From: Methylibium sp. Root1272
GTDB lineage: Bacteria; Pseudomonadota; Gammaproteobacteria; Burkholderiales; Burkholderiaceae_C
NCBI RefSeq assembly: GCF_001425905.1
Contig: NZ_LMDY01000001.1
Coordinates: forward strand, 6,890-70,889
Direction: 5' to 3'
DNA: 64,000 nt
Below the pieces are notes generated by a model. That model worked only from the letters and a program-made list of their open reading frames with translations, was not told where the DNA came from and did no database searches. Positions 1-64,000 of the stretch are shown one piece after another; the stretch's first letter is position 1, and each line of letters begins with the position of its first letter. Made by a program: the position numbers and the translations under genes.

Positions 1-267
1 CACATCGACGCGCAGGTCTACAACATCAACCGCACGCTGATCTACGACCGCAAGGGCGAGCTGTGGAAGACCTTCACGATCGGCAAGTCGCACCCCGATC
101 ACCACCTGCCGGTCAACAAGGGCACCGGCATCGCGATCGACGACTCGTTCTCGATGGTCGACGTGCAGGCCAAGCACTGCACCACCGGCCAGTTCAAGGG
201 CCAGGTCGATCCCAAGCTCAACCCCCCAAGCCTGTTCCAGGTGCAGAACATGCGCGGTGGGGACTGA
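1..267 (+). CDS. C-terminal fragment of an unidentified protein (possibly DUF1329)
   Basis: The reading frame is open from base 1 to a TGA at 265-267, giving 88 residues and no start, so the gene begins before the window. The fragment ends with DVQAKHCTTGQFKGQ followed by a Pro-rich stretch and NMRGGD. It lies 63 bases upstream of the acetaldehyde dehydrogenase gene on the same strand, so it probably belongs to the same catabolic operon. DUF1329 outer-membrane-associated proteins often sit beside aromatic or steroid degradation genes and this tail is compatible with one, but that assignment is a guess from context and general look, not from a diagnostic motif. Confidence 0.6.
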   Translation, partial: HIDAQVYNINRTLIYDRKGELWKTFTIGKSHPDHHLPVNKGTGIAIDDSFSMVDVQAKHCTTGQFKGQVDPKLNPPSLFQVQNMRGGD

Positions 268-330
268 CGAGCTCGCGGCCGGCGACGCGGGTCGCCGGCC
301 CCTGAATCTGTTCACTCCCGGAGTTTTTCC

Positions 331-1242
331 ATGAAGAAGATCAAGTGCGCCCTGATCGGGCCGGGCAACATCGGCACCGACCTGCTGGCCAAGCTCAAGC
401 GCAGCGCGGTGCTCGAGCCGGTGTGGATGGTCGGCATCGATCCCGAGTCCGACGGCTTGAAGCGCGCACGCGAGATGGGCATCAAGACCACCGCCGAAGG
501 CGTGGACGGACTGCTGCCGCACGTGAAGGCCGACGGCGTGCAGATCGCCTTCGACGCCACCAGCGCCTATGTGCATGCCGAGAACTCGCGCAAGCTCAAT
601 GCGCTGGGCGTGATGATGATCGACCTGACGCCGGCGGCGATCGGCCCGTTCTGCGTGCCGCCGGTGAACCTGAAGCAGCATCTGGGGCGGCGTGAGATGA
701 ACGTCAACATGGTCACCTGCGGCGGCCAGGCCACCATCCCGATGGTGGCGGCGGTGTCGCAGGTGCAGGCGGTGGCCTACGGCGAGATCGTCGCCACCGT
801 CTCCAGCCGCTCGGTCGGCCCCGGCACGCGCAAGAACATCGACGAGTTCACCCGCACCACGGCCGGTGCGGTGGAGAAGGTGGGCGGCGCGAAGAAGGGC
901 AAGGCCATCATCATCATCAACCCGGCCGAGCCGCCGTTGATCATGCGCGACACCGTGCACTGCCTGACGGTGGACGAACCCGACCGCGACAGGATCACCG
1001 CATCGATCCACCAGATGATCCGCGAGGTGCAGAAGTACGTGCCGGGCTACAAGCTGGTCAACGGGCCGGTGTTCGACGGCAAGCGCGTGTCGGTCTTCAT
1101 GGAGGTCGAGGGCCTGGGCGACTACCTGCCCAAGTACGCCGGCAACCTCGACATCATGACCGCCGCCGCCGCACGCACCGCCGAGATGTTCGCCGAGGAA
1201 CTGATCGCCGGCACGCTGAAGCTCGAAGCCGTGCCGGCCTGA
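331..1242 (+). CDS. dmpF: acetaldehyde dehydrogenase (acetylating)
   Basis: It oxidises acetaldehyde to acetyl-CoA with NAD+ and CoA, the last step of the meta-cleavage pathway for catechols, working in a channelling complex with the aldolase encoded next. The 303-residue length is normal for the DmpF/MhpF/BphJ family. The N-terminal Rossmann motif [13 protein letters not shown] is at about 10-22, and the catalytic cysteine is C130 in [12 protein letters not shown]. The ATG is preceded by a GGAG-type ribosome binding site. The downstream aldolase gene starts 20 bases after the stop, so the two are surely co-transcribed. Family assignment is firm; which aromatic substrate feeds the pathway cannot be read from this window. 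Confidence 0.97.
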
Positions 1243-1262
1243 CCCGGACGAAGGAGAACGCC

Positions 1263-2312
1263 ATGATGAACCTGCAAGGCAAGAAGATCACCGTCCACGA
1301 CATGACGCTGCGCGACGGCATGCACCCCAAGCGCCACCTGATGACGCTGGATCAGATGAAGAGCATCGCCAGCGGCCTGGACGCCGCCGGTGTGCCGCTG
1401 ATCGAGGTGACGCACGGCGACGGCCTGGGCGGCTCGTCGGTCAACTATGGTTTCCCGGCCCACAGCGACGAGGAATACCTCGGTGCGGTGATCCCGCTGA
1501 TGAAGCAGGCCAAGGTGTCGGCGTTGCTGCTACCGGGCATCGGCACCGTCGACCACCTGCTGATGGCCAAGGACCTCGGCGTGCACACCGTGCGCGTGGC
1601 CACCCACTGCACCGAGGCCGACGTGTCCGAGCAGCACATCTCGAAGGCTCGCTCGCTCGAGATGGACACCGTGGGCTTCCTGATGATGGCCCACATGGCC
1701 AGCCCCGAGAAGCTGGTGAGCCAGGCGCTGCTGATGGAAGGCTATGGGGCCAACTGCATCTACGTCACCGACTCGGCCGGCTACATGCTGCCCGACGACG
1801 TGACGGTGCGGCTGCGCGCGGTGCGCGACGCCCTGAAGCCCGAGACCGAACTGGGTTTCCATGGTCATCACAACCTCGCGATGGGGGTGGCCAACTCGAT
1901 CGCCGCGGTCGACGCCGGTGCGAACCGCATCGACGCGGCGGCCGCCGGACTGGGCGCGGGCGCGGGCAACACGCCGATGGAGGTGTTCATCGCCGTGTGC
2001 GACCGCATGGGCATCGCGACCGGCGTGGACGTGTTCAAGATCCAGGACGTGGCCGAGGACCTGGTGGTGCCGATCATGGACCACATCATCCGTGTCGACC
2101 GCGATTCGCTGACGCTGGGCTATGCCGGCGTGTACTCGTCCTTCCTGCTGTTCGCCAAGCGTGCCGAGAAGAAGTACGGCGTGCCGGCGCGTGAGATCCT
2201 GGTCGAACTGGGCCGCCGCGGCATGGTGGGCGGCCAGGAGGACATGATCGAGGACACCGCGATGACGCTGGCGCGCGAGCGCGCCTCCGCCACGCACAAG
2301 GCCGCCGCCTGA
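1263..2312 (+). CDS. dmpG: 4-hydroxy-2-oxovalerate aldolase
   Basis: It cleaves 4-hydroxy-2-oxopentanoate to pyruvate and acetaldehyde and hands the acetaldehyde to the dehydrogenase encoded immediately upstream. The protein is 349 residues. The N-terminal motif [14 protein letters not shown] carries R17, D18 and H21, which match the catalytic arginine, metal-binding aspartate and catalytic histidine of DmpG, and the metal-binding histidines lie in GFHGHHNL near residue 200. An AAGGAGA site precedes the start. The order F-G then tautomerase resembles dmp/xyl operons but lacks the decarboxylase gene (dmpH) between G and I. Confidence 0.97.
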
Positions 2313-2347
2313 GCGCGACGGCCGCCCACAGAACACAGGAGAAGCTC

Positions 2348-2539
2348 ATGCCGTTTGCACAGATCTACCTCATCGAAGGTCGCACCGAGGAGCAGAAGCG
2401 TGCCGTGATCGAGAAGGTCACCCAGGCCATGATGGAGGCCGTGGGGGCGCCGAAGGAGAACGTGCGCGTGTGGATCCACGACGTGCCCAAGGAGAACTGG
2501 GGCATCGGCGGCGTCTCCGCGAAGGCGCTCGGCCGCTGA
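2348..2539 (+). CDS. dmpI: 4-oxalocrotonate (2-hydroxymuconate) tautomerase
   Basis: This 63-residue protein has the size and sequence of classical 4-OT. After removal of Met1 the catalytic proline is N-terminal (PFAQIYLIEGRTEEQKR), Arg11 is present, and the C-terminal GIGG turn follows at about residue 51. It isomerises 2-hydroxymuconate to 2-oxo-3-hexenedioate in the oxalocrotonate branch of meta-cleavage. It lies 35 bases after the aldolase gene with an ACAGGAGAAG ribosome binding site, so it is the last gene of the catabolic operon visible here. The residue at the usual Phe50 position appears to be Trp (ENWGIGG), a mild difference in the active-site wall. Confidence 0.93.
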   Translation: MPFAQIYLIEGRTEEQKRAVIEKVTQAMMEAVGAPKENVRVWIHDVPKENWGIGGVSAKALGR

Positions 2540-2596
2540 GGACCCGTTGACGGGCGGGCGTTCGTCGAGAATCGCGGCTCTCGATGGAGATGTCCC

Positions 2597-3094
2597 GTGC
2601 CCGACGACCCGCAACCCATCCACGTCCTCATGGTCTGCATGGGGAACATCTGCCGCAGCCCGACCGCCGAAGGCGTACTTCGCGCCAGGCTGGCCGCGGC
2701 AGGCCTGGCCGACCGCGTGCGTGTCGACTCGGCCGGCACCCATGCCTATCACGTGGGCGAACCCCCCGACGAGCGCAGCCAGGCGCACGCCGCGCGGAGG
2801 GGCTATGACCTGTCCACGCAGCGGGCGCGTGCCGTTCAGGACGACGATTTCGACCGCTTCGACCTGCTGCTGGCGATGGACTGGGACAATCTGGCGCTGC
2901 TGCAGGAGCGCTGCCCGCCGGCCGCCCAGCGCAAGCTGAAGCGCCTGATGGAGTTCGGCCGCGGGGCAGGCAGTGAAGTTGTACCCGACCCTTATTACGG
3001 TGGGGCTGCCGGATTCGATCACGTGCTCGATCTGGTGGAGACCGCCTGCGACGGGCTGATCGAGCACCTCGCTCGAACTCCGGGACGCGAGTAG
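2597..3094 (+). CDS. low-molecular-weight protein-tyrosine phosphatase
   Basis: This is a cytoplasmic LMW-PTP of 165 residues. The P-loop CX5R signature is C14-MGNIC-R20 followed by SPTAEG, and the general-acid loop VPDPYYGG lies near residue 130. The start is a GTG at 2597; it sits at the position expected for the family, shortly before the first beta strand. The gene directly precedes iscR, a pairing that is common in Burkholderiales, but iscR has its own promoter in the gap, so co-regulation is not implied. Possible substrates include tyrosine-phosphorylated exopolysaccharide regulators, but none is encoded nearby. Confidence 0.93.
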   Translation: MPDDPQPIHVLMVCMGNICRSPTAEGVLRARLAAAGLADRVRVDSAGTHAYHVGEPPDERSQAHAARRGYDLSTQRARAVQDDDFDRFDLLLAMDWDNLALLQERCPPAAQRKLKRLMEFGRGAGSEVVPDPYYGGAAGFDHVLDLVETACDGLIEHLARTPGRE

Positions 3095-3114
3095 GGGAAC
3101 TTACGGGGGCGTGT

Positions 3115-3173
3115 CCGACCAAATAAGTCGGCTTCACCTATAATTGAGCTAATCAGTCGGGATTAAGCCCGAC
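3115..3173 (+). promoter_or_regulatory. iscR promoter with two palindromic IscR-type sites
   Basis: A -10 element TATAAT lies at 3139-3144. The -35 region, 18 bases upstream, is buried in the palindrome CCGAC-caaataa-GTCGG (3115-3131). A second, perfect palindrome GTCGGG-attaag-CCCGAC lies just downstream of the -10 (3156-3173), about where transcription should start. Both resemble the GTCGG-type half sites of type 1 IscR operators, so binding of holo-IscR would block polymerase and repress the isc operon when clusters are plentiful. The sites are seen in the sequence; the regulator is inferred from the adjacent gene. Confidence 0.75.
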
Positions 3174-3235
3174 GGCTCGCAGTGAAGCGATCCCGGACAT
3201 CCGGTCCGCCAGCCACGCGCCTCAAGGAGTTCAGT

Positions 3236-3769
3236 ATGCGTCTCACCACCAAAGGCCGTTTTGCCGTCACCGCCATGATCGATCTGGCCCTGCGCGAGCA
3301 CAGCGGCCCGGTTGCGCTGGCCGCGATCAGCTCGCGCCAGCAGATCTCGCTGTCCTATCTGGAGCAGCTGTTCGGCAAGCTGCGTCGCCATGAACTGGTC
3401 GAGTCGACCCGCGGCCCGGGTGGCGGCTACTCGCTGGGCCGCAAGGCCGAGGAGATCACGGTCGCCGACATCATCGTCGCGGTCGACGAACCGATCGACG
3501 CCACCGGCTGCGGCGGCAAGGAAAACTGCATGGGCGAGGACTCGGGCCGCTGCATGACGCACGACCTGTGGGCCAGCCTGAACACCAAGATGATCGAGTT
3601 CCTGGATTCGATCTCGCTGCGCAAACTGGTCGACGACCAGCTGGCCAAGGGCGTGTCGATCGAGGAGGCGCCGGTCAAGCGGGCCATCTCGTCTCAGCCG
3701 GTGGTCAAGCCCATCAAGATCACCGCGCCGAACTCGGTGTTCGCGCTCGGTAGCTCGTTCAGCAAGTAA
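3236..3769 (+). CDS. iscR: Fe-S cluster assembly regulator IscR (Rrf2 family)
   Basis: IscR is a [2Fe-2S]-sensing winged-helix regulator that represses the isc operon when the cell has enough clusters. The protein is 177 residues from the ATG at 3236, which follows AAGGAG and gives the canonical MRLTTKGRFAVTAMIDLAL start; an upstream in-frame ATG at 3182 would add 18 unlikely residues. The cluster ligands are C92, C98 and C106 with H109 just after, spaced slightly wider than the C92/C98/C104/H107 of E. coli. The DNA-binding helix lies in the QISLSYLEQLFGKLR segment. It heads the operon and is followed 54 bases later by iscS. Confidence 0.97.
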   Translation: MRLTTKGRFAVTAMIDLALREHSGPVALAAISSRQQISLSYLEQLFGKLRRHELVESTRGPGGGYSLGRKAEEITVADIIVAVDEPIDATGCGGKENCMGEDSGRCMTHDLWASLNTKMIEFLDSISLRKLVDDQLAKGVSIEEAPVKRAISSQPVVKPIKITAPNSVFALGSSFSK

Positions 3770-3823
3770 TCAACAGCCATCTGCTCCCGCCAGCCAAGCC
3801 CTGACGTCAGGGAGCCGCCCGCC

Positions 3824-5044
3824 ATGGACATGACCCCGCACTTCCCGATCTACATGGATTACGGCGCCACGACGCCGGTGGACCCGCGCGTCGTCGACGC
3901 GATGATTCCCTGGCTGCGTGAGCACTTCGGCAACCCGGCCTCGCGCAGCCACGCCTGGGGCTGGGAGGCCGAGGAGGCGGTCGAGAAGGCGCGTGGTGAA
4001 GTGGCCGCGCTGATCGGCGCGGACCCGCGCGAGATCGTCTGGACCTCCGGGGCGACCGAGTCGAACAACCTCGCGCTGAAGGGCGCCGCGCAGTTCTACA
4101 AGACGCGTGGCAAGCACCTGATCACGGTCAGGACCGAGCACAAGGCGGTTCTGGACACCATGCGCGAGCTCGAGCGCCAGGGCTTCGAGGTCAGCTACCT
4201 CGAGGTGCAGGAAGACGGGCTGATCGACCTCGACGTGCTCAAGGTCACCCTTCGGCCCGACACGATCCTCGTCTCGGTGATGTTCGTCAACAACGAGATC
4301 GGCGTCATCCAGGACATCCCGGCGATCGGCGCACTGTGTCGCGAGCGTGGCATCGTCTTTCACGTCGATGCGGCCCAGGCGACCGGCAAGGTCGCGATCG
4401 ACCTGTCCACGCTGCCGGTCGACCTGATGAGTCTGGCCTCGCACAAGACCTACGGCCCCAAGGGGATCGGTGCTCTGTACGTGCGGCGCAAGCCGCGCGT
4501 GCGGCTGGAAGCGCAGATGCACGGTGGTGGCCACGAGCGCGGCATGCGCTCAGGCACGCTGCCCACGCACCAGATCGTCGGCATGGGCGAGGCCTTCCGC
4601 ATCGCCCGCGAGGAAATGGGCACCGAGAGCGAGCGCATCCGCATGCTGCAGAAGCGCCTGATCGACGGCCTGGCCGACATCGAGCAGACCTTCCTGAATG
4701 GCCACGCCGAGCGTCGCGTGCCGCACAACGTCAACATGAGCTTCAACTTCGTCGAGGGCGAGTCGCTGATCATGGGCATCAAGGGCCTCGCGGTGTCGTC
4801 GGGCTCGGCCTGCACCTCGGCGAGCCTGGAGCCCAGCTACGTGCTGCGTGCGCTGGGCCGCAGCGACGAACTGGCGCACTCCAGCCTGCGCATGACCATC
4901 GGCCGGTTCACGACCGAGGAAGAGATCGACTACGCCATCAGCACCATCCGCCACAACGTCGCCAAGCTGCGTGAACTGTCGCCGCTGTGGGAGATGTTCC
5001 AGGACGGCGTCGACATCAGCACCATCCAGTGGGCGGCTCACTGA
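3824..5044 (+). CDS. iscS: cysteine desulfurase IscS
   Basis: IscS is the PLP enzyme that removes sulfur from cysteine and delivers it as persulfide to IscU and other acceptors. The protein is 406 residues against 404 in E. coli. The PLP lysine is K208 in [10 protein letters not shown] and the persulfide cysteine is C330 in [14 protein letters not shown]. The chosen ATG follows a GGGAG site; the next in-frame ATG two codons later is also possible. The gene is second in the isc operon, between iscR and iscU, on the same strand with short gaps. Confidence 0.98.
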
Positions 5045-5088
5045 GCCCAACCTGGCACCCCGTTCGACCGAGTTACAGGAGCAGCACC

Positions 5089-5499
5089 ATGGCCTACAGC
5101 GAAAAAGTCGTTGAGCATTACGAGAATCCCCGCAATGTCGGTTCCTTCGAGAAGGGCGACGACACGGTCGGCACCGGCATGGTCGGTGCACCGGCTTGCG
5201 GCGACGTGATGAAACTGCAGATCAAGGTCAATCCGCAGACCGGCCTGATCGAAGACGCCAAGTTCAAGACCTACGGCTGCGGTTCGGCGATCGCGTCGAG
5301 TTCGCTGGTCACCGAGTGGGTCAAGGGCAAGTCGCTCGACGAGGCGCTGACGATCAAGAACACCCACATCGCCGAAGAGCTGGCGCTGCCGCCCGTGAAG
5401 ATCCATTGCTCCATCCTGGCCGAGGACGCGATCAAGGCTGCCGTGAGCGACTACAAGGCCAAGCACGGCAGCACGCAGACCGCAGCCGCAACTCACTGA
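5089..5499 (+). CDS. iscU: Fe-S cluster scaffold IscU
   Basis: IscU is the scaffold on which IscS sulfur and iron are built into a [2Fe-2S] cluster. The three ligand cysteines are C37, C64 and C107, with D39 beside the first, and the HscA-recognised LPPVK peptide is at 100-104. From the ATG at 5089, preceded by ACAGGAGC, the product is 136 residues, a little longer than the 128 of E. coli because of a C-terminal tail ([17 protein letters not shown]). The gene is 44 bases downstream of iscS and 5 bases upstream of iscA. Confidence 0.97.
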
Positions 5500-5504
5500 T
5501 CACG

Positions 5505-5828
5505 ATGGCCGTCACTCTGACTCCTGCCGCGGCACGCCACGTGACGCGCTACCTGGGCAAGCGCGGCAAGGGCGTCGGTGTGCGTCTGGGCGTCAAGACC
5601 ACCGGATGCTCCGGCCTGGCCTACAAGCTCGAGTACGCCGACGAAGCGGCACCCGAGGACGTGATCTTCGAGGACCAGGGCGTGAAGGTGCTGGTCGACC
5701 CGAAGAGCCTGCCGTACATCGAAGGCACGCAGCTCGACTTCGTGCGCGAAGGGCTGAACGAGGGCTTCAAGTTCAACAACCCGAACGAACGCGACCGCTG
5801 TGGTTGCGGTGAATCGTTCCGGATCTGA
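5505..5828 (+). CDS. iscA: A-type Fe-S carrier IscA
   Basis: IscA receives or repairs clusters and passes them to target proteins. The product is 107 residues, the usual size, from the ATG at 5505. The three A-type cysteines are C35 in TTGCSGLAY and C99 and C101 in the C-terminal CGCGESF motif. Only 5 bases separate it from iscU, indicating translational coupling. A strong hairpin terminator follows it before hscB, so the chaperone genes downstream may be transcribed less than the scaffold genes. Confidence 0.97.
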
Positions 5829-5843
5829 AGCCGACGATGCATG

Positions 5844-5874
5844 AAAGGGCGCGGCACGGCCGCGCCCTTTTTTT
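5844..5874 (+). terminator. intrinsic terminator inside the isc operon
   Basis: A perfect 12-bp stem AAAGGGCGCGGC-acg-GCCGCGCCCTTT (5844-5870) has its 3' arm running into a continuous T tract (5868-5874). This is a textbook Rho-independent terminator placed 15 bases after the iscA stop and 12 bases before hscB, so it would attenuate rather than end the operon, unless hscB has its own promoter, for which I see no clear signal in this short gap. Confidence 0.85.
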
Positions 5875-5886
5875 GATCCCACGACG

Positions 5887-6408
5887 ATGATGAAGCTCGA
5901 CAGCGACGACTTCGAACTCTTCGGCCTGCCGAGGCGCTGTGCGCAGGACCGCGCGCAGATCGATGCACGCTGGAAGGCCCTGCAGACCGAGGTGCACCCC
6001 GACCGCTTCGCTACCGAGGGCGCCGTGGCGCAACGCGTGGCGATGCAATGGGCCGTGCGCGTGAACGAGGCCTATGCGAGGCTGAAGGATCCGCTGAAGC
6101 GTGCGGCCTACCTGTGCGAGCTGCAGGGTGCCAAGGTCGAAGCCGAGAGCAACACGGCGATGCCGGCGAGCTTCCTGATGCACCAGATAGCCTGGCGCGA
6201 GGCGCTCGACGACGCGCGCGAAGGCGCGGCCGTGCAAGCACTCAACGAGGAGGTGCTGGCTTTTCGCCGCGAGGCCCTGGCCGAATTGGAGTCCACGCTC
6301 GACGAGCGCCGCGACTGGGCTGCCGCGGCGCAGCAGGTCAGAGCCCTCATGTTCGTCGAGCGCTTTGCGCACGACCTCGATCGGCGCCTCGAAGCGCTGG
6401 GACAATAA
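5887..6408 (+). CDS. hscB: J-domain co-chaperone HscB
   Basis: HscB recruits IscU to the Hsp70 HscA and stimulates its ATPase during cluster transfer. The product is 173 residues. The N-terminal J domain has the essential HPD at 37-39 in TEVHPDRFA, and the C-terminal three-helix IscU-binding domain spans about 95-173. Two adjacent ATG codons (5887 and 5890) could start it. It sits just downstream of an intrinsic terminator and 4 bases upstream of hscA, with which it is certainly co-translated. Confidence 0.96.
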
Positions 6409-6412
6409 ACGC

Positions 6413-8269
6413 ATGGCTCTGCTGCAAATCTCCGAACCCGGCCAGTCGCCGGACCCGCACCAGCGGCGCATCGCGGTCGGCATCGACCTCGGCACCACGC
6501 ATTCGCTGGTGGCCGCGGTGCGCTCCGGTGTCGCCGAATGCCTGCCCGACGGCGAAGGCCGCGTGATCCTGCCTTCGGCGGTGCGCTACCTCGAAGGTGC
6601 TCGCCGCGCGATCGGCTTCGACGCGCTGGCCGCGCAGGCCGAGGACCCCGAGAACACCATCGTTTCCGTCAAGCGCTTCATGGGCCGTGCGCTGGCCGAC
6701 ATCGATGGCCGCGAGAAGCTGCCGTACCGATTCGTCGATCAGCCGGGCATGGTGAGCGTGGCCACGCGCGACGGCGTGAAGACGCCGGTCGAGGTGTCGG
6801 CCGAGTTGCTGGCAACACTGCGCTTCCGCGCCGAGGACAGCTTCGACGACGAACTGTTCGGCGCGGTGATCACGGTGCCGGCCTATTTCGACGACGCGCA
6901 ACGTCAGGCCACCAAGGACGCCGCGCAACTGGCCGGTCTGAACGTGCTGCGCCTGATCAACGAGCCCACCGCGGCGGCGATTGCCTACGGCCTGGAGAAC
7001 GGCAGCGAGGGCCTGTACGCCGTCTACGACCTGGGCGGCGGCACCTTCGACATCTCGCTGCTGCGCCTGAGCGAAGGCGTGTTCGAGGTCGTCGCGACCG
7101 GTGGCGATTCGGCGCTGGGAGGTGATGACTACGACCATGCGCTGGCCGACTGGGCGCTGGCCGGCGCCGGGCTCGAGGCCGAGACGGCGCAGGACAAGCG
7201 GGCGGTGCTGGTTGCGGCGCGCGCCGTCAAGGAGGCCTTGTCGTCTGCGACCGAGGCGCGCATGCAGGTCGCGCTTCGTGCCGGCACGCTGGACGTCGCA
7301 GTCACGCGCGTGCAGTTCGAAGCGCTCACCAGGCCGCTGACCGACCGCACGCTGGCCGCGGTGCGCAAGGTGCTGCGCGACGCGAAGGTGGGCAAGGACG
7401 AGGTCAAGGGCGTCGTGCTGGTCGGCGGCTCGACCCGCATGCCGCAGATCCGCGAGGCCGTCACCTTCTACCTCGGCCGCTCGCCGCTGACCGACCTGAA
7501 CCCCGACGAGGTGGTGGCGCTGGGGGCGGCGATTCAGGCGCATCAGCTGGCGGGCAATGCCTCGGGCAACGACCTGCTGCTGCTCGACGTGACGCCGCTG
7601 TCGCTGGGCCTGGAGACGATGGGCGGGCTGGTCGAGCGCATCATCCCGCGCAACAGCAGCATTCCCACGGCGCGGGCGCAGGACTTCACCACCTTCAAGG
7701 ACGGCCAGACCGCGATGGCCATCCACGTTCTGCAGGGCGAGCGCGAACAGGTCGAGCACTGTCGCTCGCTCGCGCGCTTCGAGTTGCGAGGCATCCCGCC
7801 GATGGTGGCCGGCGCGGCGCGTATCCGCGTGAGCTTCCAGGTCGACGCCGACGGGCTGCTGAGCGTCACCGCGCGCGAGCAGACCTCCGGCGTCGAGGCG
7901 GCGGTGACGGTCAAGCCGAGCTACGGCCTGGCCGACGAGCAGATCGCCCGCATGCTGCAGGAGGGCTTCACCACCGCGGAGGGCGACATGCGCGATCGCG
8001 CGCTGCGCGAGGCCCGTGTCGAGACCGAGCGCATGGTGCTGGCCACCCGGGCCGCGATGGCGGCCGACGGTGATCTGCTCGCCGAGAGCGAGCGCGCCGG
8101 CATCGAGGCGCTGATGAAGGCGGCCGAACAGCAGGCGCAGGGCGATGACGCTGTAGCCATCGACGCGGCCGTCAAGGCGCTGGCCGACGGCACCGAGGCC
8201 TTCGCGGCCGAGCGCATGAACCGCGGCATCCGGCAGGCCCTGGCCGGTCGGCGCGTCGAAGAAGTCTGA
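6413..8269 (+). CDS. hscA: Fe-S assembly Hsp70 chaperone HscA
   Basis: HscA is the specialised Hsp70 that binds the LPPVK peptide of IscU and drives cluster release using ATP. The ATG at 6413 gives 618 residues, the family norm. The phosphate-binding motif [15 protein letters not shown] is near residue 25, the second Hsp70 signature [14 protein letters not shown] near 205, the third [14 protein letters not shown] near 340, and the substrate-binding domain begins about residue 390. The short hydrophilic N-terminal extension before the ATPase domain is typical of HscA rather than DnaK. It is preceded by hscB and followed 17 bases later by fdx. Confidence 0.97.
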
Positions 8270-8286
8270 CCCCGTTCGAGATTGCC

Positions 8287-8625
8287 ATGCCCACCATCAA
8301 GATCCTGCCGCACCCCGAATACTGTCCCCAGGGCGCGAGCATCGAGGCAGCACCCGGCACTTCGATCTGCGAGGCGCTGCTCGAGCACGACATCGAGGTC
8401 GAGCACGCCTGCGAGATGAGCTGCGCCTGCACCACCTGCCACGTCGTCGTCCGCGAGGGTTTTGCCTCGCTGAACGAGATGGACGAGAACGAGGAGGACC
8501 TGCTGGACCGTGCCTGGGGCCTGGAGCCGAATTCGCGCCTCAGTTGCCAGGCCATCCTGGCGCAGCAGGACCTGGTGGTGGAGATTCCGCGCTACTCGAT
8601 CAACCACGCCAAGGAAAATCACTGA
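8287..8625 (+). CDS. fdx: isc-type [2Fe-2S] ferredoxin
   Basis: This ferredoxin supplies electrons during cluster assembly. It is 112 residues with the four ligands C42, C48, C51 and C87 in the arrangement of adrenodoxin-type isc ferredoxins (HACEMSCACTTCH, then SRLSCQAI). It is the last isc gene here: no iscX reading frame follows, and its stop codon lies inside a long perfect hairpin that probably ends the operon. Confidence 0.97.
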   Translation: MPTIKILPHPEYCPQGASIEAAPGTSICEALLEHDIEVEHACEMSCACTTCHVVVREGFASLNEMDENEEDLLDRAWGLEPNSRLSCQAILAQQDLVVEIPRYSINHAKENH

Positions 8626-8650
8626 CCGGCGGCGCGCCGGTCAGTGATTT
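8616..8650 (+). terminator. long perfect hairpin at the end of the isc operon
   Basis: The 15-bp arms AAATCACTGACCGGC (8616-8630) and GCCGGTCAGTGATTT (8636-8650) are exactly complementary around a GGCGC loop. The 5' arm overlaps the last codons and TGA of fdx. There is only ATTT, not a long T tract, after the stem, so it may act as an mRNA 3'-end stabiliser or a bidirectional terminator rather than a strong intrinsic terminator. Confidence 0.65.
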
Positions 8651-8709
8651 CGGCGTAGGCTCATATCGCGCAGCGATGTGATGCCGAAGCCAGAATCACT
8701 GCACTCACC

Positions 8710-9414
8710 ATGACTCGCCAGATCTTCCTCGACACCGAAACCACCGGCCTGAGTCCGGAGAACGGCGATCGCATCATCGAGATCGGTTGCGTGGAGATGC
8801 AGAGCCGCCGCCTGACCGGCAGCAACAAGCATTTCTACCTGAACCCGGAGCGACGCAATCACGAGGATGCCGTGAAGATCCACGGCCTGACCGACGAGTT
8901 CCTGGCGGACAAGCCCAAGTTCGCGGCCGTCGCCGACGAATTGATGGAGTACCTGGCGGGCGCCGAGATCATCATCCACAACGCGGCCTTCGACGTCGGC
9001 TTCCTCGACGCCGAACTGAAGCGCCTGGCGCGGCCCCGATTCGGCGAGCAGGTGGCGGGCGTGACCGACAGCCTCACGATGGCGCGCGAGATGTTCCCCG
9101 GCAAATCGAACTCGCTCGACGCGCTGTGCAAGCGCCTCGAGGTCGACAACGCCAGCCGCACCCTGCACGGCGCGTTGCTCGACGCGGGGCTGCTGGCCGA
9201 GGTCTACATCCGCATGACGCGGGGGCAGAACTCGCTGGTCATCGATGCCGGGGCCTCGTCGGGCGGCGCTGTCACCGTCGCGGACATCGACCTGCGTCAG
9301 TTCACGCTGCCTGTCATCGAGCCCAGCGACGACGAACGCCGGGCGCACGAGGCCGTGCTCGTGGAACTCGACAAGGTCTCCGGCGGCAAGACGCTGTGGC
9401 GCGCCATGGCATAA
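8710..9414 (+). CDS. dnaQ: DNA polymerase III epsilon (proofreading) subunit
   Basis: This is the 3'-5' exonuclease of the replicative polymerase core. The 234-residue protein has DEDDh motifs in order: ExoI FLDTETTGL with D8 and E10, ExoII HNAAFDVGFLD, and ExoIII HGALLDA, whose histidine and aspartate complete the active site. The C-terminal 50 residues should hold the clamp- and alpha-binding segment. It lies between the isc operon and a tRNA-Val gene; dnaE, encoding its partner, is 2 kb downstream but separated by unrelated genes. Confidence 0.96.
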   Translation: MTRQIFLDTETTGLSPENGDRIIEIGCVEMQSRRLTGSNKHFYLNPERRNHEDAVKIHGLTDEFLADKPKFAAVADELMEYLAGAEIIIHNAAFDVGFLDAELKRLARPRFGEQVAGVTDSLTMAREMFPGKSNSLDALCKRLEVDNASRTLHGALLDAGLLAEVYIRMTRGQNSLVIDAGASSGGAVTVADIDLRQFTLPVIEPSDDERRAHEAVLVELDKVSGGKTLWRAMA

Positions 9415-9451
9415 TCCTGGCTTCTCGCGATCCCCGCGAGCCCGATTCATC

Positions 9452-9526
9452 GGGCGGTTAGCTCAGCGGTAGAGCACTGCCTTCACACGGCAGGGGTCGC
9501 AGGTTCGAACCCTGCACCGCCCACCA
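9452..9526 (+). tRNA. tRNA-Val (CAC)
   Basis: The 75-nt sequence folds as a cloverleaf: acceptor stem GGGCGGT/ACCGCCC, D arm with GCTCAGCGGTAGAGC, anticodon stem CTGCC/GGCAG around the loop TTCACAC (anticodon CAC), T arm with GGTTCGAACCC, and an encoded ACCA end. A hairpin followed by TTTTCT lies directly downstream. CAC reads GUG valine codons. Confidence 0.97.
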
Positions 9527-9531
9527 GACAG

Positions 9532-9563
9532 AAGCCCGCAAGCGGTCCCGCTCGCGGGCTTTT
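9532..9563 (+). terminator. terminator of the tRNA-Val gene
   Basis: The 8-bp arms AAGCCCGC (9532-9539) and GCGGGCTT (9554-9561) enclose a small nested AGCG/CGCT stem and run into TTTT. It begins 5 bases after the tRNA CCA end. Confidence 0.85.
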
Positions 9564-9619
9564 CTCTTGGCGCCGTGCCGGCCCCCTGTCGGCCACATTT
9601 GTCACCGGAGGATTGCCCG

Positions 9620-9973
9620 ATGCTGCACGCGATCGCTGCCCTGTTCATCCTGCAACTGATCGGTGAGGTGCTGGTGCAATGGCTGGGCCTGCCGGTGCCG
9701 GGGCCGCTGGTCGGCATGCTGCTGCTGCTGGCGGGGCTGGTTGCCTGGGGCCGGGTGCCGGAGGCCTTGCGCGACACCACCAGCGGACTGCTGCAGCACC
9801 TGATGCTGCTGTTTATTCCCGCCGTCACCGGCGTGATGATGCATTTCGGCCGGGTCTCGCAGGAGTGGTTGCCGTTCCTCGCGGCGGGCGTCGGCGGCGC
9901 GGCGATCACGCTGGTCGTCACGGCCTTCACCTTGCGCTGGATGCTGCGCATCACGAAGTCGTCCGGGCGATGA
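9620..9973 (+). CDS. CidA/LrgA-family holin-like membrane protein
   Basis: This 117-residue inner-membrane protein has four hydrophobic segments and the family-typical LQLIGEVLVQWLGLPVPGPL start with its GP-(L)-VG(M) turn. CidA/LrgA proteins form holin-like oligomers that influence autolysis or small-metabolite export together with an LrgB partner. The ATG at 9620 follows GGAGGA. The stop overlaps the start of the next gene by 4 bases (ATGA), so the pair is translationally coupled. Confidence 0.92.
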   Translation: MLHAIAALFILQLIGEVLVQWLGLPVPGPLVGMLLLLAGLVAWGRVPEALRDTTSGLLQHLMLLFIPAVTGVMMHFGRVSQEWLPFLAAGVGGAAITLVVTAFTLRWMLRITKSSGR

Positions 9974-10701
9974 AGCACAGCCTGTTCGAGGTGTGGGTCT
10001 TCCTGGCCAGTTCGCCGCTGCTGTGGTTGACGGTGACGCTGCTGGCCTACTTCGGCGCGACCTGGCTGTACCGGCGCTGCGGCGCCACGCCCTTCCTGAT
10101 CCCGGTGATGACGGCGACCATCGTGATCATCGCGGTGCTGCTGGTCACCGACACGCCCTATCCGACCTACTTCGAAGGGGCGAAGTTCGTGCACTTCCTG
10201 ATCGGCCCGGCGACGGTCGCGCTGGCCGTGCCGCTGTACAGCCAGTGGGAGCGCCTGAAGCGGATGTGGCTGCCGATCTCGGTGGCCCTGGTCGTTGGTT
10301 CGGTGACGGCCATCCTCTCGGGCATGGGCATCGCGTGGGCGCTCGGTGGCTCCCATGAGACGGTGCTGTCGCTGGCGCCGAGGTCGGCCACGATGCCGAT
10401 CGCGATGGCGGTGGCCGAGCGCATCGGCGGCCTGCCGTCGCTTGCTGCGGTGGGGGTGGCGATCACCGGCGTGGGCGGCGCGATCGTCGCGCGCGGCTTG
10501 CTGAACCTGTCGCGCATCGACGACCCGGCGGTGCGCGGGTTCGCCGTCGGCATCACTGCGCACGCTGTCGGCACGGCGCGCGCCCTGCAGGTCAACGAGA
10601 CCGCTGGAGCCTTCTCGGCTCTCGCGATGGGCCTCAATGGCATCGCGACGGCGATGCTGATGCCGCTGATCCTGAAGCTGCTGCAGTGGTTGCAGTCGTA
10701 G
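9970..10701 (+). CDS. LrgB/CidB-family membrane protein
   Basis: This 243-residue protein belongs to the LrgB family, with about seven membrane segments and the conserved SHETVLSLAPRSATMPIAM-type motif around residue 125-145 and the GITAHAVGTARALQ motif near 200. It partners the LrgA-like protein encoded immediately upstream, with which it shares an ATGA overlap. Proposed roles in the family are control of murein hydrolase activity or transport of pyruvate/glycolate; the sequence does not decide between them. Confidence 0.93.
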   Translation: MKHSLFEVWVFLASSPLLWLTVTLLAYFGATWLYRRCGATPFLIPVMTATIVIIAVLLVTDTPYPTYFEGAKFVHFLIGPATVALAVPLYSQWERLKRMWLPISVALVVGSVTAILSGMGIAWALGGSHETVLSLAPRSATMPIAMAVAERIGGLPSLAAVGVAITGVGGAIVARGLLNLSRIDDPAVRGFAVGITAHAVGTARALQVNETAGAFSALAMGLNGIATAMLMPLILKLLQWLQS

Positions 10702-10748
10702 CAGCAAGCGGACAGACCGGGGCGGGAACGCTTTGCCGTGAAACGATG

Positions 10749-10782
10749 AACGGTATAAACTGAACATACTGTTTATCCCGTT
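10749..10782 (+). promoter_or_regulatory. near-perfect palindrome upstream of the Lys-rich protein gene
   Basis: The arms AACGGTATAAAC (10749-10760) and GTTTATCCCGTT (10771-10782) match as inverted repeats at 11 of 12 positions around a 10-base spacer. The palindrome contains TATAAAC and ends 4 bases before GGAGTT, so it covers the probable promoter and leader of the gene starting at 10793. It looks like an operator for a dimeric repressor, possibly the product itself. Confidence 0.6.
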
Positions 10783-10792
10783 AAGGAGTTCC

Positions 10793-11275
10793 ATGGTCAC
10801 GAAATCCAAGCCCGCGGTCGCTGCCAAGCGCAAGGCGGTCGTCGCGAAGCCAGTCCGGCCCGTACCGACGCCGAGCAAGCGCGCCAAGGTGGTTGCCGCC
10901 CCGATCCGCGTCGAAACGCCGAAGAAGCGCGAGAAGCTGGTCCGCGACGGCTTCACGATCCCCAAGGGCGAGTACGCTGCACTGGCCGATCTGAAGCAGC
11001 GCGCTGCGAAGCTGGGACAAGCCGCGAAGAAAAGCGAACTGCTGCGTGCCGGCATCAAGCTGCTGACCGAGCTGGCCGATACGCGTTTCGTCTCGGCGCT
11101 GCTGGCGGTACCGACCATCAAGACCGGGCGCCCGCGCGTGAGCGAGCCGCTCGCCGCCACCGCCGCTGCCGCGCCGAAGCCCGTGTCGAAGACGACGCCA
11201 AAGCCCGGACCGACCAAGAAGGTCGCGACGAGGAAGCCCGCGCCACGGAAAGTCGCAGCGCGGAAGAAGGCCTGA
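10793..11275 (+). CDS. Lys/Ala-rich conserved hypothetical protein
   Basis: This 160-residue protein has a basic N-terminal third, a central folded-looking segment (about 45-100: REKLVRDGFTIPKGEYAAL then a helical KQRAAKLGQAAKKSELLRAG), and a Lys/Pro/Ala-rich tail ending KKVATRKPAPRKVAARKKA like histone H1-type tails. The middle resembles short DNA-binding or ribbon-helix-helix-like proteins seen in Burkholderiales genomes, and the basic arms suggest nucleic-acid binding. No catalytic motif is visible. The ATG follows AAGGAGTT, and a palindrome overlaps its promoter. Function unknown. Confidence 0.8.
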   Translation: MVTKSKPAVAAKRKAVVAKPVRPVPTPSKRAKVVAAPIRVETPKKREKLVRDGFTIPKGEYAALADLKQRAAKLGQAAKKSELLRAGIKLLTELADTRFVSALLAVPTIKTGRPRVSEPLAATAAAAPKPVSKTTPKPGPTKKVATRKPAPRKVAARKKA

Positions 11276-11510
11276 GCCTTCCCCCTAGGTGAGCTTGCCG
11301 ACGACCTGCCCGATTCGAGGCAGTCGGCCGCGGGCGCGCAGCGGCGGGGCCTCGCGGCGGATGGGCGAGGCTTTTCCACAGGCTTGTGCACCGCTGCGGT
11401 GGACAACTCGCGACGACGCTGCGCTGACCGGTGGCGCCGCAATGGAATTCAGCGGGAGTCGGGCGGGTTCTGCGCGCCGATCCGGCGTGTGCCTTCCCTA
11501 GAATCCTTGC

Positions 11511-14500
11511 ATGACCGCGCCCCCGAGTTTCGTCCACCTTCGCACCCATACCGAGTACTCCGTCGTCGACGGGATGCTGCGGGTGGACGACATGGTGGCC
11601 GCGGCGGCGGCCGATGTTCAGCCGGCCTTGGCGATCACCGATCTGTCGAACCTGTTCGGTGCGATCAAGTTCTACGGTGCGGCGCGCGGCAAGGGCGTGC
11701 AGCCGTTGATCGGCGCGGACGTGTGGCTGGAGCCGGAAGGCGACGAGAAGCAGCCCAGCCGGCTGTTACTGCTGGTGCAGGACCGCACCGGCTACCTGAA
11801 CCTCTGCGAGCTGATCTCGCACGCCTGGACCGAGAACCTGCAGCGTCACCAGGCCTGCGTGGCTTGGCAGCAATTGGCGACGCATGGCGAGGGCCTGATC
11901 GCGTTGTCCGGCGCCGACCTGGGCGCCGTGGGGCTGGCGCTGCTGGCCGGGGATGCTGCGCGTGCCGAGACGCAGGCGCTGCGGTTGGCCTCGCTGTTCC
12001 CCGGGCGGTTCTATCTCGAACTGCAGCGCGCCGGGCAGCCCGGCAACGAGGCTCAGGTGCGGGCGGCGGTGCCGATGGCCGCGAAGTTGGGGCTGCCAGT
12101 GGTGGCGACGCATCCGGTGCAGTTCCTGACCACCGATGATTTCGAGGCCCATGAGGCCCGCGTCTGCATCGCCGAAGGCGAGACGCTGATCAATCCACGC
12201 CGCGTCAAGCGCTTCACGCGCGAGCAGCACTTCAAGACGGCCGCGCAGATGGCCGAGCTGTTCGCCGATATCCCGTCGGCACTCGCCAACACGCTGGCGA
12301 TCGCGCGCCGTTGCCATCTGACGCTGACGCTCGGCAAACCGCAGTTGCCCGACTTCCCGACCCCGGTCGTCGACGGCCAGCGCATGGCACCGGACGACTA
12401 CTTCCGCCACGCCTCGCACGCCGGGCTGAACGAGCGGCTCGTGCACCTCTACCCGAACGCCGATGAGCGTGAGCGTCAGCGCGCGCGCTACGTCGAGCGG
12501 CTGGACTTCGAGATCGAGACGATCCTGAAGATGGGCTTCCCGGGTTACTTCCTGATCGTGGCCGACTTCATCAACTGGGCCAAGAACAATGGCTGTCCGG
12601 TCGGGCCGGGGCGGGGCTCGGGCGCCGGCTCATTGGTGGCCTATGCGCTGAAGATCACCGACCTCGACCCGCTCGCCTACAACCTGCTGTTCGAGCGTTT
12701 CCTGAACCCGGACCGCGTGTCGATGCCCGACTTCGATATCGACTTCTGCCAGGGCAACCGAGATCGCGTGATCGACTACGTGAAGCAGAAGTACGGCCGG
12801 GACGCGGTGAGCCAGATCGCCACCTTCGGCACGATGGCCGCCAAGGCCGCGTTGCGCGACGTGGGTCGCGTGCTGGGCATGGGCTATGGCCATGTCGACA
12901 GCATCGCCAAGCTGGTGCCGGCGCCGCCTGGCAAGACGGTGACGCTGAAGCGCCCCGGCGACAAGCCCGACCCGGGCCTGATCTACGCGCGCAAGGAGGC
13001 GCCGGAGATCGAGCAGCGCGAGCAGAAGGAAGAGGAGGTTGCCGAATTGCTGGCACTGGCTGAACGTGTGGAAGGGACAGTGCGCAACATCGGCATGCAT
13101 GCGGGCGGCGTGCTGATCGCTCCGGGCAAGATCACCGACTTCTGCCCGCTCTACCAGCAGCCCGGCAGCGACTCGGCGGTGAGCCAATACGACAAGGACG
13201 ACGTCGAGGCGATCGGCCTGGTGAAGTTCGACTTCCTCGGCCTGGCCACGCTGACGATCCTGGAATTGGCGAAGGACTTCATCCGTGCGCGCCACGCCGA
13301 TCGCGCGGACTTTGCCTTCGAGAACATCGCGCTCGACGACCGCAAGACCTACCAGCTGCTGAGCGAGGGCAAGACGGTCGCGGTGTTCCAGCTGGAAAGC
13401 CGCGGCATGCAGGGCATGCTGCGCGAGGCCCGCCCCAGCGTGTTCGAGGACATCATCGCGCTGGTGGCGCTTTATCGGCCAGGCCCGATGGACCTGATTC
13501 CGAGCTTCTGTGCGCGCAAGCACGGCAAGGAGGAGGTCGACTACCCTCATCCGCTGATGCGCGAGGTGCTCGAGGAGACCTACGGGATCATGGTCTACCA
13601 GGAGCAGGTGATGCAGGTCGCCCAGCGCCTGGGTGGCTACTCGCTCGGCGGCGCCGACCTGCTGCGCCGCGCGATGGGCAAGAAGAAGGCCGAGGAGATG
13701 GCCAAGCACCGGGTCATCTTCGCGGAAGGCGCGGCCAAGAACAGCATCGGCGCGGGTCTCGCGAACGAGATCTTCGACCTGATGGAGAAGTTCGCCGGCT
13801 ACGGCTTCAACAAGTCGCACGCCGCGGCCTATGCGCTGCTGGCCTATCACACGGCCTGGGCCAAGGTGCACTTCCTGGCCGAGTTCACCGCGGCCAACAT
13901 GAGCGTCGCGCTCGACGACACCGACAAGCTCAAGATCTTCCACGACGACGCGGTGGCGCTGGGCGTGGTGTTCGAGGCCCCCGACGTCAACGCCGGCGGC
14001 TACCGTTTCGAGCCGGTGGCGCCGCAAGGCAAGGAGCGCGGCCGCGTGCGCTATGGGCTCGGTGCCATCAAGGGCACGGGGCAGGGCGCGATCGAGGCGA
14101 TCGTCGACGCGCGCCGCGAGGGCGGGCCCTATGAGAGCCTGTTCAATTTCGCTGCGCGGGTGGACCGCAGCCGCGTCAACAAGCGGGTGGTCGAGGCACT
14201 GATCAAGGGCGGCGCCTTCGATGCCCTCGAGGCCGACCGCGCGGTGCTGATGGCCAGCGTGCCGCTCGCCTTCGAGTACGCCGACACCCAGGCGGCGAAC
14301 GCCGACCAGGGTGGGCTGTTCGACTTTGGCGACTCGCATGCCGCCTCGACCAACGAGCCCGATCTGGTGGCCACGGATCCCTGGAGCATCAAGGAGCGGC
14401 TGACGCAGGAGAAGGCGGCGCTGGGCTTCTACCTCTCGGGCCACCTGTTCGACGAATGCGAGACCGAGGTGCGGCAGTTCGCCCGGCGCCGCATCGCCGA

Positions 14501-15035
14501 CCTGCTGGACAGCCGGGAGCCGCAGCTGCTGGCTGGCATCGTTACCGATCTGCGAGTCGTCAATGGTCAGCGTGGGCGGGTCGCGATCTTCAAGCTCGAC
14601 GACAAGAGCGAGGCGATCGAGGCCGTGGCCAACGAGGACCTGCTCAACGCGCACCGCGAGCAACTGGTGGAAGACGAGTTCATCGTCGTGCAAGGCAAGG
14701 TGCAGCCCGACCGCTTCTCGGGGGGTGTGCGGCTCAACGTGCAGCAGGTGTGGGATCTGGCAGCGGCGCGCTGTCGCTTCGGCCGCTACCTGCGCGTAGC
14801 CGTGAACGGTGTCACGCCACCGATCGGTGAACTGCTGCGCGAGTTCCCGCCGCGCACGTTGCGCACCGACCAGGGTGATCTTGTCCAGGGGCTGCCGGTG
14901 CGCCTGGTGCTGCATCGCGAGGCGGTGCAGGGAGAGATCGACCTCGGCGACGAAGGCCGCTTCTTTCCGACTGACACGGCGCTGGCGCGCTGGAAGGCCA
15001 GCACCCACGGCCAGGCCACGGTGGTGTACGACTGA
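11511..15035 (+). CDS. dnaE: DNA polymerase III alpha subunit
   Basis: This is the replicative DNA polymerase catalytic subunit, 1174 residues and complete. The N-terminal PHP domain begins HLRTHTEYSVVDGMLRVDD. The palm carries the catalytic aspartates in MPDFDIDFCQGNRD near residue 405 and the GPGRGSGAGSL motif near 370. The clamp-binding and OB-fold segments lie in the last 250 residues (RRIADLLDSREPQLLAGIV onward). The ATG at 11511 starts the PHP domain without extension. It is a single gene with no close downstream partner. Confidence 0.98.
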   Translation: MTAPPSFVHLRTHTEYSVVDGMLRVDDMVAAAAADVQPALAITDLSNLFGAIKFYGAARGKGVQPLIGADVWLEPEGDEKQPSRLLLLVQDRTGYLNLCELISHAWTENLQRHQACVAWQQLATHGEGLIALSGADLGAVGLALLAGDAARAETQALRLASLFPGRFYLELQRAGQPGNEAQVRAAVPMAAKLGLPVVATHPVQFLTTDDFEAHEARVCIAEGETLINPRRVKRFTREQHFKTAAQMAELFADIPSALANTLAIARRCHLTLTLGKPQLPDFPTPVVDGQRMAPDDYFRHASHAGLNERLVHLYPNADERERQRARYVERLDFEIETILKMGFPGYFLIVADFINWAKNNGCPVGPGRGSGAGSLVAYALKITDLDPLAYNLLFERFLNPDRVSMPDFDIDFCQGNRDRVIDYVKQKYGRDAVSQIATFGTMAAKAALRDVGRVLGMGYGHVDSIAKLVPAPPGKTVTLKRPGDKPDPGLIYARKEAPEIEQREQKEEEVAELLALAERVEGTVRNIGMHAGGVLIAPGKITDFCPLYQQPGSDSAVSQYDKDDVEAIGLVKFDFLGLATLTILELAKDFIRARHADRADFAFENIALDDRKTYQLLSEGKTVAVFQLESRGMQGMLREARPSVFEDIIALVALYRPGPMDLIPSFCARKHGKEEVDYPHPLMREVLEETYGIMVYQEQVMQVAQRLGGYSLGGADLLRRAMGKKKAEEMAKHRVIFAEGAAKNSIGAGLANEIFDLMEKFAGYGFNKSHAAAYALLAYHTAWAKVHFLAEFTAANMSVALDDTDKLKIFHDDAVALGVVFEAPDVNAGGYRFEPVAPQGKERGRVRYGLGAIKGTGQGAIEAIVDARREGGPYESLFNFAARVDRSRVNKRVVEALIKGGAFDALEADRAVLMASVPLAFEYADTQAANADQGGLFDFGDSHAASTNEPDLVATDPWSIKERLTQEKAALGFYLSGHLFDECETEVRQFARRRIADLLDSREPQLLAGIVTDLRVVNGQRGRVAIFKLDDKSEAIEAVANEDLLNAHREQLVEDEFIVVQGKVQPDRFSGGVRLNVQQVWDLAAARCRFGRYLRVAVNGVTPPIGELLREFPPRTLRTDQGDLVQGLPVRLVLHREAVQGEIDLGDEGRFFPTDTALARWKASTHGQATVVYD

Positions 15036-15166
15036 CCGGTGCATTTTCTTACACGGCTGCAACACCGTGCCAACGCATCGGACTGTGCGCCGAAGCACAC
15101 TGTGCCGTGTCAGCGGATCGCCTTGCGCGGCGTTGAACAGGTAGTCAACAACACGAGGATCGTTGG

Positions 15167-15586
15167 ATGAAACGCATGCTTCTCGCCGCCGCTCTGGCGG
15201 TCACGGCCATGGCACCGGCGCTCGCAGCCGATGTCGGTGTCTCGGTCAGCATCGGCCAGCCGGGTTTCTACGGCCGCATCGACATCGGCAACTACCCTCA
15301 GCCGCAGGTGATCTATCCCCAACCGGTGATCATCGCGCCGGCACCCTATGCGGTGGTGCAGCGGCCGATCTACCTGCGCGTGCCGCCGGGCCACGCCAAG
15401 AACTGGGGCAAGCACTGCAGCCGCTACGCGGCCTGCGGTCAACCGGTCTACTTCGTGCAGGACGGCTGGTACCAGAACGTCTATGCGCCGCACTATCGCG
15501 AGGACCACCGCCACGACCGGCGCGACGACCGCGACGACGATCACCGTGGCAAGGGCCGTGGCCACGGCAAGCACGGGCGCGACTGA
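15167..15586 (+). CDS. small secreted protein with His/Asp-rich tail
   Basis: The 139-residue product begins with a clear Sec signal peptide (MKRMLLAAALAVTAMAPALA, cleavage after about residue 21). The mature part has a Pro/Tyr/Val-rich region with YPQPQVIYPQPVI, two cysteines in HCSRYAACGQPVYF, and a highly charged tail (residues 112-139) made of His, Asp, Arg, Gly and Lys. Proteins of this design are widespread in Burkholderiales and are annotated only as hypothetical; the tail could bind metal. An ACGAGGA-type site precedes the ATG. It stands alone between dnaE and the patatin gene. Confidence 0.85.
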   Translation: MKRMLLAAALAVTAMAPALAADVGVSVSIGQPGFYGRIDIGNYPQPQVIYPQPVIIAPAPYAVVQRPIYLRVPPGHAKNWGKHCSRYAACGQPVYFVQDGWYQNVYAPHYREDHRHDRRDDRDDDHRGKGRGHGKHGRD

Positions 15587-15689
15587 GGGGCAGGCGAAAA
15601 CGGCCTACCGTCCAGGAACGTGATAACGGCAGTTTCTCGCCGTCAATTCCGCCCTTAGCGACCCTCCAGCCCGCGGCTATGCTCGCCGC

Positions 15690-16874
15690 GTGAGCAAGAC
15701 CACAGGCTTGGTGCTGACCGGGGGTGGGGCGCGCGCCGCCTACCAGGTCGGAGTGCTGTCGGCGCTGAGCCGGCTGAGGCGCGAGGCCGGCGTGCGCGCT
15801 CACGACAATCCCTTTCCCGTCATCGCTGGCACTTCGGCCGGCGCAATCAACGCAGCGGCACTGGCCTGCGGGGCCGACGATTTCGACCGTGCCGTGCGGC
15901 TGCTGCTGCGGGTGTGGCGCAACTTCGAGGCCGGGCAGGTCTATCGGGCCGATGCCTTCGGCGTGATCCGTACCGGCGCACGCTGGCTCACCTTGTTCAC
16001 CGCCGGCTGGGCACTGGCGCGCTGGCGTCGGGCACGGCCGCGTTCATTGCTGGACAACGAGCCGCTCGAAGAGCTGCTCGCCCAGTTGCTGCCCCTGGAA
16101 CGGATACCGCAGCTGATCGAGGCCGGCCACCTGCGCGCCCTCGCGATCAGTGCGTCCAGCTACACCGCGGGCGACCACGTGACCTTCTACGACGCGCCTC
16201 AGGATCTGCCGGCCTGGACGCGCTCCCAGCGCGTGGCGGCGCGCGCGGCGCTGGGCGTCACGCACCTGATGGCGTCGTCGGCCATACCGTTCATCTTTCC
16301 GGCGGTCTCGCTGGACCGGCAGGGCCGCGCAGAGTACTTCGGGGACGGCTCGATGCGCCAGGCCGCGCCGATCTCGCCGGCGGTGCACCTCGGAGCCGAG
16401 CGCATTCTTGTCGTCGGGGCCGGCCGGCTGCACGAGCCGGTGGGCGAGCGTCCACCGGCCAATGGCTACCCGAGTCTTGCGCAGATCGCCGGCCATGCAC
16501 TGTCGAACATCTTCCTCGACGCGCTGGCGGTCGACATCGAACGGCTGCAGCGCATCAACCACACGCTTTCGCTGCTGGGGCCCGAGGCCTTGGCGCAGAC
16601 GCCGCTCAGGCCGATCGAACTGCTGGTCATCGCACCGAGCCAACGGCTCGACGACATCGCGGCCCGGCACCTGCACGCGCTGCCGACGCCGGTGCGCGCG
16701 ATGTTGCGCGCCGTGGGCGTCAGCGACGTGGCGCCCGACAGCGCGCGGGGTGCGGCGCTGGCGAGCTATCTGCTGTTCGAGGCGCCCTATACGCGCGAGC
16801 TGATCGCGCTGGGCGAGGCCGACACGCTGGCACGCCGCGAGGACGTGCTGCGCTTCTTTGGCTGGGGCACGTGA
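15690..16874 (+). CDS. patatin-like phospholipase
   Basis: A 394-residue serine lipase of the patatin family. The oxyanion hole is LTGGGARAAYQVG near residue 10, the nucleophile elbow GTSAG is near 47-51, and the catalytic dyad aspartate is in the DGS motif near residue 220 (YFGDGSMRQAAP). It starts with GTG at 15690. No signal peptide is seen, so it is probably cytoplasmic or peripherally membrane-bound. It converges with the ComEA-like gene, with 27 bases between the stops. Confidence 0.93.
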   Translation: MSKTTGLVLTGGGARAAYQVGVLSALSRLRREAGVRAHDNPFPVIAGTSAGAINAAALACGADDFDRAVRLLLRVWRNFEAGQVYRADAFGVIRTGARWLTLFTAGWALARWRRARPRSLLDNEPLEELLAQLLPLERIPQLIEAGHLRALAISASSYTAGDHVTFYDAPQDLPAWTRSQRVAARAALGVTHLMASSAIPFIFPAVSLDRQGRAEYFGDGSMRQAAPISPAVHLGAERILVVGAGRLHEPVGERPPANGYPSLAQIAGHALSNIFLDALAVDIERLQRINHTLSLLGPEALAQTPLRPIELLVIAPSQRLDDIAARHLHALPTPVRAMLRAVGVSDVAPDSARGAALASYLLFEAPYTRELIALGEADTLARREDVLRFFGWGT

Positions 16875-16901
16875 GTTCGTGACTCGACGGCGCCCCCGGG
16901 C

Positions 16902-17237
16902 TCACTTGCCGGCGGCTGACGCCTTGGCGGCCGATGCTTTGGGAGCCACCACCTTGGCGGGCTTCGGTTCCGTGCTGTAGCTGGTGCCGTTGACCGTGAG
17001 CCCGGCTTCGGAGAAGCGCCGGGCATTGCCCTCACCGACGCCCTTGACGCGACCGATCAGGTCGTCCCAATCCTTGTACGCGCTCTTCTTGCGCTCGTCG
17101 AGGAGCCGTGTCGACAGGCCCGGGCCGATGCCCTTGACGCTCTCGAGCGCTGCCTGATCGGCCTTGTTGATATCGACCGCGGCGACGGCCGCCATGAACC
17201 AGAACGCGAGTAGCGCGCTCAGCATCTTCTTCAGCAT
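16902..17237 (-). CDS. ComEA-like helix-hairpin-helix protein
   Basis: A 111-residue exported protein. It starts with a signal peptide or anchor (MLKKMLSALLAFWFMAAVAA), followed by a single HhH DNA-binding domain with VDINKADQAALESVKGIG and GRVKGVGEGNARRF, then a Lys/Ala/Pro-rich tail. ComEA proteins bind incoming DNA in the periplasm during natural transformation. The ATG at 17237 follows GGAGGAG. It lies downstream of hldE and lapB on the same strand but 164 bases away, so it probably has its own promoter. Confidence 0.9.
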   Translation of the reverse strand: MLKKMLSALLAFWFMAAVAAVDINKADQAALESVKGIGPGLSTRLLDERKKSAYKDWDDLIGRVKGVGEGNARRFSEAGLTVNGTSYSTEPKPAKVVAPKASAAKASAAGK

Positions 17238-17401
17238 GTTGACTCTCCTCCAGAGTGTGTTGGCGATGGCGAGCCTCGTTGGAGACCCGTCAGCCCACTC
17301 TAGAAGCCGGAGCGCGGTCTGCCATCCTTCCCAGGAGGGCGGCCGGAGGGGTGAAACGTTGCCGGGAACAAGCGACGGAGCGCCGTGAACGCTGGGCGCG
17401 T

Positions 17402-18340
17402 CTACTCGAACAGCTCCTCGTAGCTCACGCTCGCTGTGCCGAACTTGCCGACCACGATGCTGCCGGCCCGGTTGGCCAACGGCATCGCCTCGCGCGGACT
17501 CAGGCCGCAGGCAATCATCGTGGCCATCGTCGCGATCACGGTGTCGCCGGCACCCGTCACGTCGAACACTTCGCGGGCCTGCGCCGGCACGCTGGTGTCG
17601 CCCTGCGCGTCGAACAAGGTCATGCCTTCCTCGCTGCGGGTCAGCAGCAGGGCCTGCAGGCCGAGCTCGACGCGCAATGCCTGGGCGCGTTCGCGCAACT
17701 GCGTCTCGCTGCTCCAGGCGCCGACGACCTGCGCGAGCTCGGCGCGATTCGGCGTGATCACGCTGGCGCCCGCGTAGCGGTGATAGTCGCTGCCCTTGGG
17801 ATCGACGAGCACCGGCTTGCCTGCGCGGCGTGCCAGTTCGATCATGCGCGGGATGTGTTCGAGTCCGCCCTTGCCGTAGTCGGAAAAAAGCACCGCGTCG
17901 TGCTGGTCGAGAGCGGCTTCGTAGTCGTTCAGCATCTCGGCCAGCACCTCGTGGTCGGGCTGGTTCTCGAAGTCGATGCGGATCAGTTGCTGCGAGCGGC
18001 CGATCACGCGCAGCTTGACGATGGTGTAGAGCTGCGGATCGCTGCCCAGCAGCGTGTCGATGCCGTCGCGCTCGAGCAGGCGCTGGAGTGTGCGCGCCGG
18101 CTCGTCGTCGCCGACCACGGTCAGCAAGGTCACCCGCGCGCCGAGGGACTTGACGTTGAGCGCCACGTTGGCCGCCCCGCCGAGGCGTTCCTCCTCGCGA
18201 TTGACGCGCACCACCGGCACCGGCGCCTCCGGCGAAATCCGCTCGACGGCACCGAACCAATAGCGATCGAGCATCACGTCGCCCACCACCAGCACGCGGG
18301 CGCGCGCCAGCGCGGTCTTGCCGGGGGCGGGCTTCTTCAC
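17402..18340 (-). CDS. rfaE1: D-glycero-beta-D-manno-heptose-7-phosphate kinase (HldE domain I)
   Basis: It phosphorylates heptose-7-phosphate at C1 in the ADP-heptose pathway for the lipopolysaccharide inner core. The 312-residue protein has the PfkB signatures LGGAANVALNVKSLGA near residue 60 and DVTGAGDTVIATMATMI near 265. It is only the kinase half: the cytidylyl/adenylyltransferase domain II is absent, as in many betaproteobacteria where it is a separate gene. The start is a GTG at 18340 that overlaps the lapB stop (GTGA) with GGAGGA just upstream, so it is translationally coupled to lapB, which controls LPS synthesis. Confidence 0.95.
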   Translation of the reverse strand: MKKPAPGKTALARARVLVVGDVMLDRYWFGAVERISPEAPVPVVRVNREEERLGGAANVALNVKSLGARVTLLTVVGDDEPARTLQRLLERDGIDTLLGSDPQLYTIVKLRVIGRSQQLIRIDFENQPDHEVLAEMLNDYEAALDQHDAVLFSDYGKGGLEHIPRMIELARRAGKPVLVDPKGSDYHRYAGASVITPNRAELAQVVGAWSSETQLRERAQALRVELGLQALLLTRSEEGMTLFDAQGDTSVPAQAREVFDVTGAGDTVIATMATMIACGLSPREAMPLANRAGSIVVGKFGTASVSYEELFE

Positions 18341-19506
18341 TGGTCCTCCAGCCGTGTCGGCGGATAGCTGTCCCAGCTGTGGCAGCCGGGGCACTGCCAG
18401 AAGTAATGCTGGGCCTCGAAGCCGCAGGCGGCGCAGCGGTAGCGCCGGATCGGTCGAGCCGCGGTGGCCGTGATCTGCTGCAACTGATCGGCATCGGCCG
18501 CCGTCGGTGCCAGGCCCTGCGCGTGTTGCTCTTTCAGCAGCGCCGACGCAGCCGACAGGGTCGGGTGAGCTTGCAGGTGCCGGCGCAATCGCTCGTGGCG
18601 CGCTGCCGGGTCGGATTCGAGCTGTTGCAGCGCCATCACGACGTCGAGGCTCGGGACGCGTGCGTAGACGGCTTCCAGTCTTTCGCGGGCATCGGTTTCA
18701 TCGCCGCAGGCCAGCGCACTGGCCGCGTACTCGGAGGCGATCAGTGCAAAGGCGCCGGGTTGCGTGGCGAGCAGCTCGTCCCAGGCCGCGAGCGCTTCAC
18801 GGTGCTGGCCGCTGCGCGCGTGGCGTTGCCCGGCGATGACCCGTGGCCGCGCTGCCTGCGGCGCTGCCTCGCGCGCCTTGCGCAGGGCTTCGTCGGCTTC
18901 ATCGGGGCGGCGGCGTGCATCGGCTTCCAGCGCGATCTCGCAGCCGTAGTGCGCCATGCGGGTGGCGAAGGACCCGGCGCCCGCCGCCTCGAGCTTGCGA
19001 GCCGTCTCTATGGCGGCATGCCAGTCGCGCGAGCGCTCGTGCAGTGTCAGCAGTTCGAGGCGAGCATCGGTGGCGAAGGCCGTGCCCTCGAGCGAGCGGA
19101 AGGCCGCCTCGGCACGGTCGAACAGGCCGGCCTTCACATAGTCCTGAGCCAGGGCGTGCTGGGCGCGCTCGCGCTCGGTGGCCGGCAGATCACCGCGGCC
19201 GAGCAGATGCTGATGGACCCGCACCGCACGCTCGTATTCGCCTCGGCGGCGGAACAGGTTGCCGAGCGCGAAATGCAGGTCCGAGGTGCCCGGGTCGTGC
19301 TGCACCGCCTCGATGAAGGCATCGATCGCCTTGTCCTGCTGTTCGTTGAGCAGCAGGTTCAAGCCCTTGTAGTAGGCCTTCGGTGACTCCTGCTGCTCGC
19401 GCTTCCACTGACGGACGTCGAAGCGTGAGGCCAGCCAGCCGAGCGCGAAGGCCACCATCAGGCCGAGCAGGGCCAGTGGCAGCGTGGTCAGCGGGTCAAA
19501 GTCCAT
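18337..19506 (-). CDS. lapB: LapB (YciM) lipopolysaccharide assembly protein
   Basis: LapB is a membrane-anchored TPR protein that tunes LPS synthesis by presenting LpxC to FtsH. From the ATG at 19506 the product is 389 residues, exactly the E. coli length. It has an N-terminal transmembrane helix (LPLALLGLMVAFALGWLA), about nine TPR-like repeats, and a C-terminal rubredoxin-type zinc domain with CAACGFEAQHYFWQCPGC. It overlaps lapA at its start and the heptose kinase at its stop, forming a tight LPS-related operon. Confidence 0.96.
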   Translation of the reverse strand: MDFDPLTTLPLALLGLMVAFALGWLASRFDVRQWKREQQESPKAYYKGLNLLLNEQQDKAIDAFIEAVQHDPGTSDLHFALGNLFRRRGEYERAVRVHQHLLGRGDLPATERERAQHALAQDYVKAGLFDRAEAAFRSLEGTAFATDARLELLTLHERSRDWHAAIETARKLEAAGAGSFATRMAHYGCEIALEADARRRPDEADEALRKAREAAPQAARPRVIAGQRHARSGQHREALAAWDELLATQPGAFALIASEYAASALACGDETDARERLEAVYARVPSLDVVMALQQLESDPAARHERLRRHLQAHPTLSAASALLKEQHAQGLAPTAADADQLQQITATAARPIRRYRCAACGFEAQHYFWQCPGCHSWDSYPPTRLEDQ

Positions 19507-19816
19507 CGCGGGGAGGGTGCTCGGGGAAGGAGGGCTCGGTGCTGCGCACGGCGTCGGCATCGAGCATCGTCGTCGCAGTGTCAGTGCGCGGCAACTGCTG
19601 CTGGGCGACGCGGCGGTGCTTCCACCAACTGGGCAGCATCGCGAAGATGCCCAGCGCGCAGCCGAGGCCGAAGGCGCCGAGCACGATGAACATCATCGGC
19701 GCGCGCCATTCATGACCGAAGAACCACTTGAGAGCGGCGTCGTGCTGATTGTTCAGCGCGAACGCGAACAGCGCGAAGAAGATGGCGGCTCGCAGGAGCC
19801 AGATGAGAGCACGCAT
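19496..19816 (-). CDS. lapA: LapA-family membrane protein
   Basis: A 106-residue inner-membrane protein with two hydrophobic segments (ALIWLLRAAIFFALFAFAL and MMFIVLGAFGLGCALGIFAML) and a cytoplasmic tail, matching LapA/YciS, the partner of LapB. The ATG at 19816 starts right at the first membrane helix; longer versions would add an unlikely charged extension. Its last bases overlap lapB by 11, so the two are coupled. Confidence 0.9.
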   Translation of the reverse strand: MRALIWLLRAAIFFALFAFALNNQHDAALKWFFGHEWRAPMMFIVLGAFGLGCALGIFAMLPSWWKHRRVAQQQLPRTDTATTMLDADAVRSTEPSFPEHPPRDGL

Positions 19817-19868
19817 CGTCGACGATTCTAGCGACGGCAATGGCGCCGAAGCGGGCGCGTCGGCGGGC

Positions 19869-20204
19869 TCAGGTCGCCGGCTCGTCTCGTGCGGTCTGTT
19901 GTACCTCGGCCTCGAGCGCGGCCGTGCGCGCATCCACCGCTTCCCGCAGCGCCTTGCCGGGCTTGAAGTGCGGGACCAGCTTCTCCGGGATCACCACCTG
20001 CTCGCCCGACCGGGGATTGCGCCCCATGCGTGGCGGACGGCGGTTGATCGAGAAGCTGCCGAAACCGCGGATCTCGATGCGGTGACCGCGAGCGAGCGCA
20101 TCGCTCATCGCGTCGAGGATGGTCTTGACCGCGAACTCGGTGTCGCGGTGGGTCAGCTGGCTGAAACGCTCACCCAGCAGGGCCACGAGATCGGAGCGGG
20201 TCAT
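19869..20204 (-). CDS. ihfB: integration host factor subunit beta
   Basis: IHF-beta pairs with IHF-alpha to bend DNA sharply. The protein is 111 residues; residues 1-95 cover the HU/IHF fold, including [19 protein letters not shown] with the DNA-intercalating proline arm, and there is a short extra C-terminal tail ([20 protein letters not shown]). It lies downstream of rpsA, the usual arrangement in proteobacteria, and upstream of lapAB. IHF would also be relevant to the site-specific recombination seen at the tmRNA locus. Confidence 0.96.
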
Positions 20205-20284
20205 GGATGGGTAGGGCGTTCGTTGGCCTGGATCCGGGCACTGCGGCCTGCGCGCATGTCCTCGGTTGCAAGGGCATGCGCGCA

Positions 20285-20314
20285 GGCTGGAAACCCCGCG
20301 AGGGGTCTCCAGCC
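20285..20314 (-). terminator. hairpin between rpsA and ihfB
   Basis: On the minus strand the arms GGCTGGAGACCCC and GGGGTTTCCAGCC pair over 13 positions with one G-U, closing on a small CG-rich loop just after the rpsA stop. There is no T tract, so it more likely slows polymerase or protects the rpsA mRNA end than fully terminates. Confidence 0.5.
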
Positions 20315-20324
20315 TCGGCGGGAC

Positions 20325-22040
20325 TCAGGAGTTGTTCTGGTCCAGCTTGGCCTTCAGCAGGGCGCCAAGGCTCGTGGTGCCGGCGTTCTCGCGTTCGGAC
20401 GTCTGGGCGAGGCGTTGCATGGCTTCCTGGTTGTCGACGTTGTCCTTGGCCTTGATCGACAACTGGATCGAGCGCGTCTTGCGGTCGACGTTGATGATCA
20501 AGGTGGTGACTTCGTCGCCTTCCTTCAGCACGTTGCGGGCGTCTTCCACGCGGTCGCGAGAGATCTCGCTGGCGCGCAGGTAGCCGGTCACGTCGTCGGT
20601 CAGCTGGATCTCGGCGCCGCGCGCGTCGACCGTCTTGACCTTGCCCGTCACCGTCGCGCCACGGTCGTTGAGCGTGGTGAAGGTGGCGAACGGATCACCG
20701 TCGAGCTGCTTGATGCCGAGCGAGATGCGCTCGCGCTCGACGTCGATCGCCAGCACGAGGGCCTCGACTTCCTGGCCCTTCTTGTAGTTGCGCACGGCAG
20801 CCTCGCCCGGCTCGTGCCAGGACAGGTCGGACAGGTGCACCAGGCCGTCGATGCCGGCGGCCAGGCCGACGAACACGCCGAAGTCGGTGATCGACTTGAC
20901 CGGGCCCTTGAGCTTGTCGCCGCGCTTGTGGTTCTGCGCGAATTCGTCCCAGGGGTTGGCCTTGCACTGCTTCATGCCCAGGCTGATGCGGCGTTTGTCC
21001 TCGTCGATCTCGAGCACCATGACCTCGACCTCTTCGCCCAGCGTGACGAGCTTGGACGGGGCGATGTTCTTGTTGGTCCAGTCCATCTCCGAGACGTGGA
21101 CCAGGCCTTCGATGCCCGGCTCGATCTCGACGAAGGCGCCGTAGTCGGCGATGTTGGTGATCTTGCCGAACAGGCGGGTGCCGGTCGGGTAGCGGCGCGA
21201 GACGCCGACCCACGGATCGTCGCCCATCTGCTTCAGGCCCAGCGAGACGCGGTTCTTCTCGGCGTCGAACTTCAGCACCTTGGCGGTCAGCTCCTGGCCG
21301 ACCGTGACCACCTCGCTCGGGTGGCGCACGCGGCGCCAGGCCATGTCGGTGATGTGCAGCAGGCCGTCGATGCCGCCGAGGTCGACGAACGCACCGTATT
21401 CGGTGATGTTCTTGACCACGCCGTTGACGAAGGCGCCTTCGCGCAGCGTGCCGAGCAGCTTGGCGCGCTCTTCACCCATCGAGGCCTCGACCACGGCACG
21501 GCGCGACAACACGACGTTGTTGCGCTTGCGGTCGAGCTTGATGACCTTGAACTCCATGGTCTTGCCTTCGAACGGCGTCATGTCCTTGACCGGACGCGTA
21601 TCGAGCAGGGAACCGGGGAGGAAGGCGCGAATGCCGTTGACCAGCACGGTCAGGCCGCCCTTGACCTTGCCGTTGACGGTGCCGGTCACGAAGTCGCCGG
21701 ACTCGAGCGAGGTCTCGAGCGACATCCACGACGCGAGGCGCTTGGCCTTGTCGCGCGACAGGATGGTGTCGCCGTAGCCGTTCTCGATCGCGTCGATCGC
21801 GACGGAGACGAAGTCACCGACCTGGACTTCGAGTTCGCCCTGGTCGTTCTTGAATTCTTCGATCGCCACATAGGCTTCGCTCTTGAGGCCGGCATTGACG
21901 ACCACGAAGCTGTGCTCGATGCGGACCACCTCGGCAGTGATCACCTCGCCGGCGCGCATGTCGGAGCGCTTCAGCGACTCCTCGAACAGGGCGGCGAACG
22001 ATTCCATGCCTTGCGACGAGGCAGTTGCGGTTTGACTCAT
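20325..22040 (-). CDS. rpsA: 30S ribosomal protein S1
   Basis: S1 binds mRNA and helps position it on the 30S subunit. The ATG at 22040 gives 571 residues beginning [22 protein letters not shown]-like, with six S1 (OB-fold) repeats through the protein, among them [18 protein letters not shown] and [20 protein letters not shown]. The N-terminal 25 residues are the ribosome-anchoring helix region. It sits between aroA-cmk and ihfB as in most proteobacteria. Confidence 0.98.
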
Positions 22041-22161
22041 TGGGGGTTTCCTGAGGCCGGCGTTGCGGCGATTTGCCACTCGCGTGGCGGGTTAGGTTGA
22101 AAGAACCGCCGCTTCGGCGCACCTTGCAGTGCTGAGGGGAAGCCGCGGGCCTGAGTACCCG

Positions 22162-24186
22162 TCAATCCTCGTGCGTGGCGCGAGAACCGAAAGGCTGCAC
22201 GGCGTCCCACCAATCCAGTACCTGATCCACCGAGGTTTCGACGGACAGGACCGAGTTGTCGAGCAACCGGGCATCCTGGGCCGGCTTCAAGGGCGCCACG
22301 CTGCGATGCTGGTCGCGAGCGTCACGTGCCTCCAAGTCGGCCCGAAGACTTTCGATATTAGCTGAAATTCCCTTTGAAATCAACTGCTTATGCCGCCGGC
22401 TCGCGCGCTGTTCGCTGTTGGCGGTGAGGAAGACCTTGAGCGCTGCGTCGGGGAAGATCACCGTGCCCATGTCGCGTCCGTCGGCTACCAGGCCGGGCAG
22501 TCGGCGGAAGGCGAGTTGCAGCTCGACCAGCGCCTGGCGCACGGCGGGCAGCGCGGCGATCTGCGAGGCCAGACTGCCGACCGCCTCGTGCCGGAGTTCG
22601 TCGCTGACATCCTCGCCGGCCAGCAGCGCCTGCTGGTTCTCGAAGCGCAGCGGCAGTGTGCGCGCGATCGCCGCGACGGCGGCCTCGTCGCTGGCCGGCA
22701 CGCCCTGGCGCAGCGCGGCCAGCGCCGTGGCCCGGTAGAGGGCGCCTGAATCGAGGTGGTGGTAGCCCAGCCGCTCGGCGAGCGCGCTGCCGAGCGTGCC
22801 CTTGCCGGACGCGGTGGGGCCGTCGACGGTCAGCACCGGGACGCGGCCGATCCGCGCGCGGGTCACGCCGAACAAGGCGTCGAAATAGGCCGGGTAGGTC
22901 TTGTTGACGCAGCGCGGGTCCAGGATGCGCACCGGCACATCGCCCCCCGCCAGCGGGTTGAAGGCGGCGAGCGAGGCGCACATCGCCATGCGGTGGTCGT
23001 CGTAGGTGTGGATCGCCGCCGCCTGCCAGCGGGCGGGCGGCGTGACCTCGATGAAGTCGGCGCCTTCGAGCACCGTAGCTCCGAACTTGCGCAGTTCGAT
23101 GGCCATCGCGGCGATGCGGTCGGTTTCCTTGACGCGCCAGCTCGCAATGTTGGTCAGCCGCGTGGTGCCGGTGGCGTACAGCGCCATCGCCGCCAGCGTC
23201 ATCGCGGCGTCGGGGATGTGGTTGCAGTCGAGCGTGATCGCCGTCAGCGGCCACGCACCGCGGCGCACGACCAGCGCGTTCGCTTCCTCGGCGATGTCGG
23301 CGCCCATCGCCCGGGCGGCTTCGACAAAGCGGATGTCGCCCTGGATCGACGCCGAGCCGACCCCCTCGATGCGCAAGGGCCCGTCGGCGGCGGCGATGGC
23401 CCCGGCCGCGATGAAGTACGAGGCCGACGAGGCATCGCCTTCGACCGCGATCTCGCCGGGCGACACGTAGGCGCTGCCCTGCGGGATGACGAAGCGTTGC
23501 CAGCCTTCACGCTGCACCGTGATGCCGAAGCGCGCCAGCAGCGCCAGTGTGATCTCTATGTAGGGCTTGGAAATCAGTTCGCCGTCGACCTCGATCGTGA
23601 TCGATTGCCGCGTGGCGACCAGCGGCAGCGCCATCAGCAGCGCGGTCAGGAACTGGCTGGAGACGTCGCCGCGCACGCGGATCGGCGCGTCCAGCGTCAG
23701 CGTGCCACTTTCCAGGCGCAGTGGCGGATAACCTTCATTGGCCAGGCAGGTGATCGTGCAGCCCAAAGGCCGCAGCGCATCGACCAGGTCGCCGATGGGC
23801 CGCTCGTGCATGCGCGGCACGCCGCTGAGCTCGAAGCGTCCTCCCTGATCGGCCGCCAGCAGCGCCAGCGCGGCGGCCAGCGGGCGCATCGCGGTGCCGG
23901 CATTGCCGAGAAACAGTCGGGCCTCGCGCACGGCCAGTCGCCCGCCGAGGCCGGTGACCGCGAGCGCGTCGCCGTCGGCCTCGATGCCGCAACCCAGCGT
24001 GCGCAGCGCGTCCAGCATCACGCCAGTGTCGTCGGAGTCGAGCAGGTCGAGCACCCGGGTGCGGCCAGCGCACAGCCCGGCCAGCAGCAGCACCCGGTTC
24101 GAGATGCTCTTGGAGCCGGGCAGCCGCACGGTGCCGCCCGCGGCCTGCAGCGGGGGGATGTCGAGGAAGGCCCGCGGGGTCGCCAC
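22162..24186 (-). CDS. aroA: bifunctional EPSP synthase / cytidylate kinase (AroA-Cmk fusion)
   Basis: A single 674-residue reading frame joins two enzymes that are separate in most bacteria. Residues 1 to about 445 are 5-enolpyruvylshikimate-3-phosphate synthase, with [18 protein letters not shown] near 20 and [15 protein letters not shown] near 90. From about residue 450 comes CMP kinase, with the P-loop [20 protein letters not shown] and the YRATALAAL and [11 protein letters not shown] motifs. The start is a GTG at 24186 two bases after the tyrA stop, so it is coupled to tyrA; a CTG two codons upstream is a less likely alternative. The same fusion occurs in several Burkholderiales. Confidence 0.94.
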
Positions 24187-24188
24187 GC

Positions 24189-25073
24189 TCAGCGGTTGCC
24201 GCCCGGCTTCGGGCTGCTCATCTGCCAGCCGGCGCGCATTTCCGAGGCGTTGCGGATCAGGTCTTCGAGCGCCTCGCTGTTGCCGAGCTTCATCACGTGC
24301 TCTAACGCGTCGAGCGTGTGGCGAAAGCGCTGCGACTGCTTCAGGATCTCCTCGCGGTTGCTCATCAGCACGTCGCGCCACATCACCGGGTCGCTGGCCG
24401 CGATGCGGGTGAAGTCGCGGAAGCCCGGCCCCGCCAGCGAGAGGAAGTCGCGCCCGGCCGGCTGCTTGGCGACCGACGCGAAGTAGGCGAAGGCCAGCAG
24501 GTGGGGCAGGTGGCTGACGGCCGCAAACGCGGCATCGTGGTTCTCCGGGCTCATCTTGAGCACCTGGCAGCCGATCGCGGCCCACACGTCGGTGGCCTTC
24601 TGCACCAGCACCGCGTCGGTCTGCGCCAGCGGCGTCAGGATCACCTGTCGGTTGGCGTAGAGGTAGGCGTCTGCGTTCTCGATGCCCGAGACTTCCTTGC
24701 CGGTGATCGGGTGGGCCGGCACGAAGCAGCCGACCTTGTCTTTCAGCACCCGTCGGGCGGCGTCGACCACGTCGCGCTTGGTGCTGCCCACGTCCATCAG
24801 CATCACGCCGGGCTCGACCAGGTGGCGGATGGCCTTCAGCGTGGCCTCCGTAGCGGCCACCGGCACGGCCAGCAGCACCAGATCGGAGCCTGACACGGCC
24901 AGCAGCGCCGATTCGGCCGCGGTGTCGATCACGCCGAGGCGCTTGGCCTTCTCTGTGGTCGACGGCGACTTGCTGTAGCCGACAACGCGTTTCACGAGAC
25001 CTGCGCGCTTGAGCGCCAGCGCGAACGAGCCACCCATCAGGCCGCAACCGATCACGCCGAGTTGATTGAACAT
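24189..25073 (-). CDS. tyrA: prephenate dehydrogenase
   Basis: It oxidatively decarboxylates prephenate to 4-hydroxyphenylpyruvate in tyrosine synthesis. The 294-residue, single-domain protein (no fused chorismate mutase) starts [20 protein letters not shown] with the NAD-binding glycine motif and ends just before aroA-cmk. The ATG at 25073 is favoured because it begins exactly at the Rossmann strand. The gene is 14 bases downstream of pheA in the same operon. The histidinol-phosphate aminotransferase gene often found between pheA and tyrA in Burkholderia is absent. Confidence 0.96.
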
Positions 25074-25087
25074 GGGGTCGGCCGGGA

Positions 25088-26200
25088 TCAGTGGACGTCG
25101 AGCGGGTAGGTGCCCAACAGCTTGAAGAAGGAGCAGGCCGCACGCAGTTCGGCCAGGGCCGCGGCGACGGCCGGCTCGTCGGGGTGGCCCTGCAGGTCGA
25201 TGTAGAAGTAGTACTCCCACTGATCGGCGCTGCGGGCAGGGCGCGACTCGAAGCGCGTCATCGACACGCCGTTCTGCTTCAGCGGCACCAGCATGTCGTG
25301 CACCGCGCCGGGCCGGTTGTTCACCGACACCACGAGGCTGGTGCAGTCGTGGCCGGAGGCCTTGGGCTGCGGATGCCGATCGGGGTGCGTGACGATCACG
25401 AAGCGGGTGCGGTTGTGCGGGTCGTCCTGGATGGCCGGCGCGACGACGTGCAGGCCGAACTCGCTGCCGGCGCGCTCACTCGCCACCGCAGCGAGGCTGG
25501 GGTCCAGCGACGCCAGCCGGGCGCCTTCGGCATTGCTGGCAACCGGACGGCGTTCGACGTCAGGCAGGTGGTAGCTGAGCCAGCCGTGGCATTGCGCCAG
25601 CGCCTGCGGATGGGCGCACACCGCCTGGATGCCGGCCAGCGAGTTGGCCTGGCGCAGCAGGTTGTGGCGCACGAACAGGCTGGTCTCGCCGATCAGGAAC
25701 AGCGGTGTCGTCAGCAGCAGGTCCAGCGAGCGCGCCACCACGCCCTCGGTCGAGTTCTCGACCGGCACGACGCCGAAGTCTGCCGCGGCGGCGGTGGTGG
25801 TGCGGAACACCTCGTCGATGCTGGCGCAGGGCACGCGCACGATCGAGCTGCCGAAGTAGCCCAGCGCTGCGAGCTCACTGAATGTGCCGGCCGGGCCGAG
25901 GTAGGCTACGCGCGTCGGTGTCTCGAGGGCTCGGCAGGCCGACATGATCTCGCGCCAGATCGGCGCCACGCTTTCGCCCTGCAGGGGGCCGGGATTCGAG
26001 GCCTTCAGGCCGTCGATCACCTGGGCCTCGCGCTCCGGGCGGAAAACCACCGAGCCTTCGCGTTTCTTGATACCGCCCACTTCCTGCGCCAGCGCAGCGC
26101 GGCGGTTCAGCAGTGCCAGCAGTTCGCGATCGACGGCATCGATCTGCTGGCGCAAGCCGAGCAGCGCGGGGTCGAGGGGGGAGGCGGCGGAATCAGCCAT
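25088..26200 (-). CDS. pheA: bifunctional chorismate mutase / prephenate dehydratase (P-protein)
   Basis: It converts chorismate to prephenate and then phenylpyruvate, the phenylalanine branch. The 370-residue protein has an N-terminal AroQ mutase domain ([20 protein letters not shown]), the dehydratase domain from about residue 100 ([16 protein letters not shown], with [11 protein letters not shown]), and a C-terminal ACT domain ([19 protein letters not shown]) for feedback control by phenylalanine, containing the ESRP-like FESRPARS motif. The ATG at 26200 overlaps the serC stop by 8 bases; an ATG 12 bases upstream is also in frame. Confidence 0.96.
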
Positions 26201-27293
26201 GGCGTTGCGCAAATTCTCGCATGTAGGTCACCAGCGCCTGCACGCCCGCCAACGGCATGGCGTTGTAGATCGAGGCCCGCAGGCCGCCCACGCTCTTGTG
26301 CCCCTTGAGCTGCAGCAGGCGACGCTCTTCGGCACCCACCAGGAACGGGGCGTACAGCCGGTCGTCGGGGAGGAAGAAGGGAGCGTTCATGCGCGAGCGG
26401 GCCTCGCGGGCCACGCGGTTGGCATAGAAGCCGGAGCCGTCGATCGCGTCGTACAGCAGCGCCGCCTTCTCGATGTTGCGCTGCTCGATCGCCGCCACGC
26501 CGCCCTGGGCCGCCATCCACTCGAACACGAGGCCGGCGATGTAGATCGAATAGGTCGGCGGCGTGTTGTACATCGAGCCGTTGGCGGCGACGACGGCGTA
26601 GTCGAAGGCACTGGGACAGATGGGCAGCGCATGGCCGAGCAGGTCCTCGCGCACGAACACCAGCGTCAGCCCGGACGGGCCGATGTTCTTCTGTGCGCCG
26701 GCGTAGGCCAGTCCGACGCGCGACCATTCGATGGGTCGCGAGCCGATGTGCGAGGAGCAGTCCACCACCAGCGGCGCCTCGCAGCCGAGCGCACGCAGGT
26801 CCGGCAGTTCGTGCATCTCCACGCCGTTGATGGTCTCGTTGCTGCACACGTGCACGTAGCTCGCGTTCGCGCTGAGCCGCCAGGTCGCCGGGGCGGGCAG
26901 GGTGGTGTGGTTGGCGGCGCCGGCCGCCTCGTTGCTCGCGACGACGCGCGCCTCGCCATAGCGCAGCGCCTCCTGCCGGGTCTTGATCGACCACAGGCCG
27001 GTCACCACGTGGTCGGTCACGCCGCCGCGGGACAGGTTCATCGGCACGATCGCGTTCTCTGCGATCGCACCACCCTGCATGAACAGGATATTGAACTCGG
27101 CCGGGACCGCGAGCAGTTCCCGCAGGCGCAGTTCCGTGCGCGCGAAGATTTCGCCGAATTCACGTCCGCGATGGCTCATCTCCATGACGCCCATGCCGCT
27201 GCCACGCCAGTCGAGCATCTCAGTCGCCGCCTGGGCGAGCACCGGCTCCGGCAGCGTCGCCGGCCCGGCAGAGAAGTTGTAGGCGCGCGTCAC
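26193..27293 (-). CDS. serC: phosphoserine aminotransferase
   Basis: This PLP enzyme makes 3-phosphoserine for serine synthesis and a related intermediate for pyridoxal phosphate. It is 366 residues, starting [19 protein letters not shown], with the PLP-lysine in [12 protein letters not shown] near residue 195. It is the first biosynthetic gene of the serC-pheA-tyrA-aroA/cmk series, preceded by a DUF2059 gene 6 bases upstream and overlapping pheA by 8 bases. Confidence 0.97.
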
Positions 27294-27299
27294 GGCCGC

Positions 27300-27976
27300 T
27301 CAGGGCTTGTCGGTGGTCGGCGCGCCCAGCTTCTTCGGTGCGGAGGGCTTGAGGCCGGTGCCGGCCGGCGCGCTGGCGCTGCCACCCACCGGCGCGGGCG
27401 AGACCCCGAGGATCTTGGCCATCGTGGCCTGCAGCGCCTTGGCCTTGGTCTCGACGGTCGGCTGGACGCCGGCGAGCAGCTTCTGGCCGAGGGCCTGCTC
27501 GATGGGCGGCTGCGTCTGCTGCAGCTTCTTGAAGACCGGCGATTCGTAGAAGCCGACGACCTGGCGCAACTCGTCCTCGGTGTACTTCTCTTCCACTGCC
27601 GCCAGCATCTGGGTCTGGGCCAGTTCCTGGGCGCGCTTGCGCACGACCGGGGTCAGGTCGTCGGCGTACTTGCGCGCCTCGTCCTGCAGTTGCTTCGCCA
27701 CGGCCTCGCGCTTGTCGGCCGGCACCTTGCTGCGCAGCACCGGATCGGCGGCTCCCAGCAACTGCCGCGCGGGCGCTTCGACGATGCTGCGCGCCGCGGC
27801 ATCCAGCGAGCCCTGCTGCAGCGCCACCCAGCGCTTCGCGAGATCGCGTTTCGCCGCGCTGCTGACGGGCGCCGCGGAGGCCGCAGCGGCTGGCGCGGAA
27901 GCGCCCTGGGCCAGCGCGCCACCGGCGCAAAGCGAAAGCGACAGCGCGAGGGCCGTCGCCAGGGGAAGCAGTTTCA

Positions 27977-27980
<4 letters not shown>
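27300..27980 (-). CDS. DUF2059-type exported protein
   Basis: A 226-residue protein with a signal peptide ([24 protein letters not shown]) and an Ala-rich linker, then a helical DUF2059 domain at about 120-195 containing [20 protein letters not shown], followed by a Pro/Ala/Lys-rich tail. The domain is of unknown function and periplasmic. Its start overlaps the gyrA stop by 4 bases and its stop lies 6 bases before serC, placing it in a long minus-strand transcript between gyrA and the aromatic amino acid genes. Confidence 0.88.
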
Positions 27981-30598
<2,618 letters not shown>

Positions 30599-30820
30599 GC
30601 GTGATCGGGAGGTGGTCCGCGGTGAGGGGCCGCGGGGCTTGCATCAGGCACGGGGCCGGCTGCAAGGGGTAGCGGGAAGTCAGCGATTCTAGTTGCCGCT
30701 TGCTGTCGCAGCAGCGCAACAGCGGCCACGGGTGCGGCACCGGAGCTGGTCGAAACCTTGTCGCTGCAAAGCCATATGGCACAATGTTTTGTCGGTCCTA
30801 AAGTGCTCTTTTCATAGGGC

Positions 30821-30841
30821 GCTCGATAGTTTCGCTCGATA
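30821..30841 (+). repeat. short direct repeat upstream of the OmpA-like gene
   Basis: GCTCGATA occurs at 30821-30828 and again at 30834-30841, spaced 13 bases start to start, in the 292-base divergent gap between gyrA and the OmpA-like gene. It may be part of a regulator site; no other strong signal was seen in this gap. Confidence 0.35.
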
Positions 30842-30890
30842 TATCCGCATGGACGTCTGCCGTTTAACGGCCTACCGAGAGAGGAAAATC

Positions 30891-31544
30891 ATGAATAAAT
30901 TGAACAAGGTGGCAATGCTCTTCGCGACTGCCGCGATCGCCACCTCCGCTTCCACCGCGTTTGCCCAGACGGTCGACAACTGGAAGAACGTGGACGGGAA
31001 TGTCTGGAAGAACGGCACCAACGAACTGTGCTGGCGCGACAATTTCTGGACCCCGGCCACCGCCGACGAGCGCTGCGATGGCGCGCCGCCGAAGGCCCCG
31101 CCGCCGGCGGCTCCCGTCGCCGCCCCGGTCGCTCCGCCGGCCCCGGCGCCCGCTCCGGCCGTCGTGCCGGTTCCGGTGCCCGTCAGCGAGAAGGTGACCT
31201 ATGCCGCCGACGCGTTCTTCGACTTCGACAAGGCGACGCTGAAGCCCGAAGCCAAGAGCAAGCTCGACGACCTGGCCAGCAAGATCGCCGGCCTGAACCT
31301 GGAAGTCGTGATCGCCGTCGGCCACACCGACTCGGTCGGCGCTGACGCCTACAACCAGAAGCTGTCGCTGCGTCGTTCGGAAGCCGTCAAGGCCTATCTC
31401 GAGTCCAAGGGCATCGAGAAGAACCGCATCTACACCGAAGGCAAGGGCGAGAAGCAACCGGTGGCAGACAACAAGACCGCCGATGGCCGCGCGAAGAACC
31501 GTCGCACGGAAATCGAAGTGGTCGGTACTCGCGCCAAGCAGTAA
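30891..31544 (+). CDS. OmpA-family outer-membrane/peptidoglycan-associated protein
   Basis: A 217-residue exported protein with a signal peptide (MNKLNKVAMLFATAAIATSA, cleavage after FAQ). A short domain with WRDNFWTPATADERC follows, then a Pro/Ala-rich hinge (about 63-100), and an OmpA-C peptidoglycan-binding domain (FFDFDKATLKPEAKSKLDDL, GHTDSVGADAYNQKLS, NRRTEIEVVG). The N-terminal part lacks an eight-strand barrel, so this is the short OmpA-like form typical of Burkholderiales beside gyrA. The start ATG at 30891 follows AGAGGAAAA. A strong terminator follows. Confidence 0.93.
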   Translation: MNKLNKVAMLFATAAIATSASTAFAQTVDNWKNVDGNVWKNGTNELCWRDNFWTPATADERCDGAPPKAPPPAAPVAAPVAPPAPAPAPAVVPVPVPVSEKVTYAADAFFDFDKATLKPEAKSKLDDLASKIAGLNLEVVIAVGHTDSVGADAYNQKLSLRRSEAVKAYLESKGIEKNRIYTEGKGEKQPVADNKTADGRAKNRRTEIEVVGTRAKQ

Positions 31545-31564
31545 GCTGGCCTGGCCCGCTTCGA

Positions 31565-31588
31565 AACCCCGCCTCGGCGGGGTTTTTT
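31565..31588 (+). terminator. terminator after the OmpA-like gene
   Basis: AACCCCGC-ctcg-GCGGGGTT followed by a T tract reaching 31588. It lies 20 bases past the stop of the OmpA-like gene and just before the ubiG start region. Confidence 0.9.
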
Positions 31589-31625
31589 GTTTCTTCGCGC
31601 CATATCCAGCACCTACCATCCGCTC

Positions 31626-32348
31626 ATGACGACGAACGATGCCCCGGCGATCAACGCCGACCCCCAGGAACTCGCGAAGTTCGGTGACCTGGCTCATCGC
31701 TGGTGGGATCCGGAGAGCGAGTTCCGGCCGCTGCACCAGATCAACCCGCTGCGGCTCGAGTGGCTCGCCAGGTTGGCCGGCGGCCTCAAGGGCAAGCGGG
31801 TGCTCGACGTCGGTTGCGGCGGCGGGATCCTCTCCGATGCGATGGCGCGCCAAGGCGCCGAGGTGCTGGGGATCGACCTGTCGAGCAAGGCGCTGAAGGT
31901 GGCGCAGTTGCACGCCCTGGAGGCGGCCACACCGTCGGTGCAGTACCGCGAGATCGCCGCCGAGGCGCTGGCTGCCGAGCAGCCGGGTCGGTATGACGTG
32001 GTCACCTGTATGGAGATGCTCGAGCACGTACCCGATCCGTCTTCGATCGTGCAGGCCTGTGCCGCACTGGTGCGGCCGGGGGGGCATGTGTTTTTCTCGA
32101 CCTTGAACCGCAATCCCAAGGCCTTCCTGTTCGCGATCGTCGGCGCGGAATACCTGCTCAAGTTGCTGCCGCGCGGCACGCACGAGTACGCGCGTTTCAT
32201 CCGCCCGAGCGAACTGGCGCGCTGGTGTCGCGAAGCCGATCTCGACGTGAGCGCCACCCGCGGCATGGAATACAACCCGCTCACGCGCCGCTATTGGCTG
32301 AGCGCGGATACCAGCGTGAACTATCTGTTCGGCTGCCGCAAAGCATGA
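31626..32348 (+). CDS. ubiG: ubiquinone biosynthesis O-methyltransferase
   Basis: UbiG performs both O-methylations in ubiquinone synthesis. The 240-residue SAM-dependent enzyme has the family start with [20 protein letters not shown], motif [16 protein letters not shown] near residue 62, and the EMLEHVPDP region. The ATG at 31626 is chosen over an upstream in-frame ATG that would lie in the preceding terminator. It overlaps gph by 4 bases (ATGA). Confidence 0.97.
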
Positions 32349-33016
32349 GCGCGCGCTTTGGCGTGCGCGCCGTGCTGTTCGACCTGGACGGCACGCTGGC
32401 CGACACCGCACCCGATCTCGGCGGCGCCCTGAACCGCCTGCGCGAGCGGCGCGGACTGCCGGCGTTACCGATATCGCAACTGCGCCCGGTCGCTTCGGCC
32501 GGCGCACGCGGCATGCTGGGCGCCGGGCTCGGCATGGCGCCCGGCGACGACGACTACGAGTCGGCCCGCGTCGAGTTCCTGTCGGAGTACGAGGCCGCGC
32601 TCGACCGCGACACCCGGTTGTTCGACGGGGTGGCCGAGTGCCTGGCCGCGCTTGCGCAGCAGGGTCTGCGTTGGGGTGTCGTCACCAACAAGGCGACGCG
32701 CTTCACGGTGCCGGTGGTGGCAGGGCTGGGCCTCGATCGCTCGGCCGCCGTGGTGATCTCGGGCGACACCACTCCGCATGCCAAGCCGCATCCTGCACCG
32801 CTGCTCGAGGCCTGTGCCCGGCTCGGCATCGCGCCGCACGAGGCGGTGTACGTCGGCGATGACCTGCGCGACATGGAGGCGGCCCGCGCCGCCGGCATGC
32901 CCGCGATCGCCGCGGCGTACGGCTACCTCGGTGCAACGCCGGACCTCGAGGCCTGGCGCGCCGATGCCGTGATCGCGACGCCGCTCGACCTGCTGCCGCT
33001 GCTCGTGCCGATCTGA
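32345..33016 (+). CDS. gph: phosphoglycolate phosphatase (HAD family)
   Basis: This HAD hydrolase dephosphorylates 2-phosphoglycolate. It is 223 residues with motif [17 protein letters not shown], motif [10 protein letters not shown] and motifs [14 protein letters not shown] and [16 protein letters not shown]. Its ATG overlaps the ubiG stop (ATGA), so they are translationally coupled, a ubiG-gph pairing shared with other betaproteobacteria. Confidence 0.95.
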
Positions 33017-33103
33017 GTGAAAGCCCGGTGAAAGCTCGGCGTTGACCCGCGACGCCCCGCGCGAGCACACTGCCACGGGCCTTTCCGCCCCGTCCTGCCA
33101 GCG

Positions 33104-36100
33104 ATGACCTCCAGCGCCCGATTGCCTTTCCTCCTGCGTTCGTGTCAACGCGGCGCCGCGCCGCGCGTCCTGCTGTGGACCGTGGGCGCCGTGGCGGCCC
33201 TGGCGCTTGTGTGGACGCTGCTGATCGGCTGGTGGTTGCCGGGCTTCCTGAAGCCGCGCATCGAGGCGGCGGGCAGCGAGGCGCTCGGTGCACCGTTGGT
33301 CCTCGACCGCATCGAACTGGCGCCGTGGCGGCTGGAAGCGGTGATCTCCAGCCTCAGGCTCGGGCCAGCCGAGGCGCCCTGGCTGCGCATCGCCGAGCTG
33401 AGGGCCGATCTGTCCATCGAGTCGCTGTGGCGGCTCGCGCCGGTGCTCGAGCGCGTGCTGGTGCGCGAGCCTCAGGTCGAGCTGGAGCGGTTGGCACCCG
33501 GGCGCTACAACATCACGCCGATGCTCGAGGCGCTGGCGAAACGACCGCCGTCGCCGCCCGACGCCAAGCCGGCGCGCTTCGCGCTGAACAATATCCGCCT
33601 CGAAGGCGGACGCATCCACATCGCCGACCGCGTGTCGCGCAGCGAGCACCACGTGGAAGGCCTGCAGATCGGCATCCCGTTCGTCTCGAACCTGCCGTCG
33701 CATGTGGAGATCCACGTCGAGCCGCTGCTCGACGCGCAGGTCAACGGCAGCCGCCTGCAGGTGCAGGGCAAGACTCAACCGTTCGCCGAGGGGCGGCGCT
33801 CGCACGTCGACGTGAGCTGGCGGCAGCTCGACGTGCCGCGCTGGGTCGAGGCGTTTGCGCCGCTGCTGCCGCAGGCACTGCCGATCGACGTCTCGCGCGG
33901 GCAGCTCGACCTGCAGCTCGCGATCGGCTTCGAGCAGCCGCCCGCGCCGGCGGCGCCGCTGCTGCGGATCGAAGGGGGCGCCACGCTGTCCCAGCTCCAG
34001 GCGCTCGTGCCGGCGCAGGGCGCGCGGGTCGCGGTGGAACGGCTCGCGGTCGAGGGGCTGGACCTGCGGCCGCTCGAACGCAAGGCCGTCGTCGGCTCGA
34101 TCCGCCTTCAGGCGCCGCAGCTCGAGGTCGACCTGCCGCGCCTCATGGCCACGGCGCCGGCTCCCGCCGGCAAGGACCGACTGGTGTTGTCCGATGCCGC
34201 CCCGGCACGCGCCGCGTCGTCCGCCAGCGCAGCGGCGAGTGCCGCCTCGGCGCCCGCCGCGGCCGGCGATGCCGACGGTTGGCAATGGCGCGTGGACAAG
34301 CTCGAGCTGGCCGAAGGCCGCGTGCTGCTGACCGAACCGGCCTGGCCCCAGGGCCAGGCGTTGACTCCCATCACGCTGGCGGTCAGCGGGCTCGACGCCC
34401 GCGCCGATGCGCCGCCCGCCACGCTGGCCCTGTCGCTGGCCGACGCGCAGGGCGCCAAGATCCAGGTCGACGGCACACTGTCGGTTGCGACACGCAGCGC
34501 CCGGCTGAAGGCCGACGTGGCCGGTTTCAAGCCGACCGCGTGGCTCACGCCCTGGCAGGCCCTGCTTCCGGTGCGCGTGCTGGGGGCCGACGTGGCGCTG
34601 CAGGCGCAGGCCGAGGCCGACCCGGCGGGCTGGTCCGTCAGCGAGGGTGCCCTGCAGCTCACGGGACTGGACTTGCAGCCGGTCGGCGCCGTGGCGCCTC
34701 CGCCGCAAGTTGCGCGCAAGGCGGCCGGCAAACTTGCCAAGCCGGCCACTGCGACGGACCGGCTGCGCCTGTCGCGGCTCGACGTGAGCGGGCTGCAGGT
34801 CGGTGCGCGTGCCGCCGAGCCGATCGTGGCCCGCATCGCTGCCGTGAAGCTGGACGGTCTGGACCTCGAGGCGGCGCGCAACGAGCGGGGCGTGATCGGC
34901 TGGCAGCCACCACCTGCCGAGAAGGCGGTGCCGGCATCAACGGCCGCGGCGCCCGGGCCATCGGCCCCGCCGCCGCGCTGGCAGGTCAGCGAGCTGAGCT
35001 GCAGCAACTGCGCCGTGACCGTCAGCGACCGCAGCGTCAAGCCGGTCGCGGCCTTCGGCATCGCGCGCACCGATCTCAAGCTGCGCCAGCTCGACAGCGA
35101 CCTGAGCAAGCCGCTGAGCTTCGAGCTGGCCACCGCCCTGCAGCACGGCGGCCGGCTGCGCGCCAGCGGTACCGCGCAGCCGCAGCCACTGTCGCTGCGC
35201 AGCAAGATCGACCTCGAATCGCTCGACCTGCGGGCGCTGCAGCCCTACGTCGAGGCGCGCTTGAACGTCTCCCTCGTGTCGGCCAAGGTGAGCGCGCGGG
35301 GTGACTTGCAGGTCGACGGCACGGCGCAGGAAGCCGTCTCGCTGGCGCGCTGGCGCGGACGGCTGGCGCTGAAGGAATTGCGTGTGCTCGACCAGATCAA
35401 CCAGGCCGAGTTCGTGCGCTTCAAGGGGCTGCAACTCGATGGCGCCGATGTGGGGTGGCGGCCTGCCGCGGTCGAAGCCGATCTGGGCAGCGTCTCGCTC
35501 GACGACTTCTATGGCCGGGTGATCGTCAATGCCGACGGTCGCATCAACCTGTCCAGGATCGTCAAGCGCCCGGGCGATGCCGCGCCGCGCTCGCTGACCA
35601 GCGAGAACGGGGCCGACGCGGCATTGGCGCCTGCGACGCCCGAGCCGGCATCTTCCGCCACGGCTTCGGCCTCCGCGGCATCCGCACCTGCTGGCACCGC
35701 TGCGGCCCCAGCCGCGCCCCCGCCCCAAGTGCGCTGGCGCGAGATCCGTCTGGCCGGCGGTACCGTCGACTTCACCGACAACTTCATCCGCCCCAACTAC
35801 TCGGCCAAGCTCACCGACATCGCGGGCGAGGTGTCGGCGCTGGCCTGGAACAACCCGCAGCCGGCCAGCGTGAAGATCTCCGGCAAGGTCGACGGCGCGG
35901 CGCCATTGGAGATCAGCGGCACCATGCACCCGCTGGGCCCGCGCCTGGCGACCGACATCACGGCCAGCGCGCGCGGCATCGACATCACCCGTCTCACGGC
36001 CTACTCCGGCCGCTACGCCGGCTATGGCATCGAGAAGGGCACCCTGTCGGTCAAGGTCCGCTACAAGATCGAGAACGGCAAGCTGGAGGCCGAGAACAAT

Positions 36101-36898
36101 GTCTATCTCGACCAGCTCACCTTCGGCGACAAGATCGACAGCCCCGACGCGCTGAAACTGCCCGTGCTGCTGGCCGTGTCGCTGCTGAAGGACCGCAATG
36201 GCGTGATCGACATCGACCTGCCGATCAGCGGCAGCCTCGACGATCCGCAGTTCTCGGTCGGCCGCATCATCGTGCGTGTGATCGTCAACCTGATCACCAA
36301 GGCCATCACCGCGCCGTTCTCGCTGCTCGCCAGCGCTTTCGGTGGCGGCGGGCAGGAACTGGGTTTCGTGGAGTTCGCGCCCGGCTCCACCGAACTCAGT
36401 GACGCCAGCCGTCAGCGCCTGGACACGCTGGCCAAGGCACTGACCGACCGGCCCGCCCTCAAACTCGAGGCCACCGGCCGCGCCGACGCGGCCGTCGACG
36501 AGCCGGCGCTTCGTGTCCAGTACCTCGATAGCCTGGTGCGCGCCGCCAAGGCCCAGTCCACCGGCGAGCTGGCCGAGAGCGTGAAGATCGAGCCCGCCGA
36601 GCGAGCCCGTTGGCTCGAGGCTGCCTACAAGGCCGCCGACCTGAAGACCAAACCCCGCAACGTCATCGGCCTGGCCAAGAGCTTGCCGCCGGCCGAGATG
36701 GAGGCCCTGCTGCTGGCCAGCGCGCCGTCCGGCGAGCCGGCCCTGAAGACCCTGGCCGACCAGCGCGGCGACCGCGTCAAGGCCTACCTGACGGCGAAGG
36801 TGCCGCCGGAGCGAGTGCTGCTGACGGCATCCAAGCTGGGCGCGGAGGGGATCGACGACAAGGGGTCCACCACCCGCGTGGCCTTCGCCCTGAAATGA
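33104..36898 (+). CDS. giant AsmA-like DUF748 protein
   Basis: A 1264-residue protein anchored by an N-terminal membrane helix (VLLWTVGAVAALALVWTLLIG, about 24-44). The long periplasmic part belongs to the DUF748/AsmA-like group, relatives of TamB/YhdP-type bridge proteins thought to move phospholipids between membranes. Two Ala-rich low-complexity linkers (about 360-390 and 840-875) separate beta-rich domains. The last 200 residues begin with GFVEFAPGSTELSDASRQRL and resemble a divergent OmpA-like module. The start ATG at 33104 lies 15 residues ahead of the helix region; no nearby partner genes are seen. It directly precedes the tmRNA gene. Confidence 0.88.
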   Translation: MTSSARLPFLLRSCQRGAAPRVLLWTVGAVAALALVWTLLIGWWLPGFLKPRIEAAGSEALGAPLVLDRIELAPWRLEAVISSLRLGPAEAPWLRIAELRADLSIESLWRLAPVLERVLVREPQVELERLAPGRYNITPMLEALAKRPPSPPDAKPARFALNNIRLEGGRIHIADRVSRSEHHVEGLQIGIPFVSNLPSHVEIHVEPLLDAQVNGSRLQVQGKTQPFAEGRRSHVDVSWRQLDVPRWVEAFAPLLPQALPIDVSRGQLDLQLAIGFEQPPAPAAPLLRIEGGATLSQLQALVPAQGARVAVERLAVEGLDLRPLERKAVVGSIRLQAPQLEVDLPRLMATAPAPAGKDRLVLSDAAPARAASSASAAASAASAPAAAGDADGWQWRVDKLELAEGRVLLTEPAWPQGQALTPITLAVSGLDARADAPPATLALSLADAQGAKIQVDGTLSVATRSARLKADVAGFKPTAWLTPWQALLPVRVLGADVALQAQAEADPAGWSVSEGALQLTGLDLQPVGAVAPPPQVARKAAGKLAKPATATDRLRLSRLDVSGLQVGARAAEPIVARIAAVKLDGLDLEAARNERGVIGWQPPPAEKAVPASTAAAPGPSAPPPRWQVSELSCSNCAVTVSDRSVKPVAAFGIARTDLKLRQLDSDLSKPLSFELATALQHGGRLRASGTAQPQPLSLRSKIDLESLDLRALQPYVEARLNVSLVSAKVSARGDLQVDGTAQEAVSLARWRGRLALKELRVLDQINQAEFVRFKGLQLDGADVGWRPAAVEADLGSVSLDDFYGRVIVNADGRINLSRIVKRPGDAAPRSLTSENGADAALAPATPEPASSATASASAASAPAGTAAAPAAPPPQVRWREIRLAGGTVDFTDNFIRPNYSAKLTDIAGEVSALAWNNPQPASVKISGKVDGAAPLEISGTMHPLGPRLATDITASARGIDITRLTAYSGRYAGYGIEKGTLSVKVRYKIENGKLEAENNVYLDQLTFGDKIDSPDALKLPVLLAVSLLKDRNGVIDIDLPISGSLDDPQFSVGRIIVRVIVNLITKAITAPFSLLASAFGGGGQELGFVEFAPGSTELSDASRQRLDTLAKALTDRPALKLEATGRADAAVDEPALRVQYLDSLVRAAKAQSTGELAESVKIEPAERARWLEAAYKAADLKTKPRNVIGLAKSLPPAEMEALLLASAPSGEPALKTLADQRGDRVKAYLTAKVPPERVLLTASKLGAEGIDDKGSTTRVAFALK

Positions 36899-36949
36899 CG
36901 CCGGCAGGGTCTGCACGATGCCCTTGAATCAGCTGGCGGACCCACCACC

Positions 36950-36955
36950 TACAAT
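36950..36955 (+). promoter_or_regulatory. probable -10 element of the tmRNA promoter
   Basis: TACAAT lies 9 bases before the first base of the tmRNA, the right place for a sigma-70 -10. A TTGAAT at 36924-36929 is 20 bases upstream, longer than ideal for a -35. Confidence 0.5.
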
Positions 36956-36964
36956 GCACACACA

Positions 36965-37336
36965 GGGGCCGACCTGGTTTCGACGTGGGTGCGGAATTGG
37001 AGTGGTGCATGCCGAGCATCAGTGAGCTCGTAAATCCAGCTGAAACAAACCAACTGCGAACGACGAACGTTTCGCCCTCGCCGCTTAAACACCGGTGAGC
37101 GTCTCAACGGCAGGCCGATGGGCCGGGCCCAAGCCGCAAGGTGGAAGGCTGAGACGTCATGCACATCGGCTGGTTGCTCGTCGGGTCACTCGGCGTTCAA
37201 CGAGACTCAGTGACTGGCGTTGTCCGTAGCGTGCTTCTGCGCGACGGCAACGTGAGACCCAAATCAGACAGCTAAGCATGTAGATCTACCCGAGGATGGC
37301 TTGCGGACGGGGGTTCGATTCCCCCCGGCTCCACCA
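36965..37336 (+). ncRNA. ssrA: transfer-messenger RNA
   Basis: The 372-nt RNA begins GGGGCCGACCTGGTTTCGAC and ends with the T arm GGGGG-TTCGATT-CCCCC, CGGCTCC and ACCA; the ends pair as the tRNA-like acceptor stem with one G-U. The tag reading frame at 37056-37088 is GCG AAC GAC GAA CGT TTC GCC CTC GCC GCT TAA, encoding ANDERFALAA. tmRNA rescues stalled ribosomes and tags the product for proteolysis. Its 3' end is the attachment site of the integrative element that follows; the repeat leaves the gene intact. Confidence 0.97.
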
Positions 37337-37414
37337 AATTGAACGGCCCGTGCCAGTGAAAGACCACTGGGACGGGCTTCTTCTTTTGGGCTCAAAACAG
37401 CCTTGATTGGCGTC
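37310..37414. repeat. left attachment repeat (attL) overlapping the tmRNA 3' end
   Basis: From GGCTCCACCA at 37327 to GGGCTC ending 37393 the sequence is identical to 41947-42013, 67 bases, and similarity continues with two mismatches to 37414. Upstream, GGGGGTTCGATTCCCCC is also shared; this copy has one extra C. It contains the true tmRNA 3' end and terminator. Confidence 0.92.
37346..37387 (+). terminator. tmRNA terminator
   Basis: GCCCGT-g-CCAGTG pairs with CACTGG-g-ACGGGC (37346-37377), then TTCTTCTTTT. It begins 9 bases after the tmRNA CCA. The same hairpin is duplicated at 41966-42007 in the right-hand repeat. Confidence 0.85.
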
Positions 37415-37417
37415 CGA

Positions 37418-37450
37418 TTCGCACGTGAGTCGCACGCAGATTCGCACGTG
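37418..37450. promoter_or_regulatory. putative integrase arm-type sites, left end
   Basis: TTCGCACGTGAGTCGCAC (37418-37435) and TTCGCACGTG (37441-37450) give three tandem copies of a CGCAC core between att and the integrase stop. A 17/18 match, TTCGCACGTCAGTCGCAC, recurs at 41876-41893 near the other end. Such end-located repeats are the pattern of integrase arm-binding sites. Confidence 0.6.
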
Positions 37451-37460
37451 AGCCTGGCGC

Positions 37461-38666
37461 TCAGACCTGCCCTTCGATGGCGATTCGCAGCCTTGCGGCC
37501 TGTGGTCGCTGGTAGTCCTGGCTGATGAACTTGCCGTAGACCCTGAACACGAGCTGCACGTCCACGTGCCCGAGTTGCTGGGCGACGTACCAAGGGTTTG
37601 CGCCGGCCGTGAGGAGGGCGCTGGCGAAGGTGTGGCGCACTTGGTAGGGGTTGCGGTACCGGACGCCTGACCGTGTGCACAGCGGCTCCCAGAGGGTCTT
37701 GCGGATCTGGGCGTCGGTTTCCCATGCGGCGCTGGTGCGCGGGTTGTTCCAGACGTGCTCGCCGGCCAGGAAGGTGGCTGACTTCTGGGCGATCAGCGCG
37801 GCAATGGCTTCGTCGTTGAGTTCCACGTCCCGGATACCTGCGGCCGTCTTCGGGCCCTTCTCGGTCTTGGCGACCAGGTTGCGGTCGATCCGGGCTTTGC
37901 GGCCGACCCAATCTATCTTTGCCCACCGCAAGGCCATGAGTTCGCCAGGTCGAAGGCCAGTGTTGAACCAGAACTGCAGCATGGGCCGCTCGTCGGCGCG
38001 GGCGTGTTCCAACAAGGTCGCTCGTTCCTTGGAGGCGAAGGGGTCGACCTCGTAGTCGCTGGCCTTCGTGGTCTGGCGCAGCAGCTTGCCGAGCGCGATG
38101 CGGTCGAAGGGGTTGTAGTCGATCAGCTCGTCGTTCAGCGCGTCCTCGAAGACGCTGCGCAGCGGTGTGAGCAGGTTGCGGGCTCGCTTGGGTGTGACGC
38201 CCAGGGCGCTGATCCAGTCGCGGAGCTTGCTGGGTGTGACCTGGCCGAGCGGCAGCTCGTCCCAGAACTTCATGCGCTGGCTGTTGATGGCCTTGCGGTA
38301 GCCGTCGAGCGTGCTGGGGCTGAGCGCTCAGTTCGCATGCTGGCGCTCGTAGAGGTCGAGTTGCTTGTCGAGCAGGGTGCGCATGGCAACGCGCCGGCCG
38401 CCCTCGAGCTGCTTGGCCCGCTCGCTGTGCGGGAAGTAGTCTGGATAGTGAAACGTGCCCTCTGCGATCTTGCGAAGGATTTCGGCACGTAGACCGCCCG
38501 CGTAGTGCAGGGCGGTTTGAGTGATCGAACCAGGCGGCAGCAGCTCGCGGCACTCGGTGCGGCGGAAGCTGAACGCGATCTGGATGCGCTCTTCGGTCTT
38601 GAACTTTCTGATGCTTACGCCGCGCGGATAGACGAGCTCGCGCGCGGGTCTTGGCCTTCCACCCAT
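37461..38666 (-). pseudogene. int: tyrosine integrase interrupted by one in-frame TGA
   Basis: Read through the stop, the frame encodes about 400 residues. The N-terminal part (38666-38331) is an arm-binding domain of the DUF3596 type (VSIRKFKTEERIQIAFSFR, then ILRKIAEGTFHYPDYFP). A TGA at 38330-38328 follows YERQHAN, and the same frame continues ALSPSTLDGYRKAINSQ into the core-binding and catalytic domains. The catalytic set is present: TGLRPGELMALRW (Arg), YQVRHTF (His-x-x-Arg region), GHVDVQLVFRVYGKF (His, Tyr). The TGA looks like a single substitution, for example from GGA or CGA. A Met 54 bases further on could give a 270-residue core-catalytic protein. The gene ends about 125 bases from the tmRNA and overlaps the excisionase-like gene. 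Confidence 0.85.
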
Positions 38667-38842
38667 TTGTTCACCTCTTCAAGGTTGACCCAGAGATTGC
38701 CGTCGGGGCCGAGTCGGCAATGCTGGCCGTCGGTCCACTGGCGCTTGCGGCGGCGTGCGTGTACGGCATCGGCCGTGTCGCCGCTCAGCTCACAGTACTT
38801 GGCGAGCCGGATCCAGTGCAGGGGGGAGAGGTAGGCGCTCAT
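38615..38842 (-). CDS. excisionase-like small DNA-binding protein
   Basis: A 75-residue basic protein (IRLAKYCELSGDTADAVHAR, then KRQWTDGQHCRLGPDG and VNLEEVNKWVEG) of the AlpA/excisionase winged-helix type, where a helix reads DNA and a WxxG-like turn precedes a tryptophan. Xis proteins direct the integrase to excise an element. Its 3' end overlaps the integrase start by 52 bases and its start lies 6 bases after the rep stop, the order expected for an integration module. Confidence 0.75.
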   Translation of the reverse strand: MSAYLSPLHWIRLAKYCELSGDTADAVHARRRKRQWTDGQHCRLGPDGNLWVNLEEVNKWVEGQDPRASSSIRAA

Positions 38843-38848
38843 GGTTGT

Positions 38849-39691
38849 TCACACCGCGAATCCGCCGAGGAGGCTGTAGGGGCCTGCGATGTCCCGAAGT
38901 GCCTGTGGGTGTGTGAATAGCCGAGTTGCGATAACGCGGGCTCCAACGAGGGACACCCGCCAGGGCGACGGCACGCAAACCCCCGTTCCCCGTTCAACCA
39001 GGCCAACACCTTTGACACGCACAAAGCTACTTTCAACTCCGGCAAGAGACTTGAGCCATGTGGGCAGGTTGAACCAGCGTCGAATCGGCTTGGCAAAGTC
39101 GTCGTGTCCTCCAGAGCCGTGGAGTCTGCATCCCTTGGGAAGAGACGCCTGACCGTCGAACTTGCTGACGTACTTGCAGAGGTATCCGACGGCGTTGCGC
39201 GCCCACTCGATACGGGTGTGTCCATGCGGCCACCAACCTTGCTTGTCTGGTTTGGGAAGGGTGAGACCACGCGGCAGCCAGAGGAGCACGTGGTAGTGGA
39301 GGGCTCCGCGCCGTTGCAGCTCGGCCACCCACACGTAGCGCATGCGGTGGCCCTTGCGCTTCATCCATTGGCGGATGTGCTTGAGCAGGGCGGAGATATG
39401 GCCTGGCCGGAAACCGTCAACGTCCCGGTAGGTGAGGGTGAGCATCGCGGGCTTGAACTGCCGCGTGCCGAGGCCGAAAGCGAAGAGGCGGGCCGCTGTG
39501 GTGACTGAACGTCGAAGACGTTTCAGACGAGCCTGGACCTGATCGATCTCGACTGAGTCGTCGGGGTGCGGCGTGTCACTTGTTTTAAGAGTGACAAGCC
39601 CAGGGCCTGCGGCCCGATCCGCTGCGCCTGCCGGCGCAGCAGCCTCGTGCCGAGGCCCACGGCCGAAAACCGAAGATGAGAGGTGATTCAT
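38849..39691 (-). CDS. HUH-type rolling-circle replication initiator
   Basis: A 280-residue Rep protein. Motif 1 is PAMLTLTYRDVDGF at 81-94, motif 2 is the metal-binding HUH as H132-Y133-H134 in GALHYHVLLWLP, and motif 3 is GYLCKYVSK with nicking-tyrosine candidates Y170 and Y174. These enzymes nick a double-stranded origin and start rolling-circle replication of small plasmids, filamentous-type phages and satellites. The ATG at 39691 abuts a perfect palindrome, and a TTGACA promoter lies just upstream. The gene leads the rep-xis-int operon. Without a second replication gene the element may make only single-stranded or circular copies in the presence of host factors. Confidence 0.88.
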   Translation of the reverse strand: MNHLSSSVFGRGPRHEAAAPAGAADRAAGPGLVTLKTSDTPHPDDSVEIDQVQARLKRLRRSVTTAARLFAFGLGTRQFKPAMLTLTYRDVDGFRPGHISALLKHIRQWMKRKGHRMRYVWVAELQRRGALHYHVLLWLPRGLTLPKPDKQGWWPHGHTRIEWARNAVGYLCKYVSKFDGQASLPKGCRLHGSGGHDDFAKPIRRWFNLPTWLKSLAGVESSFVRVKGVGLVERGTGVCVPSPWRVSLVGARVIATRLFTHPQALRDIAGPYSLLGGFAV

Positions 39692-39730
39692 GTTCCCTCA
39701 ATCGTAGAGGGAACATAATTATCCTGTCAA
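39691..39730 (-). promoter_or_regulatory. rep promoter with palindromic operator
   Basis: On the minus strand TTGACA (39730-39725) is followed after 18 bases by TACGAT (39706-39701). A perfect 9-bp inverted repeat, TGTTCCCTC-n7-GAGGGAACA (39691-39715), spans the -10 and touches the rep ATG. A repressor bound there would occlude the promoter; if transcription starts upstream, the same repeat would hide GAGGGA, the likely ribosome binding site, in a stem. Confidence 0.65.
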
Positions 39731-39746
39731 GGCACTTCAGGTGCCT
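39730..39746. repeat. short inverted repeat next to the rep promoter
   Basis: AGGCAC-ttcag-GTGCCT lies between the stop of the unknown gene and the rep -35, perfect over 6 bp. It may be a weak terminator for the upstream gene or part of the rep control region. Confidence 0.4.
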
Positions 39747-39750
39747 CTAT

Positions 39751-40128
39751 CTAGATCTGACGCTTGTCGAGCTCCAGCGGGGACTTCTCGTCACCGGAGA
39801 CGAGCTTCCAGAAGTTCGAGACGGCCTTGATGATCTTGTAGGCGTTGGTGCGTTCAGCATCCGGGCCGAACTCATCGAAGACCTCGGAGAGCTTGATGCC
39901 GAGGATCTCTTCGTACTTGCGGATCGTCTTCTTGCTGTGTACCAGGTAGAGCACCTTCCAGCCGAGGTGATGGGCGAGCAAGTACATGCCAAGCGCCGAC
40001 TCGACCTCATCAATCCCGTACTGACCGGACGGCAACGACCGCACAACGTTATCAATGAATGCATAGCGCTCGTGCGCTTGGGCGGGTGTGGCGAGCGGGG
40101 TCTTCCACGCTTTGTGCTTGGTGGCCAT
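39751..40128 (-). CDS. unknown protein of the integrative element
   Basis: A 125-residue soluble, mostly helical protein. Visible features are RYAFIDNVVRSLPSGQYGID, a hydrophobic LGMYLLAHHLGWKVLYLVH segment at about 48-66 too polar to be a membrane helix, and KTIRKYEEILGIKLSEVF. I do not recognise the family. It lies directly upstream of rep on the same strand, 60 bases away, and is divergent from the reverse transcriptase, so it is more likely part of the element backbone (replication or copy control) than of the RT system. Its composition is closer to the backbone than to the RT. Confidence 0.7.
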   Translation of the reverse strand: MATKHKAWKTPLATPAQAHERYAFIDNVVRSLPSGQYGIDEVESALGMYLLAHHLGWKVLYLVHSKKTIRKYEEILGIKLSEVFDEFGPDAERTNAYKIIKAVSNFWKLVSGDEKSPLELDKRQI

Positions 40129-40181
40129 CCGGCGAGGATAGCAGGGGAGGGAATTTCATCAACCCTTCGACAACCGAGCGT

Positions 40182-40247
40182 GGGTTGCCCACCGCGTCGG
40201 TCGTGCGTTCGTCGCGAGCGACGCCCGTCCGACGCCGTGGACAACCC
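40182..40247. other. large imperfect hairpin upstream of the reverse transcriptase gene
   Basis: The 19-base arms 40182-40200 and 40229-40247 are inverted repeats matching at 17 of 19 positions. The 28-base loop holds a second perfect hairpin, CGTCGC-ga-GCGACG (40210-40223). The whole lies 83 bases before the RT start in a 202-base divergent gap. It could be the Rep nicking origin, a structured RNA partner of the RT, or a two-way terminator. It is GC-rich, unlike the RT gene. Confidence 0.7.
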
Positions 40248-40330
40248 GCAAGCACTCCAGTAATCGACAGAGAAATACCATTACATTCGGAGCAACTGTT
40301 TTATTTGAGTCGCTTACGCGGGATCACAGC

Positions 40331-41812
40331 ATGAGCACAGAAAAATTCTTCATTGGTGATTTTCCATCGACCCTTTACCCGCTTCAGACCAATTTATTGA
40401 TGGTGTCAAAGCACGGCAAAGAAATTGCTGAATATATAAATAATAAAATTCTCTCGGATAAGCCTGAACATGCAGGGAATTGCTTTCTGCCGCAGCAGCG
40501 TGTATACGCGCCAAAGCCTCGAAATCATCTCCGCCGTACAGTTTGTTTGGATCCTATTGCGTCATATTTCTTGTACGACATAATATACAGAAATAGAGCA
40601 TCTTTCAGAAAGCCTGTCAGTGATGCACGGAAGTGTTATGGGTATCGATTTGATGCAGGTGAGCCGATTCTTGTTCGGCATGCATATAAGGATTTTTGCG
40701 ACGACATTGAATCCTACTATATGTTGTATGCGAATTCCCTAAAATTCGATATCGCCTCGTACTTTAATTCAATCTATCACCATGATCTCGTTAATTGGTT
40801 TGCGTCCCTTAAAAATTCCTCCTCCACAGATATTGTTAATTTTGGTCGGTTTTTTAGAGAGATTAATGCTGGAAGATCAATCGATTTTTTGCCGCACGGC
40901 ATTTACCCGGCAAAGATGATCGGCAGTGAGTTTCTGAAGTTCATTGATCTTTCAAAGCAGATTAAATCTAGCCAAGTGTGTCGGTTCATGGATGATTTCT
41001 TTTTGTTTGATAATAACGAATCAATAATCCGAACTGATTTTCTTCGGATCCAAGAGCTTCTTGGGGCGAAGGGGCTCAATATAAATCCTAGCAAAACAGA
41101 TGTTGGGGCTGGAAGTGCTGGGGTTAATGGCGAAATAACTGAAATTCAAGCTGAAATAATAGCTTTGATTGGAGGGGATGAAATTCCGGCCTTGCCTTCA
41201 ACTGTTGATGTAGATAACGCGCAGAATGGTTTGGGTTTAAGCGATGATCAGGCGGATAAGTTGTTGACTTTGCTGACAAATGATAAGGCTGAGGAAGCGG
41301 ACGTCGAGAGAATTTTGTCGCTTCTGAAGGATCATGCTGATTCAATAGTTGGAGTATTTGGTCAGCTTGTTAGTAAGTTTCCTGGTGTTGTGAAACATCT
41401 TAGTTGGTTCAGTGGCGCAATTAAAAATAAAGAGGATTTGTCCACTGAGGTGTACAAGCTTGCCTCTGGTGCTGCAAACTTAATTGAATATCAGATATTC
41501 TGGTTGGCTGTTATATGCGAGGATCATTTAAAGGGTACAAAAGACTATTCAAATGCGGTATTGGCATTGTATGGTCGATCGTGCGATTACCCGATAGCAA
41601 GGGCAAAGATTTTGGAAATGCCTGATCAATGGTACGGCTTGAAGGAAATAAGGGATGAGTATTTGAAAACGGGTGCGTCGCATTGGTTGTCGTGGGCATC
41701 TGCAATGGGTACTCGAACGCTAAAATTGGCTGAACGTAAATACGTCCTGGATTATTTTTCCAAAGGATCTCCAGTGAATCATTTGGTTGCTAGTTGCGTA
41801 ACCTCGTTGTAA
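40331..41812 (+). CDS. reverse transcriptase of the Abi/UG (defence-associated) type
   Basis: A 493-residue protein with RT palm motifs in order: RT1/2 region RVYAPKPRNHLRRTVCLDP (57-75), motif A SLKFDIASYFNSIYHHDL with D140, motif B LPHGIYPAKMIGSEFL (187-202), motif C CRFMDDFFLFDN with D221-D222, and motif D GLNINPSKT (248-256). The catalytic aspartates are intact. From about 260 to 493 it is an all-helical tail, without a maturase/X domain, zinc finger or HNH, so it is not a group II intron enzyme; the retron hallmarks NAxxH and VTG are also missing. The pattern fits the Abi/UG RTs that protect bacteria from phages. Its DNA is roughly 40% GC by eye in a genome near 67%, so it was recently acquired. 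It is the only obvious cargo of the element. The ribosome binding site is weak. Confidence 0.85.
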   Translation: MSTEKFFIGDFPSTLYPLQTNLLMVSKHGKEIAEYINNKILSDKPEHAGNCFLPQQRVYAPKPRNHLRRTVCLDPIASYFLYDIIYRNRASFRKPVSDARKCYGYRFDAGEPILVRHAYKDFCDDIESYYMLYANSLKFDIASYFNSIYHHDLVNWFASLKNSSSTDIVNFGRFFREINAGRSIDFLPHGIYPAKMIGSEFLKFIDLSKQIKSSQVCRFMDDFFLFDNNESIIRTDFLRIQELLGAKGLNINPSKTDVGAGSAGVNGEITEIQAEIIALIGGDEIPALPSTVDVDNAQNGLGLSDDQADKLLTLLTNDKAEEADVERILSLLKDHADSIVGVFGQLVSKFPGVVKHLSWFSGAIKNKEDLSTEVYKLASGAANLIEYQIFWLAVICEDHLKGTKDYSNAVLALYGRSCDYPIARAKILEMPDQWYGLKEIRDEYLKTGASHWLSWASAMGTRTLKLAERKYVLDYFSKGSPVNHLVASCVTSL

Positions 41813-41875
41813 TAGTGAAATTTGACTGCGGAATTGACAAGTCGCGTCCTTCGTGTACTTTTCTGTGGTCGTGCG

Positions 41876-41893
41876 TTCGCACGTCAGTCGCAC
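41876..41893. promoter_or_regulatory. putative integrase arm-type sites, right end
   Basis: TTCGCACGTCAGTCGCAC matches 37418-37435 at 17 of 18 bases. It lies about 50 bases inside the right attachment repeat, mirroring the position of the left copies. Confidence 0.6.
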
Positions 41894-41929
41894 GTGCTTG
41901 GCTCAGTACACATTGACACGAGAGCGATC

Positions 41930-42034
41930 GGGGGTTCGATTCCCCCGGCTCCACCAAATTGAACGGCCCGTGCCAGTGAAAGACCACTGGGACGGGCTTC
42001 TTCTTTTGGGCTCGAAACGGCCTTGATTGGCGTC
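41930..42034. repeat. right attachment repeat (attR of the element, left end of a second relic)
   Basis: A second copy of the tmRNA T arm, CCA end and terminator, offset by 4620 bases from the first over the identical 67-base core. One C is missing between the T arm and GGCTCC compared with the tmRNA. Because the shared sequence runs far beyond the tRNA-like part and is followed by an integrase fragment, it is both the right end of the intact element and the left end of a second, related one. Confidence 0.9.
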
Positions 42035-42143
42035 GGTTTCCCATGCGAAGCCGGTGCGCGGGTCGTTCCAGGCGTGCTCGCCGGAAAGGAAGGTGGCTGA
42101 CTTCCGGCCAAGCAGCGCGGCAAGGGCTTCGTCGTTGAGTTCG
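42031..42143 (-). pseudogene. relic fragment of a second tyrosine integrase
   Basis: The minus strand encodes an open 38-residue stretch, ELNDEALAALLGRKSATF and on to WETDA, that matches the integrase of the intact element at 29 of 38 positions. It lies just beyond the right attachment repeat. In the intact copy the corresponding region is 37711-37823, about 300 bases from att; here it is joined directly to att through the shared GGCGTC, so the 3' third of that integrase was lost. It marks a second element once integrated in tandem. Confidence 0.85.
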
Positions 42144-42177
42144 GCGCTTCGAGAAATCGAGGGCGCAGGCCTTTCGC

Positions 42178-42339
42178 CTAATCCAAGATCAAGTACACGC
42201 CCACCAGGGCCACTGCAACCGAGGCCACCAGGTCGATCATCTTGCGTCGGGCAGAACGATCGCCCGGGCCATGCACCGTATGAGGAGGCGCTGCACGACG
42301 GTCGGTGGCAGGAGCGCGACCCCGCGGCTCGGTTTTCAT
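42178..42339 (-). CDS. tiny membrane protein, downstream member of a pair
   Basis: A 53-residue frame ending in one hydrophobic helix (MIDLVASVAVALVGVYLILD), with a basic N-terminal half. Its start overlaps the stop of the upstream small frame in an ATGA. No family recognised; a real gene is plausible because of the coupling and clean membrane segment, but it is short. Confidence 0.4.
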   Translation of the reverse strand: MKTEPRGRAPATDRRAAPPHTVHGPGDRSARRKMIDLVASVAVALVGVYLILD

Positions 42340-42518
42340 CGCATCTGCCTTGGCTGCAAACTCACGGCGGCGTGGCTGCGACAGACGATCGCACCGATCA
42401 ACGCGACCACCGTCCCGATATCGTTTCCGGCGCCGTAGCGCCACAACACCCCCACGACGAAGAGAAGTGCTCCGTAGCGAGTCAGCATTCGTGGCGAGCC
42501 GGTCGGTTGATGCAGCAT
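42336..42518 (-). CDS. tiny membrane protein, upstream member of a pair
   Basis: A 60-residue frame (or 50 residues from the inner Met at MLTRYGALLFVVGVLWRYGA) with two hydrophobic segments, the second being DIGTVVALIGAIVCRSHAA. It is coupled by ATGA to the next small frame. Unknown function. The stretch from 42519 to 42692 holds nothing convincing. Confidence 0.4.
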   Translation of the reverse strand: MLHQPTGSPRMLTRYGALLFVVGVLWRYGAGNDIGTVVALIGAIVCRSHAAVSLQPRQMR

Positions 42519-42692
42519 GCGGCGACTTTCAGGTGTTCTTCACCCGACAGTGCATCCAGAAAATTAGCGCTGCATTAAGGAGGTTCGGGTTCGTCGCCTT
42601 GCCGCGTCATCAGGTTCGAAATGCCATGGACGGCTCGTTTCCGATGCATCCAGATGGGAGGATCGAGATTGCCCTGAGGCCGGACCGATCCA

Positions 42693-43232
42693 ATGCCGCG
42701 AAGAACCGAAGACTGCCTGACATGGGTGCAGCGGTACGTGTACGTTCAGCGCCGGGACCGCGTACTGGAGATCGGCTGCGGGCCAGGCAAGCTGGCTTCG
42801 ATGATCATGCCCAGGCTCAGAGAAGGCTCGTACACCGGCATCGATCCCTCTGCCCAAGCCATAGCGGCCGCCGTTCGCAGCAACCAGGCAGACATCGCGA
42901 CGGGACGTATGGTGTTTCATGCCGTCGACCTCGCGAACGCGCCGCTGGCGGCTGCCAGCTTCGACAAGGTCATTGCCGTGAACGTCGACCCGCTTTGGAT
43001 GGGAGCGGGCCCCGAGTTGGGCATCGTTCGGTCCCTGATGGCCCCGGCGGCCGTGCTGTACTTGGTGTTCCAGCTTGCCCCAACGGATGATTCGGCCGGT
43101 CTCGTCTCGCGGCTGATGCCTCGCCTTCATGCGAATCGTTTGAGCATCAGCGCCATCTGCTCGCGGCAGACGGTGCCGACGCCAACGCTGTGCGTCGAGA
43201 TACGCGGCGCGGACGATGAGGTGACGCTATGA
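42693..43232 (+). CDS. SAM-dependent methyltransferase
   Basis: A 179-residue class I methyltransferase with motif I VLEIGCGPGKLASMI, the acidic motif II TGIDPSAQAI and a motif IV-like FDKVIAVNVDPLW. The protein is short and probably lacks a large substrate domain, so the substrate is not predictable. It converges with the LapG-like gene (18 bases between stops). It is the first plausible host-type gene after the integration site. Confidence 0.82.
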   Translation: MPRRTEDCLTWVQRYVYVQRRDRVLEIGCGPGKLASMIMPRLREGSYTGIDPSAQAIAAAVRSNQADIATGRMVFHAVDLANAPLAAASFDKVIAVNVDPLWMGAGPELGIVRSLMAPAAVLYLVFQLAPTDDSAGLVSRLMPRLHANRLSISAICSRQTVPTPTLCVEIRGADDEVTL

Positions 43233-43250
43233 CGGCCCACGGGACCGGCG

Positions 43251-43970
43251 TCAATGCAACTGCTGCCTGGTGCGCGCCAGCGTCGTGCGCCACGGTCGGA
43301 TCCCGCTCCGGCCTGGCGAGATCGGCGCCGCATCGACCCGCTGCCAGACGGCCGATTGGTCGAAGCTGAAGACCGGTTGGAGGTCATCGCGGCGTGACAG
43401 CGCCAAGAGCAGCGGGGTGATGCAGTCCATCACCAGCGGATCGACGAGCGGCCACCCGGCAAGCACCACGAGATGCGGCACCGTCGCCGCAAGGAGGTCC
43501 AGCCGACGTTGGCGCGCATACAGCAGCCGAACGCCATGCCTGGGGCTGCCGCTCGCCAGGAGCAGGAAGAACTTGGTGATCGCGAAGTCTTCGCAGTCAC
43601 CCGTGCCGCGGGCCAGGGTTTCGCAGGGAGTCGACCACACGTCGGCGCCGGGCGCCGACTCCGGATCTGCCGCGTACTCGATCCGTTGATTGATCTCGAC
43701 ATTGACGAAGGCGATGCGCCGGTCGAAATCCAGCGCGTGTGCCGCAACCGCCAAGGCGTCGAATTCGTGCCTCGCCTGTCTCAAGTCGCCGTCCAGGGGC
43801 TGGGCGATGCTGTGGAAGGTGGATGCGCACAGACATGTTGCCGTGCAATGTCTGACGAACTCGCGCCGATCGCAGCGGCAGGCGCCGGGCTCGCCGGCAG
43901 ACGGAACAAGCGAGGCATCCACGCGGCCCTCCCAGTCTCCGACGCGTCGAGTTCCGGGCGGGACCGCCAA
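43251..43970 (-). CDS. transglutaminase-like cysteine peptidase (LapG-like, BTLCP family)
   Basis: A 239-residue protein with the bacterial transglutaminase-like cysteine proteinase core: WSTPCETLARGTGDCEDFAI (catalytic Cys in GDCEDF), the histidine in VPHLVVLAGW and the aspartate in PLVMDCI. LapG-type enzymes cleave large adhesins at the cell surface under c-di-GMP control. Neither the LapD receptor nor a LapA-type adhesin is encoded in this window. The N-terminal 60 residues are unusual, with several cysteines (RHCTATCLCAS), and the true start may be further in. Confidence 0.8.
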   Translation of the reverse strand: MAVPPGTRRVGDWEGRVDASLVPSAGEPGACRCDRREFVRHCTATCLCASTFHSIAQPLDGDLRQARHEFDALAVAAHALDFDRRIAFVNVEINQRIEYAADPESAPGADVWSTPCETLARGTGDCEDFAITKFFLLLASGSPRHGVRLLYARQRRLDLLAATVPHLVVLAGWPLVDPLVMDCITPLLLALSRRDDLQPVFSFDQSAVWQRVDAAPISPGRSGIRPWRTTLARTRQQLH

Positions 43971-44060
43971 GACGCGCGCATCGGGAGCCGCCAGTGTCTG
44001 CTTCTCGGATCGGCGCGTCTCCTGTCATACCTTGCTAGGTTCAAACCCGCACTCGCCGCC

Positions 44061-44567
44061 TCAGCTGGCGGCCATGAGATCGTCCTTGCGCTGCTGGAGC
44101 TGCGCGCCGATCTCCTTGATGTCGATGCGGCGTCGCGTCTTCGGGAACAGCTCCTTCTCTTCCTCCGTCGCATGGTGGTCGATGTACTCGCCCAGCACCT
44201 TCACCTTGGCGTCGAAGAGCTGGGCGTCGGCAGACATCGCCTCGATCTGCGCGATCAGCTCCTTGCAACTGGCGTGCTCGACCGCGGCTTCATCGATCAG
44301 ATCCTCGTCGTCCAGAGCCTCGCGGGCGGCCGGGTAGAAGATCTCTTCCTCGATCTGCGCGTGAACGGTGAGCATCTGGCAGATCTTCGCCGCGAGCTGT
44401 TCGCGTTGCGTCGCGGGAGCGCTGGCCTTGGCCAGCTTGTCGTATTCCTTGAACAGTTTCTTCACTTCCTTGTGGTCTTCGGTGAGCAAGGCGATCGCGT
44501 CGGGCGCGGCGTCGGACTTGCGTGCGGCGCGAGTGGCCGTCGAAGTGTGGGTGCTGGCTGAAGTCAT
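44061..44567 (-). CDS. hemerythrin HHE-domain protein
   Basis: A 168-residue cytoplasmic protein with the HHE cation-binding pattern: LLTEDHKEVKKLFKEYD, HAQIEEEIFYPAARE, EHASCKELIAQIE and YIDHHATEEEKELFP. These His/Glu residues bind a di-iron centre. Such proteins sense or buffer oxygen or nitrosative species. It neighbours a catalase, in a stress-flavoured region. A Ser/Thr/Ala-rich stretch forms the first 20 residues. Confidence 0.93.
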   Translation of the reverse strand: MTSASTHTSTATRAARKSDAAPDAIALLTEDHKEVKKLFKEYDKLAKASAPATQREQLAAKICQMLTVHAQIEEEIFYPAAREALDDEDLIDEAAVEHASCKELIAQIEAMSADAQLFDAKVKVLGEYIDHHATEEEKELFPKTRRRIDIKEIGAQLQQRKDDLMAAS

Positions 44568-44753
44568 GCTGGCGTCCTTGGGTAGTGCACTGTCGTGCGT
44601 GGGGGGAGTGGGTGAGACTAGGCGCCACCGGGCTCATTGCAACCGCGCCCAGCGCGAACGCAAGCTCTTCCTACCGATCGACGAGTGGGCGTCCTACGCC
44701 CCGTTCCACATCGACGAGCCGACGCCGCGACAGACATGTCAAAAGACATGCAT

Positions 44754-47165
44754 TCAGACGAGCGGCGGGTCGACTTCGCGCTCGAAGGCGCGGTGCGATG
44801 CCAGTGCCGCCATGAAGGCCTTGGCATCCACCGCAATGCCCGGGTCGTCGCTGCCGTCGGGCAGCGTGGCCGGTAGCTCGATGGCATCGGCCAGGGCGCT
44901 CGGGTCGCCCATCAGGAAGATGGGCTTGCAATGTCGGAACTGGTCCTTCAGGAAATCCTTCGCATGCCCCAGCGTCGCCAGAACGTCGTCGTGGCCCGGC
45001 ACCACCACGGCATCCCAGAGCACCGACGGCGCGGTCTCGAAGCTCACTTCCACATCCACGCTCGAGCCGGATGCCCCCTCGATCCTGCCGAGCTTGGGTC
45101 CCACGTATCGCGGCAGGGCGCCGGCTGCAACGAGCTGCGCATGCAGATCGACCAGCGCCTGCAGGTCGACATCGGCAGCGACCAGCAAGGCCACGCGCCG
45201 GGTCTTGACGCCGGCCTCACCCGGTCGCGCAAACATCGAGAGCGCTTTCGACTGCGTCACCTCGGGCGCGGGCGGCTTGTCCAGCGCGCGTGGTTGGGCC
45301 GGCGGCACCGCGATGCCCAGCCCGTCGGCCACGCGCGCCGCCAGTTCGGCATCGACGTTCGCCAGCATGGAGATCACGCGTCGCCGAATGCCGTTGACGC
45401 GAACCTTCGTCAGCTCGAACCGGTAGGCGCCCACGATGTGATTCTTTTCCACCGCCGACTGGCTGTTCCAGAACAGCGTGGCCTGCGTGTAGTGGTCGGC
45501 AAATTTCTCCGGCTTGCCTCTCACCTTGTCCTCGAAGACCGGTGCCGGAAACGGCACGAAGCCACGGAGTCCTGCCTGGAAGGGGCAACCCCCCGCCAGC
45601 GAGTTGGGCTCGTAGGCCACCTTGCCGCGCGGAATCGCCTGGCGGTGCATGCCGTCGCGCTGGTTGTTGTGCACCTGGGCGAGCGAGGCGTTGATGGGCA
45701 ACTCATGGAAGTTAGGCCCGCCGAGCCGGCTCAGTTGCGTGTCGAGGTAGGAGTGATGGCGGCCTTGCAGCAGCGGATCGTTGCTCGTGTCGATGCCCGG
45801 AATCATGTTGCCGGTGCCGAAGGCGACCTGCTCGGTTTCGGCGAAAAAGTTGTCCGGATTGCGGTTCAGCACCATGCGGCCGACGGGTCGCACCGGCACC
45901 AGCTCTTCCGGCACCAGCTTGGTCGCGTCGAGCACATCGAAGGAGAAGCGCTCGGCCTCTTCTTCGGTGAACACCTGCAGTCCGAGCTCCCATTCCGGAT
46001 AGGCGCCCCCTTCGATGGCCTCCCACAGGTCTCGGCGGTGGAAGTCCGAGTCGGCGCCGTTGATCTTGACCGCCTCGTCCCACAGCACCGCGTGCGTTCC
46101 CGCGATCGGCGTCCAGTGGAACTTCACGAACCGCGACTCGCCTTTATCGTTGACGAGCCGGAAGGTGTGCACGCCGAAGCCTTGCATCATCCGATAGCTG
46201 CGAGGGATGGCGCGGTCCGACATCAGCCACATCAGCATGTGCGTCGACTCGGGCATCAGCGAGACGAAGTCCCAGAACGTGTCGTGCGCACTTGCCGCCT
46301 GGGGCATGGCGTTGTTCGGCTCCGGCTTCACGGCGTGGACCAGGTCGGGGAACTTCATCGCGTCCTGGATGAAGAACACCGGCATGTTGTTGCCCACGAT
46401 GTCCCAGTTGCCGTCTTCGGTGTAGAACTTGACGGCGAATCCGCGGACATCGCGGGCGAGATCGCATGAGCCGCGCTCTCCGGCAACGGTCGAGAACCGC
46501 ACGAACACCGGCGTGCGCTTGCTGGCTTGGGCAAAAGGCGCGGCGCGCGTGATGGCCTCGAGAGACTGATAGGACTCGAAGTAGCCATGCGCGCCCGATC
46601 CGCGGGCATGCACGATGCGCTCGGGAATCCGCTCGTGATCGAAATGGGTAAGCTTCTCGCGAAGGATGAAGTCCTCCAGCAGGACCGGCCCCCGCAACCC
46701 TGCCTTGAGCGAGTTCTGGTTGTCCGCGATGGGGATCCCCATGTTCGTGGTCAAGGTCTGGCCACCGGAGTCGACGCGTACGCGGTCCAGCGAATCGTTC
46801 GCGGGGTTGGTGCCGTGCAGCGGCGTGCCGTCGCCGACCTTGCCCGAGCTCTGCCCCTCGGTCACGGTGCTGGCCGTGTCGATAGGGTCGTGCGGCTCCT
46901 GCGTCGCACCGGTGGGGGGTTCCCGCCCCGCACGAAGGCCATGCTCTGCGGCCTTGTCGGCATTGAATGGGACGGCGCTCGTACCGAGCTCGGCGCCCAC
47001 CGACTGCGTGGCCAGAAGCTGCGAACTCGCGTCGGGCATGGCGGCGGCGGCGGCCTGATCCGGCGCCATCGTGGACGGCCCGGAGAAGGTCGAGTGAATC
47101 GATCCCCAGTTGGATGGAGCCGACGGGCTCCGCGGACGTGCAGCTTTCGCCTTCTTTGTGGCCAT
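44754..47165 (-). CDS. katE: large-subunit monofunctional catalase (clade 2, HPII type)
   Basis: An 803-residue catalase. The essential histidine is in [20 protein letters not shown], the clade-2 core includes [20 protein letters not shown], and the heme-ligand region is [20 protein letters not shown]. The C-terminal flavodoxin-like (DJ-1-type) domain begins around residue 650 ([19 protein letters not shown]). The N-terminal 130 residues are longer and more Ala/Ser/Thr-rich than in E. coli HPII. The ATG at 47165 begins [13 protein letters not shown] and is preferred over one 45 bases upstream. It would remove H2O2, often in stationary phase. Confidence 0.96.
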
Positions 47166-47374
47166 GGTGGTTCCTGATGCAGAGTGGCGTGGGGGTTCCC
47201 GGAGGAACAATCACTATCGGTTTGGGTCGTGTGCAACGCACGGCATCAACCACGCGTCTGCGTGTAGGACAGCGGTCCGTGAGGCCCCGGTCCTCGCTCG
47301 GTGCCGGCCGAGGGTAATCACCCCTCGCATGCGCTAGGCCGGCCTCAGACTTCCCGATCGAGTCAGGAACCTGA

Positions 47375-47665
47375 ATGCCGCTGCAGATCAGAGAGTTCAC
47401 GGAACGCGCGTTGGAGAAGTTGCTCGACGCCATGGCCGCCGAAGGGCGCGAGCCCGATGGCTGGGAGGCGCAGTCGCTGCTGGCAGCGATCGGTGCGCTG
47501 GTCTGCGGCCGGTACGTTCTGGCGACCACCTTCATGGACCAGGTCGTCGGGGTCCGGGACCTCCGCGAAACGGGGTGGCCTCGGTTGGAGACGACCCCCT
47601 CGGTCTTGCATCTCCGTGGCGCGCTCGGCCATGTCCGGCTCGTGAAATTCTCAGACCAGAGCTAG
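47375..47665 (+). CDS. small hypothetical protein
   Basis: A 96-residue frame starting MPLQIREFTERALEKLL after CAGGAACC. It has helical segments (LLAAIGALVCGRYVLATTF) but no recognisable domain. It lies alone between katE and small conserved genes, read in the opposite direction to katE. I cannot assign a function. Confidence 0.55.
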   Translation: MPLQIREFTERALEKLLDAMAAEGREPDGWEAQSLLAAIGALVCGRYVLATTFMDQVVGVRDLRETGWPRLETTPSVLHLRGALGHVRLVKFSDQS

Positions 47666-47821
47666 CGAGCCCTGCGCGAGGGTGGCCTGCCGCACAGACT
47701 CGGCGTCGATGCGCCGACACAGTGCCGAGATGCGGGCCGTGCACTCGGTGCGTCGTTCGTCCCGGCCTTGTCGGATCGAACCCCGCCATATCGCCAACCA
47801 TCCAGTGAGACAGGGCCGACC

Positions 47822-47950
47822 ATGACCAAGAGCCGACACGGCAACAAGGAAGCGAAGAAGCCGAAGAAGGCGCAGGTGCCGGTCGATCCGACACAGCTGG
47901 ATGTGTTGCCGCTGGCGGTGGCGCCGGCGGCGCGGCCGAAGAAGAAGTAG
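47822..47950 (+). CDS. very small Lys-rich conserved protein
   Basis: A 42-residue frame, MTKSRHGNKEAKKPKKAQVP then DVLPLAVAPAARPKKK. Proteins starting with the (S/T)KxRHGNKEAKKPKK pattern recur in Burkholderiales and are of unknown function. It is followed 6 bases later by the DUF1488 gene. Confidence 0.7.
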   Translation: MTKSRHGNKEAKKPKKAQVPVDPTQLDVLPLAVAPAARPKKK

Positions 47951-47956
47951 TCCGCC

Positions 47957-48223
47957 GTGCAGCCCGACCCGATCTTTCATGAGGCCTCCGGCGCGGTTCG
48001 CTTCTGGGTGCAGGCGGAAGACGGCCAGTTCGTCGGCGCCAGCATTGCCAAGGAGACGCTGCATTTCCGCTTTCGCGCCGATGTGAGCGGTGTCGATGCG
48101 CTGGCCACCTACGCTGCGCACCGCGACGAGATCGACGCCGCGGTCAGACGGCGGATTGCAGCGGGCTCGATCGAGCCGGTCATGCTGCGCGAGGCCGACG
48201 TGGCCGCGCGTCAGCTCTCCTGA
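47957..48223 (+). CDS. DUF1488-like protein
   Basis: An 88-residue protein starting at GTG 47957, with VRFWVQAEDGQFVGASIAKE and LHFRFRADVSGVDALATYAA typical of the small DUF1488 family. Unknown function. It overlaps the 3' end of the convergent glucan synthase gene by 13 bases. Confidence 0.75.
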   Translation: MQPDPIFHEASGAVRFWVQAEDGQFVGASIAKETLHFRFRADVSGVDALATYAAHRDEIDAAVRRRIAAGSIEPVMLREADVAARQLS

Positions 48224-51200
48224 AGCGGCACGACGAAGCAGGTGCTCGGCGCGAGATCGCGCCAGTCCAGCCGCTGGCCCGGGCGCAGCAGCTCGGCCTT
48301 CCCGGACACGCCGGCCGCGGCAGTGAGTTCGAGCACCGTGAGCGCCTGGGACCTGATCAGGATGAAGCGCATCGTGCGCCCCTCGCGACGCAGCGTCAGC
48401 TCCGCCTTCGCCCAGTCGGAAGGCAGGCAGGGCGCAAAGCTCAAGGTGTGTGCTTCCTGCTGCAGGCCGAACATCGACTCGATGGCGGCGCGGTGCATCC
48501 ACGCTGCAGCCCCCGTGTACCAGCTCCAGCCCCCGCGTCCCACGTAGGGCGGCTGGCTGTAGACGTCGGCCGCCATCACATAGGGTTCGATGCCGTAGGC
48601 CGCGCCCCGCGTCGGGTGGATCGCGCGGTGTGCCGGACTGAGATATCGGAAGTAGCGGTAGGCGAGGTCGCCGCGCTCCGGGCCGAGCCGGGCCTGCGCC
48701 ATCAACGCCCAGATGCCGGCGTGCGAGTACTGCCCGCCGTTCTCGCGCACTCCCGGCGGATAGGCCTGGATGTAGCCGGCACTCGGCCGCGACTGCGCCA
48801 GCGGCGGGTCGAGCAGACGGATGAGCCCCGCGTCGGCATCGACCAGATGGGCCTCGGCGGCGGCCATGGCCTGGTGCTGCGTGTCGGGCGTCGCCGCGCC
48901 CGAGAGCACCGCCCAGGCCTGCGCGATCAGGTCGATGCGGGCTTCGGTGTTGTCGCTCGATCCGAGCGGCTGCCCGTCGTCGAAGAAGGCGCGCTTGAAC
49001 CATCGCCCGTCCCACGCCGCCCCGTGGAGGGCCTGCGTCCAGTCCTGCGCCGCGCGCTCCCAGCGCAGCGCCCGCTCGTCGTCGCCGCGCTGCCGCGCCA
49101 GCGGCGCAAAGTCGGCGACGATCCGGCACAGGAACCAGCCCAGCCACACCGATTCGCCCCGGCCCTCGTGCCCGACCCGGTTCATGCCGTCGTTCCAGTC
49201 GCCGCTGCCCATCAGCGGCAGGCCGTGCACGCCCACGCGCAGGCTGCGGTCGATCGTCAGCGCGGCGTGCTCGTAGACCGACGCCTGGTGTTCGCTGACC
49301 TCGGGGGCGTAGTAGGCATCCTCGGCGCCGTCCGGAATGGCCATGCCCTGGAGAAATGGCACGCGCTCGTCGAGCAAGGCCGCGTCGCCGGTGGCGCGCA
49401 GGTAGTGGGAGCAGGCATGCGGCAACCACAGCAGGTCGTCCGAGAAATGCGTTCGCACGCCCGCCCCGCCGGGCGCGTGCCACCAGTGCTGAACGTCGCC
49501 TTCCACGAACTGCCGTGACGCGCACAGAAGGATCTGCGCCCGCAGCACGCCGGGTGCGGCCCAGCTCAGCGCCATCGCATCCTGCAACTGGTCGCGAAAG
49601 CCCGTGGCGCCGCCGGCCTGATAGAAACCTGCCTTCGCCCACAAGCGACAGGACACCGCCTGGTAGAGGAGCCAGCGGTTGACCAGGGCGTCGAACAAGG
49701 GATCAGGGGTCTCGACGTGGGTGGAACCCAGCAGGCCGTCCCAGCCGGCGCGCACCTCGTCCAGCCGCTGCGTGGCGGGGAGGGCGGCGGCCAGCGCGGC
49801 GAGCTGGCGCGCGGCGGCAGGCGTCTCGGCATAGCCCAGCAGGAACACCCGCTCCAGGGCATCGCCGGCCTCCAGCGTCAGCTGCGTCGACAGGGCGGCG
49901 CAGGGGTCGAGCCCGGTGCCGGCGCGCTGGCCGAAATGGTCGGGCAGCACCAGTTGCCCACGGGCGTCGAAGCACTCGCGCCGATCGCAGGTCCAGTCCT
50001 CGGGTTCGTCGGCGGCACCGGCCAGGCCCAGGAAGGCCGTGCCGCCACCGAAGCCGACCGACGATTCGGCCTGGGTGCACAGCAGCGCGGTGAGCTTGCT
50101 GCCGGCCGGCAGGCGCTGGCGGTACAGCGCCGTGTTCGTCGTGCCGCGGTCCGCGCGCTGGGCGCCCATCATCCACTCGGCGATGCCGATCACGCGCAGC
50201 CGCAGGGGCCTGGCGCTGCGGTTGACGAGCCTCAGGCTCACCTGCTTGACCGCCGTGTGCGCGTCGACGCACCAGGTGGCCGTCACATCCACGTCGCCGT
50301 GTCGGTGGCTGACGACGCTGTAGCCCTGGCCGTGCGAGACGCGGTAGGTCTGGCGCGGGTCGCCCCAGGCCGAGGGCGTGGCGCTCCAGGTTTCCAGCGT
50401 CTTCGCATCCTGCAGCAGGAACCACTCCGACGGTGGGTCCGTGACCGGATCGTTGGACCACGCGGTCAGCTGCATCGACCGGCTGTTGCCGGCCCAGGTG
50501 TAGCCGCCGCCCGCTTCCGACAGGTGGGCGCCGAAGGCCGGGTTGGCGAGTACGTTGATCCACGGGCGCAGCGGACGGAGCCGGGCGTTCACGTCGAACC
50601 GGAACTCGCCGGACGTCGCGTCGAACCGGCCGGTCGGTGCCGGCGCGACGGCATCCTCCGCCGCCGCCGTGATCACCGGGACCGTCGACAGGGCCTGCCG
50701 CTCGTCGCAAGCGGCTTCGTGCAGCGCGGCCCAGGCCTGCACATGGTGCGTCAGCGGGCGGCCGTCGGCATGGAAGCGCACCCGGGCCACGGTCTGCAGT
50801 GTGCTGAGCTCGTCACGCGAGAGTTCGTCGGACCGCAGCAGATGAAAGCCGGTGATCCGGCCGCCGGTCGGTGGCGTTTCCGCCTGGCTGTCCGCCGCAT
50901 GGCGCTCGCGCAGCCCTGCGATCTCGCGGTGCAGCGACATCTGGTAGGAAGCGGGCTCGGCATTCACCACCACCAGGTCACAGGCCATGCCGCCCCACGA
51001 CCACAGGCGCAGCGCTTGGGCCAGCGAGCGCAGCAGGCCCAGCCCCTGCGGCACGTCGACGGCGACCAGGACCAACGGCCGGTCACCCGAGATGCCGAAG
51101 CGCCACAGCAGCCGCCGGTCGCAGGCGGCCAGTGCGGCGTCATCGGGCAGCGTCACCGCGGCGTGCGGGCGCGTGAGGCTCAGTGCCAGGGCGGTGGTCA

Positions 51201-54200
51201 CCATCTGCACGGCCGCGAAGTTCTCCGCACTGATGCCCAGCGTATGGAGGCGGATGCCGGTGAGCGTGGCCGACATGAGTGAAGCGCGCTGCACGTGGCT
51301 GTGCTGCTGGTACTTGTCGATCACTGCGTCGAGCGTGCGGCGGTGGTCGGCGATCGCCGTCGCGAAGGTCATCTTCGCCTTCGCGTGAGGGCCGATGCGC
51401 AGCCGCACCGCCAGGCCGCACATCGGATCGAGACCGGTGTCGAGCCGCACGGGCCCCTCGGTCGAAGCCGCCGGCGCCGGAGCGAGCCGGGCCAGCGGCC
51501 GGCTCACGTCGCGGTTGCGGCCCAGCCAGCGTTGCCGGTCGGTCTGGAAGCTCACCGACAGGTCCTGGGCGTCGATCTCCGTCAGGAAGTGCGCGGCCTG
51601 CGGCGCCGGATCGTGCGCGAGCCGCGGGGTGCGCGCGAACACCAGCGCCCGCTGCTCGGCGAGCCACTCGGCGCGCACGAAGAGGTTGCTGAACGCGGGG
51701 TGGGCTTCGTCGGCGCGGGCATCGCACAGCGTCACGTCGAAGGCCGACATCAGCTCGATGTCGATCGGCCGGTCGCTCAGGTTGCGCAGCTCGATGCGGC
51801 GGAACTCCACGTCGTCTTCCGGGCTGACCCAGACGGTCGCGTGGGCCTGGAGTGCGGGCCAGGCCGCATCGAAGCACACGCGGTCGGCGTGGAAGATGCT
51901 CTTGTAGTGGGCCGCCGGGTCGGGTGCGGGATGCTGGGTGATCGACACCGGCTGCGGCTGCCGATCCCAGCGCAGGTAGAAGAAGCTGCCGAAGGCGTCG
52001 CGCAGCGCATCGTCGCGCCAGCGCGTGATGCCGGTCTGCTGCCACCGGCTCCAGCCGGCGCCGTTGGCGCGCAGTGCAACGCTGTAGCGGCCGTTCGACA
52101 GCAGGTGCGTGGGCTCCAGGGCGGTCGAGCCCGGCAGCACCTCGCGCAGCAGGCCGGGCGCGCGCTTGCGCAGCGCCTGCGGCGGCGCGCCCGACGGCGG
52201 CGTGTAGAGCACCGAGACCTCGCGCGGGGCCCGCTCGTGCAGGATCGAGGCCACGGCCTCGATGTGCGCATTGGCCATGCCCCAGCGTTGAGCCGGACCG
52301 CCGAGCAGTACGTTGGCGAGCGCCACGATGCTCATGCCCTGGTGGTGAGCCATGAACGTGCTGACCGGGGTGAACACCTCGGCGGTCGCCAGGCGGGCCG
52401 GCGAGAAATCCAGCGCTTCGATGAAGCCGTAGCGGGCGCGCGCGCCCAGCGCCTCGAGCGCCGCGAAGTTGAGCGCCGCACGGTGCGGCTCCACCAGCGC
52501 GGCCAGCGCCGTCGCGTAGGGTGCGACCACCAACTCGTCGGGCGGCGTGCGGCGCAACGCCAGCCGCGGCACGCCCTGCGGCGCGTACTGGTACGCCAGC
52601 GTGTGGTCGCTGCCTGCGTGGGCCGACTCGGAGACGCCCCAGGGCACGTCCTGCTGCTCGGCGAAGGCCATCTGCTCGCGCAGCGCCGCATGGCAGGCGT
52701 CGCGCAGGACGCTGCCGGGCGGCTCGTCGAGCACCAGACTGGGCATCAGGTACTCGAACATCGAGCCGGACCAGGAGCGCAGCCCGGCGTGGGCCCCGAC
52801 CGCATAGAAGGGCCGGCCCAACGAGGCCCAGTGCGCCACGGGCACGTCGCCCTTCGCGATGGCGAGCAGGCTGGTCAGGCGCGACTCCGAGGCCAGCAGA
52901 TCGTAGAGGCCCGAGTCGAGCTGCTGCTCGGCGACCCGGTAGCCGATGTGGAACAGGTGCCGCTTGCGGTGGTACAGGAAGCCGAAGTCGGCCTGCCAGG
53001 CGAGCTCATCGCAGCGCTGCGACAAGGCTTGCAGACGAAGCCGGGCGTCGGCCGTGCCGGCCTCGGCGTCGAGTGCTGCGGAACGCAGCGTCGTGCGGTG
53101 ATCGACCAGCAGCCATTTCAGCTCGTCGCGCTGCGCCGCCGACAACCCGGACCGCTGCGCCAGCAAGGGCGCGAGCCGTTGCCGGGAGGCCAGCAGCGCG
53201 CGGCGCGAAGCGCCCGGGTCGTGCGGGCTGCGCGACAGTTCCCGGCAGGCCTGCGCGACCGCGAGCAGATGGCCGCTGAGGTTGCCGCTGTCCACGGTGG
53301 ACACGTACATGGGCAGCAGCAGCGCGCACGACTGGGTGTCGTACCAGTTGAGGAAGTGGCCGCGGTGACGCTCCAGCACCTGCAGCGTGGCGAGCGTCGC
53401 CTCCATTCGCGACAGCAGTTCCTGGGTGCCGATCCAGCCGAACTGGCGAGCGCAGGCCACGCTCAGCAGGTACAGGCCGATGTTGGAGGGCGAGGTGCGG
53501 TGCGCCACCATGTCGTGCGGCGCGGTCTGCAGGTTGTCGGGCGGCAGGTGATGGTCGGCCGGGCCCACGCAGCGCTCGAAGAGGCGCCAGGTGTCGCGGG
53601 CGATGCCTTCCAGGTAGGCGCGCTCCGGTGCCGGCAGTTCGGCGCTGCGATCGGCCGGGCGCGGACGGCTGACCCACCAGCTCCACGCCGGCGAGGCGGC
53701 CCACAGCAAGCACAGCGTCAACGACAGCAACGCAAAGGGCGTTTCCAACGTCCACAGCGCCGCGAGCAGCAACAGCGCGACGACCGGGGTGCGCCAGTGC
53801 TGGCGAGCGACGGCAGCGAATGCGGTCTTGGCCTGCGCCTGCGCCGAGGCCGCGGTGGTCCATTGCAGCAGGTGGCGCCGGCTGATGCCCATGCGCCAGA
53901 GCGCGCGCACGATCGCATCCACGGCCATCAGGGTCTGCTGCAGCAACTGGGTCAGGTGCCACAGGCCGCCCCACAGGGCCCGCGCCAGCTCGGTCGAGGC
54001 CTGACGGTAGAAATGGCGCACCGCCAGATCGTGTCGCCGTGACGAAAAGCCCGCCGCCACGCCCATCAGCGGCCCGGCTGAGAACGCCGCGAGCACCAGC
54101 GTCAACGCCGCCCACGGCGACACGGTGGCGCCCGTCAGCGCGAGCAGCAGCAGGGCCAGCGACGCCGGGGCCACGAGGGATCTGCGCAGGTTGTCGAACA

Positions 54201-56676
54201 TCTTCCAGCGGTTCACCGCGCGCAGCGGATAGCGCCCCGGGCTCAGCACGAACGACAGCAGGAAGGGCAGCAGCTGCCAGTCGCCGCGCGTCCAGCGGTG
54301 CACGCGGGAGGCCGCGACATCGGCGTGGAAGGGCGCGTCCTCGATCACGGTGATGTCGGTCACCGCGGCGCAGCGCGCCATCGAGCCTTCGAGCAGGTCG
54401 TGGCTCAGCACCTGGTTCTCGGGCAGGCGGCCGGACAGCACCGCATGCATGGCGCCCACGTTCAGCAGCCCCTTGCCGGTGAACGTGCCTTCGCCGAACA
54501 CGTCCTGGTAGAGCTCGGAGGTGGCGGCGCTGTACGGGTCGATGCCGCATTGGCCGGCGAACAGCCAATGGAACAGTGTGAAGTCGCGACGCGCCGGCAA
54601 CGGCGTGACGACGCGCGGCTGCAGGATGCCGTAGCCGCTCACCACGCTGCGGCCATCGGCAGCGAGCCTCGGCAGGTTGTGAGGATGGGCTGCCACGCCC
54701 ACCAGCTCGCGCAGCCGGCCGGGCGGCAGCTCCGTGTCGCTGTCGAGCGTCACGATGTATTGCGTGCCGCCCGCGATGCGCGATTCCTCGCCCAGTGCCA
54801 GGAAGCTCGCCGCGGGGTCACCGTGGAGGGCGGCGATCAGCAGTTCCAGCTTGCCGCGCTTGCGCTCCCAGCCCACCCAGCGCTGCTCCGACTCGCTGTA
54901 GCGGCGCTCGCGATGCAGCAGGAGAAAGCGCGGCGGTTCGTCGCCTTCTTCGGCGGTGCGCGGGTACAGCGCGTTGAGTTCGCGGATCTGGTCGCGGGCG
55001 CCAACCAGCAAGGCCTCGTCGGTCGCCTGACGTGCCGTGTCGGCATCCGCCCAGTCGGTCAGCAGCGCGTACTGTGCGTGACGCTCGGGGTTGGCCAGGT
55101 GGTGCAGTTGCAGGCGGTGCACCAGCGCGCGTGTGGCGGCTGCGTCGGTGAGCAAGGATGGAATCACCAGCATCACGCGGTGCTCGGGCGGTATGCCGTC
55201 GGCGAGGGCCAGCCGCGGCAGGTGCTCGGGGCGCTTCGACTCGCTGATCAGCCGGTTGATCACCGCGACGACCGCCTCGGACGCCGGCAGCGTCATCAGC
55301 GCCATGCCGATCCATGCCAGCCAGACGGGCGCCTCCAGGCGCGCGGCATCCGCCGCACCGAACTGCAGCATCCAGGCCACCAGCGCGACGCTGCCGAGCA
55401 GCACGGCGGCCACGTAGGCCGGCAGGGCCATGCGGCGGACCGTGTGACGCCAGGGGAAGGAGGCGGCCGCAGCGGCACGCCCCTGCAGGCCCAGTGCGGC
55501 GACCAACGCGGACCGTCCCGGACCGTTCAGCCAGTGACTGGCCACGACGGTGGCGCCCCCCGCGCCTTCGGGAGCCTGCATCGAGCGGAGCAGGGCAGTG
55601 GCCACGACGAGCTCGCTGCGTCCGCTACGGCGGGCCAGCGACTCGATGCCGTGCAAGGTCTGGTCGCGGGTGTCGGTGTGCTCGGCCTCGAACACCGGCG
55701 AGGCGAGCATCAGCCGCATCAGCGTGCTGCTGCGGGCAATGATGTCGGGCCAGTGCGCATCGCCGATGGCACGCAGCGACTTGAGCGCGTTGCTGACGCT
55801 CAGGTTGTCGGCGGCCTGGCTGGCCGCCTGCTGGATCTGCATCGCTGCGGCATCGGGGAGGGCGCGCTCCAGCCATTCGTGCACGCCGACCGAATGGAGG
55901 GCGTTCGCGGTGGTCCGGCGATCCTGGAGGCGCTGGGCGATCTGCGCCAGGAAGACCCGGCCGACCCCGCGCCGGTCCAGCAGATCGAGCACCTGTTGCA
56001 GCGCGTGCAGCGCAAGGGTCTCGATGCGATCGCAACACAGGTTGGCCACGGCTCGCGCGGCCTTGTTGGTGGCCACGCGCTCGGCCAGGCGGCGCAGGTT
56101 CTCGACGAGCACCACGCGCAAGGTGGTGGGCAGCGCCCACATCTCGTTCAGGTTCAGTTCGCGCGTTTCCTGGTAGGCGACAAGAAACTGCTCCAGCAGT
56201 TCCTCGTCGAAGGCCCCGTCCGTATGGGCCACGAAGGCCCAGGCCACGCCGTAGACGCGCGGCAGGCCGGCCAGCGGCTCGTCGAGCAGCACGGGCAGCG
56301 TGCGGAAGTAGCTGCGCGGCAGGCCCTCGCGAATCTCCTTGAGCTGCGCCTCGATCAGGTGAAAGTTGTCGAGCAGCCATTCGGCGGCCGGGCTGATGTC
56401 GTAGCCCGTGGCCGCCTGCTCGCCGATGTAGCGGTGGGCGTCGCGCAGCATCTGGATGTTGCTGTGCAGGCGCGGGACGAAGGTGGCCGCGCGCGAGCCC
56501 GACCTCGCCGCGCGGTGCGTCTCGCCCAGGCTGCGGCCGTGCTGCGCAAAGCGCTGCAGACCGAAGATCTCGGCACGGATCGGAGGCTCGACCGGGCCGC
56601 CGGCGGCGTCGAGGATGTCACACAGCGCCTGGGGCGCTTCCGGGATCAGTCTCTTGAGAGGCGAGGGGCGCGCCAT
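48211..56676 (-). CDS. ndvB: cyclic beta-1,2-glucan synthase
   Basis: An exceptionally long protein of 2821 residues, the size of NdvB/ChvB. About 1-400 is an N-terminal cytoplasmic part; membrane segments lie near 412-480, 829-880 and 960-1005. Between them is the GT84 glycosyltransferase domain with YIVTLDSDTELPPGRL near 640 and the RWTRGDW motif near 790. A glucoamylase-like (GH144-type) region follows around 1050-1500, and the C-terminal GH94 phosphorylase-like domain has PLMGSGDWNDGMN near 2490. These enzymes polymerise, cyclise and trim osmoregulated periplasmic glucans, which matter in osmotic adaptation and host contact. The ndvA exporter gene is not present nearby. Confidence 0.93.
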   Translation of the reverse strand: MARPSPLKRLIPEAPQALCDILDAAGGPVEPPIRAEIFGLQRFAQHGRSLGETHRAARSGSRAATFVPRLHSNIQMLRDAHRYIGEQAATGYDISPAAEWLLDNFHLIEAQLKEIREGLPRSYFRTLPVLLDEPLAGLPRVYGVAWAFVAHTDGAFDEELLEQFLVAYQETRELNLNEMWALPTTLRVVLVENLRRLAERVATNKAARAVANLCCDRIETLALHALQQVLDLLDRRGVGRVFLAQIAQRLQDRRTTANALHSVGVHEWLERALPDAAAMQIQQAASQAADNLSVSNALKSLRAIGDAHWPDIIARSSTLMRLMLASPVFEAEHTDTRDQTLHGIESLARRSGRSELVVATALLRSMQAPEGAGGATVVASHWLNGPGRSALVAALGLQGRAAAAASFPWRHTVRRMALPAYVAAVLLGSVALVAWMLQFGAADAARLEAPVWLAWIGMALMTLPASEAVVAVINRLISESKRPEHLPRLALADGIPPEHRVMLVIPSLLTDAAATRALVHRLQLHHLANPERHAQYALLTDWADADTARQATDEALLVGARDQIRELNALYPRTAEEGDEPPRFLLLHRERRYSESEQRWVGWERKRGKLELLIAALHGDPAASFLALGEESRIAGGTQYIVTLDSDTELPPGRLRELVGVAAHPHNLPRLAADGRSVVSGYGILQPRVVTPLPARRDFTLFHWLFAGQCGIDPYSAATSELYQDVFGEGTFTGKGLLNVGAMHAVLSGRLPENQVLSHDLLEGSMARCAAVTDITVIEDAPFHADVAASRVHRWTRGDWQLLPFLLSFVLSPGRYPLRAVNRWKMFDNLRRSLVAPASLALLLLALTGATVSPWAALTLVLAAFSAGPLMGVAAGFSSRRHDLAVRHFYRQASTELARALWGGLWHLTQLLQQTLMAVDAIVRALWRMGISRRHLLQWTTAASAQAQAKTAFAAVARQHWRTPVVALLLLAALWTLETPFALLSLTLCLLWAASPAWSWWVSRPRPADRSAELPAPERAYLEGIARDTWRLFERCVGPADHHLPPDNLQTAPHDMVAHRTSPSNIGLYLLSVACARQFGWIGTQELLSRMEATLATLQVLERHRGHFLNWYDTQSCALLLPMYVSTVDSGNLSGHLLAVAQACRELSRSPHDPGASRRALLASRQRLAPLLAQRSGLSAAQRDELKWLLVDHRTTLRSAALDAEAGTADARLRLQALSQRCDELAWQADFGFLYHRKRHLFHIGYRVAEQQLDSGLYDLLASESRLTSLLAIAKGDVPVAHWASLGRPFYAVGAHAGLRSWSGSMFEYLMPSLVLDEPPGSVLRDACHAALREQMAFAEQQDVPWGVSESAHAGSDHTLAYQYAPQGVPRLALRRTPPDELVVAPYATALAALVEPHRAALNFAALEALGARARYGFIEALDFSPARLATAEVFTPVSTFMAHHQGMSIVALANVLLGGPAQRWGMANAHIEAVASILHERAPREVSVLYTPPSGAPPQALRKRAPGLLREVLPGSTALEPTHLLSNGRYSVALRANGAGWSRWQQTGITRWRDDALRDAFGSFFYLRWDRQPQPVSITQHPAPDPAAHYKSIFHADRVCFDAAWPALQAHATVWVSPEDDVEFRRIELRNLSDRPIDIELMSAFDVTLCDARADEAHPAFSNLFVRAEWLAEQRALVFARTPRLAHDPAPQAAHFLTEIDAQDLSVSFQTDRQRWLGRNRDVSRPLARLAPAPAASTEGPVRLDTGLDPMCGLAVRLRIGPHAKAKMTFATAIADHRRTLDAVIDKYQQHSHVQRASLMSATLTGIRLHTLGISAENFAAVQMVTTALALSLTRPHAAVTLPDDAALAACDRRLLWRFGISGDRPLVLVAVDVPQGLGLLRSLAQALRLWSWGGMACDLVVVNAEPASYQMSLHREIAGLRERHAADSQAETPPTGGRITGFHLLRSDELSRDELSTLQTVARVRFHADGRPLTHHVQAWAALHEAACDERQALSTVPVITAAAEDAVAPAPTGRFDATSGEFRFDVNARLRPLRPWINVLANPAFGAHLSEAGGGYTWAGNSRSMQLTAWSNDPVTDPPSEWFLLQDAKTLETWSATPSAWGDPRQTYRVSHGQGYSVVSHRHGDVDVTATWCVDAHTAVKQVSLRLVNRSARPLRLRVIGIAEWMMGAQRADRGTTNTALYRQRLPAGSKLTALLCTQAESSVGFGGGTAFLGLAGAADEPEDWTCDRRECFDARGQLVLPDHFGQRAGTGLDPCAALSTQLTLEAGDALERVFLLGYAETPAAARQLAALAAALPATQRLDEVRAGWDGLLGSTHVETPDPLFDALVNRWLLYQAVSCRLWAKAGFYQAGGATGFRDQLQDAMALSWAAPGVLRAQILLCASRQFVEGDVQHWWHAPGGAGVRTHFSDDLLWLPHACSHYLRATGDAALLDERVPFLQGMAIPDGAEDAYYAPEVSEHQASVYEHAALTIDRSLRVGVHGLPLMGSGDWNDGMNRVGHEGRGESVWLGWFLCRIVADFAPLARQRGDDERALRWERAAQDWTQALHGAAWDGRWFKRAFFDDGQPLGSSDNTEARIDLIAQAWAVLSGAATPDTQHQAMAAAEAHLVDADAGLIRLLDPPLAQSRPSAGYIQAYPPGVRENGGQYSHAGIWALMAQARLGPERGDLAYRYFRYLSPAHRAIHPTRGAAYGIEPYVMAADVYSQPPYVGRGGWSWYTGAAAWMHRAAIESMFGLQQEAHTLSFAPCLPSDWAKAELTLRREGRTMRFILIRSQALTVLELTAAAGVSGKAELLRPGQRLDWRDLAPSTCFVVPLQES

Positions 56677-56680
56677 GCGC

Positions 56681-56923
56681 CTACAGCAACAGCAGACCGG
56701 CGGCGATCAGCAGCGCGAACGCCGCGAGCGTCGTGACGAAGCGAGCCGAGAGGAAGCCATTGATCGTCTCCGCGACGCTTTGTACGAGAAACAAGCGGCC
56801 TCGCGAATCCTTGCAGACGTCGAGGTGCTCGGCCAGGACCGACAACTCCATGGGCGAAGTGTCTGCGGCCGTGCCGAACGAAGACGTGCTCCACGAGCGG
56901 CCTGCATTGACGGGAATATCCAT
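56681..56923 (-). CDS. small tail-anchored protein upstream of ndvB
   Basis: An 80-residue frame from ATG 56923, ending in a hydrophobic segment (VTTLAAFALLIAAGLLLL) after FLVQSVAETINGFLSAR. It ends 4 bases before the ndvB start, so the two may be translationally coupled. No family recognised. The 335 bases between it and the Crp-like gene (56924-57258) hold no convincing gene. Confidence 0.6.
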   Translation of the reverse strand: MDIPVNAGRSWSTSSFGTAADTSPMELSVLAEHLDVCKDSRGRLFLVQSVAETINGFLSARFVTTLAAFALLIAAGLLLL

Positions 56924-57258
56924 GAGTTGCTCCGCATGCACGGTCCGAGGACCGCGCACCAAGGTGAAGAAGGGCGAACAAAGGTCGTGGTGCTCGCCGG
57001 CCTTCGAGGGCGCAACAACGCGATCGATCCCAGCGTAGGTGGCCGGCCCTGCGTCGTCTGTCGGACGACGCGCCGAGGCGCGTAGGACCACGGTGCACCG
57101 AGACGAGACGCGCCATGGCGGGCTGCGCCGTCAGTCGGTGTGCCCTCGTCGCTGCAGCGCTAGGGCAAGAGAGGCCAGCGAGGGAGAACAGCAATCCTAG
57201 CGTCCGGGCCCACCGGCGTCTGTGCGCCAGCACACCCTCGCGAACTCGGCACCGGCGT

Positions 57259-57978
57259 TCAGCGTGCCGGTGTGGCCGGTAGCAGGCGGTCGTACTCGTT
57301 CTTCACCACCGCGTAGCACTCGCAGGCACGGTGCTCGAGCCCGGCACGATCCAGCACGGTGATGTGGCCGCGTCGGTAACGGATCAGTCCGGCCTTCTGC
57401 AGGTGGCCCGCTGCCTCGGTGACCCCTTCGCGCCGCACCCCCAGCATGCTGGCGATCAGTTCCTGGGTGATCACGAGTTCGTTCGAGCGCAGGCGGTCCA
57501 GGCTGAGCAGCAGCCAGCGGCACAGCTGCTGGTCCAGCGAATGATGCCGGTTGCACACCGCCGTCTGCGCCATCTGCGTGATGAGCGCCTGGGTGTAGCG
57601 CAGCAGCAGGTGCAGGACCGGGCCAGCGCGGTTGAACTCCTGCATCATCAGATCGGCCTGCAGCCGGAAGCCCTGGCCGGCACTCTGGACGACCGCGCGG
57701 CTCGGTGTCGATTCGCCCCCCATGAACAGCGAGATGCCGACGATGCCTTCGCGCCCTACCACTGCGATCTCCGCCGATGCGCCGTTTTCCAGCACATACA
57801 GCAGCGAGACGATCGATGTGGTGGGGAAGTACACGTGCTCGAGGGTCCTGCCGGATTCGTACAGGACCTGCCCGAGCGGCATGTCGATCGCTTCCATCTG
57901 CGGGAACCACCGCGCCCGCTCGGCCTCGGGCAAGGCCGTCAGCAACTGGTTCTCGGTGGGGACCGCGATCGGTGGCAT
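57259..57978 (-). CDS. Crp/Fnr-family transcriptional regulator
   Basis: A 239-residue regulator. The N-terminal cyclic-nucleotide-type barrel includes FPTTSIVSLLYVLENGASAE and VVGREGIVGISLFMGG, and the C-terminal winged helix has the recognition region VITQELIASMLGVRREGVTE. There is no N-terminal Cys cluster, so it is not an oxygen sensor of the Fnr type. The inner ATG at 57978 is preferred because GGGAG sits 6 bases upstream; an ATG 6 bases earlier is also in frame. Confidence 0.92.
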   Translation of the reverse strand: MPPIAVPTENQLLTALPEAERARWFPQMEAIDMPLGQVLYESGRTLEHVYFPTTSIVSLLYVLENGASAEIAVVGREGIVGISLFMGGESTPSRAVVQSAGQGFRLQADLMMQEFNRAGPVLHLLLRYTQALITQMAQTAVCNRHHSLDQQLCRWLLLSLDRLRSNELVITQELIASMLGVRREGVTEAAGHLQKAGLIRYRRGHITVLDRAGLEHRACECYAVVKNEYDRLLPATPAR

Positions 57979-58105
57979 GCGCATCTCCCATGCAGCCCGT
58001 CCTGCGAGGCCACCAGGGCGGTGATCGTCATGAGCGTCAGCGTGTGCGATCCAGTATAGGCGGGGGTCTTCGCGTCGACGTCGCTCTGAGCGCAGGGAAC
58101 CGCCG

Positions 58106-58552
58106 CTACCTCTTGATCGAGAGCTTGTGGACCCGCTCCGTGCCGGTCTTGTCGGACTTCGTCGCGTAGTAGTCCTCGCCCGACCGGACGATGTAGCGGC
58201 ACCACTCCTCCGTCTCGACCACCTTCCACTCGACCAGCACGCAGTAGCGGCCGTCGTCGGAGATGCTCCACTTGCCCGAGGCCGTGGACGCCACCGCGCC
58301 GCGGTCCCGGTTGTCCGAGGAGATGATGAAACTTCCCCCGCTGTCGTTCTTCCAGATGTGCGTGTTGCCCTTCGCCGAGATGCGGCTCATGTTGGCGCCG
58401 GGGAGCAACTGGACGAGTTCGTCCCGGGTCAGCGTCGTCCGTCCCGTCGCATCCAGATCACGCAGGACCTTGGCCTCCGCGGCTTGCCCGAAGACCGGCG
58501 CGCCGCAGACGAGGGGCGACAGGAAGACGACATAGCGAGCGAACTGGTGCAT
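58106..58552 (-). CDS. small secreted protein, DUF995-like
   Basis: A 148-residue protein with a signal peptide (MHQFARYVVFLSPLVCGAPVFGQ), followed by LTRDELVQLLPGANMSRIS and a beta-rich part with ASGKWSISDDGRYCVLVEW. DUF995 proteins share this L-x-G-x(n)-W-x(2)-D/E-x(n)-C pattern and have no known function. The ATG at 58552 is supported by the GGGAG upstream and the signal peptide. Confidence 0.7.
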   Translation of the reverse strand: MHQFARYVVFLSPLVCGAPVFGQAAEAKVLRDLDATGRTTLTRDELVQLLPGANMSRISAKGNTHIWKNDSGGSFIISSDNRDRGAVASTASGKWSISDDGRYCVLVEWKVVETEEWCRYIVRSGEDYYATKSDKTGTERVHKLSIKR

Positions 58553-58719
58553 GGGGACTCCCTGGGGGCCGGAGGTGCCGGTGGCCGAACGTGAGGCCAC
58601 GGGCCCGACGCTAGCCGTGCGGGCCGGCAAACGCAAGCGGCCGGCTGCGGGCGCCTTCCGTGCCCGGCGCGGCCCGGTTGGGCAATACTGCGGCACGCTC
58701 AAACAACCGACGCGACGCC

Positions 58720-58959
58720 ATGGCCGCAGCGACCCCCGTGAACCTGCACGACATCCTGCAGGCCTTCGAGGCCTGGGAGGCGGTCGCCGCCGAGTACAAG
58801 CACCTGCTCCAGACGACCGCCGCACTCGGCGCCGACATGAACTGGACCATCATGTCCGAGCTGATCGATCGCATGACCGATGCGCGCGAGCACTGGCTCG
58901 ACATGAGCCAGCGCTATTGCGACGAGATGGCGCAGCGCAGGACGAGCGACGTGAAGTAA
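58720..58959 (+). CDS. small hypothetical protein
   Basis: A 79-residue frame from ATG 58720, helical and acidic (NLHDILQAFEAWEAVAAEYK, then TIMSELIDRMTDAREHWLDM). It may be a small soluble partner or regulator but no family is recognised. An upstream in-frame ATG exists at 58660. Confidence 0.5.
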   Translation: MAAATPVNLHDILQAFEAWEAVAAEYKHLLQTTAALGADMNWTIMSELIDRMTDAREHWLDMSQRYCDEMAQRRTSDVK

Positions 58960-59123
58960 TCCCCGAAGCACGGCGTGCTCGACCGGCAGAGGGCTGGCCG
59001 GGGCCGAGGCGCCGCCCCTACAGTCGTGTTCGCGAGCAAGTTCTGGCGTCGCCAGGATCGGACTCCGCACGCTGCCCCGCGCGCCTGTCGTGGTGGTCCC
59101 CGCGGTCTCAACCTCTGCAGCCC

Positions 59124-60335
59124 ATGAAAAATTCTCTTGCCTCCGTGGTGTCGTTGTCGTTCTGCGCCGTGCTGGCGCTGGCTGCCGGCGGTGCCGGTGC
59201 TCAGACGAAGAACGATCCGATCCGCATCGGCCTGATCTTCCCGCTCACCGGAGGGTCGTCGGACATGGGCCACAGCGCCCGCGTCGGCGCACAGGTCGCG
59301 ATCGAAGAGGTGAACGAGGTCGGCGGCTACCTGGGCCGCCCGTTCGAACTGGTGGTGCGCGATGACAAGGCCGACCCCGAGACCGGCGTGAAGGCGGCCG
59401 AGGACCTGGTGCTGAAGGAGAAGGTGCTCGCCACGATCGGCTTCTGCAACACCGGCGTGGCGGCCAAGGCGCTCGACGTGTTCCAGAAGAACAGGCACGT
59501 GTTGCTCGTGCCGTGCGCGACCGGGACGGTGCTGACCGCCAAGTACTCGGCGAGCGAGAGCTTCATCTTCCGCACCGCGCCGCGCGATGCGCTGCAGACG
59601 CAGTTCCTGGCGGCCGAGATCGCCAAGCGCGGCCTCAGCCGACCGGCGCTGCTGGTCGACAAGTCGGGCTACGGCGACGCCGGCCTGGTGGATCTGGAAG
59701 CGGCCTTCGCCAAGCTCGGCATCAAGCCGGCCATCGTGGTGCGCTTCGCCGTCGGCGCCAAGTCGCTGATCGACGAGGTGAAACAGGCCAAGGCGGCCGG
59801 GGCGGACTCGCTGATCGGCTGGACCGTTGGTCCTGAATCGGGCGTGCTGGCCGCCAGCCGCGTCGAGGCCGGCTGGAACGTGCCGGCCTTCGGGCCATGG
59901 GGCCTGTCGCATCGCTCGGCGCTCGAGGCGTCGAAGGGGGCCGTCGAGGGTGCGATGTTCGTGCAGACCGTGCTGCCCAACATCTACCTCGAGCGCAACA
60001 ATGCCTTCCGGCTGCGCTACCTGAAGCTCTCCCGGGAGACGCCGATCGGCTCGATGATGTCGGCCGCGCAGGCCTACGACGCGATGCACCTGCTGCTGCG
60101 CGCCATGTTCGAAACTCGCCAGGATCTCTCGGGCCCGGGCCTGAAGAAGGCGCTGGAGAACCTGCCGCGCCGCTACAGCGGTGTCGTGACGACCTACGAC
60201 AAGCCCTTCTCCGGCGCCGACCACGACGCCATCTCGGCCAACATGTTGTGGCTGGGCACCTGGCACGGCGGCGAGCGCACCTACTACTACGCCGAGGACG
60301 CGAAGCGGGCCTCGGTGATCCGCTACAAGGAATGA
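59124..60335 (+). CDS. ABC transporter substrate-binding protein (Leu/Ile/Val-type family)
   Basis: A 403-residue periplasmic protein with a signal peptide (MKNSLASVVSLSFCAVLALA, cleavage near GAGA-Q) and the type I periplasmic binding fold: IRIGLIFPLTGGSSDMGHSA, then GFCNTGVAAKALDVFQ and FAVGAKSLIDEVKQAKAAGA. The family takes up branched-chain amino acids but many relatives bind aromatic acids, amides or urea, and in this neighbourhood a carboxylate is just as possible. The matching permease and ATPase genes are not next to it. Confidence 0.9.
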   Translation: MKNSLASVVSLSFCAVLALAAGGAGAQTKNDPIRIGLIFPLTGGSSDMGHSARVGAQVAIEEVNEVGGYLGRPFELVVRDDKADPETGVKAAEDLVLKEKVLATIGFCNTGVAAKALDVFQKNRHVLLVPCATGTVLTAKYSASESFIFRTAPRDALQTQFLAAEIAKRGLSRPALLVDKSGYGDAGLVDLEAAFAKLGIKPAIVVRFAVGAKSLIDEVKQAKAAGADSLIGWTVGPESGVLAASRVEAGWNVPAFGPWGLSHRSALEASKGAVEGAMFVQTVLPNIYLERNNAFRLRYLKLSRETPIGSMMSAAQAYDAMHLLLRAMFETRQDLSGPGLKKALENLPRRYSGVVTTYDKPFSGADHDAISANMLWLGTWHGGERTYYYAEDAKRASVIRYKE

Positions 60336-60724
60336 GGACTGGCACCAACAGATGCGCGGACTCCTTTCTGCGACTCGCTTAACCACCCCTTGCGGCACAT
60401 TTGTGTTCTCGCTTGCCGAATGCGTTGCGGCTCGGCTCCTGCTCTGAATTGGTCGATTCGACGGCATGGGGTATAAATCTCGGTAGAACGTTCGAACCCT
60501 ACAGTTCATGTTCTTCGCTGCAGATTGTCCGAGCACCCCTCGGCTCAAACCCTGCTGAACCCCGCGCGTCGTGATCTGCGACGCAGGCGACGTGACCCAC
60601 CCGCGGTCTGCGCCCGACGCCCCTGCATGGGGCGCGCCCGGATGTGCCGGCGCCATGGCCTCCGTACATTTGTCTCCTGATCCGACGAACCGCGGTGTCA
60701 AGCCGCCTCAACCTTCCGAGACCG
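60336..60724 (+). other. intergenic region before the AMP-ligase gene
   Basis: The 389-base gap holds a sigma-70-like signal, TTGGTC (60449-60454), 17 bases and TATAAA (60472-60477), but the downstream start codon is 248 bases further on, so a long leader is implied if it drives the ligase gene. No RNA gene was recognised. A GTTCGAACCC string here is not part of a tRNA. Confidence 0.4.
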
Positions 60725-62248
60725 ATGCAAACCTCGCTGAAAGACCTGCTTGCCCACGGCGCCGACGCTGCCCCCGCGATCTCCGCGCCGGGCCGCAGCG
60801 CACTGTCCTACCGTGAACTGCGCGCGCTGGTCGACGCCACGCTGGCGAGCCTGAATGCGCTGGGTGCCGGGCGCAACGACCGCGTCGCGATCGTGCTGAA
60901 CAACGGCCCCGAGATGGCCACCTGCTACATGGCCTGCGCCTCGGGCACCACCAGCGCGCCGCTGAATCCGGCCTACCGGGCCGACGAATTCGAGTTCTAC
61001 CTGTCGGACCTGAACGCGAAACTGCTGATCGTCGAGCAGGGCAGCGGCTCGCCGGCGATCGCTGTGGCGCAGAAGCTCGGCGTGCGGGTCGTCGACCTCG
61101 TCGTCGAGCCTGGCGCGCCGGCCGGCAGCTTCCGGCTGACCGCGCGAGACGGCGGCAGCGTGACCGCAGCCGCGCAGGGCGGCTACAGCGAGGCGGGCGA
61201 CGTGGGCATGGTGCTGCACACCTCGGGCACCACCTCGCGGCCGAAGATCGTGCCGCTGTCGGTCGGCAACCTCTGCGCGTCGGCGGCCAACATCAGAAAG
61301 ACGCTGCAGTTCACGGCCGGAGACATCGGCCTGAACATCATGCCGCTGTTCCACATCCACGGGCTGATCGCCGGCGTGCTGGCGCCGCTGTCGTCGGGCT
61401 CTCAGGTGTTCTGCACGCCAGGCTTCAACGCGCTGAAGTTCTTCGCCTGGATGGACGAGGCCAAGCCCACCTGGTACACCGCCGTGCCGACGATGCACCA
61501 GGCCATCGTGCAGCGCGCCAAGGGCAACGCCGACGTGATCGCGCGCAACCCGCTGCGCTTCCTGCGCTCGTCGTCGTCATCGATGCCGCCGCAGGTGATC
61601 AAGGAGCTCGAGGAGATCTTCAAGGCGCCGCTGATCGAGGCCTATGGCATGACCGAGGCCACGCACCAGATGGCCTCGAACCCGCTGCCGCCGCTGGCGC
61701 GCAAGCCCGGTGCGGTGGGCCTGCCGGCCGGCCCGGAGGTCCAGATCATGGGCGAGGACGGCAGTCTGCTCGCCGCCGGACAGATCGGCGAGATCGTGAT
61801 CCGCGGGCCGAACGTCACCGCCGGCTACGAGAACAACCCCAAGGCCAATGCCGAGGGCTTCCTGAACGGCTGGTTCCGCACCGGCGACCAGGGCAGCAAG
61901 GACGCCGACGGCTATATCAGCCTGACCGGCCGCCTGAAGGAGATCATCAACCGCGGCGGCGAGAAGGTCAGCCCGCGCGAGGTCGACGAGATCCTGATGG
62001 ACCACCCGGCAGTCGGCCAGTGCGTGTGCTTCGGCATGCCGCACCCGAAGCTGGGCGAGGAGGTCGCCGCGGTCGTGGTGCTGAAGGAAGGTGCCAGCGC
62101 CACCGAGCGTGAGATCCAGGACTTCTTCGCCAAGCGTGCGGCCGACTACAAGGTGCCGAAGAAGATCCTGTTCATGGACGAGATCCCGAAGGGGGCGACC
62201 GGCAAGCTGCAGCGCATCGGGCTGGCGCAGAAGCTGGGTCTGGGCTGA
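60725..62248 (+). CDS. oxalyl-CoA-synthetase-like AMP-forming acyl-CoA ligase
   Basis: A 507-residue adenylate-forming enzyme. The ATP motif is MVLHTSGTTSRPKIVPLS, the aromatic-acid pocket motif AYGMTEATHQMASNP, then GWFRTGDQGSKDADGYISL and the C-terminal catalytic lysine in IPKGATGKLQRIGL. Overall form matches the oxalate-CoA ligase/Pcs60 branch, so a short dicarboxylate such as oxalate is the likely acid. Being next to a TctC/TctB transporter fits uptake and activation of a dicarboxylate. The substrate is inferred. Confidence 0.88.
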   Translation: MQTSLKDLLAHGADAAPAISAPGRSALSYRELRALVDATLASLNALGAGRNDRVAIVLNNGPEMATCYMACASGTTSAPLNPAYRADEFEFYLSDLNAKLLIVEQGSGSPAIAVAQKLGVRVVDLVVEPGAPAGSFRLTARDGGSVTAAAQGGYSEAGDVGMVLHTSGTTSRPKIVPLSVGNLCASAANIRKTLQFTAGDIGLNIMPLFHIHGLIAGVLAPLSSGSQVFCTPGFNALKFFAWMDEAKPTWYTAVPTMHQAIVQRAKGNADVIARNPLRFLRSSSSSMPPQVIKELEEIFKAPLIEAYGMTEATHQMASNPLPPLARKPGAVGLPAGPEVQIMGEDGSLLAAGQIGEIVIRGPNVTAGYENNPKANAEGFLNGWFRTGDQGSKDADGYISLTGRLKEIINRGGEKVSPREVDEILMDHPAVGQCVCFGMPHPKLGEEVAAVVVLKEGASATEREIQDFFAKRAADYKVPKKILFMDEIPKGATGKLQRIGLAQKLGLG

Positions 62249-62428
62249 GCGGCCCGCGGGCTGGCGCGGCGCCGATTAAAAGATTACTGAACGGAACAAG
62301 AACAAAACCTGAATTCCTCTTGGGGGAGGAGGCACATATCGTGCCGCGAGGCGCCGCGATGGCGGCCACACGTGACGATGCTCGACCGATCGAACAATCC
62401 GGCGTCCGCCGACCATGAAGGAGACAAG

Positions 62429-63439
62429 ATGCAGACAGTCAAGAAGCTCTTCCTGCGCACCGCGCTCGCGACGGCCGCGCTGACCGGTCTCGGCCATGCG
62501 CCGATGGCGGCCGCCTGGGAGCCCGCCAAGCCGATCGAGTTCGTCGTGCCGGCGGGCACCGGCGGCGGCGCAGACCAGATGGCGCGCTTCATCCAGGGGG
62601 TGGCCGCGAAGAACAACCTGACCAAGCAGCCGATCGTCGTCGTCAACCGCTCGGGCGGGGCCGGCGCGGAGGGCTTCCTCGCGGTCAAGGACGCCAAGGG
62701 CGATCCGCACAAGATCATCATCACGCTGTCGAACCTGTTCACCACGCCGCTGGCCACCGGCGTGCCGTTCAACTGGCGCGACCTGACACCGGTGCAGATG
62801 CTGGCGCTCGACCAGTTCGTGCTGTGGGTCAACGAGGAGTCGCCGTACAAGACGGCCAAGGCCTACTTCGACGCCGTGAAGGCAGCGCCGCCCAGCACTG
62901 TGAAGATGGCGGGCACCGGCTCCAAGCAGGAAGACCAGATCATCACCGTGCTGCTGGAAAAGGCTGCGGGCAAGAAGATCGTCTACATCCCCTTCAAGGG
63001 CGGCGGTGACGTGGCGGTGCAGCTGGTCGGCAAGCACGTCGACTCCACCGTCAACAACCCGATCGAGGCCGAGTCGCACTGGCGTGCCGGCAAGCTGCGC
63101 GCCCTGTGCGTGTTCGACAAGCAGCCGATGCCGTACAAGACCAAGCTCACGGCCACCCAGTCGTGGGCCGACGTGCCGACCTGCCCGGCGGCGGGCCTGC
63201 CGGTCGAGTACGTGATGCTGCGCGGCATCTTCATGGCGCCCGGCGTCACGCAGGAGCAGGTGGCCTACTACCTCGACCTGTTCAAGAAGCTGCGCGCGCT
63301 GCCCGAGTGGCAGGAGTTCATGGCCAAGGGCGCCTTCAACCAGACGGCACTCACCGGCCCCGAATTCTTCGACTGGCTCGGCAAGACCGAGCAGATGCAC
63401 CGCGTCCTCATGAAGGAAGCGGGCTTCATCGCGCAATAA
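62429..63439 (+). CDS. tripartite tricarboxylate transporter substrate-binding protein (TctC/Bug family)
   Basis: A 336-residue periplasmic binding protein with a signal peptide (MQTVKKLFLRTALATAALTG, cleavage near AAA-W) and the Bug family pattern: PAKPIEFVVPAGTGGGADQM, then SGGAGAEGFLAVKDAKGDPH and FIPFKGGG-type YIPFKGGGDVAVQLVG. TTT transporters take up citrate and related carboxylates using a sodium or proton gradient. TctB follows 136 bases downstream. The ATG at 62429 follows AAGGAGAC. Confidence 0.92.
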   Translation: MQTVKKLFLRTALATAALTGLGHAPMAAAWEPAKPIEFVVPAGTGGGADQMARFIQGVAAKNNLTKQPIVVVNRSGGAGAEGFLAVKDAKGDPHKIIITLSNLFTTPLATGVPFNWRDLTPVQMLALDQFVLWVNEESPYKTAKAYFDAVKAAPPSTVKMAGTGSKQEDQIITVLLEKAAGKKIVYIPFKGGGDVAVQLVGKHVDSTVNNPIEAESHWRAGKLRALCVFDKQPMPYKTKLTATQSWADVPTCPAAGLPVEYVMLRGIFMAPGVTQEQVAYYLDLFKKLRALPEWQEFMAKGAFNQTALTGPEFFDWLGKTEQMHRVLMKEAGFIAQ

Positions 63440-63469
63440 GACGATCACCCCCGTTGCGGCTGCGCCGCT

Positions 63470-63520
63470 CCCCCTCGAGGGGGCGCCGCTGACGGGCCGG
63501 CGGAGCCGGTCCGTGGCGGC
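63470..63520. repeat. intergenic palindromic repeat between the TctC-like and TctB-like genes
   Basis: A perfect 14-bp palindrome CCCCC-TCGA-GGGGG (63470-63483) is followed by a GC-rich imperfect hairpin from 63485 to 63520 (arms beginning GCCGC and ending GCGGC). Repeats of this type are scattered between genes in Burkholderiales; here it may modulate transcript levels within the transporter operon. Confidence 0.6.
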
Positions 63521-63575
63521 TGCTGGCTGAATGCGGCGGGGGTGGCCGTTGGCGAACTTTTTCTGGAACGAGCTC

Positions 63576-64000
63576 ATGGACTCTGAAACTTCGAGCGACG
63601 CGATCGGGTCGCGCTGGCCCGAGCTGATCGTGGCCGCCGTGCTGATGGCGCTGGCGGTGCTGGTGATCGTCGACAGCGTGCGGGCCGGCATCGGCTGGGC
63701 CGACGACGGGCCGCGGTCGGGCTACTTTCCGTTCTACATCGGCCTGCTGCTGCTGGCCTCGAGCGCGACGGTGCTGGTCAAGGCGCTGCTGCGCTGGCGC
63801 CGAGCCGACGAGGTGTTCGCCGAGCGCGCGCAGATCGGCATGGTGCTCGCGGTGCTGGTGCCGATGCTGATCTACGTCGGGGGCATCGCCGTGCTCGGCA
63901 TCTACGCCGCGTCGCTGCTGCTGATCGGCTATTTCATGCGCCGCCACGGCAAGTTCGGCTGGGTCTCGACGTCGGCGGTGGCGGTGGGCGTGCCGCTGTT
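63576..64000 (+). CDS. tripartite tricarboxylate transporter TctB-like subunit, partial
   Basis: The frame is open from ATG 63576 to the window end (141 codons). It has hydrophobic helices at WPELIVAAVLMALAVLVIV, SGYFPFYIGLLLLASSATVL and a third at MVLAVLVPMLIYVGGIAVLG, the four-helix TctB pattern with the GYFPF turn. TctB is the small membrane subunit; the large TctA subunit should follow outside the window. Confidence 0.85.
   Translation, partial: MDSETSSDAIGSRWPELIVAAVLMALAVLVIVDSVRAGIGWADDGPRSGYFPFYIGLLLLASSATVLVKALLRWRRADEVFAERAQIGMVLAVLVPMLIYVGGIAVLGIYAASLLLIGYFMRRHGKFGWVSTSAVAVGVPL

Follow-up and report, generated by a model that had tools for sequence, protein, structure and literature searches.

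A DRT type 5 reverse transcriptase as the single cargo of a 4.6-kb element integrated at ssrA, with a proposed AbiK/DRT4-like chemistry and a putative defence-shuttle vehicle

PMC7699616, which summarises Gao et al. (2020), equates DRT type 5 with UG16, and the antiviral screen summarised there reported DRT type 5. AbiK, AbiA and Abi-P2 are placed in Class 1 of the UG/Abi reverse transcriptases (PMC12632851). AbiK forms a hexamer and carries out template-independent synthesis primed from Tyr44 (PMC9508834), and DRT4 is described as making random single-stranded DNA, again template-independently (PMC13213688). For DRT5 itself, two overviews from 2026 list the mechanism as unresolved (PMC13213688, PMC13314766). 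Several kinds of small mobile element bear comparison with the carrier of the gene studied here. PICMI satellites of Vibrionaceae are very small integrative elements, defined by an integrase, AlpA, a primase and a fis site, with a hotspot for single defence systems that include DRT and PARIS (PMC10803314). The I55 elements of Pseudomonas have a tmRNA site, direct repeats, a tyrosine integrase and phage-defence cargo, and lack transfer genes (PMC12595487). Inoviruses and their satellites, such as RS1 and pDolos, provide a further point of comparison (PMC11389934). In the present work we analysed a 64,000-nucleotide stretch of the genome of Methylibium sp. Root1272, called the window below. We consider it probable that the reverse transcriptase found there is a Class 1 UG/Abi enzyme, DRT5, carried as the single cargo of a 4.6-kb element in ssrA, with an AbiK/DRT4-like chemistry and a vehicle that shuttles defence genes as the two parts we infer.

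The element is seated in the 3' end of the tmRNA gene ssrA (36965..37336, plus strand; called by ARAGORN, Rfam tmRNA 190.6 bits), its integration target, between direct repeats that form the attachment sites. The left repeat (37308..37393, plus strand) consists of the tmRNA 3' end and the sequence that follows it, and it matches the right repeat (41929..42013, plus strand) at 98.8% over 86 columns. The right boundary is also supported by an empty site in a genome of the same genus (G003), which matches the window over 34924-37386 and then over 43250-44050, with 25 bases in between, so that 37387-43249 is absent from that genome. Two more same-genus genomes (L221 and L222) match as far as the tmRNA, with no match beyond it. 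With its attachment repeats, its integrase gene and the empty site in a relative, this is a site-specific integrative element, 4.6 kb in length.

From left to right, the element encodes an integrase, a putative excisionase, Rep and ORF125, all on the minus strand, followed by drt5 on the plus strand. The tyrosine integrase is not intact. Its 402 codons lie in one frame with a single internal stop between the arm DNA-binding N-terminal part (38328..38666, minus strand; 112 aa; PF12167, E 3.6e-18) and the catalytic part (37461..38273, minus strand; 270 aa; PF00589, E 3.1e-15); an uninterrupted relative in another tmRNA element (L125) has 380 aa and is 44% identical over 246 aa. With the integrase interrupted, the window's copy of the element may be stranded. 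The putative excisionase (38615..38842, minus strand; 75 aa) matches PF06806 at E 0.0015, below the family cut-off, and has a relative in L125 at 35%. Rep (38849..39691, minus strand; 280 aa) is a rolling-circle replication initiator of the inovirus G2P type (PF23343, E 3.4e-36; phrog_2969, 8.5e-53). Between its gene and that of ORF125 (39751..40128, minus strand; 125 aa), the signature gene of the family described below and conserved in other elements, lies an inverted repeat (39677..39729; arms of 23 nt, 78% complementary) that could be an operator or a replication origin. The initial annotation had taken the reverse transcriptase gene for the sole cargo of a small Rep-Xis-Int element, and by sequence this stands with one correction: the 112-aa ORF, possibly read there as Xis, is the integrase N-terminus, and the excisionase-like gene is the 75-aa ORF. 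ORF125 had not figured in that description. A further correction concerns the DNA directly to the right of the element (42014..43249), which is absent from G003 and belongs, at least in part, to an older insertion, marked by a fragment of a related integrase to the right of the right repeat (42029-42142, 89% to 37710-37823). An ORF within it (42693-43232) looks like a methyltransferase by eye.

This plan resembles that of PICMIs in its very small size and its single defence gene. Unlike PICMIs, ORF125 elements have a rolling-circle Rep, tmRNA or tRNA sites and ORF125; the window's element uses the tmRNA as its site, its replication gene is of the REP_ORF2-G2P kind, and no primase family was found in its five scanned ORFs. 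The I55 elements share the features listed above, and differ, as far as a comparison by description goes, in being larger, in having many ORFs (orf37 is named) and in being transduced by a jumbo phage; neither a rolling-circle Rep nor ORF125 is mentioned in the portion of PMC12595487 on which the comparison draws.

The cargo gene, drt5 (40331..41812, plus strand), starts with ATG and encodes 493 aa with zero internal stops, an intact ORF. PADLOC assigns the protein to Drt5 at E 5.6e-197 (654 bits, with Drt8 as the next-best family at 84 bits), and it scores 595 bits against the NCBIfam equivalog model for the antiviral reverse transcriptase Drt5 (NF041750), above the curated cut-off of 550. 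RVT_1 is recognised by Pfam. It is like DRT type 5 in this whole-length match, in having the same length and in its invariant residues: D140, D221 and D222 are identical in 36/36 sequences of an alignment of the window protein with 35 homologues, built without the plasmid loci and without seven others that have internal stops. Its tail aligns with the homologues at full length, and the fold matches reported below are in keeping with the assignment. Judged by sequence, the product is a clear DRT type 5 (UG16) enzyme, with nothing unusual for this already known family of defence proteins. A retron or group II intron reading is excluded by scores of 12.9 bits (retron St85 reverse transcriptase, cut-off 235) and 18.7 bits (group II intron reverse transcriptase, cut-off 300). 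As for a diversity-generating (DGR) repeat pair, no long repeat adjoins the reverse transcriptase in 36900-43000 besides the attachment and integrase repeats, in a check of the long repeats there. The initial annotation had proposed an Abi/UG defence enzyme, neither retron nor group II intron in type, with intact motifs and a GC content below that of its surroundings, and the sequence evidence supports this; neither a best match to a retron or group II intron nor a decayed tail, named there as refuting outcomes, was seen. The UG class, which had been left open there, proves to be a described one. GC content is 41.3% in drt5, 55.4% in the element and 68.2% in the window outside it. Because drt5 is AT-richer than the remainder of its own locus in 42 of the 45 fetched loci (the exceptions being L028, L029 and L032), a low GC content is typical of the drt5 family.

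Relatives of drt5 were found at 42 loci in one scan of genome contigs and in four plasmid records, three of which were fetched. None occurred in phage records, and none in viral contigs in a scan that reaches close relatives only. Sixteen of 199 genomes searched, the host included, had some match to drt5, and the host was the only one to pass the Drt5 cut-off. The other DRT type 5 genes differ from the window's in their setting, with ORF125 present at 0/45 of their loci; drt5 is therefore excluded as a regular passenger of ORF125 elements, and its presence here represents one capture. The novelty appears to lie more in the carrier, a small integrative element with a defence slot, whose plan we did not find described in a search limited to open-licence papers, where absence is weak evidence.

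PADLOC, Pfam, NCBIfam and PHROGs place ORF125 itself in no family at a significant level (an NCBIfam hit at E 0.14 was taken as chance), and two further members have no match in Pfam. Its predicted structure is helical and of low confidence (pLDDT 69.9), with no PDB fold under E 0.001. Plasmid and phage records contain no ORF125 at E 1e-5, and IMG/VR has it in two distinct contigs only, of 49 and 89 kb. With a profile, it was found in 13/399 genomes of the host's order, the host included, in 2/369 genomes of the host's class (one being the host, the other belonging to a different order) and in 33/85 genomes of one genus within the host's order, at 50 places and with the host not in the count; 45 of these places were fetched (39 new, 6 earlier). 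ORF125 also lies beside Rep in three of 11 fetched Rep regions (L092, L093 and L095), in elements of 4.1-4.7 kb with tRNA-Phe repeats.

To delimit elements, a script sought a copy of a tRNA or tmRNA 3' end with ORF125 in between at 59 loci, including the window. Elements were delimited at 29 loci, at 4.06-9.13 kb (median 6.1 kb), and all 29 contain ORF125 by construction; the other 30 loci gave no such repeat, partly owing to contig ends. The sites are tmRNA in 12 cases, tRNA-Met in six, Phe, Lys and Ser in three each, and Thr and Arg in one each, with the reservation that some tmRNA repeats are just 15-25 nt long and that the best copy was chosen where there were several. One integrase cluster is represented in 28 of the 29, the remaining one being the window's element, whose interrupted integrase was missed by the ORF caller. 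Five Rep-like clusters are spread over the same 29 elements: a GPA type in 13, a Rep_trans type in nine, the G2P type in four, C15 in two and C51 in one. The types were assigned by Pfam from one GPA protein, the window's G2P protein and a Rep_trans protein from L119 (which shows 81% and 44% identity with two members of that cluster); C15 and C51 were judged Rep-like by eye, the latter having no match in Pfam.

The cargo of these elements comprises 48 non-core ORFs of at least 150 aa, some of them surely spurious, and 28 of these, mostly the longest, were scanned against PADLOC. Matches were obtained for 16/28 at E 0.001 and for 11/28 at 1e-10. Strong ones are DRT5 in the window, DRT4 (L130, 1.6e-157), PARIS AriAB (L175, 3.6e-212), AriA and AriB (L198), a GmrSD-like HEC-06/Orf5 protein (L188), TIR proteins (L125 and L184), a ThsA/SIR2-like protein (L189), in which Pfam finds SIR2 with a weak STAND match, a subtilase (L173), and a type II methyltransferase standing beside a BglII-type nuclease (L122). 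Pfam adds dCTP-deaminase-like proteins (L131), HEPN (L166), an AbiJ domain (L191), Vsr (L124) and HicAB (L095); the matches in L128, L180 and L181 are weak and not to be relied on. No PADLOC match was seen for 12/28, and for eight of them Pfam gave none as well: those in L126 (501 aa), L190 (325), L168 (313), L092 (298), L180 (293), L170 (251), L167 (247) and L193 (243). A control scan with PADLOC covered 60 of the 191 ORFs in the flanks; 33 families were matched, none by more than four of the 60 proteins, and flanking ORFs also gave strong matches to defence families (MzaA, IetA, a reverse transcriptase). The tally is not one of distinct proteins, spurious ORFs from a greedy ORF caller dilute the control, and the flanks themselves hold defence genes. 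We therefore claim that the slot often holds defence genes, and give no enrichment factor over the surroundings.

The contents of the slot differ between otherwise similar elements. Two elements in one genome (L119 and L120 in G264) have 3.5 kb of core in common at 94.4%. At their other end 965 nt, with a gene pair resembling a toxin-antitoxin by eye, are shared at 94.3%. The DNA between these shared parts encodes a GmrSD-type protein in L120, whereas in L119 it encodes a CBASS cyclase and two 2TM effectors, of which Pfam identifies one as Cap15. Both stand outside the 29, their repeats lying at no RNA gene called by ARAGORN (in L119 at 3762-3810 and 11494-11542, 98%). In six other pairs of elements the backbones are common at 75-89%, with the unshared stretches at the cargo. 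A third element of G264, L131, holds dCTP-deaminase-like genes.

Taking these observations together, we lean towards the view that the elements form a family, as yet undescribed, of integrative elements that are minimal and of rolling-circle type, each with ORF125, any of several Rep types and a tyrosine integrase, at tmRNA or tRNA sites. Its exchangeable and mainly anti-phage slot would move DRT4, DRT5, PARIS, CBASS, TIR, SIR2-STAND, GmrSD-like and restriction-modification systems between hosts, and the elements would be satellites, either of phages (filamentous or other) or of conjugative elements. The integrase and the excisionase would excise the element from ssrA, Rep would replicate the excised circle, with ORF125 taking some part, and a helper would move it. 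Exchange would take place in the slot that separates the core genes from one attachment site, making the family a shuttle for defence genes. Another reading, which we regard as possible and somewhat less probable, takes ORF125 elements for integrative mobilizable elements that spread by conjugation, Rep serving as the relaxase, and not for phage satellites. The Rep_trans-type protein in 9/29 elements speaks for it, MOBT relaxases being related to Rep_trans (PMC11389934); the Rep of the window is, however, of the G2P type, and 13 others are of the phage GPA type.

The chemistry of DRT5 was approached through its predicted fold. An AlphaFold2 model made from the 36-sequence alignment has a mean pLDDT of 88.7 and a pTM of 0.89, and residues 271-492 are all-helical in it, in agreement with the helical tail of about 230 residues that the initial annotation had proposed. 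The predicted fold has the trait of Class 1 UG/Abi enzymes, a helical (HEAT-like) domain C-terminal to the RT domain. Among the matches listed, the top PDB folds are DRT6 and DRT4 (TM 0.60), UG15 (0.60-0.62), AbiA, Abi-P2 and AbiK, the last three at TM 0.37-0.55 with a large rmsd, as if domains were turned; DRT9 reaches 0.33-0.38, and group II intron and retron reverse transcriptases 0.32-0.40. DRT5 is thus like the Class 1 polymerases AbiK, AbiA, Abi-P2, DRT4 and DRT6 in domain plan and best fold matches, and unlike them in sequence, with 11-16% identity in the structural alignments. We take DRT4, DRT6 and UG16 to be Class 1 likewise.

We suggest that the chemistry of DRT5 is of the same kind as that of AbiK and DRT4. 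The enzyme would oligomerise via its helical domain, prime synthesis from the hydroxyl of a tyrosine or serine, and polymerise DNA without a nucleic-acid template, as its relatives lead one to expect. Infection would either activate DRT5 or let its product accumulate, and the product would block phage replication or kill the infected cell by abortive infection. The alignment and the model supply candidates for the active-site and priming residues, the conserved candidates for priming being Y149, Y475, Y82, Y105, Y144, S183, S450 and S480. Claims about mechanism could be misled by a clash of names, since the enzymes called 'DRT5S' and 'DRT5L', for which protein-primed synthesis is reported, are treated as class 3, defined by a nitrilase or phosphohydrolase domain (PMC13275509), and are probably UG5 and not UG16. 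Being class 3 in that account, they were set aside as a precedent for DRT5; should they prove to be UG16, they would speak for the proposed mechanism.

A different chemistry, in which DRT5 is RNA-templated like DRT2, DRT9 or DRT10, by an ncRNA encoded nearby but unrecognised, strikes us as unlikely. Several DRTs use such RNAs (PMC13213688, PMC12632851), and there is room for one in the ~200 nt that separate ORF125 from drt5 or in the ~115 nt from drt5 to the right repeat. However, the 250-nt flanks of 17 near homologues, compared all against all with blastn-short, gave 0 matches at E 0.01, in a comparison with no positive control that a diverged ncRNA could escape. An Rfam scan of 36500-42800, also with no positive control, returned tmRNA-type matches only, and DRT6, DRT4 and the Abi enzymes rank above DRT9 in fold among the matches listed. 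As for proteins, no general partner gene emerged when the neighbouring ORFs of 45 drt5 loci were compared by eye; they differ among loci outside Rhodobacterales.

Returning to the element, relatives of its Rep occur in 10 phage records (nine of them Xanthomonas phages, ~43%), five plasmid records, 13 IMG/VR contigs and 14/199 genomes, the host included. Rep is of the same family as that of inoviruses and their satellites (~43% over 80%), which could mean that the element is an inovirus prophage in decay, belonging to no distinct element family. We judge this very unlikely, as PHROGs found no structural gene among the five ORFs of the element, their matches being to replication, integration or unknown functions only, and ORF125, absent from phage records at the threshold given above, recurs in the 29 elements delimited at 4-9 kb, in company with five different Rep-like clusters. 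The host genome, searched for a helper inovirus, has no Zot. Least probable of all, and again very unlikely, is that drt5 is an inactive or selfish passenger with no defence role in its host: it does sit in an element with an interrupted integrase, but it is full-length with all invariant residues present, its family is annotated as antiviral in the name of the NCBIfam equivalog and DRT type 5 appeared in the antiviral screen (PMC7699616), and other ORF125 elements carry known defence families.

Our results suggest that the vehicle matters more than the enzyme. If the ORF125 family is real, its elements are compact carriers in which attachment repeats mark the limits of the cargo, so that new defence systems would be discoverable by position. 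The exchange of defence genes would also become open to study, because L119 and L120 differ in cargo within one genome while their backbones are 94% identical. If the reading of the slot as an exchangeable site for defence genes is true, unannotated single cargo genes such as the 501-aa one of L126 and the 325-aa one of L190 would be new defence systems, and we regard the unannotated cargo of L126, L190, L168 and L180 as candidates (L126:2911-4416, L190:8576-9553, L168:640-1581 and L180:11575-12456).

Some features of individual drt5 loci deserve mention. In Rhodobacterales (L020, L021, L050, L051, L052 and L062), a large ORF, annotated as an ATP-binding protein in L020 and L021, lies directly upstream of drt5 and is a possible clade-specific partner. 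The locus on a contig named Streptomyces sp. IBSBF 2953 (L026) is 4.1 kb long with 43-49% GC, and its drt5 looks proteobacterial; this is probably assembly contamination. In Providencia vermicola (L030:8001-11326), drt5 lies near the tmRNA, with a different tyrosine integrase in between; ORF125 is absent, and drt5 seems to have been inserted at tmRNA a second time here, separately. Finally, the drt5 flanks of two loci (L031 and L035) resemble integron attC sites by eye, as if drt5 also moves as a cassette.
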